Source of the DNA: an uncultured Carboxylicivirga sp.
GTDB lineage: Bacteria > Bacteroidota > Bacteroidia > Bacteroidales > Marinilabiliaceae
DNA: 64,000 bases
Direction: 5' to 3'
NCBI GenBank assembly: GCA_947503525.1
Contig: CANNEA010000001.1
Location: forward strand, 62,001-126,000
The notes under the pieces were generated by a model. That model was not told the DNA's origin. It was given only the letters and a program-made list of their open reading frames with translations, and ran no database searches. The position numbers were made by a program, and so were the translations under genes. This document shows positions 1 to 64,000 of the stretch, in pieces (position 1 is the first letter of the stretch; every line of letters begins with the position of its first letter).

Positions 1-1294
1 TGCTAAATTCCAATTTAGGAAGAACAAAAGAATAGAGATTGTCAACTCCTTTTGAGCTACCTCGGGATGAGCTAAAAATTCCTTCCTCTTGCAGACCCTT
101 AAATGCAATTCCAAAATCATCACCTTCGCTATTTATCGGTTTGCCCATGTTATTGACCCGATAGTGCCCAGCCTCGTCATCAAATACAGCTCGGTAAATA
201 TCCAGGCCTCCATACCCAACATGAGCATTGGACGCAAAATAAAGAGTGCCATCAGTTCTGACATATGGAAACATCTCATCACCAGGCGTATTTACAACAC
301 TTCCCAGGTTAACAGGCTCATTCCAACCTTCATCTCCCTTTTCTGATTTCCAAATGTCTTTGCCACCATACCCACCAGGCATATCACTGACAAAGTATAG
401 GGTTTCGTTATCAGGCGAGATGGCAGGATGAGCGATTAAAACACTATCACCTCCAATTATTATTTGCGAAGGTTCGCCCCACTTTCCACCTGATCGGCTC
501 ACCATATAAACCTCAGCGCTAGATGGCATTTCATTGTCGTAACGACATCGCGTAAAATACATCGATTTACCATCATCCGACATGGTAGCACTGCCTTCAT
601 CAAAAGTTGTATTAATACTTTCGTCCAAAGGTTCCGGATCTGTCCATTTGTTCTTGGCATCTATTCGTGATACATAAATGTTAGATCCACCTTGTCCTGT
701 TATCCTATTTCGTTTTCTCGATTTTTTCTCCGTACGCATTGAGGAAAAATAGACCTGGTCGTAGTCAGAACTTGCATAACCGGGCGAAAAATCACTGAAT
801 TTTGGACTGCTTAAGTCTTTAATCTTTTCGACCTGATAGCGTGTTTTAATGGAATCATTCAATACCAGTTTGTACGCGGCCAAACCATTCTGAGCTCGTC
901 TGTCAAGTGCTTTTTTATCCAGGTAGCTTTTGTAAGCTTCTACCGCTTCTTCGTATTTCTCTGAAGCAAAGTAGGTGTCGGCTAAAAAAAGTTCGGCTTC
1001 AATTTCCTCATACTTGTATCGGACACTATTCCGATATGCACTTGCTGCCTTACGGGGTTTATTGGTTCTGCGATAACACTCGCCAAGGTAAAATGCTATT
1101 TCACCCCTGGTGTATTTATTTTTTTCTTTTTTGTACGCTTTTTTGAATTGCTTAGCCGCTCTGTCATATTCACCAATGAGATAAGCTTTATTGGCATTAG
1201 TCATTTTATCGCCAATAGAACATGATTGGAGAAGTACCAATAGAGCTATAATGGAATATACGGGTAATCGAAATGCTTTTACGAAACTGGGCAT
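1..1294 (-). CDS. PorE-like lipoprotein (TPR + PD40 propeller), C-terminus beyond window
   Basis: The frame reads leftwards from ATG at 1294 and is still open at base 1, so only about 431 N-terminal residues are seen. It begins with a lipoprotein signal (LLQSC, Cys25), then TPR-type helices at roughly residues 35-150, then several PD40/WD40-like blades with motifs such as LYFVSD and GGKDIW. This order matches PorE, the T9SS lipoprotein of Porphyromonas (TPR, propeller, carboxypeptidase-like, OmpA-like), which is thought to anchor the secretion machinery to peptidoglycan. The OmpA part would lie outside the window. Lying in the same orientation as porV and porU supports a T9SS role, but similar TPR-PD40-OmpA lipoproteins are numerous in Bacteroidota, so the name is an inference. 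Confidence 0.75.
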   Translation of the reverse strand, partial: MPSFVKAFRLPVYSIIALLVLLQSCSIGDKMTNANKAYLIGEYDRAAKQFKKAYKKEKNKYTRGEIAFYLGECYRRTNKPRKAASAYRNSVRYKYEEIEAELFLADTYFASEKYEEAVEAYKSYLDKKALDRRAQNGLAAYKLVLNDSIKTRYQVEKIKDLSSPKFSDFSPGYASSDYDQVYFSSMRTEKKSRKRNRITGQGGSNIYVSRIDAKNKWTDPEPLDESINTTFDEGSATMSDDGKSMYFTRCRYDNEMPSSAEVYMVSRSGGKWGEPSQIIIGGDSVLIAHPAISPDNETLYFVSDMPGGYGGKDIWKSEKGDEGWNEPVNLGSVVNTPGDEMFPYVRTDGTLYFASNAHVGYGGLDIYRAVFDDEAGHYRVNNMGKPINSEGDDFGIAFKGLQEEGIFSSSRGSSKGVDNLYSFVLPKLEFS

Positions 1295-1380
1295 CAGGTT
1301 CAACGTTTTAAAGAACCAAAAATAAACAATTATTACTTAGATGAAAACGGGAAAGACCCAGTTTTATTATATGTAGACAC

Positions 1381-1695
1381 TTATTCGGAAAATAGGAGTT
1401 GATATGGACGTTTTACGGCTTCTTCTAATTGATGAATGCCGATGTTTCTGCTATATCGGAAATATTCTTTTCCTTCAAAAAACACAAGAACTGTTGGAAC
1501 AGTAAACACTTGATAACTGGCCGCAATATCAGCCTGTTCCATAGTATTTATATATTTTAATTCTAATTTAGGAAAAGTCGTGTCTACGAGTTCCTTTATT
1601 TTAGGTAGCAACACTTTGCAAACACTACAGGCATCATGAGAGAAGTACAGAATTACTGCGTCGGAACTCGAACTTAAATTAGATAACTCTTCCAT
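1381..1695 (-). CDS. small thioredoxin-family protein
   Basis: A 104-residue single-domain thioredoxin fold with no signal peptide, hence cytoplasmic. The redox motif is Cys23-Ser-Val-Cys26 (a CxxC with unusual middle residues; classical thioredoxin has CGPC), and the cis-proline loop TVPT lies near residue 67. It probably acts as a thiol-disulfide reductant, target unknown. It starts 3 bases after the ispF stop, so it is almost certainly co-transcribed with ispF and the porU-porV genes upstream, and the PorE-like gene follows after 86 bases. The family is clear; the specific role is not. Confidence 0.85.
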   Translation of the reverse strand: MEELSNLSSSSDAVILYFSHDACSVCKVLLPKIKELVDTTFPKLELKYINTMEQADIAASYQVFTVPTVLVFFEGKEYFRYSRNIGIHQLEEAVKRPYQLLFSE

Positions 1696-1698
1696 ATT

Positions 1699-2178
1699 TT
1701 ATGCTTTTGAAATCAATACCGTTGCATAAGCCGAAATACCTGCTTCGCTACCTACAAAGCCTAATTTTTCCGTTGTGGTTGCTTTTATGGCAATATCTTC
1801 CAAGTCAATTTGCATCACCTCAGCAAGTGTTTGCTGCATAATTGGAATCAGGTCTTTTAACTTAGGAGTTTGTAATGCAATGGTTGAATCAATGTTTCCA
1901 ACTTCGTATCCTTTATCACGGATAAGATGTATTGTTTTATCCAATAAAATTTTGCTATCAATGCCTTTTAGCGAGGGATCATTATCTGGAAAGTGATAAC
2001 CAATGTCTCTCATATTGGCAGCACCAAGAAGTGCATCGCAGATGGCATGTATTAATACATCGCCATCTGAATGTCCTATGCTACCTTTTGTGTGTTCAAT
2101 TTTAATTCCACCTATCCATAACTCTTCACCTTCACCAAGTTTATGAACATCGTAACCAAAACCGACCCTGATTTTCAT
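1699..2178 (-). CDS. ispF: 2-C-methyl-D-erythritol 2,4-cyclodiphosphate synthase
   Basis: IspF converts CDP-methylerythritol 2-phosphate to the cyclic diphosphate in the non-mevalonate isoprenoid pathway. The 159-residue length is standard. Metal-binding residues are visible at Asp10 and His12 (motif GYDVH) and at His44 within LIHAICDALLGA; the C-terminal TTTEKLGFVG segment is the usual CDP-binding region. It lies 15 bases after porV. The order porU-porV-ispF is also found in Porphyromonas, so the linkage is conserved although the functions are unrelated. Confidence 0.96.
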   Translation of the reverse strand: MKIRVGFGYDVHKLGEGEELWIGGIKIEHTKGSIGHSDGDVLIHAICDALLGAANMRDIGYHFPDNDPSLKGIDSKILLDKTIHLIRDKGYEVGNIDSTIALQTPKLKDLIPIMQQTLAEVMQIDLEDIAIKATTTEKLGFVGSEAGISAYATVLISKA

Positions 2179-2193
2179 ATCTATTTCTTATAA

Positions 2194-3297
2194 CTATCGA
2201 CGACGTTTCTTACTTCCTCCATTCATCTCACTTAAATCAAATGATAAAGAGAAACGCATAGTATTAGCCAAAGGATTGTTCTGTACCATTGGGATGATAT
2301 AAGAAGCATCCAATTGGAACATATTAAACTTTAAACCTGCACCGGCAGATGCAAATTTACGATTACCTTGATTCTCGTGCTCATGGAAATAACCAGCTCT
2401 TAAAGCAAATTGCTTATTATACCAATATTCGGTACCTATGGAGAATGTTATTTGTTCCGGATTCCCAAAATCACTTTCTGTCTGAAGGTTGCCATTCTCA
2501 TCAGTGATGGTATAAGGAACCAATAAACGGTTGGCATCAAGGGCAAACGCAATGGAGTTGTATTTATCAAGCTCCATTTCATATCCTACACCAAGTTTAA
2601 GGTTAGTAGGTATAAATTCTTTATTTACACCATCATAACTAATTTTAGATCCGATGTTAGAAATGTTTAAACCAGCAGTGAATTCAGCATCATTTCTATT
2701 TACCTTCATTGGATTTCTAAAATAAAAGGCAACATCAGCTGCGAAAGCATTACCAGGCTGTAACGAACCACCTTCTCCACCGTATCCATTGGTCAGATCC
2801 GATCGAATATATCTAAAGGCAACAGCACCGGAGAATTTCTCTGAAAGAACTCGTGAATAGGCTGCATCCAAAGCAAATTCATTCGGACTACCAGTATATT
2901 CCACATTCCCATCAGAACCGGTAAAAGTAATCTGACCAAGTGAAAAGTAACGTAAAGAAGCACTCACCGTTTGCATATCATCCAAGCGATAATAGAAGGA
3001 TGTGTAATACATGTTGATGTCGTTCACCAATTTACGTAACCAAGGTGTAAATGATATCGATACCCCCATACTGCTTTCAATAAAAGCATACTTAGCAGGA
3101 TTTAAATGCTGCGAGTTCATGTCAGGAGAGGTTGCAACACCAGCATCTCCCATACCACCGGAACGTGATTCGGGGGTAATGTTTAAGAATGGAACTGCCG
3201 TTTGAATAGGAGTACCGGATTCTTGAGCCTGAGATATAGAAAGGGTTAAAGACAGGGTTAAGATCAGTGCACCAATCTTTAAATTCATCTTCTTCAT
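2194..3297 (-). CDS. porV: T9SS outer-membrane shuttle protein PorV (LptO)
   Basis: An outer-membrane beta-barrel of the PorV/FadL-like family, 367 residues. In the T9SS, PorV collects cargo from the translocon and delivers it to the PorU sortase. The start at 3297 gives a clean signal peptide (MKKMNLKIGALILTLSLTLS, then IS-QAQ); the frame is open further upstream to 3447, but that would overlap porU and has no signal sequence. The mature N-terminus carries the family's motif GGMGDAGVAT, followed by alternating aromatic beta-strands and a C-terminal SFDLSEMNGG segment. It follows porU by about 85 bases. Confidence 0.93.
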   Translation of the reverse strand: MKKMNLKIGALILTLSLTLSISQAQESGTPIQTAVPFLNITPESRSGGMGDAGVATSPDMNSQHLNPAKYAFIESSMGVSISFTPWLRKLVNDINMYYTSFYYRLDDMQTVSASLRYFSLGQITFTGSDGNVEYTGSPNEFALDAAYSRVLSEKFSGAVAFRYIRSDLTNGYGGEGGSLQPGNAFAADVAFYFRNPMKVNRNDAEFTAGLNISNIGSKISYDGVNKEFIPTNLKLGVGYEMELDKYNSIAFALDANRLLVPYTITDENGNLQTESDFGNPEQITFSIGTEYWYNKQFALRAGYFHEHENQGNRKFASAGAGLKFNMFQLDASYIIPMVQNNPLANTMRFSLSFDLSEMNGGSKKRRR

Positions 3298-3382
3298 ATT
3301 ACTGATTGTTATTCGTTTATTCTTTTTATTATAGCCGCTTTCCCAAAACGGGTATACATGAAACTGTAAAATTCGATAAATA

Positions 3383-6300
3383 TTATTTAATAACGAGTAT
3401 TTTTTTCGAGAATCTTCCAATCTGACCTTCTTCAGCCTCCATCTCACAATTCAGGATATAAAGTCCTTTTTGCAAATTAGAAGGCAATTTGTAGTCATAC
3501 GGTAGAATTGTGTTACCGAATGAAGGAACAGAGTTTTCGACCTGATCGATTAATCTACCACTAATGGTATAAAGGGTAGTTGTTGTCTTTAAAGTTGAAT
3601 TAGGTGCATCGTGTTGAAAAGAGATTTTAATAGTCTCTCCTGGTGCTGCCGGATTAGGTGATGCAATTGCCTTACCCACTTCCAGATTTCCATTATTTTC
3701 AACATAGAAATCAAGAGTGGATATTGATGAATTATTGAGGTTATCCCAGGCTTTCAGTTGCAAGGTATGTTTACCCGGTTCCATTGTCGGAAGCTGAAAG
3801 CTTAATGATCCTTTCTTGAAATTATTTTTCTCCGAACTGTAGTAATCATTTAATATGATTGCTTTTGATCTGTCGTCATTAATAGTTAATGATAAGTCAT
3901 GCCCAATGCCTACACCACTCGTATTTATTCCACTTTCATCCCTTAGTTCCGCATATAGAATAGGGCGACTTCCCGTTGTTCCGCCATTTTTAAAACTGAC
4001 ATCATTAAGCCATAACACAATCTCAGGTCCAGTGCTGTCGTCAGGTGGATTATCGCTAACACTTCCGACTTTAATATCATTGTTTGCTCCAAACGCTTCC
4101 ACATTATTAATGTCAGACCCGTAAAAACTAATCCTACCACTACCAACATTATACCTAATGTCTTTAGGTACAATAAATGAAGCGTTAAATACGTCATCTT
4201 GTACATCTATCTCACCATTAAAAATCCTATTTTGATAGACGTTATATTCAAATGGAACAGCACCACTGTTACCTAGTGTTTGCACATTAACTTCTTTGTC
4301 GAATACTTTAATGTTAACAGAACCGTTGTCAAAAAGATTAGTTTCTGAATTACCACCAATTATTCCTTCAATATTTATTTGAGTCAAGGCTTTAAGCGTA
4401 TCCTGTTTCAAGGGATCAGCTTCTCCATTAATTTTACTAATGTTAATCTCATTGGTTGGATATGCCAATTGAAGAGCGGGATCTCCCAAAAGATGAAAAT
4501 TAAGTTTATTGATGCTATTAAGGGCTCCGTTTTTAGTGTTTTTTACAACGTCACCAAATCGTAACTTATTTCCATCATCATCTTGCTCAAATATATGATT
4601 GTATACGTTATTGTTGATGTCAAAATTAGAATTTGACCAGGCAATTCGTGTTGTTGTTAGGAGTGCAATGCCTCCTCCATTTGGTGTTTTAAGCACGATT
4701 TCACCCGCTGATCCATCCTGTAGGTTTTTATTGTCATAACGGCTAAACTCACAAGTGGCAGTAATATATATAGGTAACCTGTCTTTATTGGATAGTTTTT
4801 GAATGTCACCTATACTCAGAATGTTTTCGTGCGCCAATTGCTTTTCACTGCCATGTCCTGTATAATTAAATACGAGCGTGCCGTTTGCAAAAGATTCATT
4901 CACTTTGGCATTTACATCAGGATATCGATCTCCTGAAGATGTGATGGTCTTTTTATAGGCATCAAAATATATCTTGTTTAAATCGAATTCAGGATGATTT
5001 TTTTGAACCTTTTGTGCCAATAAATCAGCATGACGCATATGGAGGTTGTTGTCACCATCATCACCAACAAAGGTAATTTCAGCTTTCCATGGTCCCTGAT
5101 ATGAATTGAACATGTACATTTCAATCTTATCAACTACATCTTTAGCCTCTTGATCTGTACCAACTGTTAATCGACCAATACCTATATCAAGTCTGTTGGC
5201 CTGAATGTTTTCACCTTCATTGTCATCTAAAAAACCAAAAAAGTCATCTGTTGTATAAGATGCTGAGATATTTATTGAGTTTTCAGACTGATAAGTTAAA
5301 ATGAAGTTTGAATTATCAGCATCATTATTTCGATTGTCATATGAGCCATCTCCGAATAAGAGCAAATACTTAAATCGATCATCTTTATTATATAGATATC
5401 GGGCAAAGTCTCTTATGGCACTAACATCAGCCTGGCCGGATGAAAACTCATTATAGATTTGTTGAGGTTCCACAATCAGGCATTGTAAGCCCGTTTTTTG
5501 AATGTGGAGTTGCGCTAATCGATTAGCCTGGTCAAGAAATAAAGGATGGCTAATGATTAACATTTCAGGTACCGTTGATCCATGAAGATCTTGATTAACT
5601 ATATCTTCTACTTTAGTGGGTTCAGGTAGGCTCTCATCGGTATTAAATGTGACAAACTCCTTGAGGTGATCCGTTGATAAAGTAAAGCCTTTATTGGATC
5701 CATATGTCTCAATGTTAATTATTTCAGGTGCAGTATGGTCTGTTATGTCCCATAAAATGGAGTTCGAATTAGAGCCGCTTATGTAGAAACGTGTTATATT
5801 TCCAGCGCCGGAAATGCTCTTATCTCTGAACATCAGGTTTTGACTAGCAACAATATTCTCTTTTGCATTTAAACAAAGGAAATTCAAATTTGCAAAGGCA
5901 CCTGAAGCCGATGTGTTGTATTGTATGTCAATAGATACATCCTTAGTATTACTGTAAAAACTCGTTTGACCTATTCCTTCATGTGCGATATTCCCCGTGT
6001 AATCGCCATATCTTACCTTAGGTATGTTTATTGATTGTATTGGAGTAAGCGAACTATTGGTGTAAGTTTCCATAGCTGATGAAAGGTTGGAGTGACCAAT
6101 TACTTCCGTGAGTATTTGAATAGGTTCGCTTGTAATTAAGTTTTTAAATTCAAAGTTATAGCCTTGGCGCTGTCCGGGATAGATATCAGTGCCATACCAT
6201 GTTCGTCCGGAATGTAAAAGGTTTCTTGCCTCTAATTCATAATATTTGTAACTATCGTAACGATCAGTTTCATGAGTAAAGGAATCATGCGATTCATTGC

Positions 6301-7156
6301 TTAATTCAACTCTTAAACCAGAGCCATTATTATCGCTAAGAAAGTAATAGGCTTCGTCAACATAGTCATGAATTTTATGAACAAACATGTCTAGTTTTTC
6401 ATCATATTCCCATTTAGTAGGGCCTTGGGCATAGAAGTAGATAGCATTATTATGATGCCAAACCGCATTTTCTTTTAGGTCATCAAAACGAGGAATGCTA
6501 TTGGCCTTAGGCAACATATTTCCTCCATTTCCAAAAACATTAACAGATGCCCCATTGCTAAAACCCCATGATGTTAATAAGGAATATGGGATTCGATGGA
6601 CTCCTGAATCACTTATTCTGATTTTAATCCATTTGCCTGAACTAAGCACTGAATTAGCAGCAGCTGTGCTTTTAATCAATGGCTTTGATACAGTAGAGCT
6701 GATAGTAGGAATGTCAATATTTAATTCAAAGCGGCTTATTTTTAAGAAAGAGTTATGTTCTTTATTATAGGAGAGGGGCGCTATATGCACTTCCAGAAAA
6801 TGTTTCTTGCTAATGGTTACAATTTGTTTGGTTAGCATATTAAGCTGATCAGACTGAATTGAATTAAGCCAATTGGTTTCAACGGCATTTAACGCAAGCA
6901 AATCCTTTGGAAGGACTTTTACATCAATTTCTTCAATTGATCCTGAAAATTGTTCGAGTGGGATTTGAATAGAAATAACGGGTAACCCGTATTCATTGTA
7001 TCCTGACTGTTCGGCGAATTGAATTTGTTGATTACTTTCCGAAGAAGTTTCAGTCAAACTTATCCAATTAATATTAATAATCTTTTGCAGAGGCTGACCG
7101 AAGGTCAGTCCAACAAATAAATTACTTAGAATCAGGATTATTATAATTTTATTCAT
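3383..7156 (-). CDS. porU: T9SS C-terminal signal peptidase / sortase PorU
   Basis: PorU is the gingipain-like (peptidase C25) protein that removes the C-terminal signal of T9SS cargo and attaches cargo to surface lipopolysaccharide. Taking ATG 7156 gives 1257 residues with a signal peptide (MNKIIIILILSNLFVGLTFG); upstream in-frame ATGs at 7177 and 7198 are less likely. The C25 catalytic pair is visible: His768 in NYTGHGSE and Cys802 in TATCEFSR. After Ig-like segments the protein ends in its own type A T9SS C-terminal domain (SPNPAAPGETIKISF ... GLYIL ... KKILVIK). It is followed by porV and is divergent from gldJ. Confidence 0.95.
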   Translation of the reverse strand: MNKIIIILILSNLFVGLTFGQPLQKIININWISLTETSSESNQQIQFAEQSGYNEYGLPVISIQIPLEQFSGSIEEIDVKVLPKDLLALNAVETNWLNSIQSDQLNMLTKQIVTISKKHFLEVHIAPLSYNKEHNSFLKISRFELNIDIPTISSTVSKPLIKSTAAANSVLSSGKWIKIRISDSGVHRIPYSLLTSWGFSNGASVNVFGNGGNMLPKANSIPRFDDLKENAVWHHNNAIYFYAQGPTKWEYDEKLDMFVHKIHDYVDEAYYFLSDNNGSGLRVELSNESHDSFTHETDRYDSYKYYELEARNLLHSGRTWYGTDIYPGQRQGYNFEFKNLITSEPIQILTEVIGHSNLSSAMETYTNSSLTPIQSINIPKVRYGDYTGNIAHEGIGQTSFYSNTKDVSIDIQYNTSASGAFANLNFLCLNAKENIVASQNLMFRDKSISGAGNITRFYISGSNSNSILWDITDHTAPEIINIETYGSNKGFTLSTDHLKEFVTFNTDESLPEPTKVEDIVNQDLHGSTVPEMLIISHPLFLDQANRLAQLHIQKTGLQCLIVEPQQIYNEFSSGQADVSAIRDFARYLYNKDDRFKYLLLFGDGSYDNRNNDADNSNFILTYQSENSINISASYTTDDFFGFLDDNEGENIQANRLDIGIGRLTVGTDQEAKDVVDKIEMYMFNSYQGPWKAEITFVGDDGDNNLHMRHADLLAQKVQKNHPEFDLNKIYFDAYKKTITSSGDRYPDVNAKVNESFANGTLVFNYTGHGSEKQLAHENILSIGDIQKLSNKDRLPIYITATCEFSRYDNKNLQDGSAGEIVLKTPNGGGIALLTTTRIAWSNSNFDINNNVYNHIFEQDDDGNKLRFGDVVKNTKNGALNSINKLNFHLLGDPALQLAYPTNEINISKINGEADPLKQDTLKALTQINIEGIIGGNSETNLFDNGSVNIKVFDKEVNVQTLGNSGAVPFEYNVYQNRIFNGEIDVQDDVFNASFIVPKDIRYNVGSGRISFYGSDINNVEAFGANNDIKVGSVSDNPPDDSTGPEIVLWLNDVSFKNGGTTGSRPILYAELRDESGINTSGVGIGHDLSLTINDDRSKAIILNDYYSSEKNNFKKGSLSFQLPTMEPGKHTLQLKAWDNLNNSSISTLDFYVENNGNLEVGKAIASPNPAAPGETIKISFQHDAPNSTLKTTTTLYTISGRLIDQVENSVPSFGNTILPYDYKLPSNLQKGLYILNCEMEAEEGQIGRFSKKILVIK

Positions 7157-7545
7157 TAATCTTATTTTGCGTTGCATGTAAACTAGAGTATCATGCAATA
7201 ATAATATAATTGTGCTTCGTAAATTTCCTGTTTATAACTAACGCAATTTGTTAGCGATTAGTTTATCATCAATAAGTTTTAAGGCCTCTGAATGAAAGTG
7301 AAAAGCACTTTATTTTCTAAAAGGCACAAAAATAACTTATTCAGCACAAGAAATTTCTATCTTTAACGTTTTTAATTTATAAAAATTGCGAAAGCTTAGA
7401 CTGTGAACTAAAAAAAAGGAATTAAACCTTCTTTTGGTATAACCTTTTTTTATTTTTGCAGTATAACGTAAGCAATTGCGCCTTAGTTTTTTTAAGGATA
7501 ACTAATTCTAAACGATTGAATAATAGATTACAATACAATAAAGCT
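7157..7545. other. divergent intergenic region between porU and gldJ
   Basis: About 390 bases without a convincing gene. It must hold the promoters for the leftward porU operon and rightward gldJ. A Bacteroidota-type box is seen for gldJ at 7451; none was confidently recognised for porU. Confidence 0.6.
7451..7458 (+). promoter_or_regulatory. candidate -7 box (TATTTTTG) of gldJ
   Basis: Matches the Bacteroidota TAnnTTTG consensus about 88 bases before the gldJ ATG. A TTTG lies at 7433-7436, but the 14-base spacing is shorter than the usual roughly 20, so only the -7 element is well supported. Confidence 0.45.
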
Positions 7546-9039
7546 ATGAGATTTAAAAACGGAATTATTCTGGCTATTTTTGCTTTAAGTCTGATTACCA
7601 TTACTTCTTGTAAGAGTAACAAGGGTGGTGGAAATACTTCATCTGCAACCGGTTGGGAGTACAATACTCCTGATAATGGTGGATTTGAATATAAGTCTGG
7701 TTATGAGCAGGAAGCAGGGCCGGGTCTTGTTTTTGTTGAAGGTGGTACCTTCATTATGGGACGAGTAGAACAGGATGTACTTTACGAATGGAATAATGCA
7801 CCTAGGCGTGTAACTGTACCTTCATTTTATATGGATGAGACAGAAGTTCGAAATGTTGATTACCGTGAATATTTATTCTGGATAGGACGTGTATTTGTTG
7901 ATTATCCTGAAGTATATCGTAAAGCCTTACCTGATACATTGGTATGGCGTCGTCCAATGGCTTATAATGAACCATTAGTTGAAAACTATTTACGTCACCC
8001 TGCTTACTCGGAGTATCCGGTGGTTGGTGTAAACCATGTTCAGGCGCAGGATTATTGTAAGTGGAGAACTGATCGTGTAAATGAAATTATTCTTGTAAAC
8101 GAAGGCATTCTGGAGTTTGATGTAAACCAGCAAAATGAAAACGTATTTGATACGGAAGCCTATTTGTATGGACAATATGAAGGAATTCAAGGAAAGAATC
8201 CTCAGGAAGATATGAACCCTAATAATGAGTTTCGTCGTGTACGTTGGGATGATGGTATGCTTTTACCTAAATATCGACTACCAACTGAAGCTGAGTGGGA
8301 ATATGCTGCATTAGGTTTGATTGGTAACTCATATGATGAACGTATGACAAGTCGTCGTATTTATCCATGGGATGGTCATATTACCCGTAATGCAGATAAA
8401 AAAGAACGCGGTAAAATGATGGCTAACTTCGTAAGAGGAAGTGGTGATATGATGGGTATGGCCGGTGATTTGAATGATGGTGGTGATGTAACTGTTGATG
8501 TTCGTTCATACTATCCTAACGATTATGGTTTATATTGTATGGCAGGGAATGTTAACGAATGGGTAGCTGATGTGTATCGTCCATTATCTTTCGAAGATAT
8601 GGATGAGTTTAGTCCTTACCGTGGTAATGTATTTAAGCAAAAAGTTCTTGATGAAGAAGGTTTCATAGTTGAGAAAGATAGCTTAGGACGTATTCGCTAC
8701 AGAACTGAAGAAGATAAAGATATCATGAGTCGTAAGAATTATCGTACTGCTGATAATCGTAACTACGAAGATGGTGATGCTGTATCTAATATTACAACCG
8801 GTTCTTCTTGGACTGATTCTGAAACTAATACTCAGAATATGTATTCAGGAGCTCCTAATAGTAGTTTAGGAAGTCTAGTAAGCGACCGTTCAAGAGTATA
8901 TAAAGGTGGAGGTTGGAGAGACCGTGCTTATTGGTTAGCTCCAGGTGCTCGTCGTTATCTGGACGAACGTGAAAGTCGTGATGATTTAGGTTTCCGTTGT
9001 GCTATGACACGTGTTGGAAGTCCGGTTCAGGCTAAGTAA
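7546..9039 (+). CDS. gldJ: GldJ-like T9SS/gliding lipoprotein (SUMF1 fold)
   Basis: GldJ is an outer-membrane lipoprotein required for T9SS function and gliding in flavobacteria, related to PorK/GldK. The start at 7546 gives 497 residues with a lipoprotein signal (LSLITITSC, Cys22); the frame extends upstream to 7456 but those residues would block the signal. The body is a formylglycine-generating-enzyme-like fold: FVEGGTFIMG, MDETEVRNVDYREYLFW, YRLPTEAEWEYAA, MAGNVNEWVADVY, KGGGWRDRAYWL and LGFRCA. It is used structurally here, since GldJ/GldK proteins are not known to oxidise sulfatase cysteines. Adjacency to porU and porV matches the Flavobacterium arrangement. A GldK-type paralogue cannot be excluded, but the genes usually flanking GldK (GldL, M, N) are absent. 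Confidence 0.87.
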   Translation: MRFKNGIILAIFALSLITITSCKSNKGGGNTSSATGWEYNTPDNGGFEYKSGYEQEAGPGLVFVEGGTFIMGRVEQDVLYEWNNAPRRVTVPSFYMDETEVRNVDYREYLFWIGRVFVDYPEVYRKALPDTLVWRRPMAYNEPLVENYLRHPAYSEYPVVGVNHVQAQDYCKWRTDRVNEIILVNEGILEFDVNQQNENVFDTEAYLYGQYEGIQGKNPQEDMNPNNEFRRVRWDDGMLLPKYRLPTEAEWEYAALGLIGNSYDERMTSRRIYPWDGHITRNADKKERGKMMANFVRGSGDMMGMAGDLNDGGDVTVDVRSYYPNDYGLYCMAGNVNEWVADVYRPLSFEDMDEFSPYRGNVFKQKVLDEEGFIVEKDSLGRIRYRTEEDKDIMSRKNYRTADNRNYEDGDAVSNITTGSSWTDSETNTQNMYSGAPNSSLGSLVSDRSRVYKGGGWRDRAYWLAPGARRYLDERESRDDLGFRCAMTRVGSPVQAK

Positions 9040-9062
9040 GAATAATAATTCCGATAAGATAT

Positions 9063-9096
9063 AAGAGGTTGGCTTTTTTAGTCAACCTCTTTTTTT
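9063..9096 (+). terminator. intrinsic terminator after gldJ
   Basis: AAGAGGTTG (9063-9071) pairs with CAACCTCTT (9083-9091) around a short T-rich loop and runs into a T tract. It lies 24 bases past the gldJ stop. Confidence 0.85.
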
Positions 9097-9103
9097 ATTT
9101 TTG
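9096..9103 (+). promoter_or_regulatory. candidate -7 box (TATTTTTG) of murF
   Basis: A TAnnTTTG match immediately after the gldJ terminator and about 33 bases before the murF ATG, consistent with murF having its own promoter. The -33 element is not clear. Confidence 0.45.
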
Positions 9104-9135
9104 TTGTTAGACCTATTGTTTAAAGATTATTGTTC

Positions 9136-10434
9136 ATGAGTACAATCGAAAATATTTATCAAGCTTTCTTAAAGTCAACCGGGGTGTCAACGGATAGTCG
9201 TAATTGCCCGAAAGGAGCTATGTTTATTGCTTTAAAAGGCGAGCGATTTGATGGGAACAAATATATTAATGCAGTTTTGGCGAGTGGCGCGGCTTATGCC
9301 ATATCCGATGATAGGTTATATGAAGAGCTGGATAATGTATTTGTAGTTGAAAATACATTAAAGGCTCTACAGGATCTTGCCAGATACCATAGACGACAAC
9401 TTAATGTTCCGATAATTGCGATTACCGGAACCAATGGCAAAACAACAACGAAGGAGTTATTAGCTGCTGTTTTATCCATGAAATATAACATAAAGGCAAC
9501 TGCTGGTAATTTTAATAATCACATTGGCGTACCTCTAACTTTGCTTTCTTTCGGCAAGGATGTTGAGATAGGAATTGTTGAAATGGGAGCAAATCATGTT
9601 GGGGAAATTAGAGAATTGTGCGAGATAGCCGAACCTAATTATGGAATGATTACAAATGTTGGCAAGGCGCATTTGGAGGGTTTTGGCTCATTCGAGGGTG
9701 TTAAAATAGCTAAAGGTGAGATGTATGATTACATACATAAAATAGGCGGTGTTATTTTTATTAATAAAGATAATGAGCATTTACTTAAGATGGCTAAGCT
9801 GAACACTGATAGATATGAATACGGAGGAGATGGTGAGGTATATGGTAAGGTAGTGGATGTGGCACCTTTTATTTCGATTGAATGGAGTTCGAAAAAGAAT
9901 AAGAGCAAGTATAAGGTCCAAACAAATTTAATTGGTGGGTATAATCTGGAGAATATAATATCTGCAGTTGCAATTGGAGTTCAATTTGAGCTTGATCCTT
10001 TAGAAATAAATAAGGCCATAGAACTATATCAACCAACAAATAATCGTTCTCAGTTTGTTGAAACCAAATTCAATAAAGTGATTATGGACGCCTATAATGC
10101 CAATCCTTCCAGTATGGATGTGGCCCTAAGAAATTTCTCCAAAGTACAGGCGCAATCAAAAACAATAATTCTTGGTGGCATGAAAGAAATGGGTGCTGAT
10201 GCGGAGGGAGAACATGCTAAGCTTGTTGAGCTTATTAAGGTTTTGAATTTTAATAAAGTATATCTTGTTGGAGAAGAATTTAAGGCTTTATGCGACGGAG
10301 ATGCATCAATAAATTGGTTTGCTGATAACGAGAGTTTAACGGCTTTTTTTAATGAGAACCCTTTAAAAGAGAACTATATCTTAGTTAAAGGATCACGAAG
10401 TAACCAATTGGAAAAAATCCTTTCCTTCTTATAA
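9136..10434 (+). CDS. murF: UDP-N-acetylmuramoyl-tripeptide--D-alanyl-D-alanine ligase
   Basis: MurF adds D-Ala-D-Ala to UDP-MurNAc-tripeptide, the last cytoplasmic step of muropeptide synthesis. Using ATG 9136 (a TTG two codons upstream is also possible) gives 432 residues. Visible landmarks are the N-terminal substrate domain (STDSRNCPKGAMFIALKGERFDG region), the ATP-binding loop GTNGKTTTKE, the central NNHIGVPLTLL segment, EMGANHVGEI, and the C-terminal ligase domain with DAYNANPSSM. Its 3' end overlaps the stop of the convergent glycosyltransferase gene by 6 bases. gldJ followed by murF also occurs in other Bacteroidota. Confidence 0.96.
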   Translation: MSTIENIYQAFLKSTGVSTDSRNCPKGAMFIALKGERFDGNKYINAVLASGAAYAISDDRLYEELDNVFVVENTLKALQDLARYHRRQLNVPIIAITGTNGKTTTKELLAAVLSMKYNIKATAGNFNNHIGVPLTLLSFGKDVEIGIVEMGANHVGEIRELCEIAEPNYGMITNVGKAHLEGFGSFEGVKIAKGEMYDYIHKIGGVIFINKDNEHLLKMAKLNTDRYEYGGDGEVYGKVVDVAPFISIEWSSKKNKSKYKVQTNLIGGYNLENIISAVAIGVQFELDPLEINKAIELYQPTNNRSQFVETKFNKVIMDAYNANPSSMDVALRNFSKVQAQSKTIILGGMKEMGADAEGEHAKLVELIKVLNFNKVYLVGEEFKALCDGDASINWFADNESLTAFFNENPLKENYILVKGSRSNQLEKILSFL

Positions 10435-11460
10435 TTTATAATGTCTTAATTGGCTGAATTTTCTTAGTTTTTTGAAATAGAAAGCCCAAATGATACTTTG
10501 AGGATACATTTCTTTATGTATACTTTTTATCCTTAATGGCCTTTGCTGTTTTCGTTTTCGTATGGCATCCGGAATGAGTCGGTAAAATGACATGTGCGCC
10601 TTAAAAACAGCAACAAAGTGCTTGCTTTCTCCTTTTAATATAAAATGAAGTGCGGCTACACCATCTAAAATCATTCGAACAAAAAGAATAATAAAAAGAC
10701 GCCAACCACTTAAATTTTTTAGCATCATCAAAAGATTGTTCCTGAAATTTAGGAAGGTCTTTTTAGGGTGCTGTTGGTCTAATGTGGCTCCACCAACATG
10801 TAATACTTCTGAACTTGGGATAACCTTTATCTGATAACCCATGTTTTTCACCCTCCAGCATAAATCAATTTCCTCCATGTGGGCAAAAAATGATTCGTCT
10901 AATCCACCGGTATTAAGGTATAAATCAGCTTTTATCATCAATGCAGCTCCTGTAGCCCAAAAAACAGGTAATTCTGTATTGTATTGTCCTTTGTCTTCTT
11001 CGATGTGGTTTAGAATTCGCCCCCTGCAAAAAGGGTAGCCAAAAACATCGATGTACCCACCTGAAGCTCCTGCGTATTCAAATTCTTTAGGATTGTTGAA
11101 CGCTCTTATTTTAGGCATACAGGCTGCCAGTTTTTGATCATTCTCCATTGCGTCAATTAAAGGAGAGATCCAGTTTGGTTCAGGAGCAATATCGCTGTTT
11201 AAAAGAACAAAGTAATCGGCGTCAACTTGTGCCAAAGCTTTGTTATAACCTCCGGCAAATCCAAAGTTCTCTTCTAAGCTGATTATTTTTATTTGCGGAA
11301 ACTGTTTTTTCAAGTAATTGACACTGTCATCTGTTGAGGCATTATCTGCTACAATTATATCCACCTTGGGATGCTGCGTATTTTTTAAAACAACAGGTAT
11401 GAATTTTTCAAGTAATTGACGACCATTCCAGTTAAGGATGACAACAGCAGTTTTTTTCAT
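10429..11460 (-). CDS. family 2 glycosyltransferase
   Basis: A GT-A fold family 2 glycosyltransferase of 343 residues, likely transferring a sugar to a cell-surface lipid or polysaccharide. The start at 11460 puts the conserved AVVILNWNG strand at the N-terminus; the frame is open upstream, but that would overlap the acyltransferase gene. Seen motifs: VADNASTDDS (nucleotide binding), ENFGFAGGYNKAL, the metal-binding LLNSD, and FWATGAALMIK followed by GGLDESFFAHMEEIDLCWR. A hydrophobic stretch near residues 250-275 may associate with the membrane. It starts 4 bases after the acyltransferase stop and is the last gene of a block starting at mtaB. Rhamnosyltransferase-like members are the closest by motif, but the substrate is unknown. 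Confidence 0.88.
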   Translation of the reverse strand: MKKTAVVILNWNGRQLLEKFIPVVLKNTQHPKVDIIVADNASTDDSVNYLKKQFPQIKIISLEENFGFAGGYNKALAQVDADYFVLLNSDIAPEPNWISPLIDAMENDQKLAACMPKIRAFNNPKEFEYAGASGGYIDVFGYPFCRGRILNHIEEDKGQYNTELPVFWATGAALMIKADLYLNTGGLDESFFAHMEEIDLCWRVKNMGYQIKVIPSSEVLHVGGATLDQQHPKKTFLNFRNNLLMMLKNLSGWRLFIILFVRMILDGVAALHFILKGESKHFVAVFKAHMSFYRLIPDAIRKRKQQRPLRIKSIHKEMYPQSIIWAFYFKKLRKFSQLRHYKL

Positions 11461-11464
11461 CAGT

Positions 11465-12367
11465 TTAGTTAGATTGGCTTGTTGTAAGCCTGTTCTTGGA
11501 ATATTTCCAACGCTTATGCGACCATAGCCAATGTTCGGGCTTTTTATTAATGACTTTTTCCAGATATTTAACACCCAGTTCCGTTATTTCATTCGTTGCC
11601 GAATCCGCAGTATCTTCAAGCAAAGGAACGATATCAATCTCGTAATATCCTCTTTTAACTTTTTGCATATCTAGATAAACTACAGGCGACTTTGTTAGTT
11701 TGGCTATTTTCTCCGGACCTGTAAGTACTGCAGTGTTTTGATTAAGGAAATTGGTCCAATATTGTATTTCCGGTTCTCCCGGGCTTTGATCTGCAATTAA
11801 TCCGATAATGAATCTTTGATTCTCACGCCTTAATTTGATTACGTCTTTCAAGGTTGAGCGCATCGCAAAATTAAGGTTGCCCCAACGACTGCGTAAATCC
11901 AACATATAAGAATCAAAGGCCTTATTCTTAAGTGGACGATATACATCGCATCCAAGAGCTTTGCAGTGAAGGTTAATGCTGGTCACCCATTCCCAATTAT
12001 TATAATGAGCCATTATAGCAACTACATCCTTTCCTTCATCATGCAGTTTGTCGATGTATTCAATGTTTTTAAACTTCACCCTTTTCCTCATTTCCGATTC
12101 AGAAATGTGTTGAAGTTTGATGGTTTCGACAAAGAGGTCGCAAAAATGATGATAGAATTTATTACGTATGGATCTTAATTCATTCTCATCTTTACCGGGA
12201 AAAGAAAACCTAAGATTATCTTCAACAACCTTTTTTCGATAGCCTATTAGTCTTACAATCAGATAAAAGAAGTCAGAGAAAAGGTATAAAATGCCTAAAG
12301 GCAATAAGCTGACAACCCAAAGGAAGGCAATGGTTAATTTTGTAAATATGTATTGCATTCTTAACAC
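11465..12367 (-). CDS. LpxL/HtrB-family lysophospholipid (lipid A) acyltransferase
   Basis: A membrane-anchored late acyltransferase that probably adds a secondary acyl chain to lipid A or a related lipid at the inner membrane. The 300-residue protein has an N-terminal hydrophobic helix (about residues 8-40), the family HX4E active-site motif at His121-Glu126 (HYNNWE), and a later GLIADQSPG segment followed by the TGPEKIAKLT region typical of the family. ATG 12367 overlaps the upstream phosphatase gene by 7 bases; a second ATG at 12358 would avoid overlap. Its place between a phosphatase and a glycosyltransferase suggests envelope lipid/glycan work. Confidence 0.9.
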   Translation of the reverse strand: MLRMQYIFTKLTIAFLWVVSLLPLGILYLFSDFFYLIVRLIGYRKKVVEDNLRFSFPGKDENELRSIRNKFYHHFCDLFVETIKLQHISESEMRKRVKFKNIEYIDKLHDEGKDVVAIMAHYNNWEWVTSINLHCKALGCDVYRPLKNKAFDSYMLDLRSRWGNLNFAMRSTLKDVIKLRRENQRFIIGLIADQSPGEPEIQYWTNFLNQNTAVLTGPEKIAKLTKSPVVYLDMQKVKRGYYEIDIVPLLEDTADSATNEITELGVKYLEKVINKKPEHWLWSHKRWKYSKNRLTTSQSN

Positions 12368-13149
12368 ATGATTTGTTTCACAATATCGCGAAATTCTTCA
12401 AAAGTATTGGAATTGCTGGCAACAATCTCTCTTCCGAATAAATAATTATCACCACCATTAAAGTCGCAAACATGACCTCCGGCCTGCTGAATCAATAAGA
12501 CCCCAGCAGCTACATCCCAGGGTTTTAAATCATATTCATAAAATGAATCCAAACGCCCACAAGCTACATATGCTAAGTCTGTTGCTGCAGAACCTAATCT
12601 TCTAAGTCCATGAGAATTTTTCATAAAGTAGTTGAGCGACTCCATAAATGCTTCCATTCTTGAATAGTTCGAATATGGGAACCCGGTCGCGATAAGACTA
12701 TTGGCAACTTTTTGAGCCGATGAAACGCTTATGACTTCACTATTCATGAAGGCTTGTCCTCCTTTCCAGGTGTAAAAGCATTCATCTAATCCCATTTCAT
12801 AAATCACTCCAATAACCAGCTCATTATCTTCTTGCAGAGCTATACTTATGGCGTAAGGGCTTAAACCATGGATGAAATTGGTTGTACCGTCAATGGGATC
12901 GATAATCCAATTGTATCGTTCGCCTTTAGTATTATCGGTTCCTTCTTCAGCGATAAAACCAGCTTCAGGAAGCAGTGTTTTTAGCTCGCCAATTATTCGT
13001 TCCTCCGACGCCTTATCGATATGCGTAACAAAGTCATTGCTACCTTTTGTTTCGATATTTAATTCAGCCTTTTCACGTTCCTTTTTAATAAACGCTCCGG
13101 TTTCACGAGCTATTTTTTGTACTTCCTGGCAGATTTTTTGGTAATTCAT
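12361..13149 (-). CDS. inositol monophosphatase family protein (SuhB-like)
   Basis: A 262-residue Mg2+-dependent phosphatase of the inositol monophosphatase/SuhB/CysQ superfamily. Metal ligands are visible as Glu69 in AEEG and Asp84/Asp87 in the WIIDPIDGTTNF signature; the second signature (LKPWDVAAGVLLIQQAGG) is near the C-terminus. The GTTNFIHG form fits the SuhB branch better than CysQ, but the substrate (inositol phosphate or another sugar phosphate) cannot be read from sequence. It starts 3 bases after mtaB ends and overlaps the acyltransferase start. Confidence 0.92.
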   Translation of the reverse strand: MNYQKICQEVQKIARETGAFIKKEREKAELNIETKGSNDFVTHIDKASEERIIGELKTLLPEAGFIAEEGTDNTKGERYNWIIDPIDGTTNFIHGLSPYAISIALQEDNELVIGVIYEMGLDECFYTWKGGQAFMNSEVISVSSAQKVANSLIATGFPYSNYSRMEAFMESLNYFMKNSHGLRRLGSAATDLAYVACGRLDSFYEYDLKPWDVAAGVLLIQQAGGHVCDFNGGDNYLFGREIVASNSNTFEEFRDIVKQIMC

Positions 13150-13152
13150 GGT

Positions 13153-14475
13153 TTAGGGTGTTTTTAGTTCGGCGGTCATGCACATTTGGTCCAGTGACAA
13201 ATGTTTAAGTTTAACTCGTCTTATTTTATTTGAGAGTTCCGGATCGAATTGTATTTCTGTTTTTATATAATTTTCTGTGAAACCCGACATATTTCCGTTA
13301 TTCTCCGATTTCTCGAATAAGACGTCCATCTCCTGATTTATAAAGTTCTTATAAAAGGCCTTTGTTTTTTGATCCGATAATTGATGAAGTATTTTGCTTC
13401 GTGCCTTTCTGGTAGGAATGGGTACAGCATCATCTATTTTTAAAGCTTGTGTATTGGGGCGTTCGGAATATGTGAAAACATGTAGCTGCGAAATTTTTAA
13501 GCTTTCCAAGAAGTTATATGTTTTTTGAAAATCGGTCTCGCATTCACCTCTGACTCCCACAATTACATCAACACCAATAAAGGCTGAAGGAATAATCCGG
13601 TTTATTGTCTCAATCTTATTCTTGAAAAGATCAGTGCTGTATTTTCTTTTCATCAGTTTTAATACCTTATCTGATCCTGATTGCAGAGGAATATGAAAAT
13701 GTGGCATAAAACGTTTTGATTTCGATACAAAACTGATAATCTCATCAGTTAGAAGATTGGGTTCGATGGACGAAATTCTGAAGCGCTGAATGCTTTCGAT
13801 TTTATCTAATTCTTGAATTAATCCAAAAAAACTTTCATTATGATCTTTGCCAAAATCTCCGATGTTTACTCCCGTTAATATAATTTCTTTAGCTCCGGCT
13901 TTCGCAGCCTCTTTAGCTTGCTCTATGGTTGCTGAGATGGTGTTGCTTCTGCTTCTGCCTCTGGCGAATGGAATAGTGCAATACGAGCAATAGTAATCAC
14001 AGCCATCCTGAATTTTCAGAAAGCACCTGGTGCGGTCACCAAAAGAGTAGGACGGTTGAAAGACTTTGTTTTTGCTGATATTTCCGGTATGAACATGTGC
14101 TTCCTTCGCCTTATTGACATCTTCAATGTATTGAAGGATATCAAATTTTTCGTTGGACCCCAATACTAAATCAACCCCTTCGATATGCGCTATGTCATCT
14201 GGTTTTAACTGAGCAAAGCAGCCGGTAACAACAATATAAGCTTGCGGGTTTTGTTTGATCGCTTTTTTAATTACCTGTTTGCACTTCTTGTCGGCAAGTT
14301 CAGTTACAGAGCAGGTATTAAACACATATACATCGGCAGAATCAGAAAAATCCACCTTAGCAAATCCAGCTTCCATCATTGTTCTTGCAACGGTAGACGT
14401 TTCGCTAAAATTTAATTTGCAACCAAAAGTGTGGAAGGCAACTTTCTTATTCTCAAAAACCGACTGATCAATCAT
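13153..14475 (-). CDS. mtaB: tRNA t6A37 methylthiotransferase MtaB
   Basis: MtaB is a radical-SAM enzyme that converts t6A37 to ms2t6A37 in ANN-decoding tRNAs. The 440-residue protein has the N-terminal UPF0004 domain with three cluster cysteines (Cys19 in HTFGCKLN, Cys55 in FNTCSV, Cys86 in VTGCFAQ), the radical-SAM CxxxCxxC at Cys159, Cys163 and Cys166, and a C-terminal TRAM-like RNA-binding segment. The HTFGCKLN N-terminus distinguishes MtaB from MiaB and RimO. It is the first gene of a four-gene leftward block. Confidence 0.94.
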   Translation of the reverse strand: MIDQSVFENKKVAFHTFGCKLNFSETSTVARTMMEAGFAKVDFSDSADVYVFNTCSVTELADKKCKQVIKKAIKQNPQAYIVVTGCFAQLKPDDIAHIEGVDLVLGSNEKFDILQYIEDVNKAKEAHVHTGNISKNKVFQPSYSFGDRTRCFLKIQDGCDYYCSYCTIPFARGRSRSNTISATIEQAKEAAKAGAKEIILTGVNIGDFGKDHNESFFGLIQELDKIESIQRFRISSIEPNLLTDEIISFVSKSKRFMPHFHIPLQSGSDKVLKLMKRKYSTDLFKNKIETINRIIPSAFIGVDVIVGVRGECETDFQKTYNFLESLKISQLHVFTYSERPNTQALKIDDAVPIPTRKARSKILHQLSDQKTKAFYKNFINQEMDVLFEKSENNGNMSGFTENYIKTEIQFDPELSNKIRRVKLKHLSLDQMCMTAELKTP

Positions 14476-14540
14476 TCGCTAAAATTTAATTCGCAAAATT
14501 AGGAAAAAGTAATAGAAATGGCAGTCAGAAAGAAAATAAA

Positions 14541-14568
14541 CAAGCCCTTAACATTTGTTAAGGGCTTG
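14541..14568 (-). terminator. intrinsic terminator after the PhoH-PIN gene
   Basis: A 13-bp perfect stem, CAAGCCCTTAACA (14541-14553) with TGTTAAGGGCTTG (14556-14568), followed on the minus strand by a T-rich stretch. It begins 5 bases past the stop of the leftward phoH-type gene. Confidence 0.85.
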
Positions 14569-14573
14569 ATGTG

Positions 14574-15893
14574 TTATAGTAGGTTTGATGCTAACTCAGC
14601 CAAATCGCTTCGTTCACCTTTGATAAGGTTGATGTGCGCAAATAGTTCCTGGCCTCTCATTTTGTCAGTTAAATAGGCTAAACCATTCGACATCATATCA
14701 AGATAAGGTGAATCAATTTGTTCTACATCACCCGTAAATATTAGTTTAGATCCTTCTCCAGCTCTGGTAATGATGGTTTTAACCTCATGAGGTGTAAGAT
14801 TTTGAGCTTCATCAATAATGAAATAGGCATCAGATAAACTGCGTCCTCGAATATAGGCAAGAGGAGTTATTAATAATTGTTCGTTTTTCACCATTTCGTC
14901 CAAGCGGTTAACCTCCTTGCTGGTTGGTTTGAATCGGCTTTTAATGACTCCTAAGTTATCAAAAAGAGGTTGCATATACGGGCCGATCTTTTCATTTACG
15001 TCACCAGGTAGAAAACCAAGATCACGGTTCGCTAACGGAACAATAGGTCTTGCAAGTAAAATCTGACTGTACATCTGATGTTGTTGCAAGGCAGCAGCTA
15101 AGGCCAATAGGGTTTTCCCGGTTCCTGCCTTTCCCGATAAGGAAACCAATCGAATATCCGGATTTAATAAAGCATCTAAAGAAAAGGTTTGTTCCGCATT
15201 TCGAGGCTCTATTCCATATGCACTATGCTTCTCAACTCTTTTGATTAAGCCGGAAGCAGCATCGTTAAATGCCAGCGCACTTTGGTTGCCATTACGAAGA
15301 ACAAAATACTGATTTGGAGGTAAATCTTCTTCATCCGGAAACTGGCTGACAGGGATTCCTTGATGCTGATATAATGATTCAATCAGTTCTTTATCGAAAT
15401 CCTCATGAATCTTTACGCCATGATTAAGAATATCTATATCTTTTACCTTATCATTTTCATAATCTTCCGATTTCAAACCAAGTGATTTGGCCTTTAGTCG
15501 CAGATTGATATCCTTGGTAATTAAAATGGATTGACGGCGAGGAAATTTGGCCTTGATATGCAGGGCTATTGCTAAGATTCGATGATCCGCCGTATTTTCA
15601 TTAAACGACTCCTTCATTTCTTCAGGAGTAGGTTTGCCAGTAGCTACAAATAATTTACCTAAACCGCTTCCCAATGATATACCGTCTTTGAAAAGCTTCT
15701 CACCGGCCAACTTATCCATGGATCGAGCAAATTCACGTGCCTGAAAATTAATGAGGTCATTTCCTTTTTTAAACTTATCCAATTCTTCAAGTACAACTAT
15801 TGGAATAATTACATCATTTTCCTCTAAGTTGTATATACATTTGTGGTCATGTAAAAGAACGTTGGTATCAAGAATAAATATTTTTTTAGCCAT
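14574..15893 (-). CDS. PhoH-family ATPase with N-terminal PIN domain (PhoH2/YlaK type)
   Basis: A 439-residue fusion of a PIN ribonuclease domain and a PhoH P-loop ATPase, the PhoH2 architecture associated with RNA unwinding and cleavage. The PIN domain (about residues 1-145) shows acidic active-site candidates Asp9 (FILDTNVLL), Asp103 (TADHRILA) and Asp128 (ITKDIN). The PhoH part has Walker A SGKAGTGKT (about 253-261), Walker B FIIDEAQNLTP, and the FTGDVEQID sensor. It is monocistronic, divergent from folC and with its own terminator. Functional toxin activity is not implied, since no antitoxin-like gene adjoins it. Confidence 0.92.
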   Translation of the reverse strand: MAKKIFILDTNVLLHDHKCIYNLEENDVIIPIVVLEELDKFKKGNDLINFQAREFARSMDKLAGEKLFKDGISLGSGLGKLFVATGKPTPEEMKESFNENTADHRILAIALHIKAKFPRRQSILITKDINLRLKAKSLGLKSEDYENDKVKDIDILNHGVKIHEDFDKELIESLYQHQGIPVSQFPDEEDLPPNQYFVLRNGNQSALAFNDAASGLIKRVEKHSAYGIEPRNAEQTFSLDALLNPDIRLVSLSGKAGTGKTLLALAAALQQHQMYSQILLARPIVPLANRDLGFLPGDVNEKIGPYMQPLFDNLGVIKSRFKPTSKEVNRLDEMVKNEQLLITPLAYIRGRSLSDAYFIIDEAQNLTPHEVKTIITRAGEGSKLIFTGDVEQIDSPYLDMMSNGLAYLTDKMRGQELFAHINLIKGERSDLAELASNLL

Positions 15894-15973
15894 AAAATAT
15901 GATTATGTATTTAATTAAAGATACATAAAAATTGCCTTGAAGATGCTGATGTAATTGTTAATTTTAGTATGAA

Positions 15974-17266
15974 ATGAAGGATTATAAAGAAACTTTGGAT
16001 TTTTTATTTAATCAGTTGCCAATGTATCAGCGAGTAGGGAAGGCGGCTTATAAAGCGGATTTATTTACCACTCAAAAATTGGATGATTACTTTAATCATC
16101 CTCATCGTTCATACAAAACCATCCATGTTGCAGGAACCAATGGGAAAGGCTCGGTTTCGCATTGTATCGCGTCTGTTTTGCAAGAAGCTGGATATAAGGT
16201 TGGTTTGTATACATCACCTCATTTGAAAGATTTCAGGGAGCGCATTAAAGTGAATGGCTCGATGATACGACAAGAGGCTGTTGTCGATTTTGTTGAAAAT
16301 CATTCTGAAATCATTGAAGAATTGAAGCCGTCCTTTTTTGAGATGTCTGTAGCAATGGCTTTTGATTATTTTAAAACAGAAGAAGTGGATGTGGCAATTA
16401 TGGAAGTGGGTATGGGTGGTAGATTGGATTCCACAAATATCATCTCTCCGGAATTGTCTGTAATTACCAATATAGGTCTTGATCATACAGCATTTCTTGG
16501 GAATACATTAGAAAAGGTTGCTGGAGAAAAGGCAGGAATTATTAAACCTGATATACCAGTTGTGATCGGGCAAACTCAAAAAGAAACCAGTCCGGTTTTT
16601 AAGGCTATTGCAACTGAGCGAAGTGCGCCCATAGAATTTGCTGATCAGAAATACACTATTCCATATGCAACACTATCCATTGATGAACGACAAGTTTTTC
16701 AATTGTATAATAAGGAAGGCCTTATATATTCGGATGTAAAGTTGGATTTATTAGGACGCTATCAATTAAAGAATGCCATAACTATAATTGTATCTGTAGA
16801 GAAATTGAGAGATCTTGGATTTCGGATTTCTCAATCTAATATTTATGATGGCCTTAATAATGTTGTGGTGAATACGGGTTTGTTAGGAAGGTGGCAATAT
16901 CTTGGCTATAATCCGCGAATTATTTGTGATACAGGTCACAATAAAGATGGAGTTGAGGAGCTTGTAAAACAAATTGAAATAACTCCACATCAGGCATTGC
17001 ATTTTGTTCTTGGTATGGTTGATGATAAGGATCATTCAGCTATTCTTGATTTACTGCCTAAAAATGCCATCTATTATTTCACAAGGGCAGCTATTCCTCG
17101 AAGTATGGAAGCTGAAAAGTTAGAGTTACTTGCCTCAGAGCACGGGCTTAAAGGATATGCCTACCTAAATCCAAAGTGTGCTCTTGAAGCAGCAAAAAAG
17201 AATGCGGGTGCTAATGATTTGATATTCATTGGAGGTAGTACATTTGTTGTTGCTGATGTACTATAA
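15974..17266 (+). CDS. folC: folylpolyglutamate synthase / dihydrofolate synthase
   Basis: A Mur-ligase-superfamily enzyme that adds glutamate to (dihydro)pteroate/folates. The 430-residue length is normal. Motifs are the ATP-binding loop HVAGTNGKGSV (residues 51-61), the SPHLKDFRERI segment, EVGMGGRLDSTN, GLDHTAFLG, and CDTGHNKDG in the C-terminal domain. Whether it has both synthase activities cannot be told from sequence. It is followed by a tRNA cluster with a separate promoter. Confidence 0.95.
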   Translation: MKDYKETLDFLFNQLPMYQRVGKAAYKADLFTTQKLDDYFNHPHRSYKTIHVAGTNGKGSVSHCIASVLQEAGYKVGLYTSPHLKDFRERIKVNGSMIRQEAVVDFVENHSEIIEELKPSFFEMSVAMAFDYFKTEEVDVAIMEVGMGGRLDSTNIISPELSVITNIGLDHTAFLGNTLEKVAGEKAGIIKPDIPVVIGQTQKETSPVFKAIATERSAPIEFADQKYTIPYATLSIDERQVFQLYNKEGLIYSDVKLDLLGRYQLKNAITIIVSVEKLRDLGFRISQSNIYDGLNNVVVNTGLLGRWQYLGYNPRIICDTGHNKDGVEELVKQIEITPHQALHFVLGMVDDKDHSAILDLLPKNAIYYFTRAAIPRSMEAEKLELLASEHGLKGYAYLNPKCALEAAKKNAGANDLIFIGGSTFVVADVL

Positions 17267-17279
17267 AAGCATAAATATA

Positions 17280-17311
17280 TTTGGAAGAGAAAAAAAAGAG
17301 ATATACATTTG
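17280..17311 (+). promoter_or_regulatory. promoter of the tRNA-Val cluster
   Basis: A textbook Bacteroidota sigma-ABfr-type promoter: TTTG at 17280-17283, a 20-base gap, then TACATTTG at 17304-17311 (TAnnTTTG). The first tRNA starts 31 bases further on. Confidence 0.75.
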
Positions 17312-17341
17312 CATCGCTTTTCTAGAGAGATCTATAGAAAA

Positions 17342-17416
17342 GGGCGATTAGCTCAGTTGGTTTAGAGCACTTGGTTTACACCCAAGGGGTCGGGGGTTCG
17401 ACTCCCTCATCGCCCA
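17342..17416 (+). tRNA. tRNA-Val (anticodon UAC), copy 1
   Basis: A 75-nt cloverleaf: acceptor GGGCGAT pairs with ATCGCCC, discriminator A, no encoded CCA. The anticodon stem CTTGG/CCAAG encloses TTTACAC, giving anticodon TAC (valine) with A at position 37. The T-arm is GGGGGTTCGACTCCC. Confidence 0.96.
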
Positions 17417-17475
17417 CAAAACAATCAAAAGAGATTGTTGAATGCAAAAGGTTGAAATAACCTGATTTTATATCA

Positions 17476-17550
17476 GGGCGATTAGCTCAGTTGGTTTAGA
17501 GCACTTGGTTTACACCCAAGGGGTCGGGGGTTCGACTCCCTCATCGCCCA
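17476..17550 (+). tRNA. tRNA-Val (anticodon UAC), copy 2
   Basis: Identical in sequence to copy 1 and exactly 134 bases downstream. The preceding 59-base spacer is nearly the same as that before copy 3. Confidence 0.96.
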
Positions 17551-17609
17551 CAAAACAATCAAAAGAGATTGTTGAAAACGAAAGGTTGAAATAACCTGAT
17601 TTTATATCA

Positions 17610-17684
17610 GGGCGATTAGCTCAGTTGGTTTAGAGCACTTGGTTTACACCCAAGGGGTCGGGGGTTCGACTCCCTCATCGCCCA
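17610..17684 (+). tRNA. tRNA-Val (anticodon UAC), copy 3
   Basis: Identical to copies 1 and 2, another 134 bases downstream. It is followed within 4 bases by the stem-loop that ends the cluster transcript. Confidence 0.96.
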
Positions 17685-17687
17685 CAG

Positions 17688-17716
17688 AAAGCTTCCATTA
17701 TTTGGGAGCTTTTTTT
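17688..17716 (+). terminator. terminator of the tRNA-Val cluster
   Basis: AAAGCTTCC (17688-17696) pairs with GGGAGCTTT (17704-17712, one G-T pair), followed by a T run. Confidence 0.8.
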
Positions 17717-17762
17717 ATGCCCAAAATTTTACTGGGTAATTAAATGAGTACAGATTATTTAG

Positions 17763-17792
17763 AATAAAAAAAGCCATCAGTATACTGATGGC
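17763..17792 (-). terminator. terminator of the sigma-factor operon
   Basis: A perfect 20-base palindrome at 17773-17792 (GCCATCAGTA with TACTGATGGC) is followed on the minus strand by seven T. It lies about 30 bases past the stop of the leftward TPR protein gene. Confidence 0.88.
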
Positions 17793-17820
17793 ATTGATAT
17801 CATTATTTTATTCTTCTCAA

Positions 17821-18555
17821 TTAGCTTTTTAACTTCTTTAGAATTTCTTCTGCTTTATGAGCGTATTGATTTTTACTCTTAGCTATCTTCTGAAGTAGTT
17901 TTTTAGCACTTGATGTTTCGTTATCTTTTAAATAACATAGTGTTAAGTACCATTGGATATGATCGGAATAAAAGATCGCATTCTGGTCTATTCTTTTAAG
18001 CTCAGCCTTTGCCTGGTCAATTTCTCCAAGTTCCATATGGCAAAGAGCAGTATAGAATCCGGCTAATTCAGCATTTTCCTTTTCAAGACGCTCGAATTCA
18101 GTAATAGCCAAAGCCATATTGCCGTCCTGATAAAAGTTAATTGCCTTATCTAATTTATTGTAATGCCCTTCACCACGAACATTCATGTCAGCACCATACG
18201 GTTCGTAATATTCCATGAAAGCCTGAGAGCCGGCGTATTCTCCTCCTGAAAATAAACCTAAGTAACTACTAATACCAAGTACAACAATTACCGAAGCGGC
18301 AGCCAACCAATATGAAGGATTAATACGATGTTTAGGTTCTTGTTCTGAAAGAAAATCATTGCTTATATCATTAAGTTGATTTCTAAACTCGAGCGTTTCA
18401 TCATCACCTTTTTCAATCGCATATAATATTTCTTCCTGAAGTTTCAAGTCTTCTTGAAATTCTTCATTGTTACTATATTCCTCGCCAAGAAGTTTCTTGT
18501 CTTCTTCTGATAGATCGCCGGAAAATAAATCCAGCATTTTTTCATTATAGTCCAT
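17821..18555 (-). CDS. single-pass membrane TPR protein, putative anti-sigma partner
   Basis: A 244-residue protein with an acidic cytoplasmic N-terminus (about residues 1-78, starting MDYNEKMLDLFSGDLS like many anti-sigma N-termini), one transmembrane helix (about 83-103) and a periplasmic TPR region (about 130-240: AITEFERLEKE, AKAELKRIDQ, AKKLLQKIAKS). Its start overlaps the end of the sigma-factor gene by 11 bases, so the two are translationally coupled. By position and topology it probably regulates the sigma factor, but no classical anti-sigma (zinc or FecR) motif is present, so that role is inferred. Confidence 0.7.
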   Translation of the reverse strand: MDYNEKMLDLFSGDLSEEDKKLLGEEYSNNEEFQEDLKLQEEILYAIEKGDDETLEFRNQLNDISNDFLSEQEPKHRINPSYWLAAASVIVVLGISSYLGLFSGGEYAGSQAFMEYYEPYGADMNVRGEGHYNKLDKAINFYQDGNMALAITEFERLEKENAELAGFYTALCHMELGEIDQAKAELKRIDQNAIFYSDHIQWYLTLCYLKDNETSSAKKLLQKIAKSKNQYAHKAEEILKKLKS

Positions 18556-19120
18556 GCTTCAATTCTTTATATTGAGGATCGGCTTTAATCATTTCCAGCA
18601 ATTTTTTGTTGCATATCGACCTTCTATTCTTCATATACTGCACCGAGCTAAAGGCAAGTTCAGCAGTAATGTCTTCATTAGAAAAGCCAATTGAAACGAG
18701 GCGTAGCACGTCTTGACAAACTTTGGTGACCTTTTGGTAATACTTAAGATACAGTTTTCTTCTCTTTTCGTACAGTTTTTTCTCTTCAATCTCATCGCTA
18801 ACAAATGGAGAGTCATTGAATCCTTTTAAAAGCGAACTTTCGTTCTTTTTTTTGCGGAGTTCATTCATCCAAAGATGTTTGCAGATTGAATAAAAATAAG
18901 TAGAAAAGGAACAAGTTAACTGCGGCTTTTCAGTTTTTGAATAAATAGCAATAAATCCTTCCTGAATGATGTTCATGGCATCATCCTTTTTACCACTATT
19001 TTCAAATACCAAATCCTGAATTGGTCCCCAGACCATATTCATGATATGCTTAATCACTAGTCCGTCGCGATTATACACCCCTTCCAACAAATCGTTATCC
19101 GAATAACGCGTTTTCTTCAT
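18545..19120 (-). CDS. RNA polymerase sigma-70 family (ECF-type) sigma factor
   Basis: A 191-residue ECF-like sigma factor. Region 2 is seen at about residues 20-95 (DAMNIIQEGFIAIYSK, then the FSTYFYSICKHLWMNELRKKK promoter-melting helix) and region 4 at about 140-180 (VCQDVLRLVSIGFSNEDITAELAFSS, a helix-turn-helix). It is encoded just upstream of, and overlaps, a membrane TPR protein gene. Some Bacteroidota ECF sigma factors of this size (such as SigP of Porphyromonas) link to T9SS control; the distance to the por genes here (12 kb) does not establish that. Confidence 0.85.
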   Translation of the reverse strand: MKKTRYSDNDLLEGVYNRDGLVIKHIMNMVWGPIQDLVFENSGKKDDAMNIIQEGFIAIYSKTEKPQLTCSFSTYFYSICKHLWMNELRKKKNESSLLKGFNDSPFVSDEIEEKKLYEKRRKLYLKYYQKVTKVCQDVLRLVSIGFSNEDITAELAFSSVQYMKNRRSICNKKLLEMIKADPQYKELKHGL

Positions 19121-19182
19121 CCTAACAGATTTTACCGTCCTAAAATTAACAAAAATATGTTAATTTAAAATTATCTCAACAA

Positions 19183-19902
19183 TTAAAACGCCAAATAAAA
19201 GTCACGTGTTAGTGCTTTATATTTATCGGAATACGCATGTCGCCTTTCTTCCTCAATAATCAAAGTATCAAACACATAAGATCCCCCATAATTTTTCCCG
19301 AATTCTAGTAAAGACCTTACAGTTGGCTTATTTATGTTTCCTTGTACGCGCATGCCGCGTATAAGGTTATAGTGATAATTCATATTTTTTGACATTAGCT
19401 CGTTCTCAAATTCATGAGGTACGATAATGCTAAATCTACCGTCTTCTGTGTTTAGGCTGCTTGATATCTTAAGCAGTTCACTATAGGGAAGTGAGTCATT
19501 ATGTCTTGCGGCAGATCGGGAGTTATTGTCAGATTTTAGGCTGTTTATGAAAAAAGGGGGGTTCGAAACTATCAAATCAAATTTCGTTTGATGCAATTCG
19601 GCGAATCTCGAAAGAGAAAGATGATGAACTGTTAATCGGTCTGCCCAAGGTGATGCTCTGAAATTGTCGAATGCTTGCTGACAAGCATTTTCGTCAATAT
19701 CGATGGCAATAATTTCAGCGTTTGGATTACGTTGAGCAATCATCAAAGCAATTAAACCGGTACCAGTTCCTATATCAAGAGCCGTTTTAATTTTATTAGT
19801 ATCAGCCCAAGCTCCAAGCAGTACACCATCTGTCCCTACCTTCATGGCAGCTTTATCTTGCTCTATTTTAAATTCTTTAAACTGGAAGTAAGTATTAGCC
19901 AT
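19183..19902 (-). CDS. trmN6: tRNA1(Val) (adenine37-N6)-methyltransferase
   Basis: TrmN6 (TrmM/YfiC) makes m6A at position 37 of tRNA-Val(UAC). The 239-residue protein has the SAM-binding motif ALDIGTGTGLIAL (about 41-53), acidic IDIDEN (about 68-72) and the N6-adenine catalytic motif NPPF (114-117). The N-terminal FKQ/FKEFKIEQDKAAMKVGTDGVLLGAW-type stretch is characteristic of the family. It starts a six-gene-like leftward group with 2-base spacing to the upstream gene. Strikingly, its expected substrate is encoded three times within 2 kb. Confidence 0.9.
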   Translation of the reverse strand: MANTYFQFKEFKIEQDKAAMKVGTDGVLLGAWADTNKIKTALDIGTGTGLIALMIAQRNPNAEIIAIDIDENACQQAFDNFRASPWADRLTVHHLSLSRFAELHQTKFDLIVSNPPFFINSLKSDNNSRSAARHNDSLPYSELLKISSSLNTEDGRFSIIVPHEFENELMSKNMNYHYNLIRGMRVQGNINKPTVRSLLEFGKNYGGSYVFDTLIIEEERRHAYSDKYKALTRDFYLAF

Positions 19903-19904
19903 AG

Positions 19905-20669
19905 TTAAAAATGCTCATCAATACCAAGACCAAATAGTGCAAAATCATATTTAACAGGATCTTCTGGATCAAAGTCCCTTAATGTCAGCATTACTTCTTC
20001 AACTGCTTTAATGTCGTTTTGTTTACGTTGCAGTATGCCAAGTTTCCGCGATACATTTCCTGTATGAACATCCAAGGGTAATAATAAATCTTTGGCATTT
20101 ATTGTATCCCATATTCCAAAATCTACACCATTATTGTCATTTCGTACCATCCATCTCAGATACATATTAAGCCGTTTTGCAGAAGCGCCTTTGTCAATAT
20201 TGGCAACATGCTTATGTGTTCGTTGAAGTGATCCATAACTCAAAAAAACCTCTCTGAAATATCTGATGGATTCTTTTATGTCTCCGTTGTTGTATCCAAG
20301 GTTGAATAATGCTTCTAAACTTGTGTGTTTTTTCTGAATCTGCTGTAATGCTTTTATAAAATATAGGCAATCAACAGAAGAGAAGGTTCTGTAATAGAAA
20401 CTCTCAAATCTATTCCAATCAGATTTAGAGGCATTTAATAAGAATTCAGATGGTGAATGATCAAGCAGCGACATTAGTTTATTCGCACTCTTGATGATGA
20501 GATCCCGTCTTCCCCAGGCAATTGTAGCCACAAGAAATCCGGCTATTTCAATATCTTCCTTCTTCGAGAAGAGATGAGGGATTTGAATGGGATCGTTATC
20601 AATAAATTCAGGACGATTGTATTTAAGAACCTTCTCATCAAGGAACTCTTTTAGCTCGTCTTTATTCAT
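19905..20669 (-). CDS. TIGR02757 (DUF2400) family protein
   Basis: A 254-residue cytoplasmic protein of the TIGR02757 family, common in Bacteroidota and without established function. Typical segments are [24 protein letters not shown] (the family opening, shortened here), the [18 protein letters not shown] region, the [13 protein letters not shown] segment and [15 protein letters not shown]. The fold has been compared with HhH-GPD DNA glycosylases, notably the last motif, but I see no proven catalytic residue. It overlaps the upstream LolD-like gene by 8 bases. Confidence 0.85.
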
Positions 20670-21330
20670 TGCGATCTGTATTGATCAGACCATCCTTCAT
20701 CTCAATGACACGGTCGCACATGTTAGCCAGGTGGTAATCATGGGTGACCACAACAAAAGTATGATTGAATTCTTTGCGAAGATCAAAAAATAATTTCTGC
20801 AATTCTTCCTGGCTATGAGAATCCAAATTGCCGGAAGGTTCATCGGCAAAAACTACAGCAGGACTATTAATAAGGGATCTGGCCACGGCTACACGTTGCT
20901 TCTCCCCGCCACTTAACTCAGCCGGTTTATGGTCTAAACGATGATCTAAACTCAAAAAATGAAGCAATTCTTTAGCTTTACTTTCAGCTTGTTTTTTGGA
21001 GTCTCCATTAATTAAGGCAGGAAGTATAGCATTTTCAAGAGCTGTGAATTCAGGTAATAACTGGTGAAATTGAAAAACAAATCCAATTTTAGTGTTTCTG
21101 AAATTAGCGAGCTGTTTCTCACTCATTCCAAGTATGTCAATTCCATCAATAGAAACCTGACCAGAGCAAGGCTTGTCCAAAGTACCTAGTATTTGAAGTA
21201 AAGTAGTTTTTCCTGCGCCACTTGCACCAACTATTGACACCACTTCTCCAGCTTCGATACTCAGATCAATGCCTTTAAGTACTTCAATGTTACCATAGCT
21301 TTTTTTAATGTTTGAACAAGTTACCATCAT
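20662..21330 (-). CDS. LolD-like ABC transporter ATPase
   Basis: A 222-residue ATPase of the LolD/MacB/FtsE class, which powers lipoprotein release or export with an FtsX-type permease encoded elsewhere. Start ATG at 21330 shares its A with the TAA of the upstream antiporter gene (TAATG coupling); the frame is open beyond but would run deep into that gene. Motifs are Walker [10 protein letters not shown] (35-43), LSGGE (139-143), Walker B VVFADEP (159-165) and the His of VTHDYHLA. Signature and catalytic residues are intact, unlike the ATPase at 28.4 kb. Confidence 0.9.
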
Positions 21331-22262
21331 TAGGTGAATAAGATATAAATATATAAAATATAGATGCCTAACAGAATTAATCCTTTCCAACGTGTAATCA
21401 TCCCCTTGGACAATGGAAGTATTAATAATATAAGTAAAACCGCTACACCCAGCATCCATTTGTAACCCACATCAATCATGGCCTGTGTAACATTTAAGGG
21501 CTTTATTATTGAAGTGGCACCAAGAACTGCCCAGATGTTAAATATGTTTGAACCTATAATATTACCTATCGAAATATCGTCTTCCTTTTTGATGGCAGCC
21601 ATCAATGAAGTTGCTAATTCAGGAACACTAGTTCCCAGTGCCACTACAGATAGGCCAACCACATGCTCTGAAATGCCAAAACTCAAAGCTAAATCTTTGG
21701 CACCCTTAACTAACCAGTCCGCTCCAAAATAGAGGCCAATCGTTGCTAATAAGAAAAAACCAAAGGATTTCCAAAGTGAAAAATCGGGTTTTTGTATTTC
21801 ATCGTTTTCCTTACTTATCTTACGGCTTTTCCATACAGAAAAGAATAAGTAGGTACATAATAAAATGATGAATGTTAGTCCTTCGCCAAAAGTGATTTTG
21901 TTTCCCCAACTGGCTATAAAAAGACTGAATGTGGCAATCATCATAACCAGCCAGTCAATCCAGATGCCTTTTCGTTTTACTTTTACAGGAAATACGATGG
22001 AGACTAAGCCCAAGACCAATGCAATGTTAGCAATATTGGAGCCAACTACATTTCCTATCGAAATATCAGATGAATTACTAAAAACAGCTTTGAGACTTAC
22101 TATAAGTTCCGGTGCTGAAGTTCCAAAAGCAACAACAGTTATTCCAATTACAAGTGTGGAGATTTTGAAGTGCCGTGCCAGATTAACACTTGCCTTAACC
22201 AGCCAGTCGCCACTAAAAAAAAGCACCGTGAAACCGGCTATTAAGTACAAAAATGAAATCAT
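21330..22262 (-). CDS. calcium/sodium antiporter (CaCA family, YrbG-like)
   Basis: A 310-residue inner-membrane exchanger with about ten transmembrane segments in two inverted halves. The alpha-repeat signatures are seen twice: [12 protein letters not shown] with [16 protein letters not shown] in the first half, and [13 protein letters not shown] with [16 protein letters not shown] in the second, with the conserved Glu of APEL/VPEL in each. It probably extrudes Ca2+ in exchange for Na+ or H+. It starts 9 bases after tatA ends. Confidence 0.93.
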
Positions 22263-22271
22263 AGTTGGGTT

Positions 22272-22700
22272 TTAATCTTCAATTAAATCTTCTCTCGAAA
22301 CCGGGCCATCACTAGCCTCTTTCTTATTGGTTTCAGATTCTGTTTTACTATTCTCTGGGATTTTTTTATTGCTGGTCACTTCCGGTTCTGAATCATCCAA
22401 TTCTGTTCCTTCGGATAGATGGTAAGGATCATAATCATCAGTTAAATCTGTATCAACCGCTTTTTTAACGGTATCCACTTCTTCATCAATAAATGATCTG
22501 GTATCATTTATATCTTCTCTGATATCACTGGTTTGATCTCTTAGTTCTCGCTTAATCTCATCAGAGGCCCTCTTAAACTCATTCATTCCTTTACCGAGCA
22601 TACGTGCTACATCAGGAATACTCTTAGCTCCAAACAAAAGTAGTACTACTAAAGCTACAATAATTATCTCACCACCAGAAATAAAAAGCAATGTTGTCAT
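22272..22700 (-). CDS. tatA: twin-arginine translocase subunit TatA/E
   Basis: A 142-residue Tat pore subunit: a short periplasmic N-terminus, a transmembrane helix (about residues 6-23), the FGAKSIPDVARMLGKG hinge and amphipathic helix (to about 50), then a long acidic tail that is disordered in other members. No tatC is present in the window. It is the first gene of a leftward group running to trmN6, and has its own -7 box. Confidence 0.92.
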   Translation of the reverse strand: MTTLLFISGGEIIIVALVVLLLFGAKSIPDVARMLGKGMNEFKRASDEIKRELRDQTSDIREDINDTRSFIDEEVDTVKKAVDTDLTDDYDPYHLSEGTELDDSEPEVTSNKKIPENSKTESETNKKEASDGPVSREDLIED

Positions 22701-22719
22701 ATTCTTTCAATTGAAAAGT

Positions 22720-22727
22720 CAAAGATA
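22720..22727 (-). promoter_or_regulatory. candidate -7 box of the tatA operon
   Basis: TATCTTTG on the minus strand, a TAnnTTTG match about 20 bases before the tatA ATG. No clear -33 element. Confidence 0.45.
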
Positions 22728-22749
22728 ATAAAATAGGCCGTGAATGCTA

Positions 22750-22788
22750 TAAAAAAGAAAAGCCCCAAAGTAGTGAACTTTGGGGCTT
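22750..22788 (-). terminator. intrinsic terminator after secDF
   Basis: An 11-bp stem, AAGCCCCAAAG (22760-22770) with CTTTGGGGCTT (22778-22788), with a T-rich tail on the minus strand. It lies 20 bases beyond the secDF stop. Confidence 0.88.
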
Positions 22789-22808
22789 GAGAATATAAGT
22801 TAAATGCC

Positions 22809-25796
22809 TTATTTCTTATTCTTTCTGTTAAGGAAGAAGTGAGAAACAGGAGTTGCAATGAATAATGAAGAGTATGTACCAACTAGTACACCTGTCATTA
22901 ATGCAAATACAAATCCACGTATTACTTCACCACCAAACAAGAAGATAACCAATAAAACTACAAAAGTAGTTAATGATGTATTTACTGTTCTACTAACAGT
23001 AGAGTTAAGGGCTGCATCAATAACTTCTCCTTGCTCACGTTTTGGATATAACTTGAAATACTCGCGAATACGGTCAAATACAACTACCGTATCATTTATT
23101 GAGTATCCAATCACTGTTAATATCGCTGCAATAAATGCCTGATCAATTTCCATTGAGAAAGGCATGATTGAATATGTAAGTGAGAATATGCCTAATACAA
23201 AAACAACATCATGTACCAATGCCGCCAATGCACCAAGTCCAAATTGCCAGTTACGGAAGCGGATCAAAATATAAATGAATATCACAACCAAGCTAAAGAA
23301 AATGGCATATCCTGCTTTTTCTTTAATGTCGCTTGCAATTGTAGGACCTACTTTCTGAGAACTCATTCGGTAGTCAGATAAGAATTGATCCTGTGTTACA
23401 TCTGCACCTAAGTACGATTCTAAGCCTTCATATAGTTTAGTCTCAACAAGATTATCCGTATTGTCATCGTTAACATCAACCATGTAGTTAGTTGCAATTC
23501 TGATTTGGTTGCCTTCACCAAATTGCTTCACCTCAACATTAGCTTCATCAAAAGCAGCTACAAGTGATTTTTGAACATCTACTGAAGAAACTTTATCATC
23601 AAAACGAACCACGAAAGTACGTCCTCCTGTAAAGTCAATACCTTGTTTTAAACCACGAGTAGTCAAAGAACCAATCGCTACAATCATGAAGATTCCGGAT
23701 ATAACGAAAAACATGGTTTTCTTTTCAAGGAATCGAATGTGAAGGTTTTTATAAAGATTACGTGTTAGTTTGGTATCGAAGATCAATGTCTTGTTCTTAT
23801 CAAGCATTTTTTCGAAAATCAAACGTGTAATAAATATTGCAGAGAAGAAAGATGTAGCTATACCAATCATCAATGTAGTAGCAAAACCTTTAATCGGACC
23901 TGTTCCAAATAAGAATAAGATTACACCCGTAAGGAAAGTTGTTACGTTGGCATCGATAATTGCAGAGTATGCATTTTTATAACCATCCTGAATGGCCAAA
24001 CGAACACCTTTACCAGATTTTAATTCTTCTTTGATTCGCTCATATATCAGTACGTTGGCATCAACCGACATACCAATTGTAAGAACGATACCGGCAATAC
24101 CCGGTAGGGTTAATACGGCTCCGAAGGAAGCTAAAACTCCCATGATGAAGAACATGTTAGCAACCAATGCGAAGTCAGCTACCCAACCTGCACGAACACC
24201 ATAGTAAATCAACATGTAAACTAATACTACAAGAAATGCCCAGATGAAAGAAGTTAAACCACTATTAACAGCTTCTTGTCCAAGTGAAGGTCCAACAACT
24301 GCCTCTTCAACAATGCGAGCAGGAGCAGGCAATTTACCTGACTTAAGTATGTTTGCTAAATCCTGAGATTCTTCCGGAGTAAAGTTACCTGTAATCTGAC
24401 TGCTACCACCATCAATTTTAGCATTAACAGTTGGGAAACTATATACAAAGCCATCCAATACGATAGCGATACTTCTATCCACGTTAGCTCCTGTTAAGCG
24501 AGCCCATGTTTTAGCTCCTTCAGCATCCATGCTCATGCTCACTTCAAACTGTCCACGTTGGTTGGTTTGACTACGAGCAGATGTAATTACATCACCTTCC
24601 AAAGGAGGACGGCCATCATGAGTACTTACTTTAATAGCAACTAACTGGAATGCCGTTTCCTTTTCATTAGCATCAGGAAAACGATTTTTCAAGTATTCTT
24701 TTTCAATTGACTTAACCGTCCAGAAGAATTTAGCATCTTTTGGGAAAAGGCTTCTAACTACAGGGTTGGCTAAATATTCATTAACTTCTGTAGTATCGCG
24801 TGAAAGAGCAACACCTACAACCGGACCTCCAAATGGACCTTGCTGTGGGTGGTAATTTGGTTGTAAATAGCTAAAAAGAGATTTAAGGTCAGCACCTAAA
24901 GAGTCAACGGCTAAGCTATCACTTTCAAGCTGTCCAAGTAATGATAGATCTTCATCAGCAGCGTCAGTTGCTGTTTCTGTACTTTCCGGAGCTTGAACTT
25001 TAGGCTTTTTAGCTTCTTCCAATTCACGAACTTTGGCATCAGCCTGAACTAAATATTCGAAAAGCTCACCATTCTCGTATGTCTCCCAGAATTCAAGGTT
25101 AGCTGTACCTTGTAAAAGTTTTCTTACACGTTCAGGTTCAGTCACACCCGGTAATTCAACTAATACACGTCCTGCTTTTTCAAGACGTTGGATGTTTGGT
25201 TGAGTTACACCAAAACGGTCGATACGAGTACGTAGAATGTTAAACGCATTATCGATTGAACCTTTCGATTCAGTACGAATTACTTCTAATACTTCTTCGT
25301 TTGTTGAGTTATAGTTAACCTGATCTTTAAGCTCAATAGTATTAAATATAGTAGCTAATTGCGCATTAGGATCCAATTGTGTATAAGCATTACCAAATAA
25401 TGTAATGAAATCCTCAGAACTATTTTTCTCACCTTCTTCGGCAGCTTTTAAGGCTGCAAGAAACGTTTCGTCTGTGTTGTAGTTAGATAAAGCACGAACA
25501 ATATCCGCTACTTTCACCTCAAGGATAAGGTTCATACCACCTTTAAGGTCAAGTCCGAAGTTAATCTCACGCTCCTTACACTCTTGATAAGTGTAATCTC
25601 TCAATGTCCATAAAAAACTGTAAACTGTTTCATTTTTAATGGAGTCGAGGTAGGCGAATTCCAATTTAGGATCACCACCTGCAAATGCCTCAGCATCTGC
25701 TTCAACACTTCGTGTCTTGTAAGTAAAAAATAGTTGATATAAGCTGACTAAAGCCAGAAGAATGGCAAATAGTCTTATTGCTCCTTTGTTTTGCAT
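22809..25796 (-). CDS. secDF: fused protein translocase subunit SecDF
   Basis: A 995-residue SecD-SecF fusion, the usual form in Bacteroidota, which uses proton motive force to aid Sec export. The SecD half has an N-terminal membrane helix, the GLDLKGGMNLILEV motif (about 85-98), a large periplasmic domain and the GIAGIVLTIGMSVDANVLIYERI helix (Asp in TM4). The SecF half begins around residue 690, with GIDFTGGRTFVVRF and AAILTVIGYSINDTVVVFDRI. The region between the first periplasmic segments is acidic and low complexity (about 260-300), which is common in this group. Confidence 0.96.
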   Translation of the reverse strand: MQNKGAIRLFAILLALVSLYQLFFTYKTRSVEADAEAFAGGDPKLEFAYLDSIKNETVYSFLWTLRDYTYQECKEREINFGLDLKGGMNLILEVKVADIVRALSNYNTDETFLAALKAAEEGEKNSSEDFITLFGNAYTQLDPNAQLATIFNTIELKDQVNYNSTNEEVLEVIRTESKGSIDNAFNILRTRIDRFGVTQPNIQRLEKAGRVLVELPGVTEPERVRKLLQGTANLEFWETYENGELFEYLVQADAKVRELEEAKKPKVQAPESTETATDAADEDLSLLGQLESDSLAVDSLGADLKSLFSYLQPNYHPQQGPFGGPVVGVALSRDTTEVNEYLANPVVRSLFPKDAKFFWTVKSIEKEYLKNRFPDANEKETAFQLVAIKVSTHDGRPPLEGDVITSARSQTNQRGQFEVSMSMDAEGAKTWARLTGANVDRSIAIVLDGFVYSFPTVNAKIDGGSSQITGNFTPEESQDLANILKSGKLPAPARIVEEAVVGPSLGQEAVNSGLTSFIWAFLVVLVYMLIYYGVRAGWVADFALVANMFFIMGVLASFGAVLTLPGIAGIVLTIGMSVDANVLIYERIKEELKSGKGVRLAIQDGYKNAYSAIIDANVTTFLTGVILFLFGTGPIKGFATTLMIGIATSFFSAIFITRLIFEKMLDKNKTLIFDTKLTRNLYKNLHIRFLEKKTMFFVISGIFMIVAIGSLTTRGLKQGIDFTGGRTFVVRFDDKVSSVDVQKSLVAAFDEANVEVKQFGEGNQIRIATNYMVDVNDDNTDNLVETKLYEGLESYLGADVTQDQFLSDYRMSSQKVGPTIASDIKEKAGYAIFFSLVVIFIYILIRFRNWQFGLGALAALVHDVVFVLGIFSLTYSIMPFSMEIDQAFIAAILTVIGYSINDTVVVFDRIREYFKLYPKREQGEVIDAALNSTVSRTVNTSLTTFVVLLVIFLFGGEVIRGFVFALMTGVLVGTYSSLFIATPVSHFFLNRKNKK

Positions 25797-25846
25797 TTGT
25801 AATTAATTTATTATTATTCGTTTTGACACTTCACATCATAATCGCG

Positions 25847-25854
25847 CAAATATA
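25847..25854 (-). promoter_or_regulatory. candidate -7 box of secDF
   Basis: TATATTTG on the minus strand (TAnnTTTG), about 50 bases before the secDF start. No convincing -33 element upstream. Confidence 0.4.
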
Positions 25855-25968
25855 TTGATTTTTTTAATATGACCCAGTTATTTAGTTGGCCTAAATTAAA
25901 ACTGTCATATAAGGATGAATATCGGACCAATAGATCCTTTATATAATGTGAAGCAAACAATGGTAAGC

Positions 25969-28404
25969 CTAGGTAAATTGCCATTGTTCGATTGGCCCGT
26001 CAGATGCCATACGATAGGTTTGATAAAATACAGAGGCAAAGGCCAAACCGGCTACAATAAGAGCCGCAAGAGGAAATAACATAATATTTATAAAGCTCGA
26101 ATAAGCGTAGTTCTCGATCCAGGCTGTTAATACAATGTATGAAGGAATCATAGCTAATATAACACCAACAATAATGTATATGCTAAAGTCAGAGAAGACC
26201 TGAAGTATAATAGTTTGTCGTGATGCTCCTAAAATCTTTATAATTCCAATATTACGCGATTTATATTCAATTAAGAATGCAGCTAAGGCAATAATACCCA
26301 TAATAGTCATGAACAGGGCAAGTATAGCAAAGACGGAAATTATTTTGGCAATTCTGATATCTTCGTCATAAAGTTTCTCTATTCTTTTGTCTAACATTTC
26401 CCATACAAAAGGAGAACTTTCCGTATGGTTGCTCCAACTATCGTTAATAGCGTTAATGGTTTCTATATTATAGTCTGGATTAAGCTTAACTAGAACATAT
26501 TCGAAACGCATCTTACCTGATAAAAGAATAAGTGCGAGAGGTTTTATTTTAGTATTATAAGGTTCGTAATGAAAATCTTTAACAACGCCGGATATATTTA
26601 AAGCCCAATCTTTGCTGCCAAAAACTTCAATCTTTTGTCCTAAAGGTTTTTTGATTTTAAATTCTTCAATGGCTCTAGTATTGAGGATTACGCCTAAAGA
26701 GTCGCCTGCCTGGTGGCTTAAAAAACGCCCTGTTTTTAAGGTTAAGTCCAGCATTGTGAAGTAATCTTCATCGACATTAATTAATGGCAGAACCATTACT
26801 TTTTCATTTGAGCCATTCTTAAGTTTAAATGTTCCCTGGAAATAATCATCACCTGGAAGACTACTACAAGCACTCACACTTTCGATTCCTTCATGCCGTA
26901 GTAATTCAGCTTTAAAACTATCGAAGTTTTTACTTACCGCGCTCCCTCTTTCAATAACCATTATGTTATCGGAATTAAAACCAGGATCATGATTACCAAT
27001 AAATTGAATTTGCCACCACATTCCTGAAACAACTATAAGAAGGAATACACTAACTGCGACCTGACTGCAAACTAATATGCCTCTAACAACAAGGCCGGTA
27101 TCTTTCATCTTATACTCTCCTTGCAGAATTTGTTTTGGTTTAAGCCCTGCAAAAAAGAAGGCAGGAAAACCACCGGCAATAATGCCAACCGAAAGTACTA
27201 AAAGTAATATCCAGAAAAAATCAATCCATCCTGTTATTAAAGAGAATTCGAGTTGAAGGTCGAAGAAGAAATTAAAGAATGGTAAAAGTAACTCTAGCAG
27301 GACTAAACCGAAGAATGTTGCTCCGAAACTATACACCACAGCTTCAGTAAGGAACTGAAAAGCCAAATTCCTTCGTGAAGCCCCAATCATTTGTCTTAAG
27401 CCAACTTCTTTGAAACGACGTCTTGCCTTTGCTGTAGTTAGATTTATAAAGTTGACGCACGTTGTTAATAGAATAAATATGGCAATGAATACAAATAAGT
27501 TAATGTATATGGATTTGGAATTAACTTCTAACTCCCCACTGAGTTGGGAATGTAAATGTATATCTTCAATAGGTTGTAGAAAGAAATCAAGATTTACACT
27601 GTCGACAGACATTTCTGAATTCAGTGTTTTCTCAATTTGTGGTAACAATAATCTGTTTTTGTCTTCATTAACTACTTGCTCAAAAATTTTAGGGTTTACT
27701 TTAGGATTTAATTTGACATATGTATAGCAGTTCAGATATAACCAATCTGTTTTCCAATTTTTGACATAAGTGCTATCGCCCTTTTGTAATAATATTTTAT
27801 CTATGGTGGCAATTGAAGCTAAAAAGCTGAATTTAAAGTGAGTGGCAGAAGGCATGTCTTTACATACTCCTGTAATCGTATATTCAATGTTCGATCGTAC
27901 AAGTTTTTTACCCATTGGATCAGCATTGCCAAAATATTTATTTGCCGTTGATTCTGATAGTACAAGGGTATTTGCTTCTAATAGGGCTGAATCAGATTCA
28001 CCACTTACCATTTCAAGGTCAAAAATCTCAAAGAAATTTGGATCTACGAACCGAAACTTGTCTTCATTAAATTTTATGTCATCATACGCAACAACATTAT
28101 TAGCACCTGGTATAAATCTGACAACAGAATTAACTTCTTTAAAATCCTTGACAAATTCGCCTAGGGGCATTGGACTGGTTGCATTATTAATTAGGTTAGC
28201 GCTCAGAATACCCTTAGTGGTGTAGCGATATATCGATGAACTATTCGAAAAGGTTGTATCGTAATTTAACTCCTGTTTAACCAATAATAGAACCAATAAA
28301 CTTAAAGTAACGCCAATAGAAAGACCGGTAACGTTAAGTAAAGAATAAATTCCTTGCTTTTTAATGTTACGCAGTGCAACTTTTATGTGGTGCTTAAGCA
28401 TCAT
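25969..28404 (-). CDS. MacB/FtsX-type ABC transporter permease
   Basis: An 811-residue permease with two FtsX units: N-terminal helix (NVTGLSIGVTLSLLVLLLV, about 21-40), a periplasmic MacB-like domain, three helices around residues 295-420, a further helix (GILVCSQVAVSVFLLIVVSG, about 445-465), a second periplasmic domain and three C-terminal helices (about 680-800). This is the large double-FtsX form frequent in Bacteroidota, probably an exporter or mechanotransmitter of envelope substrates such as peptides. It follows its ATPase by 3 bases and is next to a two-component system, suggesting stress-responsive export. The substrate is unknown. Confidence 0.88.
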   Translation of the reverse strand: MMLKHHIKVALRNIKKQGIYSLLNVTGLSIGVTLSLLVLLLVKQELNYDTTFSNSSSIYRYTTKGILSANLINNATSPMPLGEFVKDFKEVNSVVRFIPGANNVVAYDDIKFNEDKFRFVDPNFFEIFDLEMVSGESDSALLEANTLVLSESTANKYFGNADPMGKKLVRSNIEYTITGVCKDMPSATHFKFSFLASIATIDKILLQKGDSTYVKNWKTDWLYLNCYTYVKLNPKVNPKIFEQVVNEDKNRLLLPQIEKTLNSEMSVDSVNLDFFLQPIEDIHLHSQLSGELEVNSKSIYINLFVFIAIFILLTTCVNFINLTTAKARRRFKEVGLRQMIGASRRNLAFQFLTEAVVYSFGATFFGLVLLELLLPFFNFFFDLQLEFSLITGWIDFFWILLLVLSVGIIAGGFPAFFFAGLKPKQILQGEYKMKDTGLVVRGILVCSQVAVSVFLLIVVSGMWWQIQFIGNHDPGFNSDNIMVIERGSAVSKNFDSFKAELLRHEGIESVSACSSLPGDDYFQGTFKLKNGSNEKVMVLPLINVDEDYFTMLDLTLKTGRFLSHQAGDSLGVILNTRAIEEFKIKKPLGQKIEVFGSKDWALNISGVVKDFHYEPYNTKIKPLALILLSGKMRFEYVLVKLNPDYNIETINAINDSWSNHTESSPFVWEMLDKRIEKLYDEDIRIAKIISVFAILALFMTIMGIIALAAFLIEYKSRNIGIIKILGASRQTIILQVFSDFSIYIIVGVILAMIPSYIVLTAWIENYAYSSFINIMLFPLAALIVAGLAFASVFYQTYRMASDGPIEQWQFT

Positions 28405-28407
28405 ATT

Positions 28408-29091
28408 CTACAAACGTTGTTTAATGTTTTCTGTGATGATATGTCCATCGAATAATTGAATCGTTCTTTGCGCTTTTTCCGCCTCATTGGCAGAGTGTGT
28501 TGCCATAACAATGGTTGAACCAGACTCATTAATCGAGTTTAAAGTTTGCATAATGGAGCTGCCACCTGTTGAATTTAAACATCCGGTAGGCTCATCAGCT
28601 AAAATAATGTCCGGTTCAATAACTAAAGCCCTACCAATACCAATCAATTGTTTTTGAGCACTGGTTAATTGTTTGGGGTAGAATGATCTTAGATGGGCTA
28701 TGTTTAAGCGTTCTAATATGGCATTTACTTTATTGAATCTAATTTTCTTTGAATATTTAAGATACTGAAGAGGTAGTTCAAGGTTTTCAAAGGCATTCAA
28801 TTCTTCAATCAATCCAAAGTCTTGAAAAATAAAACCGATACTTCCCCTTCGCAAATTTACTCGTTGTCTTTCTTTTAAATGGGTGACATCATGTCCCATT
28901 AGAATGAGATTACCTGAGCTAGGCACATCTATTAAACCAAACATATTAATTAATGACGATTTACCGGAGCCTGAAGGTCCTAATAAGCTCACAAATTCCC
29001 CTGCTTCAATGTCTATATTCACATTTTGAAGTATCGTGTGTTCAATGCCACCACTTCTATATTGCTTGGTTAAATTGCGTGTGTGAATCAT
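28408..29091 (-). CDS. ABC transporter ATPase with degenerate signature motif
   Basis: The 227-residue partner of the adjacent FtsX-type permease. The start at 29091 (MIHTRNLTKQYRSGG) is chosen over an upstream in-frame ATG because it fits the family N-terminus. Walker A GPSGSGKSS (38-46), Q-loop Gln90, Walker B IILADE (162-167) and H-loop His199 are present. The ABC signature, normally LSGGQ, reads LTSAQ (142-146), and the D-loop region reads CLNST instead of NLDS-type. A homodimer would therefore have atypical ATP sites. A functional or regulatory role is inferred from intact Walker motifs and coupling with the permease gene. Confidence 0.88.
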   Translation of the reverse strand: MIHTRNLTKQYRSGGIEHTILQNVNIDIEAGEFVSLLGPSGSGKSSLINMFGLIDVPSSGNLILMGHDVTHLKERQRVNLRRGSIGFIFQDFGLIEELNAFENLELPLQYLKYSKKIRFNKVNAILERLNIAHLRSFYPKQLTSAQKQLIGIGRALVIEPDIILADEPTGCLNSTGGSSIMQTLNSINESGSTIVMATHSANEAEKAQRTIQLFDGHIITENIKQRL

Positions 29092-29458
29092 TTTCTTTTC
29101 ATTTTGTCCGATATTGGAACACTTGTGTTCGTTATCGTACATTACATATTAGCTCATTGTTTTATATATCATCCCCTAGTTAAAAGCTAAAACATTAACT
29201 TCTAATTCCTCTTTCTCTCATAAGTCATTGAATAGTAGTCAATGTGAGTTGTCCAATTCAATGTGTTATATATCCTGCTTAGGTTAGGTTTCACAATATC
29301 TACTATCACTTCTTGTGCCAATGTGCTTAAGGGCTTATAGTCAAGGTTATTATAAAAACGGCATCTTTTTTGAAATGTTAACAATTGTTCGTAATCGAAC
29401 ATTAAATTGCCATAGTTCACTAAGAATGTGGTATATTTAATTCGAAAAACTCTAACAC
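29092..29458. other. divergent intergenic region between the ABC operon and the two-component operon
   Basis: About 370 bases with no gene I can support. It should carry promoters for both directions. Two imperfect sigma-54-like sites are visible: TTGGCAC at 29315-29321 (minus strand), and CGGCAT at 29359-29364 followed by TTGAA (plus strand). Both lack the -12 C. Confidence 0.4.
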
Positions 29459-30835
29459 ATGACACAAAAATCGGGACGTATTCTGGCAGTTGATGATAAT
29501 GCAGATATCTTATTTGCTTTGAAACTTTTACTTAAGCCACACATTGAGCATATTGTAACTTCAACGGATCCTAATAAGATTCCATCAATAATGGCAGATG
29601 ATTCTTTTGATGTGGTTCTTTTGGATATGAATTTCACGAAGGATGCCATTAGTGGCCAGGAAGGTTTTAATTGGTTGGAAAAAATTCTACAAATTGACCC
29701 TTCAGCTGTTGTATTATTTATTACAGCTTATGGCGACGTTGAAAAGTCTGTTCGTGCAATTAAGGCTGGAGCTACTGATTTTATTCTTAAGCCATGGCAG
29801 AATGAAAAGTTACTGGCCACTGTTTCTTCGGCCATTAAACTTCGACAATCGCGAGAAGAAGTAAAAGACCTGAAATCCAAGCAACGCGAAATGAATACCA
29901 TATTGGATCAGCCATTTGCTGATTTTATTGGTGTTTCTCCAGGTATGCAGAATGTGTTTACTACCATAAAAAAGGTGGCCGGAACCGATGCAAATGTCTT
30001 GATCTTAGGTGAAAACGGAACGGGTAAGGAGCTTGTGGCACGTGCATTACATCGAAATTCCTTACGTAAGGATGAGGCTTTTATAAGCGTCGACCTTGGA
30101 GCTTTGAGTGAATCCTTATTTGAAAGTGAACTTTTTGGTCATGTAAAAGGGGCTTTTACGGATGCGAAAGCTGATCGTCCCGGTCGTTTTGAAATGGCAT
30201 CGGGAGGTACACTGTTTTTGGATGAAATAGGTAACTTATCCCTTCCACTGCAAGCAAAATTATTGACAGTTTTGGAGCGACGAGAAGTAACCCGTGTTGG
30301 ATCAAACAAACCGAAGGCCATTGATATCCGATTGATTTGTGCTACAAACATGAATTTAAAGCAGATGGCAAGTGAAGATGCTTATCGTCAGGATTTAATT
30401 TATCGTATTAATACTGTGGAAGTGGAACTGCCTCCGTTACGGGAACGTCCGGAAGATATACCGGTATTGTCTGAGCATTTCTTGAATATATATGCTAAAA
30501 AATACAAGAAGAAAATCAATAAGTTATCTTCAAAAGTCATTAAGAAGCTGACTAATTATCCATGGCCTGGGAATGTACGTGAATTTCAACATATTGTTGA
30601 GCGAACCGTTATTATGAGCGATTTGCCGAATTTGGAAGAGGCAGATTTTCAACTGTCCTCGTTGCCATCTACATCTGAAGGATTTGAATTTGATTCATAT
30701 AATCTTGAAGACATCGAAAAGCAAATAATTGAAAAGGTACTGAGAATGAATAGGGGTAATGTTTCAAAGGCTGCTGCCGACTTGGGATTAACCAGAACCT
30801 CTTTGTATCGCAGATTAGAGAAACATGGCCTATAA
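29459..30835 (+). CDS. sigma-54-dependent NtrC-family response regulator
   Basis: A 458-residue regulator. The receiver domain (about 1-125) has phospho-acceptor Asp56 (VVLLDM). The AAA+ domain (about 155-385) has Walker A GENGTGKE, the sigma-54-contact loop GAFTDA (the classical motif is GAFTGA; this form is frequent in Bacteroidota) and FLDEIGNL. The C-terminal Fis-type helix-turn-helix is NRGNVSKAAADLGLTRTSLYRRL. It likely activates sigma-54 promoters, plausibly of the divergent ABC exporter. Its 3' end overlaps the kinase gene by 11 bases. Confidence 0.95.
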   Translation: MTQKSGRILAVDDNADILFALKLLLKPHIEHIVTSTDPNKIPSIMADDSFDVVLLDMNFTKDAISGQEGFNWLEKILQIDPSAVVLFITAYGDVEKSVRAIKAGATDFILKPWQNEKLLATVSSAIKLRQSREEVKDLKSKQREMNTILDQPFADFIGVSPGMQNVFTTIKKVAGTDANVLILGENGTGKELVARALHRNSLRKDEAFISVDLGALSESLFESELFGHVKGAFTDAKADRPGRFEMASGGTLFLDEIGNLSLPLQAKLLTVLERREVTRVGSNKPKAIDIRLICATNMNLKQMASEDAYRQDLIYRINTVEVELPPLRERPEDIPVLSEHFLNIYAKKYKKKINKLSSKVIKKLTNYPWPGNVREFQHIVERTVIMSDLPNLEEADFQLSSLPSTSEGFEFDSYNLEDIEKQIIEKVLRMNRGNVSKAAADLGLTRTSLYRRLEKHGL

Positions 30836-32186
30836 TAATTTCAGATTAAATTTTATTATAAGGACCTTGCTACTGGCAGGGTCTATTTTTGCATTCTTTT
30901 ATTTGTTCTTCACAACCGAGTTAACCATGACTTTGGTCTTGGTGGGATTGCTAATCGCATTTCAGATTTTTGCAATGATTCATTATGTGGATAGAACAAA
31001 TAGGGTGCTCAATAATTTTCTTGAGTCCATCCGCTACTCTGATTTTACCCGTACATTTCAGGTTGAAAGTTTAGATTCTTCATTTGATAAATTGAAAAAG
31101 TCCTTTAATGAAGTAATCAAAGACTTTCAGGAAGTAAGAGCTGAAAAAGAAGAGAACTATTACTATTTACAAACAGTTATTCAGCATATTGGTATAGCCC
31201 TTATCGCTTATAGTAAGGATGGTAAAGTGGAACTTATTAATAATGCGACTAAAAAACTCTTTCAGGTTCGCTCTCTTAATAATGTACAGGCCTTAAAAGA
31301 TTTTAGCCCTGCTTTGGTTGAAAAGCTTTTAAGCATTAATCATGGAGAAAATACTTTAATTAGAGTTCAGGAAAAGGAAGAGTTATTACAGTTGGCCATT
31401 TATGCTACGGAATTTAAGATTCATAACAGAACTATTCTTCTAACTTCAATCAAGAATATTCAGGATGAGCTTGAAGAAAAAGAAATGGAATCGTGGCAAA
31501 AACTGATTCGTGTATTAACGCATGAAATAATGAATTCCATTACACCAATTTCCTCTTTGTCCTCAACGATAACATTAATATTAAAGGATCTGGCATCTAA
31601 TTTAAAGGGTAAAGATATTCCGGATGAAGATGTTGAAACAATACATGAAGTTCAAGGTGCATTAGAAACAATTCATAAACGTACGGATGGATTGATGCAT
31701 TTTGTGAATACTTATAGAAATCTGACTAAAATTCCGACGCCAGCTTTTTCTATTTTCCCAATTAGTCACCTGCTAACAAATATAAAAGGTCTCTTAACTG
31801 AAGAGCTTAAGTCGAAGTCGGTGGAATGTAATATTCAAATTGAACCTGAATCACTGGAATTATCAGCGGATGAAAAATTGATAGAACAGGTGATAATTAA
31901 TTTGGTTCAGAATGCTATACAAGCGCTTGATGGCAGGGATGGTGCAAAAATTACACTTAAGGCTTTTCTTAATAAGAGAGGTAGGATAACAATTCAGGTA
32001 ATTGATAATGGGCAAGGGATTTTGCCAGATGTTCTGGATAAAATATTTATACCATTCTTTACTACTAAACCACAAGGATCGGGTATTGGTTTAAGTTTGT
32101 CGAAACAGATATTAAGGCTGCATGGCGGTAACATAACAGCCTATTCGGAAGTAGAAGAAGAAACTAAGTTTACCCTTACTTTTTAA
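30825..32186 (+). CDS. membrane sensor histidine kinase
   Basis: The 453-residue cognate kinase of the preceding regulator. It has two N-terminal transmembrane helices (about residues 12-28 and 33-50) with almost no periplasmic loop, a PAS-like region (about 105-210), the HisKA motif LTHEIMNSITPI (phospho-acceptor His) and a HATPase domain with NLVQNAIQAL (N box), DNGQGI (G1) and GSGIGLSLSKQI (G2). The short external part suggests it senses within the membrane or cytoplasm. The gene ends with its stop interlocking with the rex stop. Confidence 0.93.
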   Translation: MAYNNFRLNFIIRTLLLAGSIFAFFYLFFTTELTMTLVLVGLLIAFQIFAMIHYVDRTNRVLNNFLESIRYSDFTRTFQVESLDSSFDKLKKSFNEVIKDFQEVRAEKEENYYYLQTVIQHIGIALIAYSKDGKVELINNATKKLFQVRSLNNVQALKDFSPALVEKLLSINHGENTLIRVQEKEELLQLAIYATEFKIHNRTILLTSIKNIQDELEEKEMESWQKLIRVLTHEIMNSITPISSLSSTITLILKDLASNLKGKDIPDEDVETIHEVQGALETIHKRTDGLMHFVNTYRNLTKIPTPAFSIFPISHLLTNIKGLLTEELKSKSVECNIQIEPESLELSADEKLIEQVIINLVQNAIQALDGRDGAKITLKAFLNKRGRITIQVIDNGQGILPDVLDKIFIPFFTTKPQGSGIGLSLSKQILRLHGGNITAYSEVEEETKFTLTF

Positions 32187-32827
32187 GAGTTAGCTTTAAG
32201 GCGGTTAAACATAACTGCCAAGTGCGCATACAGTGATGTGTTTTGAACAACAACATCATCTTTGACCTTGATATTAACAGGAGTAAAGTTCCAAATGGCT
32301 TTAATGCCTGTTTCGGTTAAACGCATCGAAACATCCTGAGCCTTGTCAACAGGTACAGTTAATACACCAATTTTAACATTCTGCTCTTGCATTCGGCTTA
32401 ATTCATCGAAATGATAAATTTCAACCCCTTCAATGGTTTTACCAACAACCTCAGGATCAACGTCGAAGGCAGCCACAATTTTTAAACCAAATTGTTTTAA
32501 ACCATGATCATGCAATAAAGCTTTTCCTAAACTTCCGACACCGAAAAGGTAAGCTTCGTCAACCACGGTAAATCCCAGAAACTCTTCTAGAACATCGATT
32601 AGTACATCAACTTCATACCCAACACGAGTTTTACCAACAATACTCGTATACGAAAGGTCTTTTGTTACCTGAGTTGGATCTACACCCATGTCTCCAGCTA
32701 TAAGAGTAGAAGATATATGTTTTAATCCATCTCTTTGCGCTAATTTTAAATAGGCTAAATAACATGGCATTCTGCGGAGCGCAGGTTCTGGCACCAAGTT
32801 ATTTTTTTTTCGACTTCCTAATGGCAT
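32183..32827 (-). CDS. rex: redox-sensing transcriptional repressor Rex
   Basis: Rex senses the NADH/NAD+ ratio and represses fermentative/respiratory genes. With start ATG 32827 it has 214 residues: a winged-helix N-terminal domain (about 12-75, with ALRRMPCYLAYL and MGVDPTQVTKDLSY, the family's DNA-recognition segment) and a Rossmann domain with GVGSLGKALL (96-105). An in-frame upstream ATG at 32926 adds 33 residues that do not fit the family. It is convergent with the kinase gene, the two stop codons overlapping within TTTTAA. Confidence 0.95.
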   Translation of the reverse strand: MPLGSRKKNNLVPEPALRRMPCYLAYLKLAQRDGLKHISSTLIAGDMGVDPTQVTKDLSYTSIVGKTRVGYEVDVLIDVLEEFLGFTVVDEAYLFGVGSLGKALLHDHGLKQFGLKIVAAFDVDPEVVGKTIEGVEIYHFDELSRMQEQNVKIGVLTVPVDKAQDVSMRLTETGIKAIWNFTPVNIKVKDDVVVQNTSLYAHLAVMFNRLKANS

Positions 32828-32855
32828 TTTTGTTAGTTTCTGATTTAACGTTATA

Positions 32856-32863
32856 CAAATGTA
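32856..32863 (-). promoter_or_regulatory. candidate -7 box of rex
   Basis: TACATTTG on the minus strand, matching TAnnTTTG, about 30 bases before the rex ATG. It supports the shorter start. Confidence 0.5.
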
Positions 32864-33283
32864 ACCGATTTTTTGAATGAGAAAAATGTGAGCTGACAAA
32901 ACTTTTGTATTTCTTAAAGGCTTCAATTATCCTTATTGTATGTTGTTTAGGCATCATCTCGAGCTATTTATATGATCATTTTGATGTGTTTTACTCAATA
33001 AACAGGGGTTAAATAAGCTAAATCCTCATAGTTTATGTTTTTTGAAATTGTGCTGTAAGCTCCATTAAATGAGTAACTAGGATTCATTCCGTCTTTATAT
33101 ATTATCAAATGCCCCCTTAATTACCTTAAAACACGAGCCGTACCTTGATGGTGATATTTAATATTTTTATCAAAGGTTAGGATTTGAAAATCATACCGGA
33201 TTGTAAAGTGAAGTAATAAGTCTTCAATTTATTAAAATGGATGATGGAAAATCGAAATCAGAATATGAATAAGATATTTATAT
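32864..33283. other. intergenic region upstream of the GH2 gene
   Basis: About 420 AT-rich bases. No gene, RNA or clear TAnnTTTG box for the GH2 gene was recognised. Confidence 0.4.
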
Positions 33284-35860
33284 ATGAATAATACGGATAA
33301 AGTAATGACAAGCTTTAATTATCTTTTAAGAAAAAGAAAAGGCATAATACTCTATTTAATGATGAGTATGTTTGTCTTGGCTGCTTATGCACAGCCGAAT
33401 ACGACTTTCTCACACGAGGAGGCAAGCCAAGCCGTTCGAGATTTAAGTGGCATGAAATGGCGAATGAAAATGATGCTTCCCGGAGAAGGAGTGAAAAAGG
33501 GTTTACATAAACTTCCGTCTGAGGACATTGAAACCTTAGTTTGGAACAATGCTAAGGTACCAGGAGATGTATACACAGATCTTTGGAGAGCCGGAGTTAT
33601 AGATGATCCTTATTTTGGTAGAAACAATGTAAAAGCTCAATGGGTTCAGCAATACGAATGGTGGTATGCGCTTCAGTTTGATGTTAGGGAAAAGATAGAT
33701 AATCAGGTTGTCGAGATTGTTTTTGAGGGAGTTGACTACAGTTGCGAGGTATGGTTAAATGGCCATTATTTAGGAAATCACGAAGGGGTCTTTTCAAAAT
33801 TCTCATTTAGTGTTGGCGAATACCTTCGCATTCACCCTTGGGATGGACAAAAGGGCAGAAACATGTTAGTCGTTAAGCTAGATACACCCCCGCAGGTTAA
33901 TGCCTTTGTCGCAGGAAAGAAAACACCATGGTTTGGAGACTATACCAGGGATTTGACTCCAATAGGCATCTGGCGACCGGTGAAAATGATAAGAACTGGT
34001 AAGGTTCGTTTTAATGATGTTTATGCTAATAATACGATCAATAAAGACGGTTCTGCAGATGTAAGCCTGGAATTGACTGTTGAAAATACAGATTCCAAAG
34101 CAAAGGATATGACTTTTGTAGCTTCACTTGAAGGTAAAAACTTTAAGATGAAAGATATTGAAGTTGAGTTTTCAGAAACACTTGCGCCTGGGGAGCACAA
34201 AATCATAAAGAACATACACGTAAAGGATGCAAAATTGTGGTGGCCTTGGGATTTAGGTGATCAGAATTTGTATAAGGCCAAAATATCACTTAAGGAAGGC
34301 GCGACCAATCATGATGTAAATGAAACTGTGTTTGGTATTCGTGAGGTGACTTCGAAGTGGAATCCCGGTTTTGAAAAAGATGTGGATGTTACATTTCCTC
34401 GTTCTACCTATATTAATGGTAAATTCCATTTTATTCGCTCTGCTTGCTGGGGCGGACCACCTGATATTTTTACAGGCCGTACTTCTTCTGAAGAATACAA
34501 GGAGTTGATTCGATTAGCTAAGGCGATGAATATGAATAATATTCGAATTTTTGGATGGCACCCACCTGAAATACCTGAATTTTACCAGTATTGTGATGAA
34601 ATGGGTATGACAGTTTGGCAAGATATGATTCCATTGGGAACAGGAAATATACCAAGGGATGAGGAAAATCTGGCTGAAATATTTAACGAAGGTGTTAAAG
34701 TAGTTATGGAGCGTAGAAATCATCCATCTCTAATTATGATGGAGGGGGGAGAAGAAATGATGTTCCGCACACGTGACCCCCATTTTGGACGTGCTTTCTT
34801 AGAGCGTTTAGGAGATTCGCTTCAGGCCTATGTAAAGTTACCATATGTGCCGGATTCACCAATGATAGATCCGGTAGCTCAGGAAGCTGGTTTTAAACCA
34901 AAGGAAGCAGTACATGCTTTACGTTATTTTTATGAAATGGGCAGATGGCTCCATGAAGACTGGTATCAAACACATTGTGATGGTTATCCGATTGTGCCTG
35001 AATTTGCAATTACTTCGGTGCCTAATGTTGAAAGTTTAAAAAAGTTTATACCAGAGAATGAAATGTGGCCTCCGGGATTAAGTTGGGGACATCATTGGGC
35101 CGATCTTACTCGTTTGCGGATGCAAAATTGGGATGTGTTTGGTAGTGAAATGAAAGGTTCTCTGGAGGAGTTTGTTAATGCGACTCAAGATGCGCAAGGT
35201 ATTATTTTTCAGAATGGCATTGAGCATTTCCGCAGAGATAAGCCAAGTTTAAGTGGAATTGCATTGTGTCATTTCATAACGTATTGTCCTGATATGAAAT
35301 GGGGTATTGTTGATAACTATCAACAGCCAAAGAACTCATATTATTTTGTGCAGAAGGCATATCAGCCACTTTTGGTAAACTTTGAATTCAAAAAACGCAG
35401 ATGGAAAACCAAGGAACCATTTGTAGGTAATATTTGGGTGGTTAATGATTTGTATAAATCATATTCAGATTGTAAAATTAAGTTTGAGATCAAGGATGAA
35501 GTCGGCAATGTATTGTCAAGTAAATCATTTGAGGTGTCAAAAATCGAAGAGAACAGTGCCAAGTCATTCTTTTCAATAGAAGAGAACGTTTTGAAAAATG
35601 TGGAGTCGAAGTTTTTTGTTAATCTTGAGCTGACCAACAAAAAAGGCGAAATTATTTCAAATAATGATTACTTCTTTTTAATTGGCGATCAAAAAGAAGC
35701 TACAGCTTATTTTAATAAATGGAAAGATGAGCGTGTAAAGCAAGAAAACCTGCACGGGAGATATGGTTCATACTATCATTACTTTGAGGAATTTACGAAT
35801 CAGAATGGTAAGAAGTATGAGAGTGAAATTCAAACACCACGGGCAATTGGATTTGATTAA
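33284..35860 (+). CDS. secreted GH2 glycoside hydrolase (beta-mannosidase/exo-glucosaminidase-like)
   Basis: An 858-residue exported enzyme with a signal peptide (hydrophobic core IILYLMMSMFVLAAYA). It has the GH2 sandwich domain (WYALQFDV, VDYSCEVWLNGHYLGNHEG), an Ig-like middle and a TIM barrel (INGKFHFIRSACWGG, NNIRIFGWHPPEIPEFYQYCDE, VWQDM), as in beta-mannosidases. The predicted nucleophile is Glu573 in VPEFAITSVP. The acid/base Glu (Glu491) is preceded by Glu rather than the usual Asn: the segment reads EGGEEM where mannosidases have CGNNE-type. Convergent with a sulfatase and near an AraC regulator, it may act on a sulfated glycan. The exact linkage is unknown, and ATG 33305 is an alternative start. 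Confidence 0.85.
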   Translation: MNNTDKVMTSFNYLLRKRKGIILYLMMSMFVLAAYAQPNTTFSHEEASQAVRDLSGMKWRMKMMLPGEGVKKGLHKLPSEDIETLVWNNAKVPGDVYTDLWRAGVIDDPYFGRNNVKAQWVQQYEWWYALQFDVREKIDNQVVEIVFEGVDYSCEVWLNGHYLGNHEGVFSKFSFSVGEYLRIHPWDGQKGRNMLVVKLDTPPQVNAFVAGKKTPWFGDYTRDLTPIGIWRPVKMIRTGKVRFNDVYANNTINKDGSADVSLELTVENTDSKAKDMTFVASLEGKNFKMKDIEVEFSETLAPGEHKIIKNIHVKDAKLWWPWDLGDQNLYKAKISLKEGATNHDVNETVFGIREVTSKWNPGFEKDVDVTFPRSTYINGKFHFIRSACWGGPPDIFTGRTSSEEYKELIRLAKAMNMNNIRIFGWHPPEIPEFYQYCDEMGMTVWQDMIPLGTGNIPRDEENLAEIFNEGVKVVMERRNHPSLIMMEGGEEMMFRTRDPHFGRAFLERLGDSLQAYVKLPYVPDSPMIDPVAQEAGFKPKEAVHALRYFYEMGRWLHEDWYQTHCDGYPIVPEFAITSVPNVESLKKFIPENEMWPPGLSWGHHWADLTRLRMQNWDVFGSEMKGSLEEFVNATQDAQGIIFQNGIEHFRRDKPSLSGIALCHFITYCPDMKWGIVDNYQQPKNSYYFVQKAYQPLLVNFEFKKRRWKTKEPFVGNIWVVNDLYKSYSDCKIKFEIKDEVGNVLSSKSFEVSKIEENSAKSFFSIEENVLKNVESKFFVNLELTNKKGEIISNNDYFFLIGDQKEATAYFNKWKDERVKQENLHGRYGSYYHYFEEFTNQNGKKYESEIQTPRAIGFD

Positions 35861-35874
35861 AAGTAAAAATGAGA

Positions 35875-35906
35875 TAGATTCCCATAAAACGAAATATGGG
35901 AATCTA
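35875..35906. terminator. bidirectional terminator between the GH2 and sulfatase genes
   Basis: A perfect 12-bp stem, TAGATTCCCATA (35875-35886) with TATGGGAATCTA (35895-35906), midway between two convergent genes. The minus-strand side has a T-rich tail and the plus side an A-rich one. Confidence 0.78.
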
Positions 35907-35916
35907 TAAAAAACAC

Positions 35917-37479
35917 CTAATTATTTGATGGTGTATTCATCATATTGCTTAATACATCTTCTAAATTAAATTTAGCTGGTTTCTGGCGTGGCGGGTACTC
36001 TATAAAGGTCTCCACCATTTCACTTACCTTAGTCTGAGCTGGTACTGCTAAGAACTGAGCCACACGCTCCATCCATTCATAATAACCATTGGCATCTGTT
36101 GACGCTCTTTCGTATGGATCCATCTGTAAATCAAAGATCAAAGGAACCCGCAATGCTATAAATGGCTCCATCCAAACTCTGAATTGATGAGCTTTTTGTT
36201 CCATAAAAACTAACTTCCATCTGCCGTATCGATAAGCGACCAAATCGCCATCATCACTCCAATAAAAGAACTCGTTCCTTGGCCACTCATAGTCCGTATT
36301 GGGTTCTATTAGGTTTGGCAAAAGATTGTAACCATCAATGTGAACCTTATAAGTCATATCATCAATTGTGTGTCCTTTCTTAAGTTTATCTTTTATATCA
36401 TCTTCACCTACGGCTGCCATTAAGGTTGGCAACCAATCAGTGTGCGAGGTTATGCCATTTTCTATCTGTCCTGCTTTGATTTTTTCCGGCCAACGTATGG
36501 CAAATGGAACACGGTAGGCACCTTCCCAGTTGGTGTTTTTTTCTCCACGGAAAGGCGTTGTTCCTCCATCGGGCCACATGTTAAAGTGTACGCCGTTATC
36601 TGTAGTGTATATAACAATGGTATTTTCTGTAATGCCTAATTCATCTAATTTATTCAATAATATACCTATCTGGTCATCGTGCTGAATCATACCATCCGCA
36701 TAGATGTTTAAGCCCGATTTGCCTTTATATTCATCTGGTACATGCGTGTGGTAATGCATACGTGATGGATTAAACCAAACAAACCAAGGCGTTTCTTCAT
36801 CTTCTTTTCGCTCGATGAAGTCTAATGTGGTATCTAAAAACTCCTGATCAATGGTTTCCATTCGTTTCTTAGTTAGTGGTCCAGTGTCTTCGACTTTGTC
36901 ATCAGCATTTGATTTAATAACACCTCTAGGACCAAATCTTTCTTTGAATTCTGGATCTTGAGGGTAGTTAGAATGTTCAGGCGCCTCCTCCGCATTTAGG
37001 TGGTAAAGGTTTCCAAAAAACTCATCAAACCCATGTGCTGTCGGAAGAAATTCATCTTTATCTCCTAAATGATTTTTGCCAAATTGTCCGGTAGCGTAAC
37101 CATGTGGCTTTAATAAAGTTGCCAGCGAAGGGTCTTCTTTTCGAATTCCTAAATCGGCCCCTGGTAATCCAACTTTAGTTAAGCCTGTTCTAACCGGCAT
37201 TTGTCCGGTAATAAATGCAGAACGCCCTGCAGTACACGACTGCTCAGCGTAATAATCAGTAAATTGTACGCCTTCATTGGCAATGCGGTCAATATTTGGA
37301 GTTGTATACCCTATCATACCTTTATTGTTATAACTAAGATTAGATATTCCGATATCATCCGCCATTATGACTAAAATGTTTGGTGTTTTGCTCTCTTGTG
37401 TAAATGCGACAAGTGGAAGCACTGTGGTCAGTAAAAAATATAATACAGTCTTTTTTATACCTTTTTTGTTTTTTATCAT
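35917..37479 (-). CDS. secreted arylsulfatase (family S1)
   Basis: A 520-residue exported sulfatase of the alkaline phosphatase superfamily with a signal peptide (KKTVLYFLLTTVLPLVAFTQ). The early metal motif MADDIG (ILVIMADDIGISN) and the formylglycine signature CTAGR (within YAEQSCTAGRSAFITG) are intact, and TTDNGVHF supplies the second metal pair. The Cys-x-Ala-x-Arg form needs oxidation by an anaerobic sulfatase-maturating enzyme or FGE, not seen in the window. It lies 114 bases downstream of an AraC gene in the same orientation and convergent with the GH2 gene, suggesting a sulfated-glycan module. Confidence 0.93.
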   Translation of the reverse strand: MIKNKKGIKKTVLYFLLTTVLPLVAFTQESKTPNILVIMADDIGISNLSYNNKGMIGYTTPNIDRIANEGVQFTDYYAEQSCTAGRSAFITGQMPVRTGLTKVGLPGADLGIRKEDPSLATLLKPHGYATGQFGKNHLGDKDEFLPTAHGFDEFFGNLYHLNAEEAPEHSNYPQDPEFKERFGPRGVIKSNADDKVEDTGPLTKKRMETIDQEFLDTTLDFIERKEDEETPWFVWFNPSRMHYHTHVPDEYKGKSGLNIYADGMIQHDDQIGILLNKLDELGITENTIVIYTTDNGVHFNMWPDGGTTPFRGEKNTNWEGAYRVPFAIRWPEKIKAGQIENGITSHTDWLPTLMAAVGEDDIKDKLKKGHTIDDMTYKVHIDGYNLLPNLIEPNTDYEWPRNEFFYWSDDGDLVAYRYGRWKLVFMEQKAHQFRVWMEPFIALRVPLIFDLQMDPYERASTDANGYYEWMERVAQFLAVPAQTKVSEMVETFIEYPPRQKPAKFNLEDVLSNMMNTPSNN

Positions 37480-37593
37480 TATTAATCAGTATTCAACTTG
37501 GAAATACATGACAAAGATATGATGAGTATACATCGCTATTGTGCAACGAAAGTGACTAGATATGTCGTGAATACGTCAAGAGTTGTGTGTAGT

Positions 37594-38571
37594 TTATTTA
37601 TTAAGTAAACTTGATGGGGAGTAACCAAATTGATCTTTAAATATTTTTGAAAAATGACTAGTCGATGTATATCCCATTTTAAAACTGACATCGGTAATTG
37701 AAAGGCGTTGCTCTAATATCATATGCCTGGCTTGTTCAAGACGAACTTGCTTTCGATAACTGGTCATGTCGATTCCATGATACCCCTTAAATAATCGTTG
37801 CAGTTTTCTTATGCCAATGGAGAGTTTATCTGATAACTCTAATATTTTTATATGCTCATCTGTTGATTCAAGTAACATTTTTTCTGCCTCATATAATGTA
37901 TTGAGATCATCCTGATGAATGAAGCTGTTCTTATCTGATTTATTGCTTTGTTGTTTGTATACTTGCTCAAGTGCTAGTACAATCAGTTCTTCCGATTTAT
38001 TAATGATATATCCTTTAGTAAATGCGTTTTCAATTTCATAACAGGATAATTGATGAAGCACTTTTTGTACTTCAGAAGTGAACGGGAATTTATAGCACCA
38101 CTGCTCATCCTTTTGCAATTGTTTATTTATTTCATTGGGTAAGGTGTAGTAGCTGCATAGCGACATGAGTTTTTCGGCTCTTATGAATAATTGTATCTGC
38201 TTAAACCTGGTGTAAGCTGGAACGATGTTGCTATAGGAATAATGTTTGTTAAAGAATAAGAGGTAATTCTGAATACCTGATTGAGATGTTTCGTCTTCAG
38301 TAAATATATAATTCGGCTGATTGAAGACATATATGAGTGAGAAATGATGTATGCTTTCATCTTCCTCAATTTTTCGATTAATCGTAAAATCCTGAAACAG
38401 GTTAAACTCACCATCCTGTAAGATAATTCCTTTGGTAAAGAGATTTCTTGAAATTTGACCATTGCCAATATGTTTAGGGATAGGCATGATATTATTCTCA
38501 ATGGTGCCTCCCAATTGAGTAGCTAATTCATTCAGTTGAGATTTTGTTTTGGTGATTTTAAAATGCAGCAT
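37594..38571 (-). CDS. AraC-family transcriptional regulator
   Basis: A 325-residue regulator with an N-terminal sensing region of unrecognised type (about 1-215) and a C-terminal double helix-turn-helix (about 225-325: KILELSDKLSIGIRKLQRLF, then ITDVSFKMGYTSTSHFSKIFKDQFGYSPSSL). The second-helix FKxxFGxSP-like ending is typical. It is upstream of and co-oriented with the sulfatase gene and probably controls it, and perhaps the GH2 gene; the ligand is not predictable. Confidence 0.92.
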   Translation of the reverse strand: MLHFKITKTKSQLNELATQLGGTIENNIMPIPKHIGNGQISRNLFTKGIILQDGEFNLFQDFTINRKIEEDESIHHFSLIYVFNQPNYIFTEDETSQSGIQNYLLFFNKHYSYSNIVPAYTRFKQIQLFIRAEKLMSLCSYYTLPNEINKQLQKDEQWCYKFPFTSEVQKVLHQLSCYEIENAFTKGYIINKSEELIVLALEQVYKQQSNKSDKNSFIHQDDLNTLYEAEKMLLESTDEHIKILELSDKLSIGIRKLQRLFKGYHGIDMTSYRKQVRLEQARHMILEQRLSITDVSFKMGYTSTSHFSKIFKDQFGYSPSSLLNK

Positions 38572-38808
38572 GCTATTTGGCTATAATTTTATTTCTTTTA
38601 CAATAACGCAATTTACAAACTAATCACTTAATGTAGATATTGTTATTCCAATGGTAGTTAAAACTGAAGGATATAGTTCTAGACCTTTTGCTACCCTAGA
38701 ATCTGCTATAGCATTGGTACTAGAATGGAAGTTCAAATTCTGAATATTCAACCATGCAATTGTATTCGCTAATAAGTTGACTATCTTTAAAAATAATGTG
38801 GGTTCTCT

Positions 38809-38955
38809 CTATTTTTTGATATTAATAAATGGGCGATAAATATCAAAGTCGGGTAAATCTAAGCTCATACGTAAACATTCAGTCATTTCTTTGATACCTG
38901 TTTTGCCTGCTATGCAATCCAACTCTATTTGTAGAAAATCAATATTCATATTATA
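38809..38955 (-). pseudogene. possible remnant of a decayed gene
   Basis: An open minus-strand frame of about 47 codons without a plausible start, ending ...LDLPDFDIYRPFINIKK and a stop. Its composition reads like real protein. The neighbouring bases to about 39090 keep coding-like reading only if frameshifts are allowed. No family was recognised and chance is possible. Confidence 0.2.
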
Positions 38956-39107
38956 GCCTATAAACCTGACATGCAGATAAGCCTTCTTGTTGCAAAATCA
39001 TTATCGATTAAAGAGTAGATGTGGTAATTGTAATCACTGAGATTTAAGTTATACCTTGGAAAGTTAAGTTCATCTTTCCAAGATAACTACTACGGTACAG
39101 AAACAAA

Positions 39108-39136
39108 AAAGCCTGATAGTCAAACTATCAGGCTTT
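39108..39136 (-). terminator. intrinsic terminator behind the tRNA-Leu remnant
   Basis: A 13-bp stem (AAAGCCTGATAGT with ACTATCAGGCTTT, 3-base loop) with a T run on the minus strand. It lies just past the tRNA 3' end, as expected for the terminator of a tRNA gene transcribed leftwards. Confidence 0.8.
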
Positions 39137-39140
39137 ATAT

Positions 39141-39160
39141 TGGTACCCGAGGCGGGACTT
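39141..39160 (-). other. tRNA-Leu 3'-end remnant (candidate att site)
   Basis: The minus strand reads AAGTCCCGCCTCGGGTACCA, which closely resembles the T-stem, acceptor and CCA end of tRNA-Leu(UAA) (E. coli leuZ ends CCGCTCCGGGTACCA). The rest of the tRNA is missing: upstream, the T-loop sequence departs at once (TTCAAAAG instead of TTCAAG) and no D- or anticodon arm follows. Such an isolated 3' end is what integration of a mobile element into a tRNA leaves. The tRNA identity is inferred from remembered tRNA-Leu sequences. Confidence 0.7.
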
Positions 39161-39915
39161 TTGAATTGTCCGTAACGCTTATGTTTTCAGTATTTTATAA
39201 TTGTCAATGATTTGTGTTCACTGGATGTTCACTATTGAACCAAATGACTACAAACAAAGATAAATATAAATGATGGTTATAAAAAGGCTTTGTGCAAATA
39301 CCTGTCGGGAATCGAAGGTGTTATTTAATGTGCAGTTAATCAAATGATTGTGGTGCTGCATGAAATGTGGTTAACCTAATTGTTCATTTTAATCAATCTG
39401 GAGGAGTTAAATGTTTAAATTGGACCAAAGACTGGACCATAAGGGTATATTTAAAGAGTTTTAATACCGATTCTTATAAATCTTAAGAAAGTGTAGCTGC
39501 AGCCTTACCACTTATATAAGCTTTTCCAAAAAATGCTCAGCCTCTTAACTCCAGTCTTCTAATGTTTTTCTTAATAGGTGTACTAATGCTATGCAATTAA
39601 TGTAGTCTTAATGAAATTGATTTGAAATTAGTAATCAGTATTTTTATAACTCTGCTAGTATTAACACTAATAATTTTAGCTGAAACCATTTTTTTTGTAA
39701 AAACTATAGGGTTTATTAAAATTGAGATTCTGAAATTAAATAACAATCGACGGTTCCATGAAGCTATCAAAACAATTTTTACTTAGATAAGGTATGATTG
39801 AGTTGTAGAGTTCTTATCTATGATTAAAAACTATTTCACCTACCAATATTGCTCTCTCACCTTTTTAATTGTGCACTTCACATACATTCCTAATACTAGC
39901 ACTACATGTAGAGTG

Positions 39916-39923
39916 TAATTTTG
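39916..39923 (+). promoter_or_regulatory. candidate -7 box of the OM barrel/LytS genes
   Basis: TAATTTTG matches TAnnTTTG about 40 bases before the ATG at 39964. No -33 element was recognised. Confidence 0.4.
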
Positions 39924-39963
39924 TATCATATTATTCACTTAATTATCATTCAACAAATTAAAC

Positions 39964-40500
39964 ATGATGAAGAAAATAATTTTAATAGCCGGTTTGACTT
40001 TTCTCCTACTAAATTCGAATGCCCAAAAAAAGAAACAATTTGGTGTGCGTGCTGGATATTTGGCGTCTTATATGACTCTTAATGGAGAAATGTTGGGACA
40101 CGCCAACGACAATTATTTCGTTACTATTTACAGAGACACTAATATTTTTCCATTTCTTCATTTTCAATCAGGACTTGAATATACAAAAATGGGAGGGTCA
40201 TTCAATAATCATTCACACTACATCAACTACTTGGGTGTTCCATTAGGTTTAAAAGCTAAAGTAGGGCCAATATATGCATTGGGGGGTGCATCATTCAATA
40301 TTAAACTATCAGAGAATACCTCCTTTCCTAATACTCCTTTTATGGGAACTAGCAAATGGTATGATACAAATGCCTTTATAGGTGCCGGATTAGAAATTCT
40401 TATTTTTACATTTGATGTAAAGTATATTCATGGTCTTACAGACATCAATAATGGTTTAAAAAACAATGGATATCAAATTGGCTTAGGCCTTCGGTTTTAA
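39964..40500 (+). CDS. outer-membrane beta-barrel protein (PF13568-like)
   Basis: A 178-residue exported barrel protein. It has a signal peptide (MKKIILIAGLTFLLLNSNAQ), then alternating strands (FGVRAGYLASYMTL, FLHFQSGLEYTKMGG, NYLGVPLGLKAKVG, AFIGAGLEILIFTFDVKYIHGL) and ends in the outer-membrane GLGLRF with terminal Phe. This matches the small PorT/OMP_b-brl_2 barrels of Bacteroidota. It is followed by a LytS/LytTR pair in the same direction, which may respond to or control it. No specific function can be assigned. Confidence 0.85.
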   Translation: MMKKIILIAGLTFLLLNSNAQKKKQFGVRAGYLASYMTLNGEMLGHANDNYFVTIYRDTNIFPFLHFQSGLEYTKMGGSFNNHSHYINYLGVPLGLKAKVGPIYALGGASFNIKLSENTSFPNTPFMGTSKWYDTNAFIGAGLEILIFTFDVKYIHGLTDINNGLKNNGYQIGLGLRF

Positions 40501-40543
40501 TCCTTAATTAGCCACATCTATTAACCACGAAGAACTAATAAAT

Positions 40544-41587
40544 ATGATTCGATACGATTTTTATAATGATAGTGTTAAAAATTTGGCTGTAATATCCGCT
40601 ATATACTCACTATTCATTAACACGAACAACACTATTGCTCTAATTCATAATTTTATAACTAATTCCGAAATAAATCAGAGCTTATATCAATGGATGCTGG
40701 GAATAAGCATGGTTTTTTTTATATCCTTTGCAACATTAGTTGTTAATTTACATATACTCCCAAGCTTCTCAACACATTCGAAAACCGCTAAATTTTTAAA
40801 AAATTTTATCGTTAACGTCCTACTCTATATTATCTTTGTTTTCACTTTCTATTTCATTGAGAGACAAATCAATATATATGAATCAGATCGAGTAATTCCG
40901 CACCTGTTTGGTTGGACTGTAGTGTATGTTATTAGTTTATTTATTTACAACATGGTAAAGTATCAACGCAATAGAAAGCTTGAGCAAAAAGAAAAAGAAA
41001 TATTAATCACTGAGAAACTTAAAAGTGAATTAAACGAAATTAAGGCGGTGATAAACCCACACTTTTTGTTTAATTCATTGAACACATTAAATGCATTAAT
41101 TAAAATTGACTCAGATAAAGCAAGTATATTTACAACACACCTTTCTAGGCTCTATCGTTATATATTATCTAATAGGAATAAAGATCTTATAACGATTAAA
41201 GAAGAATTGTTCTTCATCAATGACTATGTTGAGCTTTTAAAAATTAGATACAAGAATTGTTTTGATATAAACATTAATATAAAGGATAATCAGCTAAACT
41301 TCCTGATACCGCCATTGTCATTACAACTTCTTATTGAAAATGCAGAAAAACACAATACATTTACGGAAGCATCGCCGTTAATGGTATCAATTTCCATTGA
41401 AAATGAATACTTAATTGTTTCTCATCCTTTAATGGAACGAAAAGCAAAAATTAATAGCATGGGTAATGGTTTATCCTCCCTTACAAAAAGATGTAGAATT
41501 CTCTTTAAGAAAGATTTGTACATCATAAAAAACAAAAATTTCATAGTGAAAGTACCCTTGTTTACAACTGGTGAAAATCATCTTTAG
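40544..41587 (+). CDS. LytS-type sensor histidine kinase
   Basis: A 347-residue kinase of the His_kinase (PF06580) family. Four transmembrane helices precede a short coiled linker. The phospho-acceptor motif INPHFLFNSLNTL has His173, and the ATP-binding part has the PPLSLQLLIENAEKH (N box) and GNGLSSLTKR (G box) segments. It starts 43 bases after the barrel gene and 50 bases before its LytTR regulator, forming one transcription unit convergent with the efflux operon. Confidence 0.92.
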   Translation: MIRYDFYNDSVKNLAVISAIYSLFINTNNTIALIHNFITNSEINQSLYQWMLGISMVFFISFATLVVNLHILPSFSTHSKTAKFLKNFIVNVLLYIIFVFTFYFIERQINIYESDRVIPHLFGWTVVYVISLFIYNMVKYQRNRKLEQKEKEILITEKLKSELNEIKAVINPHFLFNSLNTLNALIKIDSDKASIFTTHLSRLYRYILSNRNKDLITIKEELFFINDYVELLKIRYKNCFDININIKDNQLNFLIPPLSLQLLIENAEKHNTFTEASPLMVSISIENEYLIVSHPLMERKAKINSMGNGLSSLTKRCRILFKKDLYIIKNKNFIVKVPLFTTGENHL

Positions 41588-41637
41588 ATCTATTTAATCA
41601 CACTGATATTATTAAGAAACTTTTAACTATAAACAAT

Positions 41638-42396
41638 ATGAACGTAGTAATAATAGAAGATGAATGGGCCGCTCAAGAACAAATAAAATCGATGCTATCA
41701 GATTTGGATGAAGATATTAGTATAGTACAAGTCATAGACTCTGTTAAACATGCCATTGAATTCTTCCAAAAACAACCTATCATTGATTTGATTTTCATGG
41801 ATATCCATCTTAATGACGGAAACTCACTTGAAATATTTAATCAAGTTGATATTACATCTCCAATTATATTTACAACAGCATATGATCAATATGCTATTCA
41901 GGCATTTAAACACAATAGTATAGATTATCTATTAAAACCAATTGTTCCTGAAGATATTAAACAATCGATAAACAAATACAAATCATTAAACCCCGATTCT
42001 AATCGACCACTTCTTGAATCAATTTACAAGAGTTTATCTGAGTCAAAAGATACCGCATATAAAAATTCATTTTTAATTCAAAAAAAGGATCGATTATATC
42101 CTATTGATAGTGACAATATTGGCGCTTTTTATATCGTGGATAGTTTAGTTAAGTGTCTTACGTTCGACAAAGAGATTCATACTATACCCCATACACTAGA
42201 TGAGCTTGAGAAAATACTTAGGCCATCCCTTTTCTTTCGTGCTAATCGACAATATATACTTAACAGAAAAGCAATAGAACATCTAAGTATTCACTACAAT
42301 GGAAAACTAAAAGTACAGTGCAATATTAATTTAAATTCACCTATTATGGTCAGTAGGCTTAAGAGTAATGATTTAAAAGCTTGGCTTGATATTTAA
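41638..42396 (+). CDS. LytTR-family response regulator
   Basis: A 252-residue regulator: receiver domain (about 1-120) with acidic pocket Glu7-Asp8 and phospho-acceptor Asp55 (LIFMDIHL), and a LytTR DNA-binding domain (about 145-250: FLIQKKDRLYPIDSDNIGAF, LFFRANRQYILNRKAIEHL). It is the partner of the preceding kinase. Its stop lies 9 bases from the stop of the convergent efflux-operon barrel, and its targets may include the neighbouring outer-membrane or efflux genes. Confidence 0.94.
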   Translation: MNVVIIEDEWAAQEQIKSMLSDLDEDISIVQVIDSVKHAIEFFQKQPIIDLIFMDIHLNDGNSLEIFNQVDITSPIIFTTAYDQYAIQAFKHNSIDYLLKPIVPEDIKQSINKYKSLNPDSNRPLLESIYKSLSESKDTAYKNSFLIQKKDRLYPIDSDNIGAFYIVDSLVKCLTFDKEIHTIPHTLDELEKILRPSLFFRANRQYILNRKAIEHLSIHYNGKLKVQCNINLNSPIMVSRLKSNDLKAWLDI

Positions 42397-42405
42397 TAAA
42401 CACTA

Positions 42406-43524
42406 TTAGAAAGCTTCATTTACACCAAAATAGATTCCGCTTTCGCCCTCTCTGTTCACTCCAATATCTAACCTTAAAAGGGTTCGCTTATTTTTATATA
42501 GAAAGAAACGCGGACCTGCTCCGAAACTTGTTTTAAAATCATTGAATAAGCCATGGCCAGATTCATTATGTCCAACATTCCCAGTCAATGCAAATGCGGC
42601 TAATTCCCAACGTCTACTAATTGGTTGGCGATATTCCATTTGCACTACGTAAAGGTGATCATCAATATATCTTCCCTTAAAATATCCGCGTGCAACATCT
42701 GCCCCTCCATAATATGCTTTCGCTTGAAAAGGCGAATCACCAAATGTCAGACGCGAATATACCTGTAAGGCTAATATTTTGTTATTACCTAGATTGAGAT
42801 ACTTACGAGCATCTAAAAAATAGGTATTGAAACTGTGTGTACTTCCTAAAGTTTTACTAGTGAAATTGGTGTTAAATTGATAAAATCCTCCTCGTAATGG
42901 TGAGAATTTATTATCCCTGCTATCTATATTTAAAACAATACCAACTCCTACTAAAGTTGCCCCATTAGAGCCTGCAACTTGATCAGAATCAAGGATTCCT
43001 CCATTCGTTACTTCGGTAACATTGAAGTCTGAAAAATTAAACGCGAAACCAAAATTGACATTACTTGGTAAACTTTTAATAAACTTTGCCTCAAGCGAAA
43101 TTTCAGTCTGATTATAGTTTTCTTCAGCCGTTTTAGGTGTGTTTGGCCCTATACCCCAAAATAAGTTTGGAAAAACTTTATACCTGAATTTTGTATCCAA
43201 AAAATATTTCTCATAATTAAAATATATTTGCGGCTGAACTTCAACTATAAGCTGTTTGTTAAGCGTATATATAGCACTTGCTAATACAGTAGAGTTTAGC
43301 ACCTCCGAATTACTCTTTCCTGTCTTAAAGAACATTTGCATTCCGCCACCGAAAGCAAAGTTTGTTTCAGGACTATAAAAGGCAATGGGAACTAACAGTG
43401 TACTTACATTTCTATAGGCAATTGTATCCGATTGAACAGCTTGCTCTTTGATATCACTATTTTGTCCGGAACAAACAAGTGATAAAAACAGCAATAATAT
43501 TGATATAGTAGAACGCATCATCAT
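42406..43524 (-). CDS. BamA/surface-antigen-family outer-membrane protein
   Basis: A 372-residue exported barrel without POTRA domains. It has a signal peptide (RSTISILLLFLSLVCSG), FAFGGGMQMFF, the ...NFGFAFNFSDFN strands, LNIDSRDNKFSPLRGGFYQFN and a C-terminal strand pair (DIGVNREGESGIYFGVNEAF). These match the C-terminal domain of Omp85 (Bac_surface_Ag). The start is coupled to the upstream barrel gene (TAATG overlap). It is the last gene of the efflux operon; a role in the same envelope process is inferred. Confidence 0.85.
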   Translation of the reverse strand: MMMRSTISILLLFLSLVCSGQNSDIKEQAVQSDTIAYRNVSTLLVPIAFYSPETNFAFGGGMQMFFKTGKSNSEVLNSTVLASAIYTLNKQLIVEVQPQIYFNYEKYFLDTKFRYKVFPNLFWGIGPNTPKTAEENYNQTEISLEAKFIKSLPSNVNFGFAFNFSDFNVTEVTNGGILDSDQVAGSNGATLVGVGIVLNIDSRDNKFSPLRGGFYQFNTNFTSKTLGSTHSFNTYFLDARKYLNLGNNKILALQVYSRLTFGDSPFQAKAYYGGADVARGYFKGRYIDDHLYVVQMEYRQPISRRWELAAFALTGNVGHNESGHGLFNDFKTSFGAGPRFFLYKNKRTLLRLDIGVNREGESGIYFGVNEAF

Positions 43525-44177
43525 TAAAAGAAAAATTGATCTAGATAAATTTGAAAATTAAAATTGAATTGTAATTCAGATACCTTATAAGTTTCTGAAC
43601 TATTGCTATGCAAGACTGTATTATTACGATCAATGTAAAGTTTTGAAGCAGTATAAGCAAGAGACATTCCAAATCCAACATTTTCACTAATAATATACGT
43701 AAAACCGAAACCAGGAATTATTCCATAACCCTTTCCATAAACCTCTTCATTTGAAATTATTGAAGAACCGTCAATTATTTCATTTTGATTATAGATTGCC
43801 GTATAATGTGGTGTTATTTCAGCATAAAGAGCTGCTGCACCCTTCTTAGCAAAATATAAACGACTCCATAAGCCAATGAGAAAGCTTTCAGAATCCAATT
43901 TGATGTTTGCTTTATCAAAATCCGTTTTGGATAAAGCAAAGTTAACCCCAAGCGCCCAATCATCTTTTAGGAATACTCCACTTTTCGTACCAATTCTATA
44001 TCCAGTTGTCTTTATTGATCCTCCAGAGCTGACATCCACATATTGATTTGATATATTACCATACAGATTTGATAATATCCTACCTTTTATAAAAATGGAG
44101 GAATCTTGTGTTTGTGCTTGTATGCTGTTTGCAATTAGAAACAGCAAAAAAGTATATATTGTAACTTTCTTAATCAT
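43524..44177 (-). CDS. outer-membrane beta-barrel protein of the efflux operon
   Basis: A 217-residue exported barrel with a signal peptide (KKVTIYTFLLFLIANSIQAQ) and alternating strands (GYRIGTKSGVFLKDDWALGVNFALSK, GIIPGFGFTYIISENVGFGMSLAYTAS), ending LQFNFNFQIYLDQFFF with terminal Phe. It resembles small porin-like barrels such as PF13568/OmpW types; the exact family is uncertain. It abuts the cyclase stop, and its stop overlaps the following barrel's start. Confidence 0.8.
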   Translation of the reverse strand: MIKKVTIYTFLLFLIANSIQAQTQDSSIFIKGRILSNLYGNISNQYVDVSSGGSIKTTGYRIGTKSGVFLKDDWALGVNFALSKTDFDKANIKLDSESFLIGLWSRLYFAKKGAAALYAEITPHYTAIYNQNEIIDGSSIISNEEVYGKGYGIIPGFGFTYIISENVGFGMSLAYTASKLYIDRNNTVLHSNSSETYKVSELQFNFNFQIYLDQFFF

Positions 44178-45203
44178 CTAATTAATTGTGTAAAGGTTAA
44201 TTGGTTCATTTTTACCCCTGAGCATAAAACTGCCTTTTTTGCTAAATGTATATTCAGAAGTAATAGTTTGCAAATTTTTAAAATCTTCAGACAAAAGCAA
44301 ATGAGATTTTTGTCGATTACACTCTCCTTGAATTCGAGCTGTTGTATTGACGGTATCTCCTAAGTAAGCTATTTCACGTTTGGTTTTACCAATTTCAGTA
44401 ACGGTAACATTTCCTACATGAATACCTGCTTTAAAGGAAGGAATCACATTGTAAGTACTTTTAAAATACTTTGATTTATTCTGCAAAATATTTGTAAATG
44501 CATAAAATGCTTGGAGGCTATTAATTGCTTCTACACTATTATCTGTTGGCCAAGTTATGATGGCTTCATCACCAACATACTTATATATCTGACCTTTATA
44601 TTTGTTGAAAATTGATAGCTCGTAGAAACAATCCTGTATAAGCTTACTGAACCTAAGGTGTCCCAATTTCTCAGCTATTTTAGTTGAATCCCGGAGATCA
44701 ATAAACATAAATATTCGCCTCTCTTTCCGAGGTTCATAATACTTTCCTGTAATGATATACTTCAACATTCCCTGACCCAAAATAAGACTAATACTCATGG
44801 TGATAGAAATAAGAGCATTAACAATTAAAGAATATATAGTGCCAAATACAACTGTTGGTGACGTCATGAATAGCACAAAAGACTTAGGAAATGCCTCGTA
44901 ATTAAAAGATCGAACTACGAAAAAAAGGATGGTAACAATCACTAGGGCAATTATTAATTGAGTTAACAAGGCAACACCCAAAAGTTGGTAAAACTTTACC
45001 CTTTGTGTTAGATAACTAGTAATGAAATAAAAAAGAGTTCCATATAAAAATCCTTGAAACAACCAGGATGTAGTAAAGAAAGCTAAGCGTTCGGTCGATA
45101 TATACTCACCTACCTCAATAGTGGATATACGAATAAGATACCAAACAATGCTGGCAACAAACCACCCTATTAGGTATGTACGTAGTATATATTTATAACC
45201 CAT
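44178..45203 (-). CDS. membrane class III adenylate cyclase
   Basis: A 341-residue integral-membrane cyclase. The N-terminal part (about 1-150) has about five hydrophobic helices. The catalytic domain (about 163-340) shows metal ligands Asp169 (FIDLRDST) and Asp212 (KYVGDEAIITW), with Lys208, plus the substrate/transition-state part AYLGDTVNTTARIQG (Asn286, Arg290). Lys208 with Asp283 favours ATP over GTP. The start at 45203 follows the channel stop; an in-frame ATG at 45254 would overlap it. It probably makes cAMP and is coupled with the potassium channel and efflux genes; the regulatory signal is unknown. Confidence 0.85.
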   Translation of the reverse strand: MGYKYILRTYLIGWFVASIVWYLIRISTIEVGEYISTERLAFFTTSWLFQGFLYGTLFYFITSYLTQRVKFYQLLGVALLTQLIIALVIVTILFFVVRSFNYEAFPKSFVLFMTSPTVVFGTIYSLIVNALISITMSISLILGQGMLKYIITGKYYEPRKERRIFMFIDLRDSTKIAEKLGHLRFSKLIQDCFYELSIFNKYKGQIYKYVGDEAIITWPTDNSVEAINSLQAFYAFTNILQNKSKYFKSTYNVIPSFKAGIHVGNVTVTEIGKTKREIAYLGDTVNTTARIQGECNRQKSHLLLSEDFKNLQTITSEYTFSKKGSFMLRGKNEPINLYTIN

Positions 45204-45210
45204 ACCGCAA

Positions 45211-45894
45211 TTAATTTTCTTTATTAGTAGAGTCGACCTGATTTTGGTTAACAAATTTACCTACAACAATAGCAGTAACTATAACTAAATAAAATTGGCC
45301 GATTAAACCAATTACAATAGTAGCCTTTTGTGCCAAATGCGTAGTTGGTAATATATCTCCATACCCAATGGTCATTAAAGTAATGTAACTATAATACATT
45401 AAGCGTTCTGTTATTGAGTTTTCTGCATCAGCTAATGAATCGATTCCTGAAAATGAATACGGATGAATTAATTCGATACTTATACAAAGGAAGAATCCGA
45501 TTAATCCAAGAGAAATAAACCCACTTATAACGCCAATAATGACATTTTTATTAACGACTTTGGCAAGCCATATCTGCCTTATAATATTATAGCTTACTAC
45601 CAGATGAAATACGAACAACACGGCTATTTTTAAATAGTTAAAAATATTAGTCTCCTCATTCCAACTCGCAAAAGCGAAAACACCTCCAATAATAATTAGA
45701 ACGAAAGCAAATACTTTAATACTACCAGCCTCTTGTTTACCAACAAATTGAGTCCCTGCAACAATATTTAAATAGAACAACACTGGGGAAAGAAAAATAA
45801 ACACATTTGCAGGTATAATTAGTGAGCCAAAAAGAATTGCAATTTGGCTCACTAAAAATATTTCAAATCTATATTTATATAATAAATGCCACAT
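45211..45894 (-). CDS. potassium channel (Ion_trans_2 family)
   Basis: A 227-residue inner-membrane channel with about six hydrophobic helices and a single pore loop bearing the K+ selectivity filter TIGYGD (175-180), followed by the inner helix to about 213. There is no S4-like arginine ladder, no RCK domain and no cyclic-nucleotide-binding domain, so the gating is unclear. It lies 8 bases after the RND permease gene and 7 bases before the cyclase start, an arrangement that suggests the two membrane proteins act together. Confidence 0.9.
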   Translation of the reverse strand: MWHLLYKYRFEIFLVSQIAILFGSLIIPANVFIFLSPVLFYLNIVAGTQFVGKQEAGSIKVFAFVLIIIGGVFAFASWNEETNIFNYLKIAVLFVFHLVVSYNIIRQIWLAKVVNKNVIIGVISGFISLGLIGFFLCISIELIHPYSFSGIDSLADAENSITERLMYYSYITLMTIGYGDILPTTHLAQKATIVIGLIGQFYLVIVTAIVVGKFVNQNQVDSTNKEN

Positions 45895-45902
45895 CTAGTT
45901 AA

Positions 45903-48900
45903 TTACTCTTGATATACGTAACCTTTAAAACTGACTTTGTACAGAACACTATAAAAGGTAGGAATAAATAGTAGCGTAACAATTGTACCAAAAAGTAATC
46001 CAACCATAATTGTGACAGCCATTGGCTCCCAAATGGCACCTCCTCCAAGGTAAAGTGGAACTAATCCGAGCACAGTGGTAAATGTTGCTAATACAATAGG
46101 TCTGAATCGTTGTAAACAGGCTGTTACTATTGCATCTTGACGACTTCTACCAGATTCATTTTCCTCTATTTCAATCCTATCAACCAATACAATGGCATTA
46201 TTTATTACAATACCTGCCAAGGAGATAATACCAAGAAAGGCCATAAACCCAAATGGTACATTAAACACTAATAACCCTAGCACCATGCCTATAACACCCA
46301 TTGGGATGGTAAGCACAATCATTGTCATTTTACGGAATGAGTTAAACTGAATTATAAGCAACATCACAATGATAAATGCTGATAAGGGAAGATAGTTGGC
46401 CACTGCCCCCATATTTTCAGCACTACTTGCAGCATCTCCGCCTAATGTATAGGAGTAGCCTTCTCCCCATGATTCTTTCTGCTCTTCGAGCCAAGGCGTT
46501 AATAAAGTGGTAATTTCATTCGCATTTCCTTCTTCAGTAAGCTCACTTTGTACATTAATCGTCTTGGTTAAATTCAGTCGCTTTATTTTTGAATATTGCC
46601 ACCTAGGTAATATTTTAGCTACTTGAATTAAGGGAACACTTTTACCGGAATTTTGGCCAAATACATTAATGGTCTCCAACGATGCCAAGGATTGCTCATT
46701 ACTACTAGCCCCTAATAAAACGATTGGAATTGATTTGTCATTTTCGCGATACTCTCCAGCATTAAAACCATCTAAAACCGTTTGTAAAGAAGTGGCAATA
46801 TCCTGATTGGTTACTCCTGCTAACTGAGCTTTACGCTGATCTATTTCTATCACAAATTTCTTGCCCTTAGGCCCCCAGTCATCTTTAATATTTTTGGTTC
46901 CTTTAAGAGTGAAAAGTTTTTCTTTTATAGCTGATGATATGCTAGCTAATTTATCAGGATCTTCACCTGAAACTTTAATTTCAACAGGCGTTCCTCCTCC
47001 TCCTGATCCTAATAAGCCCACTTTTATGTCGGCATTAGGGAAAGAATTAAAACAATAACGGTCAAGTTTAGAAACTAAAGTTGTATTAACCAGAAAGTGA
47101 GATGTGTTGACCAAAATATGAGCATAATTCGAATTTGGCTCATCGGCATTGTATCCTAAATCATAGGCAGAAGGACCTTCACCAATATAACTTGACCAGT
47201 CGACAATACCATCTGGTTTGTTTTCATTAACCAATAAGCTATCTTGTATGTACTTTTCGATGGCTAAAACAGTGGTTGTAGTTCTTTCTATTTTAGTGCC
47301 TTGCGGCAAATTAATATCAATGGTTATCATGTTTCTGTCGCTATCCGGAAAGAATAGAACTTTTAGAAAAGTAAATCCAAATAAGGATAGGAAGAATAAA
47401 CCAAGGATGCCAAACAACACCGTTTTTCGCCATGATAAGGACCACAATATTAATTGTCTATACCGATTTTTCATACCATCAATCATACGGTCCAAGAAGC
47501 CTTTCTTCTTATTTGAATTCTTTCCGATTTTAAGAAAAAACACACAAAATAAGGTAATGATGCTAAGTGAAATTATCCAAGAAGATACTAGTGCTATGGT
47601 TATTACAACAAAAATAGGTCCCATGATATCACCCATAACAGATTCTGCCATATAAAAAGCTAGAAAGGCAGCAGATGTTGTTAATGTTGATATGAGAAGA
47701 GGCTTAATTAACTCCGAAGCCGATTCGATGGCAGCTTGTTTCACTTCTATTCCTTCCTCCATTTTAACCATAATAGACTCTGCCACCACTATGGCATTAT
47801 CAACCATCATACCCAATGCCATAATTAGAGCTGCTAGGGTGATTTGATTCAAACCAAGATCCATTAAACCCATAATCATTAAGGTTGTAATGGTTACAAT
47901 TGGTATTAAACTGGCAATAACCATACCTGTTCTAAAGCCAAGAAAGATGAGCATGACAGCTAAAACAATTCCGATGGCCTGAAGAAGGTTATTCATAAAA
48001 TCACCAATCTTCACATCGATGTAAGTATCAATTGAAGCTAGTCTTGAAACAGTTAAACCCACGGGTAGAGATCGTTCATACTTATCTAAAACAACATCAA
48101 TTTCCTCCCCCAGTTTAATAATATTTCTGCCTTCTTTTAACGAAACATGAAGGGATAAACCTTCTCTTCCATTAATGCGAACAATTTGTTCGGGCGGATA
48201 AATGTATCCATGCTCGATTATCGTAATATCTTCTAATGCCACCACAGAACTGCTCTGGCCTATTGGGATAAGCATACCCTTAATATCCGCAATAGAATTA
48301 AAATTACCCGTAGGTTCAAGAATAATACGTTCGTCTTCTATACTAATTTCCCCACCAGAGTTTAAGATATTAGTACTACTTATAATCCCTTGCAGGCTAT
48401 TTGATGTGAGCCCATATTTTTTGAGTTTAGCATTGTCAAATTTAATAAATACACGTTCGTCTTGTGCCCCATTAATCTCTACTTTCGCGGCATCATCAAG
48501 TTTAATTAAGTCATTCCTTAACTTATCTGCTTCCTCTTTTACCTCCTTGTAAGAAAATCCATCACTAGTTATACCTACCGCAATTCCAAATACTTCACCA
48601 ATTCCATCATCACGAAGCTGAGGATACACATTTTTAGGTAGACCTTGGATGGCGTCAATTTTTCGTCGTAAACGATCCCATACTGGCTGGAGCTCTTCAG
48701 GAGCTACTTCCATTTTTAGCTCAACATTAACAACAGAAAGGCCAGTTCTGGATGTGCTCGTGACTTCTTTTAATTCAGGCAATTCCTGAGCAATTTTTTC
48801 AATCTTATCAGTTACCAGTTCTTCAACCCGTTCTGGGCTAGCTCCTGGAAAAGATGAAACAATAGAAGCAACTCTTACTGTATATGGAGGCATGCTATCA

Positions 48901-49001
48901 CGTGATAATGATTGATAAAAAATAATTCCCATCACCATCACAACCATTAATATACTTAGCACTACTCTGTTTCTTTCTATAGAGAATCTAGCAAAATTCA
49001 T
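45903..49001 (-). CDS. RND-family efflux pump permease
   Basis: A 1032-residue AcrB/MexB-like permease, a proton-driven trimeric pump of the inner membrane. It has twelve membrane helices in two halves with large periplasmic loops; TM4 carries Asp within MALGMMVDNAIVVAES and TM10 the matching SLAGIVINNAIVLVDRI. It starts 20 bases after the membrane-fusion protein gene. The TM4 motif VDNA (one Asp, not the DD of AcrB) is common in environmental members. The substrate class (drugs, lipids or metals) cannot be read with confidence. Confidence 0.93.
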   Translation of the reverse strand: MNFARFSIERNRVVLSILMVVMVMGIIFYQSLSRDSMPPYTVRVASIVSSFPGASPERVEELVTDKIEKIAQELPELKEVTSTSRTGLSVVNVELKMEVAPEELQPVWDRLRRKIDAIQGLPKNVYPQLRDDGIGEVFGIAVGITSDGFSYKEVKEEADKLRNDLIKLDDAAKVEINGAQDERVFIKFDNAKLKKYGLTSNSLQGIISSTNILNSGGEISIEDERIILEPTGNFNSIADIKGMLIPIGQSSSVVALEDITIIEHGYIYPPEQIVRINGREGLSLHVSLKEGRNIIKLGEEIDVVLDKYERSLPVGLTVSRLASIDTYIDVKIGDFMNNLLQAIGIVLAVMLIFLGFRTGMVIASLIPIVTITTLMIMGLMDLGLNQITLAALIMALGMMVDNAIVVAESIMVKMEEGIEVKQAAIESASELIKPLLISTLTTSAAFLAFYMAESVMGDIMGPIFVVITIALVSSWIISLSIITLFCVFFLKIGKNSNKKKGFLDRMIDGMKNRYRQLILWSLSWRKTVLFGILGLFFLSLFGFTFLKVLFFPDSDRNMITIDINLPQGTKIERTTTTVLAIEKYIQDSLLVNENKPDGIVDWSSYIGEGPSAYDLGYNADEPNSNYAHILVNTSHFLVNTTLVSKLDRYCFNSFPNADIKVGLLGSGGGGTPVEIKVSGEDPDKLASISSAIKEKLFTLKGTKNIKDDWGPKGKKFVIEIDQRKAQLAGVTNQDIATSLQTVLDGFNAGEYRENDKSIPIVLLGASSNEQSLASLETINVFGQNSGKSVPLIQVAKILPRWQYSKIKRLNLTKTINVQSELTEEGNANEITTLLTPWLEEQKESWGEGYSYTLGGDAASSAENMGAVANYLPLSAFIIVMLLIIQFNSFRKMTMIVLTIPMGVIGMVLGLLVFNVPFGFMAFLGIISLAGIVINNAIVLVDRIEIEENESGRSRQDAIVTACLQRFRPIVLATFTTVLGLVPLYLGGGAIWEPMAVTIMVGLLFGTIVTLLFIPTFYSVLYKVSFKGYVYQE

Positions 49002-49021
49002 AATTTTCTGTTTAATAGAGA

Positions 49022-50113
49022 TTATTGTAATTTTACTTTTTGTTTATCTAACAGTGTTTGTAACCCAGCGGTAGCAATCAGTTGCCCTTCACTTAGCCCA
49101 CTTAAAACAACAAAACCATCATTGGTTAACTCACCTAATACAATGGTTTGTTTTTTTATCACACCAAACTTATTATCTGATGATTCAATAAGCATTACAA
49201 AATTACCACTACCATCTTCTCCTACAGCCTTAACTGGCACAACCAACTGGTTAGAAGAATCTTTAGTGTTTGAACCAAAAGTAAAGATAACATTTGCAAC
49301 CATACCAGGTTTAATAGCTTCGCCTGGACTTGGTATATCAATTTTAACTGGAAAAGTTGATGTGTTGGCATCTACAATTGGAGAAATCTCTATTACGTTA
49401 CCAGCAAATTCCTTACCTTCAATTGAAGATAGATTCACTTTAGTATTCATTCCAATAGACACCTTATTAATTACATTTTCAGGTAATCCTACTAACACAT
49501 TAACATCATCTCCTGCGTTTAAAACAGCAACTACTTGGCCTGAACCCACAGTTTCATTAAGGCTAATATCAACTGATGCTAACACGCCATTTTTTGGAGC
49601 GTAAATGTAACCATAGTTAATCTGTGATTGGTCTATCTCCTTTTTTCGTTTAGCAGATTCATGTTTGTCAAGTGCACTCTGAAATGCATTTTTCGCAGTT
49701 TCGTAATCACTTAACGAATGGCTACCCTTTTCATAAAGAGCTTTACTTCTTTCAAGACTCGATTTGGCAGTATTCATTGCCGATTGTGCACTTTTAAGAG
49801 CAGATACAGATTGTTCATAGGCTAACTGTGCTTGCACATTATCTAAACGCATCAGCAAGTCACCTTTTTTTACTCTTTGTCCTACTTTTGCTTTCAAAAC
49901 CGATATTATCCCACTACTTCTAAAGCTTAATTCTATTTCATTGCTGGCAGAAGCAACTCCGCTATAACTCCTTACTTTTTCAGCATTCAGTTTACTAACA
50001 ACCTCGTAACGTACTGGTTTAATTACTTCTTCTTTTTTCTCTTCTTTACTTTTACAGGCACTTAAAATAGATAGGCTAATTAAAACGGCAAGAGAGTGAT
50101 TTAAATATTTCAT
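49022..50113 (-). CDS. RND efflux membrane-fusion lipoprotein
   Basis: A 363-residue periplasmic adaptor with a lipoprotein signal (LSILSACKSK). It has the first half-lipoyl domain (about 55-95, AKVGQRVKKGDLLMRLDN), an alpha-helical hairpin (about 95-155), the second half-lipoyl part (IYAPKNGVLASVDISLNETVGSG), a beta-barrel and a C-terminal domain ending GLQTLLDKQKVKLQ. It connects the RND pump with the TolC-like protein; both are encoded adjacently. Confidence 0.93.
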   Translation of the reverse strand: MKYLNHSLAVLISLSILSACKSKEEKKEEVIKPVRYEVVSKLNAEKVRSYSGVASASNEIELSFRSSGIISVLKAKVGQRVKKGDLLMRLDNVQAQLAYEQSVSALKSAQSAMNTAKSSLERSKALYEKGSHSLSDYETAKNAFQSALDKHESAKRKKEIDQSQINYGYIYAPKNGVLASVDISLNETVGSGQVVAVLNAGDDVNVLVGLPENVINKVSIGMNTKVNLSSIEGKEFAGNVIEISPIVDANTSTFPVKIDIPSPGEAIKPGMVANVIFTFGSNTKDSSNQLVVPVKAVGEDGSGNFVMLIESSDNKFGVIKKQTIVLGELTNDGFVVLSGLSEGQLIATAGLQTLLDKQKVKLQ

Positions 50114-50125
50114 GTTGAGTTTTTT

Positions 50126-52462
50126 TTAATTGACACTTATTACATATTGCTTTGCACGTAACATAAAATCTTCATTTTCTATGTCAGTATTCATATCAAA
50201 GTAATTGCCTAATAATCGTTGCAACTTCATTAATACGATTCGAAAGTTATACTGGGCTGTTGAGTTGGCCAATTGTGCTTTAAAAAAATTACTTTGTGCA
50301 TCAATCAGCTGTATAACAGGTATTGCTCCATTTTGATATTCATTCTGTGATAATTCAAGGCTCTCCTTTGAAAAATCCAGATCAACCTTTGAAATTTCAA
50401 TGTTGGTTATTTCATTAATTAGATCTAGTACAATGTCATTAATACTTCTCTCAATGCTCAATTCAATATCTTCTCTTTGAAGTTGTAATTGACCTTCTTG
50501 AATTACAGCTGTTTGCCGATTAATGTTTCGTGTGTTTTGCTGAAACACTGGTAGTGAGATATTTAACCCTACATTGTATGAGCCATCAGGCATTACAGGA
50601 TAACCGGTTGGCACATCAGTACCAGCGCCTGACTTGGAAAAAGTATAATTATATTGACCTTGTAATGCTAGGGTAGGGATAAAACGCCCCTTGTCATTTA
50701 AACGATAGCTACGTTTAGCAACATCAATATTATAGCCGATATTTTTAAGCTCTGGGGCATTTCGTTTTGCTTCATCAATAAAAAATTGAGTTAATGCCGT
50801 TTGTTGAATTGGATCATCTAATGCCTCAAGTAAGTATTGATAACTATTTTTGTCCGTTAGTACATTCGTTATAATATTTTCATTTATATCAACATCCTCT
50901 GTTATGGGTAAATTTAACAACTCATTAATCTGATAATAAGCTTGACTAAGTGAGTTTCGCGCCTCAATCAAACTTTGAGTGTTTTGTGCCAATTGGCTTC
51001 TAAAACGTAAAACATCAGACTTACCTGATGCGCCTAATTCTAAATTTTGATTGGCAATATCTAGGTTCTGCTTTGTCATTTGAAGATTCTTGTTTTGAAT
51101 GCTCAAATTTGTTTTAAGAATTAGTGTATTATAGTAGGCAATGGATGCATTTAATAAAGCATCTAATTGAATCGCATTAAAGCTTTCTTTTTGTGAAGCC
51201 AACAAACTTTTTTGAATATCAATGTTCGCTGACGCCTGTTCTGAATAAATTACTTGATTTAGACCTACGTTTCCAGCAGTAGAAAATTCTGGATTTTGAC
51301 CATTTGAGATTTTAGCAACTTCAGGATCAAGATATGCACCATTGGCATTAGCACTAAGATCAGGTAAATATTGGCTTTTGGAACTTTTTACATCTTGTTC
51401 ACTTAGCTTTATATTTTGTCTTTCTACATCAACGCTAAGGTTTCGCTCAACTACACCATTCATTATATCCAACATTGAATAGCTATTTGCTAATTCCGAT
51501 GATCCACTTCCCTCAATGAGATTAACTTTGGCCAACATACTGTTTTTGACTGTAAAGTCTATATCATCGGCAGTACTCATATTAATAGATAATTGTTTTT
51601 TGTAGTTGATGTGTAAAGGAAGCTCTGACGCATTTGTTCCACTGTTTATTGCCTCAACATTAAGGGCAACTCGTCGAAATATTTGGTCAAAATTGATTCC
51701 AGGTTGATTACTTGCCAACACTCCTCTTTCAACGTCCTTAATACCATACCCAGATAAGGATGGTATTTTCTTATCATTAACCCCCTCAATTAACAATTCC
51801 ACGGACTTAGAAGACAAACTATTATAAGATGCTAGATAGATGGCATCAATATCATTTGTAAGAGTATTAATATTACTTTGCGCATTGATGGCTATTAGTT
51901 TATATTCTTGGTTTCTACCTTCAAAATATTGATCAAATAAATCTTTAATGGGTAACAGTTTAAGCAGGTATTCGTCTATCAAAACCCCAATTCTTTCATA
52001 ATTTGTTATTGAAAGAAAAGCATCCATATCATCCTTATAAGAAAAAGGTGTTATGAGATATGTTAAGTTGTTAATATTTGATTTAACCTGATCCTTAGGA
52101 ACATCAACAAAATCATTATTTATGGCACCTACAACAATAGTCGGTTTAGGGTAATCTTTTCTCTTGTGTAGCATTAAGGTGTTAACAACTCCAAATGAAA
52201 TAACAATATCTGTTTCGCTCGCAAGAAGTTTATTGTAATTAGATTCCGCAACAGAAAGATCTTGATTATTGTATAAAACCTTCTTAAAATCAATTCTTGT
52301 TTCATTGCCAACCAAAGCGGTAATATTACTTTTTAGTTGTTGCAGATACAATTCTGAATCAGAATTCTGATGTTCGTCGAGAATTCCAATCGATAGTGTT
52401 TTTTGAGCGTAACTAGTAAAAACTAATCCTGCCAATAAAACCAGTAAAAAGAATTTCTTCAT
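50126..52462 (-). CDS. chimeric TolC-like outer-membrane protein with N-terminal ABC-type substrate-binding domain
   Basis: A 778-residue fusion with a signal peptide (KKFFLLVLLAGLVFTSYAQ). Residues about 20-320 read like an ABC_sub_bind-type periplasmic binding protein: SIGILDEHQNSDSE at the N-terminus, DIVISFGVVNTLML, KPTIVVGAI, YERIGVLIDEYLLKLL, IDAIYLASYNSL. Residues about 335-770 are two TolC/OEP repeats (ERQNIKLSEQDVKSSKSQYLPDLSANANG; then the FIDEAKRNAPELKNIGYN repeat). Ordinary TolC proteins are about 430-500 residues, so the roughly 300 extra residues are a real domain. The periplasmic domain could sense or gate substrates. It is coupled with the regulator upstream (3-base gap). Confidence 0.85.
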   Translation of the reverse strand: MKKFFLLVLLAGLVFTSYAQKTLSIGILDEHQNSDSELYLQQLKSNITALVGNETRIDFKKVLYNNQDLSVAESNYNKLLASETDIVISFGVVNTLMLHKRKDYPKPTIVVGAINNDFVDVPKDQVKSNINNLTYLITPFSYKDDMDAFLSITNYERIGVLIDEYLLKLLPIKDLFDQYFEGRNQEYKLIAINAQSNINTLTNDIDAIYLASYNSLSSKSVELLIEGVNDKKIPSLSGYGIKDVERGVLASNQPGINFDQIFRRVALNVEAINSGTNASELPLHINYKKQLSINMSTADDIDFTVKNSMLAKVNLIEGSGSSELANSYSMLDIMNGVVERNLSVDVERQNIKLSEQDVKSSKSQYLPDLSANANGAYLDPEVAKISNGQNPEFSTAGNVGLNQVIYSEQASANIDIQKSLLASQKESFNAIQLDALLNASIAYYNTLILKTNLSIQNKNLQMTKQNLDIANQNLELGASGKSDVLRFRSQLAQNTQSLIEARNSLSQAYYQINELLNLPITEDVDINENIITNVLTDKNSYQYLLEALDDPIQQTALTQFFIDEAKRNAPELKNIGYNIDVAKRSYRLNDKGRFIPTLALQGQYNYTFSKSGAGTDVPTGYPVMPDGSYNVGLNISLPVFQQNTRNINRQTAVIQEGQLQLQREDIELSIERSINDIVLDLINEITNIEISKVDLDFSKESLELSQNEYQNGAIPVIQLIDAQSNFFKAQLANSTAQYNFRIVLMKLQRLLGNYFDMNTDIENEDFMLRAKQYVISVN

Positions 52463-52465
52463 AGT

Positions 52466-52933
52466 TTAATTATTAAAATATTTTTCCATTTTTTCATCTA
52501 CCACAGCCAAGACATCAGCATTAAATGCAATAGAGTTTTCAATAAATTTATTCAGTTCCAAATTTTCATTTGATCTCATATCCAAACAAGTTTTCAATAA
52601 TAAATCTTGCTCTCTATAATTAGAAATGACCATTCTAATAAAATGCTTTATTCCATTTGTATCTAGATAGAACAATCGCTTCCGGCTATGTTCCTTAGAA
52701 ACAACAAACGAAATTCGCTTTAAATTTTGCAAGAGCTTCAATGTCTTACTAACGGCACCTTTACTTGCACCAACTTGTTCCATTATTTCTTCAAAACTGA
52801 AATATTTTTGATCTGAAACATAAAATAAACCCATAATTTTACCAGTCAGCGGAGGTAAACCATCAAGTTCATATGCTTTTGCAAAGTTGATTAACAATTC
52901 ATGTTTTTCCTTCATACATTCCCGAATTACCAT
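52466..52933 (-). CDS. GbsR/MarR-family transcriptional regulator
   Basis: A 155-residue winged-helix regulator (MKEKHELLINFAKAYELDGLPPLTGK, then FEEIMEQVGASKGAVSKTLKLL as the recognition helix-turn-helix, and SKEHSRKRLFYL as wing). It matches GbsR-type MarR members that control efflux pumps in Bacteroidota. It heads the operon, and a palindrome overlapping its -7 box suggests autoregulation. An alternative start at 52915 (MKEKHELL) aligns slightly better with the family. Confidence 0.88.
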   Translation of the reverse strand: MVIRECMKEKHELLINFAKAYELDGLPPLTGKIMGLFYVSDQKYFSFEEIMEQVGASKGAVSKTLKLLQNLKRISFVVSKEHSRKRLFYLDTNGIKHFIRMVISNYREQDLLLKTCLDMRSNENLELNKFIENSIAFNADVLAVVDEKMEKYFNN

Positions 52934-52941
52934 TAGAAAAT

Positions 52942-52967
52942 CTTTGTTTCCCTAATTGGAAACAAAG
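52942..52967. promoter_or_regulatory. palindromic operator of the efflux operon
   Basis: A perfect inverted repeat, CTTTGTTTCC (52942-52951), 6-base spacer CTAATT, GGAAACAAAG (52958-52967). It lies 9 bases before the regulator's longest start and overlaps the -7 box, as expected for a MarR/GbsR dimer that represses its own operon. The binding protein is inferred. Confidence 0.7.
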
Positions 52968-52970
52968 GTA
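52963..52970 (-). promoter_or_regulatory. -7 box of the efflux operon
   Basis: TACCTTTG on the minus strand, matching TAnnTTTG. The box shares 5 bases with the right arm of the palindrome, so a bound repressor would block it. No clear -33 element. Confidence 0.5.
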
Positions 52971-53438
52971 AGTCAAAATTTGTTTTGTACTAATGAAATT
53001 ATTGGAAAGCTATAATTCTTGCCAGATTTGTTATTGTTTTAATCTGCGATTCTTGAATGTTCATATTTTTTTAAAGAAAACCTCCATTGCTTGCTATTCA
53101 CTATACTACTTTTAAAATTCAAGTGTTTTAATTAAAGGTTAATCCCAGAATGATATTTCCGTGGCGTTAATGTTCATTTCACTTTATACTTCTGCCATTT
53201 CGCGTACCGATTTTTTAACTTGACCTATTTTTAATATTGAGTTGTTACATCTTGGCTTATTTTTGTCCCAAATAGTTCATTTGTGCTGAAAGTGTATTTA
53301 TAAAGATTAAATGAAATATTAAGAAATTGTTATTTTGCAAAAATGACTAATAGTATTCAATTGCATTAAGCTTTTGGATTGTTTGAATAATATTTATCAC
53401 TAATTAATAATTGAGACTAATATTTAAAATATTAAATT
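52971..53438. other. intergenic region upstream of the 7TM-AraC gene
   Basis: About 470 AT-rich bases with no coding or RNA signal that I can support. The leftward efflux operon and the rightward AraC gene diverge from here. Confidence 0.4.
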
Positions 53439-54548
53439 GTGGAAATTCAAAGTTACGTTGATGTATTGTTGTTAACCGGTTCTGTCTTAGCAGTATTAAT
53501 GACATTTTTTTTATGGACTAATCCATTAAAATTACAATCTAATATAGTTTTAGGATGCATTACTTTTAGTTGGGGGTTCACAGTATTTATTTTTGTAGTA
53601 CAATCAAAGGAATTTTATATTAGTTATCCTCATCTTTTTGGGATTTCAAGTGTACTATGCATCCTCTTTTTTCCGTTCCTTTACATATATGTGAAATCCT
53701 ATATGTATGGTTCTGTAAGCAAGAAGGAGATCGTATTACATATGCTGCCTGTAATTATTTTTTGTCTATTAATAGCTCCTTTTTATCTACAAAAATCGGA
53801 TACAAAAATCGAGCACTTTCAAAATGGATTACCATATTTTGCAAGTATTGTATTAAAAATAAATGTTATAATTATAATTGTTCAAGGGATTCTTTATTCA
53901 AGCTTATCGATTCGCTTGCTCCATCAGTTTCAATTTGAAAGAAAGTTGAATGATTCTCAAAATGCTGTTGTACTACGAATTAAGCAGTTTGTGATAGTGA
54001 ATATTTTGCTTTGGGCGATAGGAGCTTCGGGAGTTTTGTTGGAGGAGATTGGTTTGGAGACGAAGTATTTAGATTTCTTCTATATATATTATTTTGGTCT
54101 TACTTTACTAATTCTTAGTCTTGGGTATTTTGCATTAAAGAAGCCATCTTTATTGCGAGGTATGGAGTTTTTTAATAGTCAAAGCGTAATGAATAAGGTT
54201 GTGACGGTGGCTAGTGATAAAGAAACTGTTGTTAATTACCTTGAAAGCGAGAAGCCCTATTTAAAACGCGATCTAACACTACAAGACTTGTCAAATGGCT
54301 GTGGTATACCTAAGTATAGAGTGTCGGAAGTGTTTAATTCCATCTTAGGGAAAAGTTTTTCTGAGGTAATTAATGAGTATCGTGTTAATGAGGCAATTCT
54401 AATGATTCAAGATAGTAAACATCAAAGGTATACACTGACCCATATTGCTGAAAAGGCCGGGTTTAATTCACGAGCTTCATTTTATAGGATTTTCAAGAAT
54501 ATAACGGATAAGACGCCTTCAGAATATGAGCAAATAGCCCCATCATAA
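53439..54548 (+). CDS. membrane-bound AraC-family regulator (7TM + HTH)
   Basis: A 369-residue regulator with about seven N-terminal membrane helices (to about residue 230) and a C-terminal AraC helix-turn-helix (about 260-365: LTLQDLSNGCGIPKYRVSEVFNSILGKSF, YTLTHIAEKAGFNSRASFYRIFKNITDKTPSEY). This class is widespread in Bacteroidota and couples membrane signals to DNA binding. It uses a GTG start at 53439; no in-frame ATG precedes it, and the next ATG would cut the first helix. It faces the efflux operon and is followed by a glycan/peptide uptake region; its target is unclear. Confidence 0.88.
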   Translation: MEIQSYVDVLLLTGSVLAVLMTFFLWTNPLKLQSNIVLGCITFSWGFTVFIFVVQSKEFYISYPHLFGISSVLCILFFPFLYIYVKSYMYGSVSKKEIVLHMLPVIIFCLLIAPFYLQKSDTKIEHFQNGLPYFASIVLKINVIIIIVQGILYSSLSIRLLHQFQFERKLNDSQNAVVLRIKQFVIVNILLWAIGASGVLLEEIGLETKYLDFFYIYYFGLTLLILSLGYFALKKPSLLRGMEFFNSQSVMNKVVTVASDKETVVNYLESEKPYLKRDLTLQDLSNGCGIPKYRVSEVFNSILGKSFSEVINEYRVNEAILMIQDSKHQRYTLTHIAEKAGFNSRASFYRIFKNITDKTPSEYEQIAPS

Positions 54549-54994
54549 CATTATAATTATAGTGCCTATACGCACAGCCGGTAGATTACTTGTTGAATGA
54601 TAGTTTTATACTACTGATACGGATTTTTTGCAACGCTGCTAATAAATAAAGCATTTGTGGAATTAAAAGCCATGGGAGAGTTGTGTCTAATTTTATGGGA
54701 TTTGGCAAAAAAATGAACTTGGTTTAATGGATTGAAATATATATAGCACACGTTTGTTTTAGGATGGGCATATGTGAGGAGCATCTAGCTTATTTTAAGT
54801 TGTAGAGTAGCTATGTGTGTGTTAACTGCAATGTGGAGAGTTGATTACGCGCTTGTCTCAAAATGTAAAAAAGTCTCAAATCGTAGATTTGAGACAGCCA
54901 AGATTTCTAATGCAGGGTTATTCAAATTACTTTCAACGGCTGAAAACAATCAGTTACTAATAAGAATATGTATAAATCTTTAACATTTAAAATT
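54549..54994. other. intergenic region upstream of the surface lipoprotein
   Basis: About 450 bases with no gene. It contains the GTCTCAAA repeat cluster at 54855-54895 and little else recognisable. Confidence 0.5.
54855..54895. repeat. GTCTCAAA direct and inverted repeats
   Basis: GTCTCAAA occurs at 54855 and 54873, and again inverted at 54888-54895. The second and third form a perfect 10-bp hairpin (54873-54882 with 54886-54895, 3-base loop). It could be an operator or a small terminator; no T-run follows, which argues against the latter. Confidence 0.5.
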
Positions 54995-56677
54995 ATGAAA
55001 ATTCGATTTTTCTATCTGTGTTTATTTATGGGAGTGCTTTTATTTACTAGTTGTGATGAAAGTGATGATATAAACAAACTGCAAGAACAAATTGATGACC
55101 TTGGAAATAAGGTTGATGAATTAGAAAAAGCTCAGCAAGAGGCCCTATTAAGTCAAATAGCTGAATTGAAAGCTTTAATTGTTGAGCTACAAGGCCAGAA
55201 TAGTGAAATGTCAAGCAATTATGACAAGATGCTAGCGAATTTGGCTGATTTGCAGGGATTAATTGAAGAAGCATCAAAAGAAGATGTATTTTATGGAAAC
55301 GTAATTTCTGACGATGACTTTGTTAAGTTAGCTGCGTCTGATGCTATTATTGTAACAGGAAAAGTTTCGGCTAATAATCAAGCTCATATTGATGCTTTAA
55401 ATAAAGTTAAACTCATTGGTGGATATTTAGAAGTTACAGGTGGGACTGATTTAATTTTTCCATCCTTAGAAAATATTGGAGGTGATTTACTTATAACTGA
55501 AATATCTGAAGTTGAATCAACTGTTTCAATGCCAATGCTAGCTACTATTGGTGGAGATTTGTCAATAGGTTCTACAAAATTGTTAAAATCATTCTCGGCT
55601 GACAAACTGGTAATGGTATATGATAATATTGAAATATCTAACAATGAGGTTTTACAAACAGTTTCGTTGCCAGCTTTGGATGAAGTTGGTAGTCTATTCG
55701 TAAATGGAGCTATTGTTCAAGATGGGTTTGAGAATAGGAGTGAGTTAAGTATAGATTTATCGATGACTAATGTTAAAAGAAGTGTAGATGTTTCATTTTT
55801 AAGTAATGGTTCAAAATTAGAGCTTGGTGAATTAGGTGGTAGTTTTAAAGCTTTTAATAATGGTTTTACAACACTTGAAATTACCACAACACAAATCCCA
55901 GGTAACTTTGAATTTGTTTATAATGGAGAAGTAGAGGAGATTAAAATGATTAACCTTAACCGTATTGGTGGTAATGTTAATATTATATCGAATACGAACA
56001 ATGGTTATGGTGGTGCTACCAAGGGATTAGCAACACTTGAGTGCTTTGATAACGTAGAGTATATTGGCGGTGATTTAATTGTACGTGGTAACAGTGTAAT
56101 GGAAGAGATAGATGCCTTTAACAAAGTAAAAGAATTTAAAGGTGCTTCTATCATATTTGATGGTAATGGAAGTGCTAAGACTTACATGAATGTTTTTACA
56201 GCACTTGAATCGGCTGGAATTGACGAGTGGACAAAAACCAATATCATGATTGCTGAAACAACAGAATGGTTTATTGGATTCTCAAATCTTACAGCTGCTA
56301 ACAATATTGAATTACTCTTTAGTAAGTTAACCATTGAAGAAAATGGCGTTTGGCAAAAGGGTGACATTTGTAAGTTTGAAGGATTTGAAAAATTAACAAG
56401 CGTAACAAAATTAAATTTGTCATTTTATGATGTTACGGAGTTTTCAGGGTTTAATGTCTTAAGCGATTTCACTTACTTTAATGAATACTTAACAATATCA
56501 TTGCCTCAAGATGAATCTGTGGGTTTTTGTACAATGGAGCCAATTCTAACAAAAATTAAGAATGGTGAATTGGATAGTGAATGGAACCCGAACAAGCAAG
56601 CGATATTTAATTTAGATTACGTTCAAATGGATAGAGATGCGGCCATTGAAAGATTGCTTTCTTCATGTTCAAACTAA
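54995..56677 (+). CDS. surface lipoprotein with coiled coil and LRR/receptor-L-like beta-helix
   Basis: A 560-residue lipoprotein: signal with lipobox (LLFTSC, Cys20), an acidic spacer, a coiled coil of about 60 residues (INKLQEQIDDLGNKVDELEK onward), then repeats with recurring I-GG-L-I/V patterns (VKLIGGYLEVTGG, LENIGGDLLITE, LATIGGDLSIG, VEYIGGDLIVRG) like receptor-L/leucine-rich beta-solenoids. The start at 54995 gives the lipoprotein signal; an ATG 27 bases upstream does not. It is probably a surface-exposed binding protein of unknown ligand. It has its own terminator and precedes a SusC/SusD pair. Confidence 0.7.
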   Translation: MKIRFFYLCLFMGVLLFTSCDESDDINKLQEQIDDLGNKVDELEKAQQEALLSQIAELKALIVELQGQNSEMSSNYDKMLANLADLQGLIEEASKEDVFYGNVISDDDFVKLAASDAIIVTGKVSANNQAHIDALNKVKLIGGYLEVTGGTDLIFPSLENIGGDLLITEISEVESTVSMPMLATIGGDLSIGSTKLLKSFSADKLVMVYDNIEISNNEVLQTVSLPALDEVGSLFVNGAIVQDGFENRSELSIDLSMTNVKRSVDVSFLSNGSKLELGELGGSFKAFNNGFTTLEITTTQIPGNFEFVYNGEVEEIKMINLNRIGGNVNIISNTNNGYGGATKGLATLECFDNVEYIGGDLIVRGNSVMEEIDAFNKVKEFKGASIIFDGNGSAKTYMNVFTALESAGIDEWTKTNIMIAETTEWFIGFSNLTAANNIELLFSKLTIEENGVWQKGDICKFEGFEKLTSVTKLNLSFYDVTEFSGFNVLSDFTYFNEYLTISLPQDESVGFCTMEPILTKIKNGELDSEWNPNKQAIFNLDYVQMDRDAAIERLLSSCSN

Positions 56678-56695
56678 TTAAATAGTAGTTATATG

Positions 56696-56731
56696 AGAGT
56701 GTTTAGGTGTGTATTACTTAAGCACTCTTTT
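56696..56731 (+). terminator. terminator after the surface lipoprotein
   Basis: AGAGTGTTTAG (56696-56706) pairs imperfectly with CTTAAGCACTCT, followed by TTTTAT. It separates the lipoprotein transcript from the SusC gene. Confidence 0.6.
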
Positions 56732-56904
56732 ATGGTACATCACCAAGAACTTCCGATTAATTTCTTAGAAATTTGGATTTAGTTGGTGAAAATTATTCGA
56801 CCAAAATACCTAAGATGCATTGATGCAAAAGCTACTGTATTAATCGCAACAAACCCAATTCTTCATTATATAGTCAAAATTAAGAAATTTATAAAAATTA
56901 GCGA

Positions 56905-59900
56905 ATGAGGCGATTACTATTGGGGTCACTTTTAATAATGGTGATGATAATCCCAGTCTTTAGTCAAAGCATCACGATTAAAGGTACTGTTACAGATCTT
57001 GAAACAGGAGAGGCACTGCCAGGTGTGAATATAGTTATTGAGGGTACCTTTATTGGTTCTATAACCGATATTAATGGTAATTATTACCTAGATGTTACTA
57101 ATGAGGAGGCAACGTTAGTTTACTCTTTTATTGGTATGAATACGGTTAAAGAGAAAATAAATGGTCGTAGTATCATTGATGTTGCCTTAGGCTCCGACGC
57201 AGAGATCCTAGGAGATGTAATGGTTGTGGCATATGGTACAACAACAAAAGAAGCTTTTACAGGTGCAGCTGAAGTGGTAGGTGAGGATGTGTTGAAAGAA
57301 AGACCCGTTTCGTCTTTTGAAAAGGCACTACAAGGAACCACGGCGGGGTTGCAGGTTAGCAGTAGTTCAGGGCAACCTGGCTCGGCATCTACAGTTCGTA
57401 TCCGTGGAATTGGTTCGTTAAGTTCAAGTAGTTCTCCGCTTTATGTAATTGATGGAGTTCCAATGTCAGGAAGTATAACTGATATTAATCCAAGTGATAT
57501 CGCGAATCTTACTGTGCTAAAAGATGCTGCAGCTGCCTCACTATATGGCTCGAGAGCGGCTAATGGTGTAATAATAATAACAACCAAAAGTGGCAGCGAG
57601 GGAGTAACAAAAATTACGTTTGACGCACAGTATGGCGTTTCAAATCGTATATCTGATGGCTATCAATTAATGAATTCTACGCAATTTTATGAGCATTCAT
57701 GGTTAGGCCTATATAATCAACAAATTAATGATGGTCAAACAATTGAAGATGCAAAGGCCTATGCCCATAAGGAGGTTAAAAATATTGTAGGCTTTAACCC
57801 TTTCTCTTCAGATAATCCCTTAGATGAGAACGGTAAATTGGCCAATGGAGTAAAAGCATTGACCGATACTGATTGGCGTGATGCAGTGTATAAAACTGGT
57901 GCTATTCAAAATTATAACCTGAGCGTGTCCGGGGGTAATGATGATACTAAGGTATATTTCTCATTAGGTTATTTAGGCGATTCAGGAACAACCTTAAGTT
58001 CGAATTTTAAACGTTATTCGGGTAAGGTTAATGTATCTCATAAAGTAAATAGTTTTTTAACTGCTGGTATCAATAATCACTTATCTTACTCAACAACTGA
58101 GGCACCACCAAGTGGTTCAGGGGGATCTAATCCTGTTCGTTCAGCAGAAATAATAAATGCAGCTAGTCCTATTTATAATGCAGATGAGTCTTATAACTGG
58201 GAGAATAAAGCTGTTTATGACTTTAACCCTGTTGGTTTATCTGAATTAGATAAATACTCATATATTACAAAAAGAGCTTTAATTAATGCTTATTTAAATT
58301 TTGCAATAACACCTACACTTAATTTCAGAACTACAGGTGCAATCGATTATAGTGATAATGACGGTGTAAACCATTATAATCCTTATCATGGAAACGGAGC
58401 TGGTGTTAATGGTCGTACTTCAGAATCACGTTCAGATAATATGGCTTGGAACATCACAAATCTTCTTACATGGAATAAAGCAAGAGATAATTCTAGTTTT
58501 GAAGCCATGCTTGGCCAAGAGGCACACGGTGAGAAATACAGTGTATTATCAGCAGGTGCTACTGATTTTGCTATCCCGGGACATCATGAATTAGTTTGGG
58601 GTGGTCAACCAGAAATGCCGTCAAGTTATTCATCTGAATGGAGAATGGTATCATATTTTGGTCAGGCTAAATACAATTACGGTGGCCGTTATTATTTAAG
58701 TGCAAGTTTACGTGGCGATGGTTGTTCGCGTTTTGGTGAAGATTACAAATATGGTTTGTTTTATTCTGTTGGTGGTAGTTGGCGCATAACGGAAGAAGAG
58801 TGGATGCCTGAACTGTTTTGGTTAAATAACTTAAAGATACGTGCTAGCTATGGAACATCAGGTAATAGTAATCTTGGTAATTATGCATCACTTGGCTTGT
58901 ATGGAAGTGGAGCAAACTACGGAGGTTATCCGGGACTTACACCTGTTCAGTTAGAGAATAACGAAATTAAATGGGAGAAGATTCAGAGTTTAAATATTGG
59001 TTTAGAAACTAGACTATTTAATCGACTGGGAGCATCTGTCGAATACTACACGCGATATTCTGATGGTCTTTTATATGGTAAACCTTTGTCAGCAGGATTA
59101 GGCTTTCCTACTATAATGACTAACCTGGGAGCTATGGAGAACAGAGGTGTAGAGCTTAGTTTAAATTGGGACGTTTTAACTAATCGTGATTTAAGTTGGG
59201 TGCTTGGTTTTAATATGTCAACTAATATCAACGAAATTAAAAGCTTGGCTACCGAGCAAGTAATATCTGGCACCAAAATATGGGAAGTTGGAGGCGATGT
59301 TTATCAGTTTTATATGAGAGACTGGGCCGGTGTTGATCCCAGTAACGGTAATCCGATGTGGTTCACCAATGTAGCCTCGGATGATGCTAGCAATAATACT
59401 GAACCAAATTCAGCTTTTATAGATCCCAATGGCAGTGGAAAAATGGTTACAAGTAATTATATGGATGCTGAACGTATCAGGAAAGGCTCAGCACTACCTG
59501 ATTTGTTTGGTGGACTTAGTAACAACTTTAATTATCGCAATTTTGATTTAAGCTTCTACTTTTATTATAGCATAGGCGGACAAATCTATAATTTCGATTA
59601 TGCTGCCAATATGCACGATGGCAATAGTCCAGCATATAACCTTAGTGTTGATGCCTTGGATGCATGGACACCAAGTAATAAATATACTAATGTGCCACGG
59701 TATAACACTAATAATGAAAATCAAAGTGAGCAGATGTCATCCAGGTATCTCGAAGATGGCTCATTTTTGAGGTTGAAAAATGTATCGTTTGGATACTACT
59801 TGCCAGAAAGTATATGCCAACGCGTACATGTTAATCAATTAAAAGTTTTTGTCTCGGCAGAGAACTTATGGACTTTAACTAAATACAAGGGCTTCGATCC

Positions 59901-59982
59901 TGAAGGAGCAATGAATGGGACAACAAGCAATACAATACCCGGTGTTAAAACCATCTCGTTTGGTGTAAAGATGGAACTGTAA
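56905..59982 (+). CDS. SusC/RagA-family TonB-dependent receptor
   Basis: A 1025-residue outer-membrane importer with a signal peptide (MRRLLLGSLLIMVMIIPVFS). It has an N-terminal carboxypeptidase-like domain (about 22-105, GTVTDLETGEALPGVNIVI), plug domain with the SusC signature (PLYVIDGVPMSG, then LKDAAAASLYGSRAANGVIIITTK), a barrel of about 800 residues and a C-terminal ...KTISFGVKMEL. It pairs with the SusD-like gene 25 bases downstream. Without adjacent glycosidases the cargo may not be a polysaccharide. Confidence 0.95.
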   Translation: MRRLLLGSLLIMVMIIPVFSQSITIKGTVTDLETGEALPGVNIVIEGTFIGSITDINGNYYLDVTNEEATLVYSFIGMNTVKEKINGRSIIDVALGSDAEILGDVMVVAYGTTTKEAFTGAAEVVGEDVLKERPVSSFEKALQGTTAGLQVSSSSGQPGSASTVRIRGIGSLSSSSSPLYVIDGVPMSGSITDINPSDIANLTVLKDAAAASLYGSRAANGVIIITTKSGSEGVTKITFDAQYGVSNRISDGYQLMNSTQFYEHSWLGLYNQQINDGQTIEDAKAYAHKEVKNIVGFNPFSSDNPLDENGKLANGVKALTDTDWRDAVYKTGAIQNYNLSVSGGNDDTKVYFSLGYLGDSGTTLSSNFKRYSGKVNVSHKVNSFLTAGINNHLSYSTTEAPPSGSGGSNPVRSAEIINAASPIYNADESYNWENKAVYDFNPVGLSELDKYSYITKRALINAYLNFAITPTLNFRTTGAIDYSDNDGVNHYNPYHGNGAGVNGRTSESRSDNMAWNITNLLTWNKARDNSSFEAMLGQEAHGEKYSVLSAGATDFAIPGHHELVWGGQPEMPSSYSSEWRMVSYFGQAKYNYGGRYYLSASLRGDGCSRFGEDYKYGLFYSVGGSWRITEEEWMPELFWLNNLKIRASYGTSGNSNLGNYASLGLYGSGANYGGYPGLTPVQLENNEIKWEKIQSLNIGLETRLFNRLGASVEYYTRYSDGLLYGKPLSAGLGFPTIMTNLGAMENRGVELSLNWDVLTNRDLSWVLGFNMSTNINEIKSLATEQVISGTKIWEVGGDVYQFYMRDWAGVDPSNGNPMWFTNVASDDASNNTEPNSAFIDPNGSGKMVTSNYMDAERIRKGSALPDLFGGLSNNFNYRNFDLSFYFYYSIGGQIYNFDYAANMHDGNSPAYNLSVDALDAWTPSNKYTNVPRYNTNNENQSEQMSSRYLEDGSFLRLKNVSFGYYLPESICQRVHVNQLKVFVSAENLWTLTKYKGFDPEGAMNGTTSNTIPGVKTISFGVKMEL

Positions 59983-60007
59983 TTTAATTTATAAAGAGCA
60001 ATTTGTT

Positions 60008-61429
60008 ATGAATATAAAATCATTTAAAGCAACGCTTTTGGTCGTTTTTGTTTCCATCATTACCTTTAGTTCATGTAATGAGGATTTTTTGAACCCGAAG
60101 CCAACAGACTCTATTGAGGATGATCTGATTTTTGAATCTTATGTAACTGCAGAGGCTGCACTTATAGGTGCTTACGATCAACTCAGTGGAAGCAACTTTG
60201 AGGGGCTGCGTGCTCCAATTATGGCTGATATTATTGGCGAAGATGTTATGGTCAACGCCGTTGAAAACTGGAATTGGTTTGTTGCTGTATACCAATTAAA
60301 CCTCTTACCTAATTACACCAATGTTGAAAACCCATGGTGGAATGCTTATAAAATCATTCATGATGCGAATAAAATTATAGCTAAGGCACAAGAAGTGCCC
60401 GATGCAACCGAAACACAGAGAAATGCTCTAGAAGGTGAATCGCGTGTTATTCGTGCTTATACAATGCTAACGTTAGTTGAAATGTATGCCAATGCCTATT
60501 CGCGAAATTCTGAAGCACCAGGTATTTTAAATGTTAATATCCCAACTAATAAGGATTCTGAAGATTTTGGTAGGGCATCTGTAGCCGAAATATATACTCA
60601 AATAACAGACGATCTGCTGAAAGCCATTGATTTGTTATCAGATTATACAAATAAAGGATTCTTTGACAAGCGAGCTGCTCAGGCGGTTTTGGCACGAGCC
60701 TATCTTGATATGGAAGAATGGGAAAAAGCTTCTGAAATGGCTAAGGAAGCACATAAGGATTTAACTCTTATGTCTGCCAATGAAATGTTGAGTGGCTTTT
60801 CTGTTCGTAATTCCGAAACAATTTTCTCAGTGGCCTATACAGCCGAAGACAATAATGTGTATTTAAGTATACCCTCTTTTTATTGGCCGGTAGCTGGGTA
60901 TAGTTCCATGCGGGCCAATGATCGTTTTGTTGAACTTTTCTCAAAGCAAGATATTAGACTTAACTATTTTATTTTGGATCCAGATATAGATCCTAATAGG
61001 AACTTAATTTTAAAATTTAGTCACAACCAACAGGTAGGCAATGCAGAACGTATTAGTATTAGAGCTGCTGAAATGCACCTTATAGAAGCAGAATGTGAAG
61101 CTGAGCTAGGTAATAATGAAGAAGCTCGAGATGCACTTTATATCGTTCAAAAACGGTCAATTGGGAATGCTATTAAAAGTACTGCAAGTGGCGATGCGTT
61201 AATACAGGAGATTCTGTTGGAACGACGTAAAGAGTTGTTTGGTGAAGGATTTAGATGGAATGATATTAAACGCAGGCAGACTCAATTTACACGCGAAGGT
61301 GATCATTGGGTAAAATTTGACTTTGGAGCACAGGATGAAGATTATAATCGCTTAACATTCCCAATCCCACAATCAGAGATTGATGCGAATAGTAAATTAA
61401 CTCAGGATGATCAGAACCCAGGTTATTAA
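60008..61429 (+). CDS. SusD/RagB-family nutrient-binding lipoprotein
   Basis: A 473-residue surface lipoprotein (lipobox FSSC, Cys23) with the SusD N-terminus (CNEDFLNPKPTDSIEDD), TPR-like helices (NALEGESRVIRAYTMLTLVEMY; KRAAQAVLARAYLDMEEWEKA) and the family C-terminus (IRAAEMHLIEAECEAELGN, LLERRKELFGEGFRWNDIKR, FPIPQSEIDANSKL, NPGY). It forms the lid of the preceding SusC channel. The ligand is unknown. Confidence 0.95.
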   Translation: MNIKSFKATLLVVFVSIITFSSCNEDFLNPKPTDSIEDDLIFESYVTAEAALIGAYDQLSGSNFEGLRAPIMADIIGEDVMVNAVENWNWFVAVYQLNLLPNYTNVENPWWNAYKIIHDANKIIAKAQEVPDATETQRNALEGESRVIRAYTMLTLVEMYANAYSRNSEAPGILNVNIPTNKDSEDFGRASVAEIYTQITDDLLKAIDLLSDYTNKGFFDKRAAQAVLARAYLDMEEWEKASEMAKEAHKDLTLMSANEMLSGFSVRNSETIFSVAYTAEDNNVYLSIPSFYWPVAGYSSMRANDRFVELFSKQDIRLNYFILDPDIDPNRNLILKFSHNQQVGNAERISIRAAEMHLIEAECEAELGNNEEARDALYIVQKRSIGNAIKSTASGDALIQEILLERRKELFGEGFRWNDIKRRQTQFTREGDHWVKFDFGAQDEDYNRLTFPIPQSEIDANSKLTQDDQNPGY

Positions 61430-61521
61430 GTGATTGTAGTTTCAAGATAGTGGCTGGTAGTTTACTAACAATCACTTATTAAAAATGCATTTAATGCTTG
61501 ACTATTTAATTTTTAAGACAA

Positions 61522-62958
61522 ATGATTAAGTTAATTCTAAAAGTATTTTTTATTTCAACCTTTTTATGCTGTTTAATAATCGGGTGTAATAAAAGTAGTT
61601 ACGATATAGAAATTCATCCAGAAGCCGGTAAGAGTTTTTTGAATATTGAAAACGAAGGTTTTAAAGTTAGTTTGGAAGCTATTGAGCCACCTCAAAGTCA
61701 GATTGGCGTTTGGAGAGTCTACAGTGGAGAACATGGGCGTTTTGAGGATGAAAACGACCCTAAATCAGTATTTTATGGTGAGCCAGGAGAGATCTATTTA
61801 TTGGGTTGGGAAGTAAGTCATGGGGGAGACTATAAGGTGTCTGAGATTAATGTATCCTTTAAGCCATTAAGCCCTGTGGTTTATAGTAATATTGGAGATA
61901 CTATTCACAATAACATCTCAATGTACCTTGAGGCCAAAGCTCCTCAATTTGGTGCAACTGGGAAATGGGAAATAATTGATGGCGGCCTAGGGTCTATTAA
62001 TTATGCTGATAGTTCTGATGCTCAATTTATTGGTGTTGAAGATGAGCGCTATACACTAAGGTGGTCTTTGTCATATGGTTCAAAAAAAGAATATCAAGAA
62101 TTTTCTTTTCGAACAGATACTTTGCGAGCACAGGCCGGCGACGATAGGTTAGATGTGGTCACATCGTCGGATGAGAAGAAATTTTGCAATATGGAAGGTT
62201 ATTTGCCTGCAGGTGCAACAGGGAGGTGGCGAATTATTAAAGGTAGCGATGGTATTATCCATTCGGCCAATCATGGGAGTTCAATTTTTGAAGCAGTAGC
62301 CGACACAACGTATGCTTTAGAATGGGCGGTGCAATTGGGCGAAATTGAAGTACTTGATACTGTGCAAATTCGATTTCGTGGTAAATGGGGTATGTGGACT
62401 GATCAAAGAGATGGACAATCATATCGCTACACCGAGGTAGATGGTAAACAATGGATGGCAGATAACTTCAATTATGCTTATAAATCAGGGGCCGGATCAT
62501 GGTATTATGGCCATGCCGAACGGTCAGTTATTAAAGCAGGCCATGCCCTGGAGTCTGAGCAAGAAAGAAAGTTGCACGGCCGACTATATACATGGCAAGA
62601 GGCTTATGAAGCGACACCTGAAGGATGGCGATTACCAACCAATCAAGATATTACCGATTTATTAAACTATTATGGCGGCGCTTTTTTTGCCGGAGAAGCC
62701 TTACTGGAAGGAGGAAAGGCAGGTACTGAATTTATTTATTCTGGATTTCTAGATCTACAAAGTTCTGGTGATGTTGCATTACGTAATGTATTTGACCATC
62801 AAGATATATTAGGTATTTATTGGACAGGCACCTATGATTCAGTTACCGGATTATCAACGGTTTATTCTTTTGATGTTGATGCTAAGCAACCAGGTGGTGG
62901 GTATTACCCTCCTGGATACACAGCTTGTTCAGTACGTTACATACGTGATATTAAATAG
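61522..62958 (+). CDS. FISUMP-domain lipoprotein with three Ig-like repeats
   Basis: A 478-residue lipoprotein (lipobox LIIGC, Cys22). Residues about 35-285 contain three similar units of about 90 residues, each with a G-x-W-R/E-x-I/V core and an L-x-W-E/S end (IGVWRVYSG ... LLGWEVSHG; TGKWEIIDGG ... LRWSLSYG; TGRWRIIKGS ... LEWAVQLG). Residues about 290-478 are a FISUMP domain (DGQSYRYTEVDGKQWMADNFNY, YTWQEAYEATPEGWRLPTNQDI, SVRYIRD). It is encoded between SusD and a subtilase and is probably a surface binding or scaffold component; the function is not known. Confidence 0.82.
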   Translation: MIKLILKVFFISTFLCCLIIGCNKSSYDIEIHPEAGKSFLNIENEGFKVSLEAIEPPQSQIGVWRVYSGEHGRFEDENDPKSVFYGEPGEIYLLGWEVSHGGDYKVSEINVSFKPLSPVVYSNIGDTIHNNISMYLEAKAPQFGATGKWEIIDGGLGSINYADSSDAQFIGVEDERYTLRWSLSYGSKKEYQEFSFRTDTLRAQAGDDRLDVVTSSDEKKFCNMEGYLPAGATGRWRIIKGSDGIIHSANHGSSIFEAVADTTYALEWAVQLGEIEVLDTVQIRFRGKWGMWTDQRDGQSYRYTEVDGKQWMADNFNYAYKSGAGSWYYGHAERSVIKAGHALESEQERKLHGRLYTWQEAYEATPEGWRLPTNQDITDLLNYYGGAFFAGEALLEGGKAGTEFIYSGFLDLQSSGDVALRNVFDHQDILGIYWTGTYDSVTGLSTVYSFDVDAKQPGGGYYPPGYTACSVRYIRDIK

Positions 62959-62975
62959 TTGAAAATTAATTGAAG

Positions 62976-64000
62976 ATGAAAAAATATATATTTGGATTTT
63001 TCCTGCTTGTCTGTTTTGCGTTACCGCAAGAGTTTATGGGACAATTGAAGTTGACAGATATTCCCACAGAGCATCTGGTTTCAGGAAAAATTCGCATCAA
63101 AATAAAAGAAGATCGATTTATTGAGCAAAGTTCGATAAAGTCGATTTCAACAGAGACAGAACTTAACAGTATAGGTATAAGAAGTATTGATGGTCTCAAT
63201 AAACAAAATAAAATACAGCGAATAGAACGCGTTTTTCCTTTTTCGATAAAAACAGAAGCAAAGCATCGAAAACATGGTTTGCATTTATGGTTTGAGTTAT
63301 CTTACAATGGAGATGTTAATCCGCAAGCAGTTGTAGCGCAGTATGCTTTATTGGATGAGGTTGAAATAGCAAAGCCAGTACTTAAAAAAGTACGACTTGA
63401 TGGTGATAAAAAGGCTTTGAAAGTTTCGGTTAGCAAACTGTCTTCAATGTCTAAAAGAAAGCAGTTTAAATCTGTTGGTGAAATAGCGGGTATTGGTGTT
63501 GAATTTAATGACCCTTTACTATCGGATCAATGGCATTATGAAAATGATGGAACAATTGGTGAATCTGATGAGGATATTGATTTAGCCAAAGCTTGGTTAA
63601 AATCAACGGGAGATTCGAGTGTGGTTGTTGCTATTGTAGATGGTGGTATCGATACAGAGCACGAAGATTTGAAAGAAAATATCTGGGTGAATGAAGTCGA
63701 ACTAAATGGAGAAGAGGGTGTTGATGATGATAAAAATGGGTTTGTGGATGATTACCACGGATCTAACTTTGTTTTTGGTGGTGCACTTACTGCACATCAG
63801 CACGGAACGCATGTTGCAGGTACCATAGGAGCTGTATCGAACAATAATATTGGCGTGGCAGGAGTCGCAGGTGGTGATGGAACTAAGAAAGGTGTCAAAC
63901 TCATGTCGTGTCAGGTATTTGATGACCAGCAACAGAGTGGCGGTAATTTTGCCGCAGCTATTGTTTATGGAGCTGATAATGGCGCTCTAATATCGCAAAA
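62976..64000 (+). CDS. S8 (subtilisin-like) serine peptidase, 3' end beyond window
   Basis: 341 codons are visible from ATG 62976. It has a signal peptide (KKYIFGFFLLVCFALPQEFMG), a long propeptide-like N-terminal part (to about residue 195) and the start of the peptidase domain with catalytic Asp in VVAIVDGGIDTEHEDL and catalytic His in HGTHVAGTIGA. The catalytic Ser lies beyond the edge, so activity and a possible T9SS C-terminal domain cannot be checked. It starts 17 bases after the FISUMP gene, so it probably belongs to the SusC operon, where it could cut protein substrates. Confidence 0.9.
   Translation, partial: MKKYIFGFFLLVCFALPQEFMGQLKLTDIPTEHLVSGKIRIKIKEDRFIEQSSIKSISTETELNSIGIRSIDGLNKQNKIQRIERVFPFSIKTEAKHRKHGLHLWFELSYNGDVNPQAVVAQYALLDEVEIAKPVLKKVRLDGDKKALKVSVSKLSSMSKRKQFKSVGEIAGIGVEFNDPLLSDQWHYENDGTIGESDEDIDLAKAWLKSTGDSSVVVAIVDGGIDTEHEDLKENIWVNEVELNGEEGVDDDKNGFVDDYHGSNFVFGGALTAHQHGTHVAGTIGAVSNNNIGVAGVAGGDGTKKGVKLMSCQVFDDQQQSGGNFAAAIVYGADNGALISQ

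Follow-up and report, generated by a model that had tools for sequence, protein, structure and literature searches.

Why would an RND efflux pump be encoded in one operon with a potassium channel and an adenylate cyclase, when RND pumps are usually viewed as three-part machines powered by the proton gradient? The question is raised by the window, the whole stretch of 64,000 nucleotides analysed here, which comes from an uncultured Carboxylicivirga sp. (contig CANNEA010000001.1). Eight ORFs on the minus strand fill positions 42406-52933 with intergenic gaps of 20 bases or less (Table 1), and ORF tiling together with Pfam and NCBIfam matches bore out the eight-gene leftward run, with its gene types, that a preliminary description had reported. 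The tight packing claimed there also held. The listed cyclase ORF opens with TTG at 45254; because two close orthologues begin at the residue matching Met18, we moved the start to the more likely ATG at 45203, 7 bases past the channel gene, which leaves kch and cyc without an overlap. With this start, the order marR-tolC-mfp-rnd-kch-cyc-ompB-omp85 has gaps of 3, 12, 20, 8, 7, 0, and -1 bases. A scan of 41500-54500 found no terminator-like site at the operon junctions, and the only one lying just beyond the operon, at 52942-52967, is the operator palindrome considered below. The complete eight-gene order was found again in two genomes of another genus, and the operon is therefore not a chance assembly.

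Table 1. Features of the operon and of its flank, in window coordinates
Feature	Position	Strand	Evidence or remark
Small outer-membrane beta-barrel, 178 aa	39964..40500	+	OMP_b-brl 28.2 bits, barely below cut-off
LytS-type histidine kinase	40544..41587	+	His_kinase PF06580, 80 bits
LytTR response regulator, convergent neighbour	41638..42396	+	Response_reg and LytTR domains
Omp85-superfamily barrel (omp85), 372 aa	42406..43524	-	Omp85 41 bits
Small outer-membrane beta-barrel OmpB (ompB), 217 aa	43524..44177	-	OMP_b-brl 22.5 bits, sub-threshold
Putative membrane-anchored class III adenylate cyclase (cyc)	44178..45203	-	Guanylate_cyc 43 bits
Putative 6TM potassium channel (kch), 227 aa, TIGYGD filter	45211..45894	-	Ion_trans_2 37 bits, above cut-off; hydropathy
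RND permease (rnd), MexK-like, non-canonical relay	45903..49001	-	ACR_tran 514 bits
RND periplasmic adaptor lipoprotein (mfp), 363 aa	49022..50113	-	RND_mfp 210.7 bits vs cut-off 94.9
Chimeric outer-membrane factor (tolC), 778 aa	50126..52462	-	OEP 166 bits; periplasmic-binding-protein domain + TolC/OEP
MarR/GbsR-like winged-helix regulator (marR), 155 aa	52466..52933	-	HTH_34, MarR_2 sub-threshold
Palindromic operator-like site GTTTCC-N6-GGAAAC	52946..52963	.	Exact match upstream of marR

A scan of species genomes seeded with the channel yielded 67 loci, fetched by two short peptide patterns and skewed to Aquimarina and other Flavobacteriaceae. A same-strand RND gene lies upstream of the channel in 57 of these, loci with other ORFs in between included; no ORF of at least 80 aa separates RND from channel in 38 of the 67, and 53 carry a TolC of more than 700 aa. 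In nine loci, no RND gene lies upstream on the channel's strand, and one more (L149) is truncated upstream by a contig end. These partner counts are lower bounds, as neighbours more than 10 kb away or past a contig end are missed, and two genomes collected twice (L040/L109 and L041/L110) enter the 67 only as L109 and L110. The RND-linked loci come from Marinilabiliaceae, Flavobacteriaceae, Fulvivirgaceae, and Flammeovirgaceae. Seeding with the N-terminal domain of TolC across 395 class genomes retrieved 8, and in 6 of these the channel sits inside the operon. In a phylum sample, 18 genomes possess the TolC chimera: the channel stands alongside in 3, the contig is cut in 1, and 14 gave no match by phmmer with the window's channel, a search that very distant channels may escape. 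The pump can therefore do without the channel.

Channel and RND distances are correlated (r 0.82 over 47 dereplicated loci, the species tree not being controlled), a value that none of 1000 permutations reached. Linked and unlinked rows are interspersed on the channel tree, where we counted 11 label changes; shuffling gave a mean of 17.2, and 0 of 500 shuffles were as low. Since many forks of this tree are weak and many branches long, we make no claim of a single origin of the linkage. The channel passes the neighbourhood test, being kept next to RND genes in further families and genera, and pump and channel very probably form a functional unit. The neighbourhoods show a conserved quartet of genes for the predicted chimeric TolC, adaptor, RND permease, and K+ channel, to which are added optional modules: the cyclase, Omp85/OmpB, LytS/LytTR, or the MarR-like regulator with its operator-like site. 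Judged by its genes, the channel-equipped RND efflux system is real.

What the channel does for the pump is less certain. We propose that the operon encodes a specialised RND efflux system of the tripartite kind that has a potassium channel of its own, a reading to which we give an even chance as a whole. The main competitor, which we consider unlikely but serious, is an envelope-stress island, in which shared regulation turns on the pump, the channel, the barrels, the two-component pair and, at other loci, a trypsin-like protease in response to membrane damage, the channel resetting membrane potential or turgor independently of the pump. Its appeal lies in the flanking genes. The adjacent pair ompB-omp85 occurs in 20 of the 67 channel loci and an Omp85 homologue in 21. 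LytTR homologues of at least 140 bits are found in 24, every one RND-linked, so that the convergent LytTR regulator is likely associated with the operon; LytS homologues at the same threshold are found in 22, and LytS adjoins the operon in L041 too. The 178-aa barrel adjoins it in L041/L110 as well (183 bits in L110). Among 36 dereplicated RND-linked loci, the recurrent neighbours beyond the quartet are lytT (13), hisK (11), a lipoprotein (10), a 138-aa protein (9), ompB (8), a trypsin-like (HtrA-like) protease (8), omp85 (7), marR (6), and cyc (6). The recurrence of the protease, Omp85/OmpB, the lipoprotein, and LytS/LytTR is what a stress island would predict, as is the fact that several partners shift position between loci while the quartet stays mostly intact. 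Yet the direct succession of RND and channel in more than half of the loci, with the other partners variable, is a tighter bond than co-regulation requires.

The MarR-like protein, labeled GbsR/MarR in the preliminary description, retains that label through weak, sub-threshold matches (MsvR 29.6 bits and CudC 28.9 bits, each far under its cut-off). Homologues precede tolC in L109, L110, L150, L154, L159, and L164. With up to one mismatch, the operator-like site lies 30-77 bases ahead of marR in 7 of 7 independent loci, namely, those with a MarR homologue of more than 60 bits. The exact pattern has two sites in the 6.56-Mb genome, the second of which is inside a coding ORF and is taken as chance. 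Across the genome, the one-mismatch pattern shows no enrichment (15 sites versus 32 for a reversed control), and the five two-mismatch sites in the window are within chance (shuffle mean, 2.06). Because the pattern itself is not enriched, the case for an operator rests on its position before marR.

A full-length RND permease, an adaptor (also matched by HlyD_D23 in Pfam), and an outer-membrane factor share the operon, and substrate export by an RND tripartite pump is predicted. The closest solved relatives of the permease are MexK (548 bits) and 6vej, which we take to be TriC of TriABC. In the relay columns, presumably Asp407, Asp408, and Lys940 in AcrB numbering, the first TM4 Asp is kept, the second is Asn, and TM10 has Asn at the position of Lys940; the permease thus lacks an AcrB-type proton relay. 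Its assignment to the RND superfamily stands, with canonical energisation unproven, and the non-canonical relay leaves the coupling ion uncertain. One could then suppose that the pump runs on a different coupling ion and that the channel sustains the needed cation gradient, an idea we regard as very unlikely. In its favor, 66 of 66 channel-linked RND rows (two genomes present twice) have TM4 Asp-Asn and TM10 Asn, and so lack both the second Asp of TM4 and the Lys of TM10. However, TM4 Asp-Asn is also found in 14 of 14 channel-free relatives, 11 of which have the TM10 Asn, and MexK in the alignment likewise has no relay Lys. The relay therefore does not track the channel, and the idea that it accounts for the channel's presence is not supported, an identical relay occurring in channel-free operons.

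The outer-membrane factor had been described as a chimeric TolC, and this was confirmed by its OEP domain and by an N-terminal domain, spanning about residues 20-315, that is predicted to adopt a periplasmic-binding-protein fold like that of aromatic-amino-acid-binding proteins. The match to ABC_sub_bind (PF04392) misses the gathering score (22.9 versus a cut-off of 25.9 bits). The similarity of the predicted fold is nevertheless clear: the AF2 model of the domain (pLDDT 87) matched 3lft, 6hni, and 3lkv in Foldseek (TMq 0.62-0.70), and the same three entries were retrieved by a profile search. The fusion offers a handle on ligand-gated outer-membrane ducts.

The channel has a pore domain with a T-x-G-Y-G filter, a pattern shared by 73 of 76 rows (two genomes entered twice). 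Ion_trans_2 is its only Pfam match, with no cytosolic ligand domain or cyclic-nucleotide-binding domain (CNBD), and by hydropathy the C terminus ends about 15 residues past the final hydrophobic segment. Conserved columns were computed over 64 sequences, across which S4 shows no regular array of basic residues of the arginine-rich voltage-sensor type. The protein thus has the hallmarks of neither a voltage-gated K+ channel nor a cyclic-nucleotide-gated channel, and direct gating by cAMP through a CNBD was rejected: since the channel has no CNBD, gating in the usual mode is impossible. Its AF2 model is of moderate confidence (pLDDT 72.7) and gave no Foldseek match at an E value of 0.001 or below; SthK is among the weak sequence and fold matches (fold E value, 0.02 or worse). 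A plasmid search returned 184 records, 170 from Escherichia, whose channels are less than 60% identical (29-30% for the ten rows that were listed), and the one plasmid region examined had no RND gene.

The cyclase residues D186, D229, K275, D300, N303, and R307 (numbered from 45254) are invariant in 16 of 16 rows, two genomes being counted twice and a loosely placed G277 row included. We take them to be the two metal Asp, the substrate Lys/Asp, and the transition-state Asn/Arg of class III adenylate cyclases. The Lys/Asp pair favors ATP as a substrate, and cAMP is the predicted product, for which 15 cNMP_binding matches in the genome are possible receptors. The cyclase accompanies the channel in 11 of the 67 loci (more than 90 bits), a count that leaves out a fragment of 76.6 bits at the end of L142. 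The expected channel-cyclase pair beside RND genes in distant genera thus held for the channel and in part for the cyclase, which is an optional partner of the channel-RND operon. Linked cyclases cluster in two well-supported clades. Neither channel, TolC, nor adaptor surrounds unlinked cyclases of the same family in 21 stretches (the cyclase recovered in 20); of the 45 unlinked rows on the tree, 20 were checked over wide stretches and the others over about 1.5 kb or less. The family is common elsewhere, and the orthologue itself is patchy, occurring in 2 of 99 other relatives; the set of all same-genus genomes was searched with the cyclase only.

A bolder interpretation, which we consider improbable, makes channel and cyclase a bacterial version, split over two genes, of the K+ channel-adenylyl cyclase of protists, with cAMP reporting efflux load. 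Pump activity or the TolC ligand would alter K+ conductance and potential, and the membrane-bound cyclase would sense the change, amounting, if true, to a pump whose efflux is read out electrically. Far less credible is a cyclase-effector pairing for defense, as in Pycsar or CBASS, in which the channel would act on the membrane. In its favor, the cyclase orthologue has a patchy distribution, and PADLOC PycC models match the catalytic domain of the cyclase, but only weakly (best, 41.4 bits) and only there. We rejected it: the channel has neither a CNBD nor a PADLOC effector match, no cyclase above 90 bits turns up in 56 of the 67 channel loci, and what accompanies the channel constantly is an RND pump, not a defense gene. 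Equally remote are chance neighbours sharing one promoter with no common function, which the patchy cyclase and a low local G+C content, suggestive of a transferred block, might recommend, but which are contradicted by the associations recovered through two different seeds and by optional partners whose order changes from family to family. These counts refute a chance neighbourhood of channel and pump; OmpB may still be a chance neighbour. Sister genome G007 retains the AraC and sulfatase genes of the left flank (89% and 91%), but a different block of genes follows them.

Our working hypothesis remains the efflux system with its own channel. Substrate or stress would release the MarR-like repressor from its operator, and the RND pump would send the compound out via TolC, whose periplasmic domain may bind a small, perhaps aromatic, ligand that gates or loads the duct. 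The 6TM channel would open in parallel, K+ flow offsetting the charge moved by the ion-driven pump and keeping the membrane potential steady during pumping. Such charge balancing by the channel is plausible, if slightly short of an even chance. Where present, the membrane-bound cyclase would convert the state of membrane or pump into cAMP for Crp/Fnr-type receptors, and we consider such reporting rather doubtful. The keeping of a K+ channel with one RND family across several Bacteroidota families suggests that some RND pumps bring their own management of charge or membrane potential, and the optional cyclase provides a possible bacterial setting for the joint action of a channel and an adenylyl cyclase.

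The N-terminal domain of TolC resembles aromatic amino-acid-binding proteins (3lft with L-Trp; CD0873, 6hni, which presumably binds Tyr) in its predicted fold, with the differences that it is fused to an outer-membrane factor and scores below the Pfam cut-off. With MexJK-type tripartite pumps the system shares an RND permease, an adaptor, and a TolC-like factor, to which the window adds the binding-protein domain on the outer-membrane factor and, in the operon, a K+ channel, a cyclase, and two barrels. The channel is 6TM like SthK but has no CNBD. Among the matches listed, titles and abstract openings, with subscription journals mostly outside, describe no RND operon with a K+ channel. In the same phylum, BT_2792-BT_2795 of Bacteroides thetaiotaomicron is a four-gene tripartite bile-salt efflux operon, for which the parts of PMC10994844 and PMC12596196 at hand mention no channel; in the part available of PMC10197588, version 1 contains the terms "RND" and "ion channel" together with BT2792 and BT2795, and in version 2 "RND," "channel," "potassium," and "TolC" are all absent. 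Pairing of a cyclase with a K+ pore is known from the fusions of Paramecium and Plasmodium, the Paramecium enzyme responding to hyperpolarisation (PMC3283738 and PMC12414865, in extract), and dual-function channel-cyclases seem confined to protozoans, according to the section seen of a 2025 review (PMC12414865). Compared by description only, those are single polypeptides, whereas the window has two separate genes and a canonical 6TM channel with a standard filter. The nearest precedent for pairing efflux with K+ is, from what the excerpt of PMC9629497 gives, RosAB, an efflux pump/potassium antiporter system that likewise couples an exporter with a K+ pathway but joins an MFS pump to an antiporter where the window joins an RND pump to a channel.

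The pump and the channel form a conserved unit to which the cyclase and the barrels are optional additions, the active sites are intact, and the operator-like site is conserved. The eight ORFs of the window's operon are spaced by -1 to 20 bases, and a scan of the operon detected no terminator-like site at its junctions. Pfam and NCBIfam assign an RND permease and its adaptor, a TolC-family factor extended by an additional N-terminal domain, an ion channel, a class III cyclase and an Omp85 barrel; the small barrel and the MarR-like winged helix were assigned through subthreshold hits only. Of the 99 other relatives searched, just two, Labilibacter marinus and Saccharicrinis aurantiacus, have cyclase orthologs more than 60% identical; both are of another genus in the same family, and the remaining matches reach at most 43% identity. 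Both genomes carry all eight genes in unchanged order. In S. aurantiacus, the LytS kinase, the LytTR regulator and the 178-aa barrel also adjoin the operon but on the opposite side from that in the window, so the gene set is kept and the layout is changed.

Coordinates of features in the window and in fetched loci (L)
Sequence	Coordinates	Strand	Feature
Window	52933-42406	minus	operon of eight ORFs
Window	45903-49001	minus	rnd, with non-canonical proton relay
Window	45203	minus	better-placed start of cyc
Window	38-57 kb		G+C of 0.28-0.38 (0.35-0.41 just outside)
Window	17342-17685		tandem array of three tRNA-Val(tac) genes
L113	8774-9994		Tle1-like phospholipase-domain gene
L120	12810-19202		periplasmic nitrate-reductase-like cluster (named from sequence), 3' of channel
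L123	10834-18596		same type of cluster, 3' of channel, distinct genus
L129	15220-17058		CitMHS/SLC13-type transporter with TrkA_C domain, near an Omp85/OmpB pair

The preliminary description had proposed the eight-gene efflux operon, with its channel and cyclase, as a possible functional unit. Scanning species genomes with a channel alignment yielded 67 named loci, and the finding proved real, stronger than claimed for the channel, which an RND gene precedes on the same strand in 57 loci, and weaker for the cyclase, with homologs in 11. No ORF of at least 80 aa separates RND from the channel in 38 of the 67, and 53 have a TolC longer than 700 aa; a same-strand RND is absent from 9, and L149 is cut at a contig end. 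Other partner homologs were LytTR (24 loci), LytS (23) and Omp85 (21). Dereplication at 90% RND identity reduced a set of 64, named and unnamed, to 36 RND-linked loci, where the commonest families beyond the tolC-mfp-rnd-kch quartet, named via Pfam of example proteins, were LytTR (13), LytS (11), a lipoprotein (10) and a 138-aa secreted protein (9), followed by OmpB and a trypsin-like (HtrA-like) protease (8 each), Omp85 (7), and MarR and the cyclase (6 each). By these counts, the families of all eight window genes and of the two-component neighbors fall within the top 13.

Individual loci vary. Several Aquimarina loci carry the Tle1-like gene between rnd and the channel, adjoining a small lipoprotein-like gene; the L113 copy is the sole one run through Pfam, and ORFs of 399-409 aa occupy the equivalent place in L114, L115, L117, L125, L132 and L151. 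The TolC chimera of L132 is encoded by two ORFs (317 and 445 aa), the other quartet genes being present, and L172 has a second, divergent channel homolog (165 bits) just upstream of the tolC of a complete quartet. Distant channel relatives are plasmid borne in L281 (CP055714.1) and 183 other records (170 of the 184 from Escherichia; 29-30% identity in the rows listed); the one region examined has no efflux gene nearby.

The linkage was also followed in sampled genomes (G). The TolC seed matched 18 of 395 phylum genomes at E <= 1e-30, the window's own included, and no channel match lay beside TolC in 14 of the 17 other neighborhoods fetched. G233, from another family, has tolC-mfp-rnd-cyc-kch, the cyclase intervening between the RND set and the channel; in G318 the order is tolC-mfp-rnd-kch, its channel match being weak (44 bits); and the contig of G353 ends directly after rnd. 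A channel-profile search of the same 395 genomes matched 13, including the window's genome, G233, G318 and G239, in which channel and TolC sit on different contigs. Among class genomes, the channel seed matched 15 of 395 at E <= 1e-15, at 17 places: the channel directly follows a TolC/adaptor/RND set at 6 (the window's genome, G233, G769, G752, G673 and one of two places in G770), it does not at 10, and 1 (G810) is cut by a contig end. A TolC N-domain profile matched 8 of the 395 class genomes, including all six with the channel after RND; G277 has no channel at its TolC locus and a convergent cyclase nearby, and G566 has neither there.

The position of the cyclase varies: the order is rnd-kch-cyc in L109 and L110, rnd-cyc-kch in L134, L136, L157 and G233, and rnd-cyc-orf-kch in L120. 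In L129, L130, L135, L139 and L140, the cyclase stands apart, some 8 kb past the channel, clustered with LytTR and, wherever the fetched sequence extends far enough, LytS. On a tree of 59 rows, 2 label changes sufficed for the 14 linked cyclases, counting the loosely placed G277 row; shuffled labels averaged 12.7, and none of 500 shuffles was as low. Two clades had support of 100, one comprising the window, L109, L110 and the L129 type and the other the L120/L134/G233 type. Channel, TolC and adaptor were all absent from 21 control stretches around unlinked cyclases (20 of the 45 unlinked rows); an unrelated RND gene (70 bits) occurred in one, and the ORF pass missed the cyclase itself in L221. 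More broadly, cyclases of this family are frequent, with matches in 30 of 295 class genomes at E <= 1e-20. None of the six catalytic positions varies across 16 rows (two genomes entered twice), and the 15 cNMP_binding matches in the genome are possible cAMP receptors.

The modeled TolC N-domain (pLDDT, 87) matches the folds of L-Trp-bound 3lft, CD0873 and 3lkv. The closest solved relative of the permease is MexK. In TM4, all 66 channel-linked RND rows (two genomes twice) have Asp-Asn, as do all 14 channel-free rows; Asn occupies the position of AcrB Lys940 in all 66 of the former and in 11 of the 14 latter. This non-canonical proton relay runs across the RND family, with or without the channel (TM4 Asp-Asn, 80 of 80 aligned rows; TM10 Asn, 77 of 80). 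The channel shows six hydrophobic helices with a TIGYGD/E filter; no CNBD was found in it, and its S4 region has no arginine array.

In the window, L109, L110, L150, L154, L159 (twice) and L164, marR is preceded at 30-77 bases by a palindrome that fits GTTTCC-N6-GGAAAC with no more than one mismatch; these make up all 7 independent loci with a MarR homolog above 60 bits. The 1.68 Mb of fetched loci hold 17 sites versus a mean of 2.7 in shuffled sequence: 9 lie before marR (two genomes twice), and of the rest 7 fall within other ORFs while 1 precedes a 65-aa ORF. Genome-wide, there are two exact copies, the second in a coding ORF, and no enrichment at one mismatch versus the reversed control.

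The low G+C of the region, the lack of the cyclase ortholog in 13 genomes of the same genus and the presence beside the L041 operon of an integrase-like ORF (named from sequence) suggest that the region may be a transferable block.

As to mechanism, K+ flow would offset the charge moved by the pump, the TolC binding domain could capture or sense a ligand, and the cyclase may signal membrane or pump state. The nearest functional precedent for pairing efflux with K+ flux is RosAB (PMC9629497), and the nearest for a channel-cyclase pair is the protist channel-cyclases (PMC3283738, PMC12414865). Given the RND pump at its core and the precedent for pairing efflux with K+ flux, we class the system as a novel form of tripartite RND efflux rather than a categorically new one.
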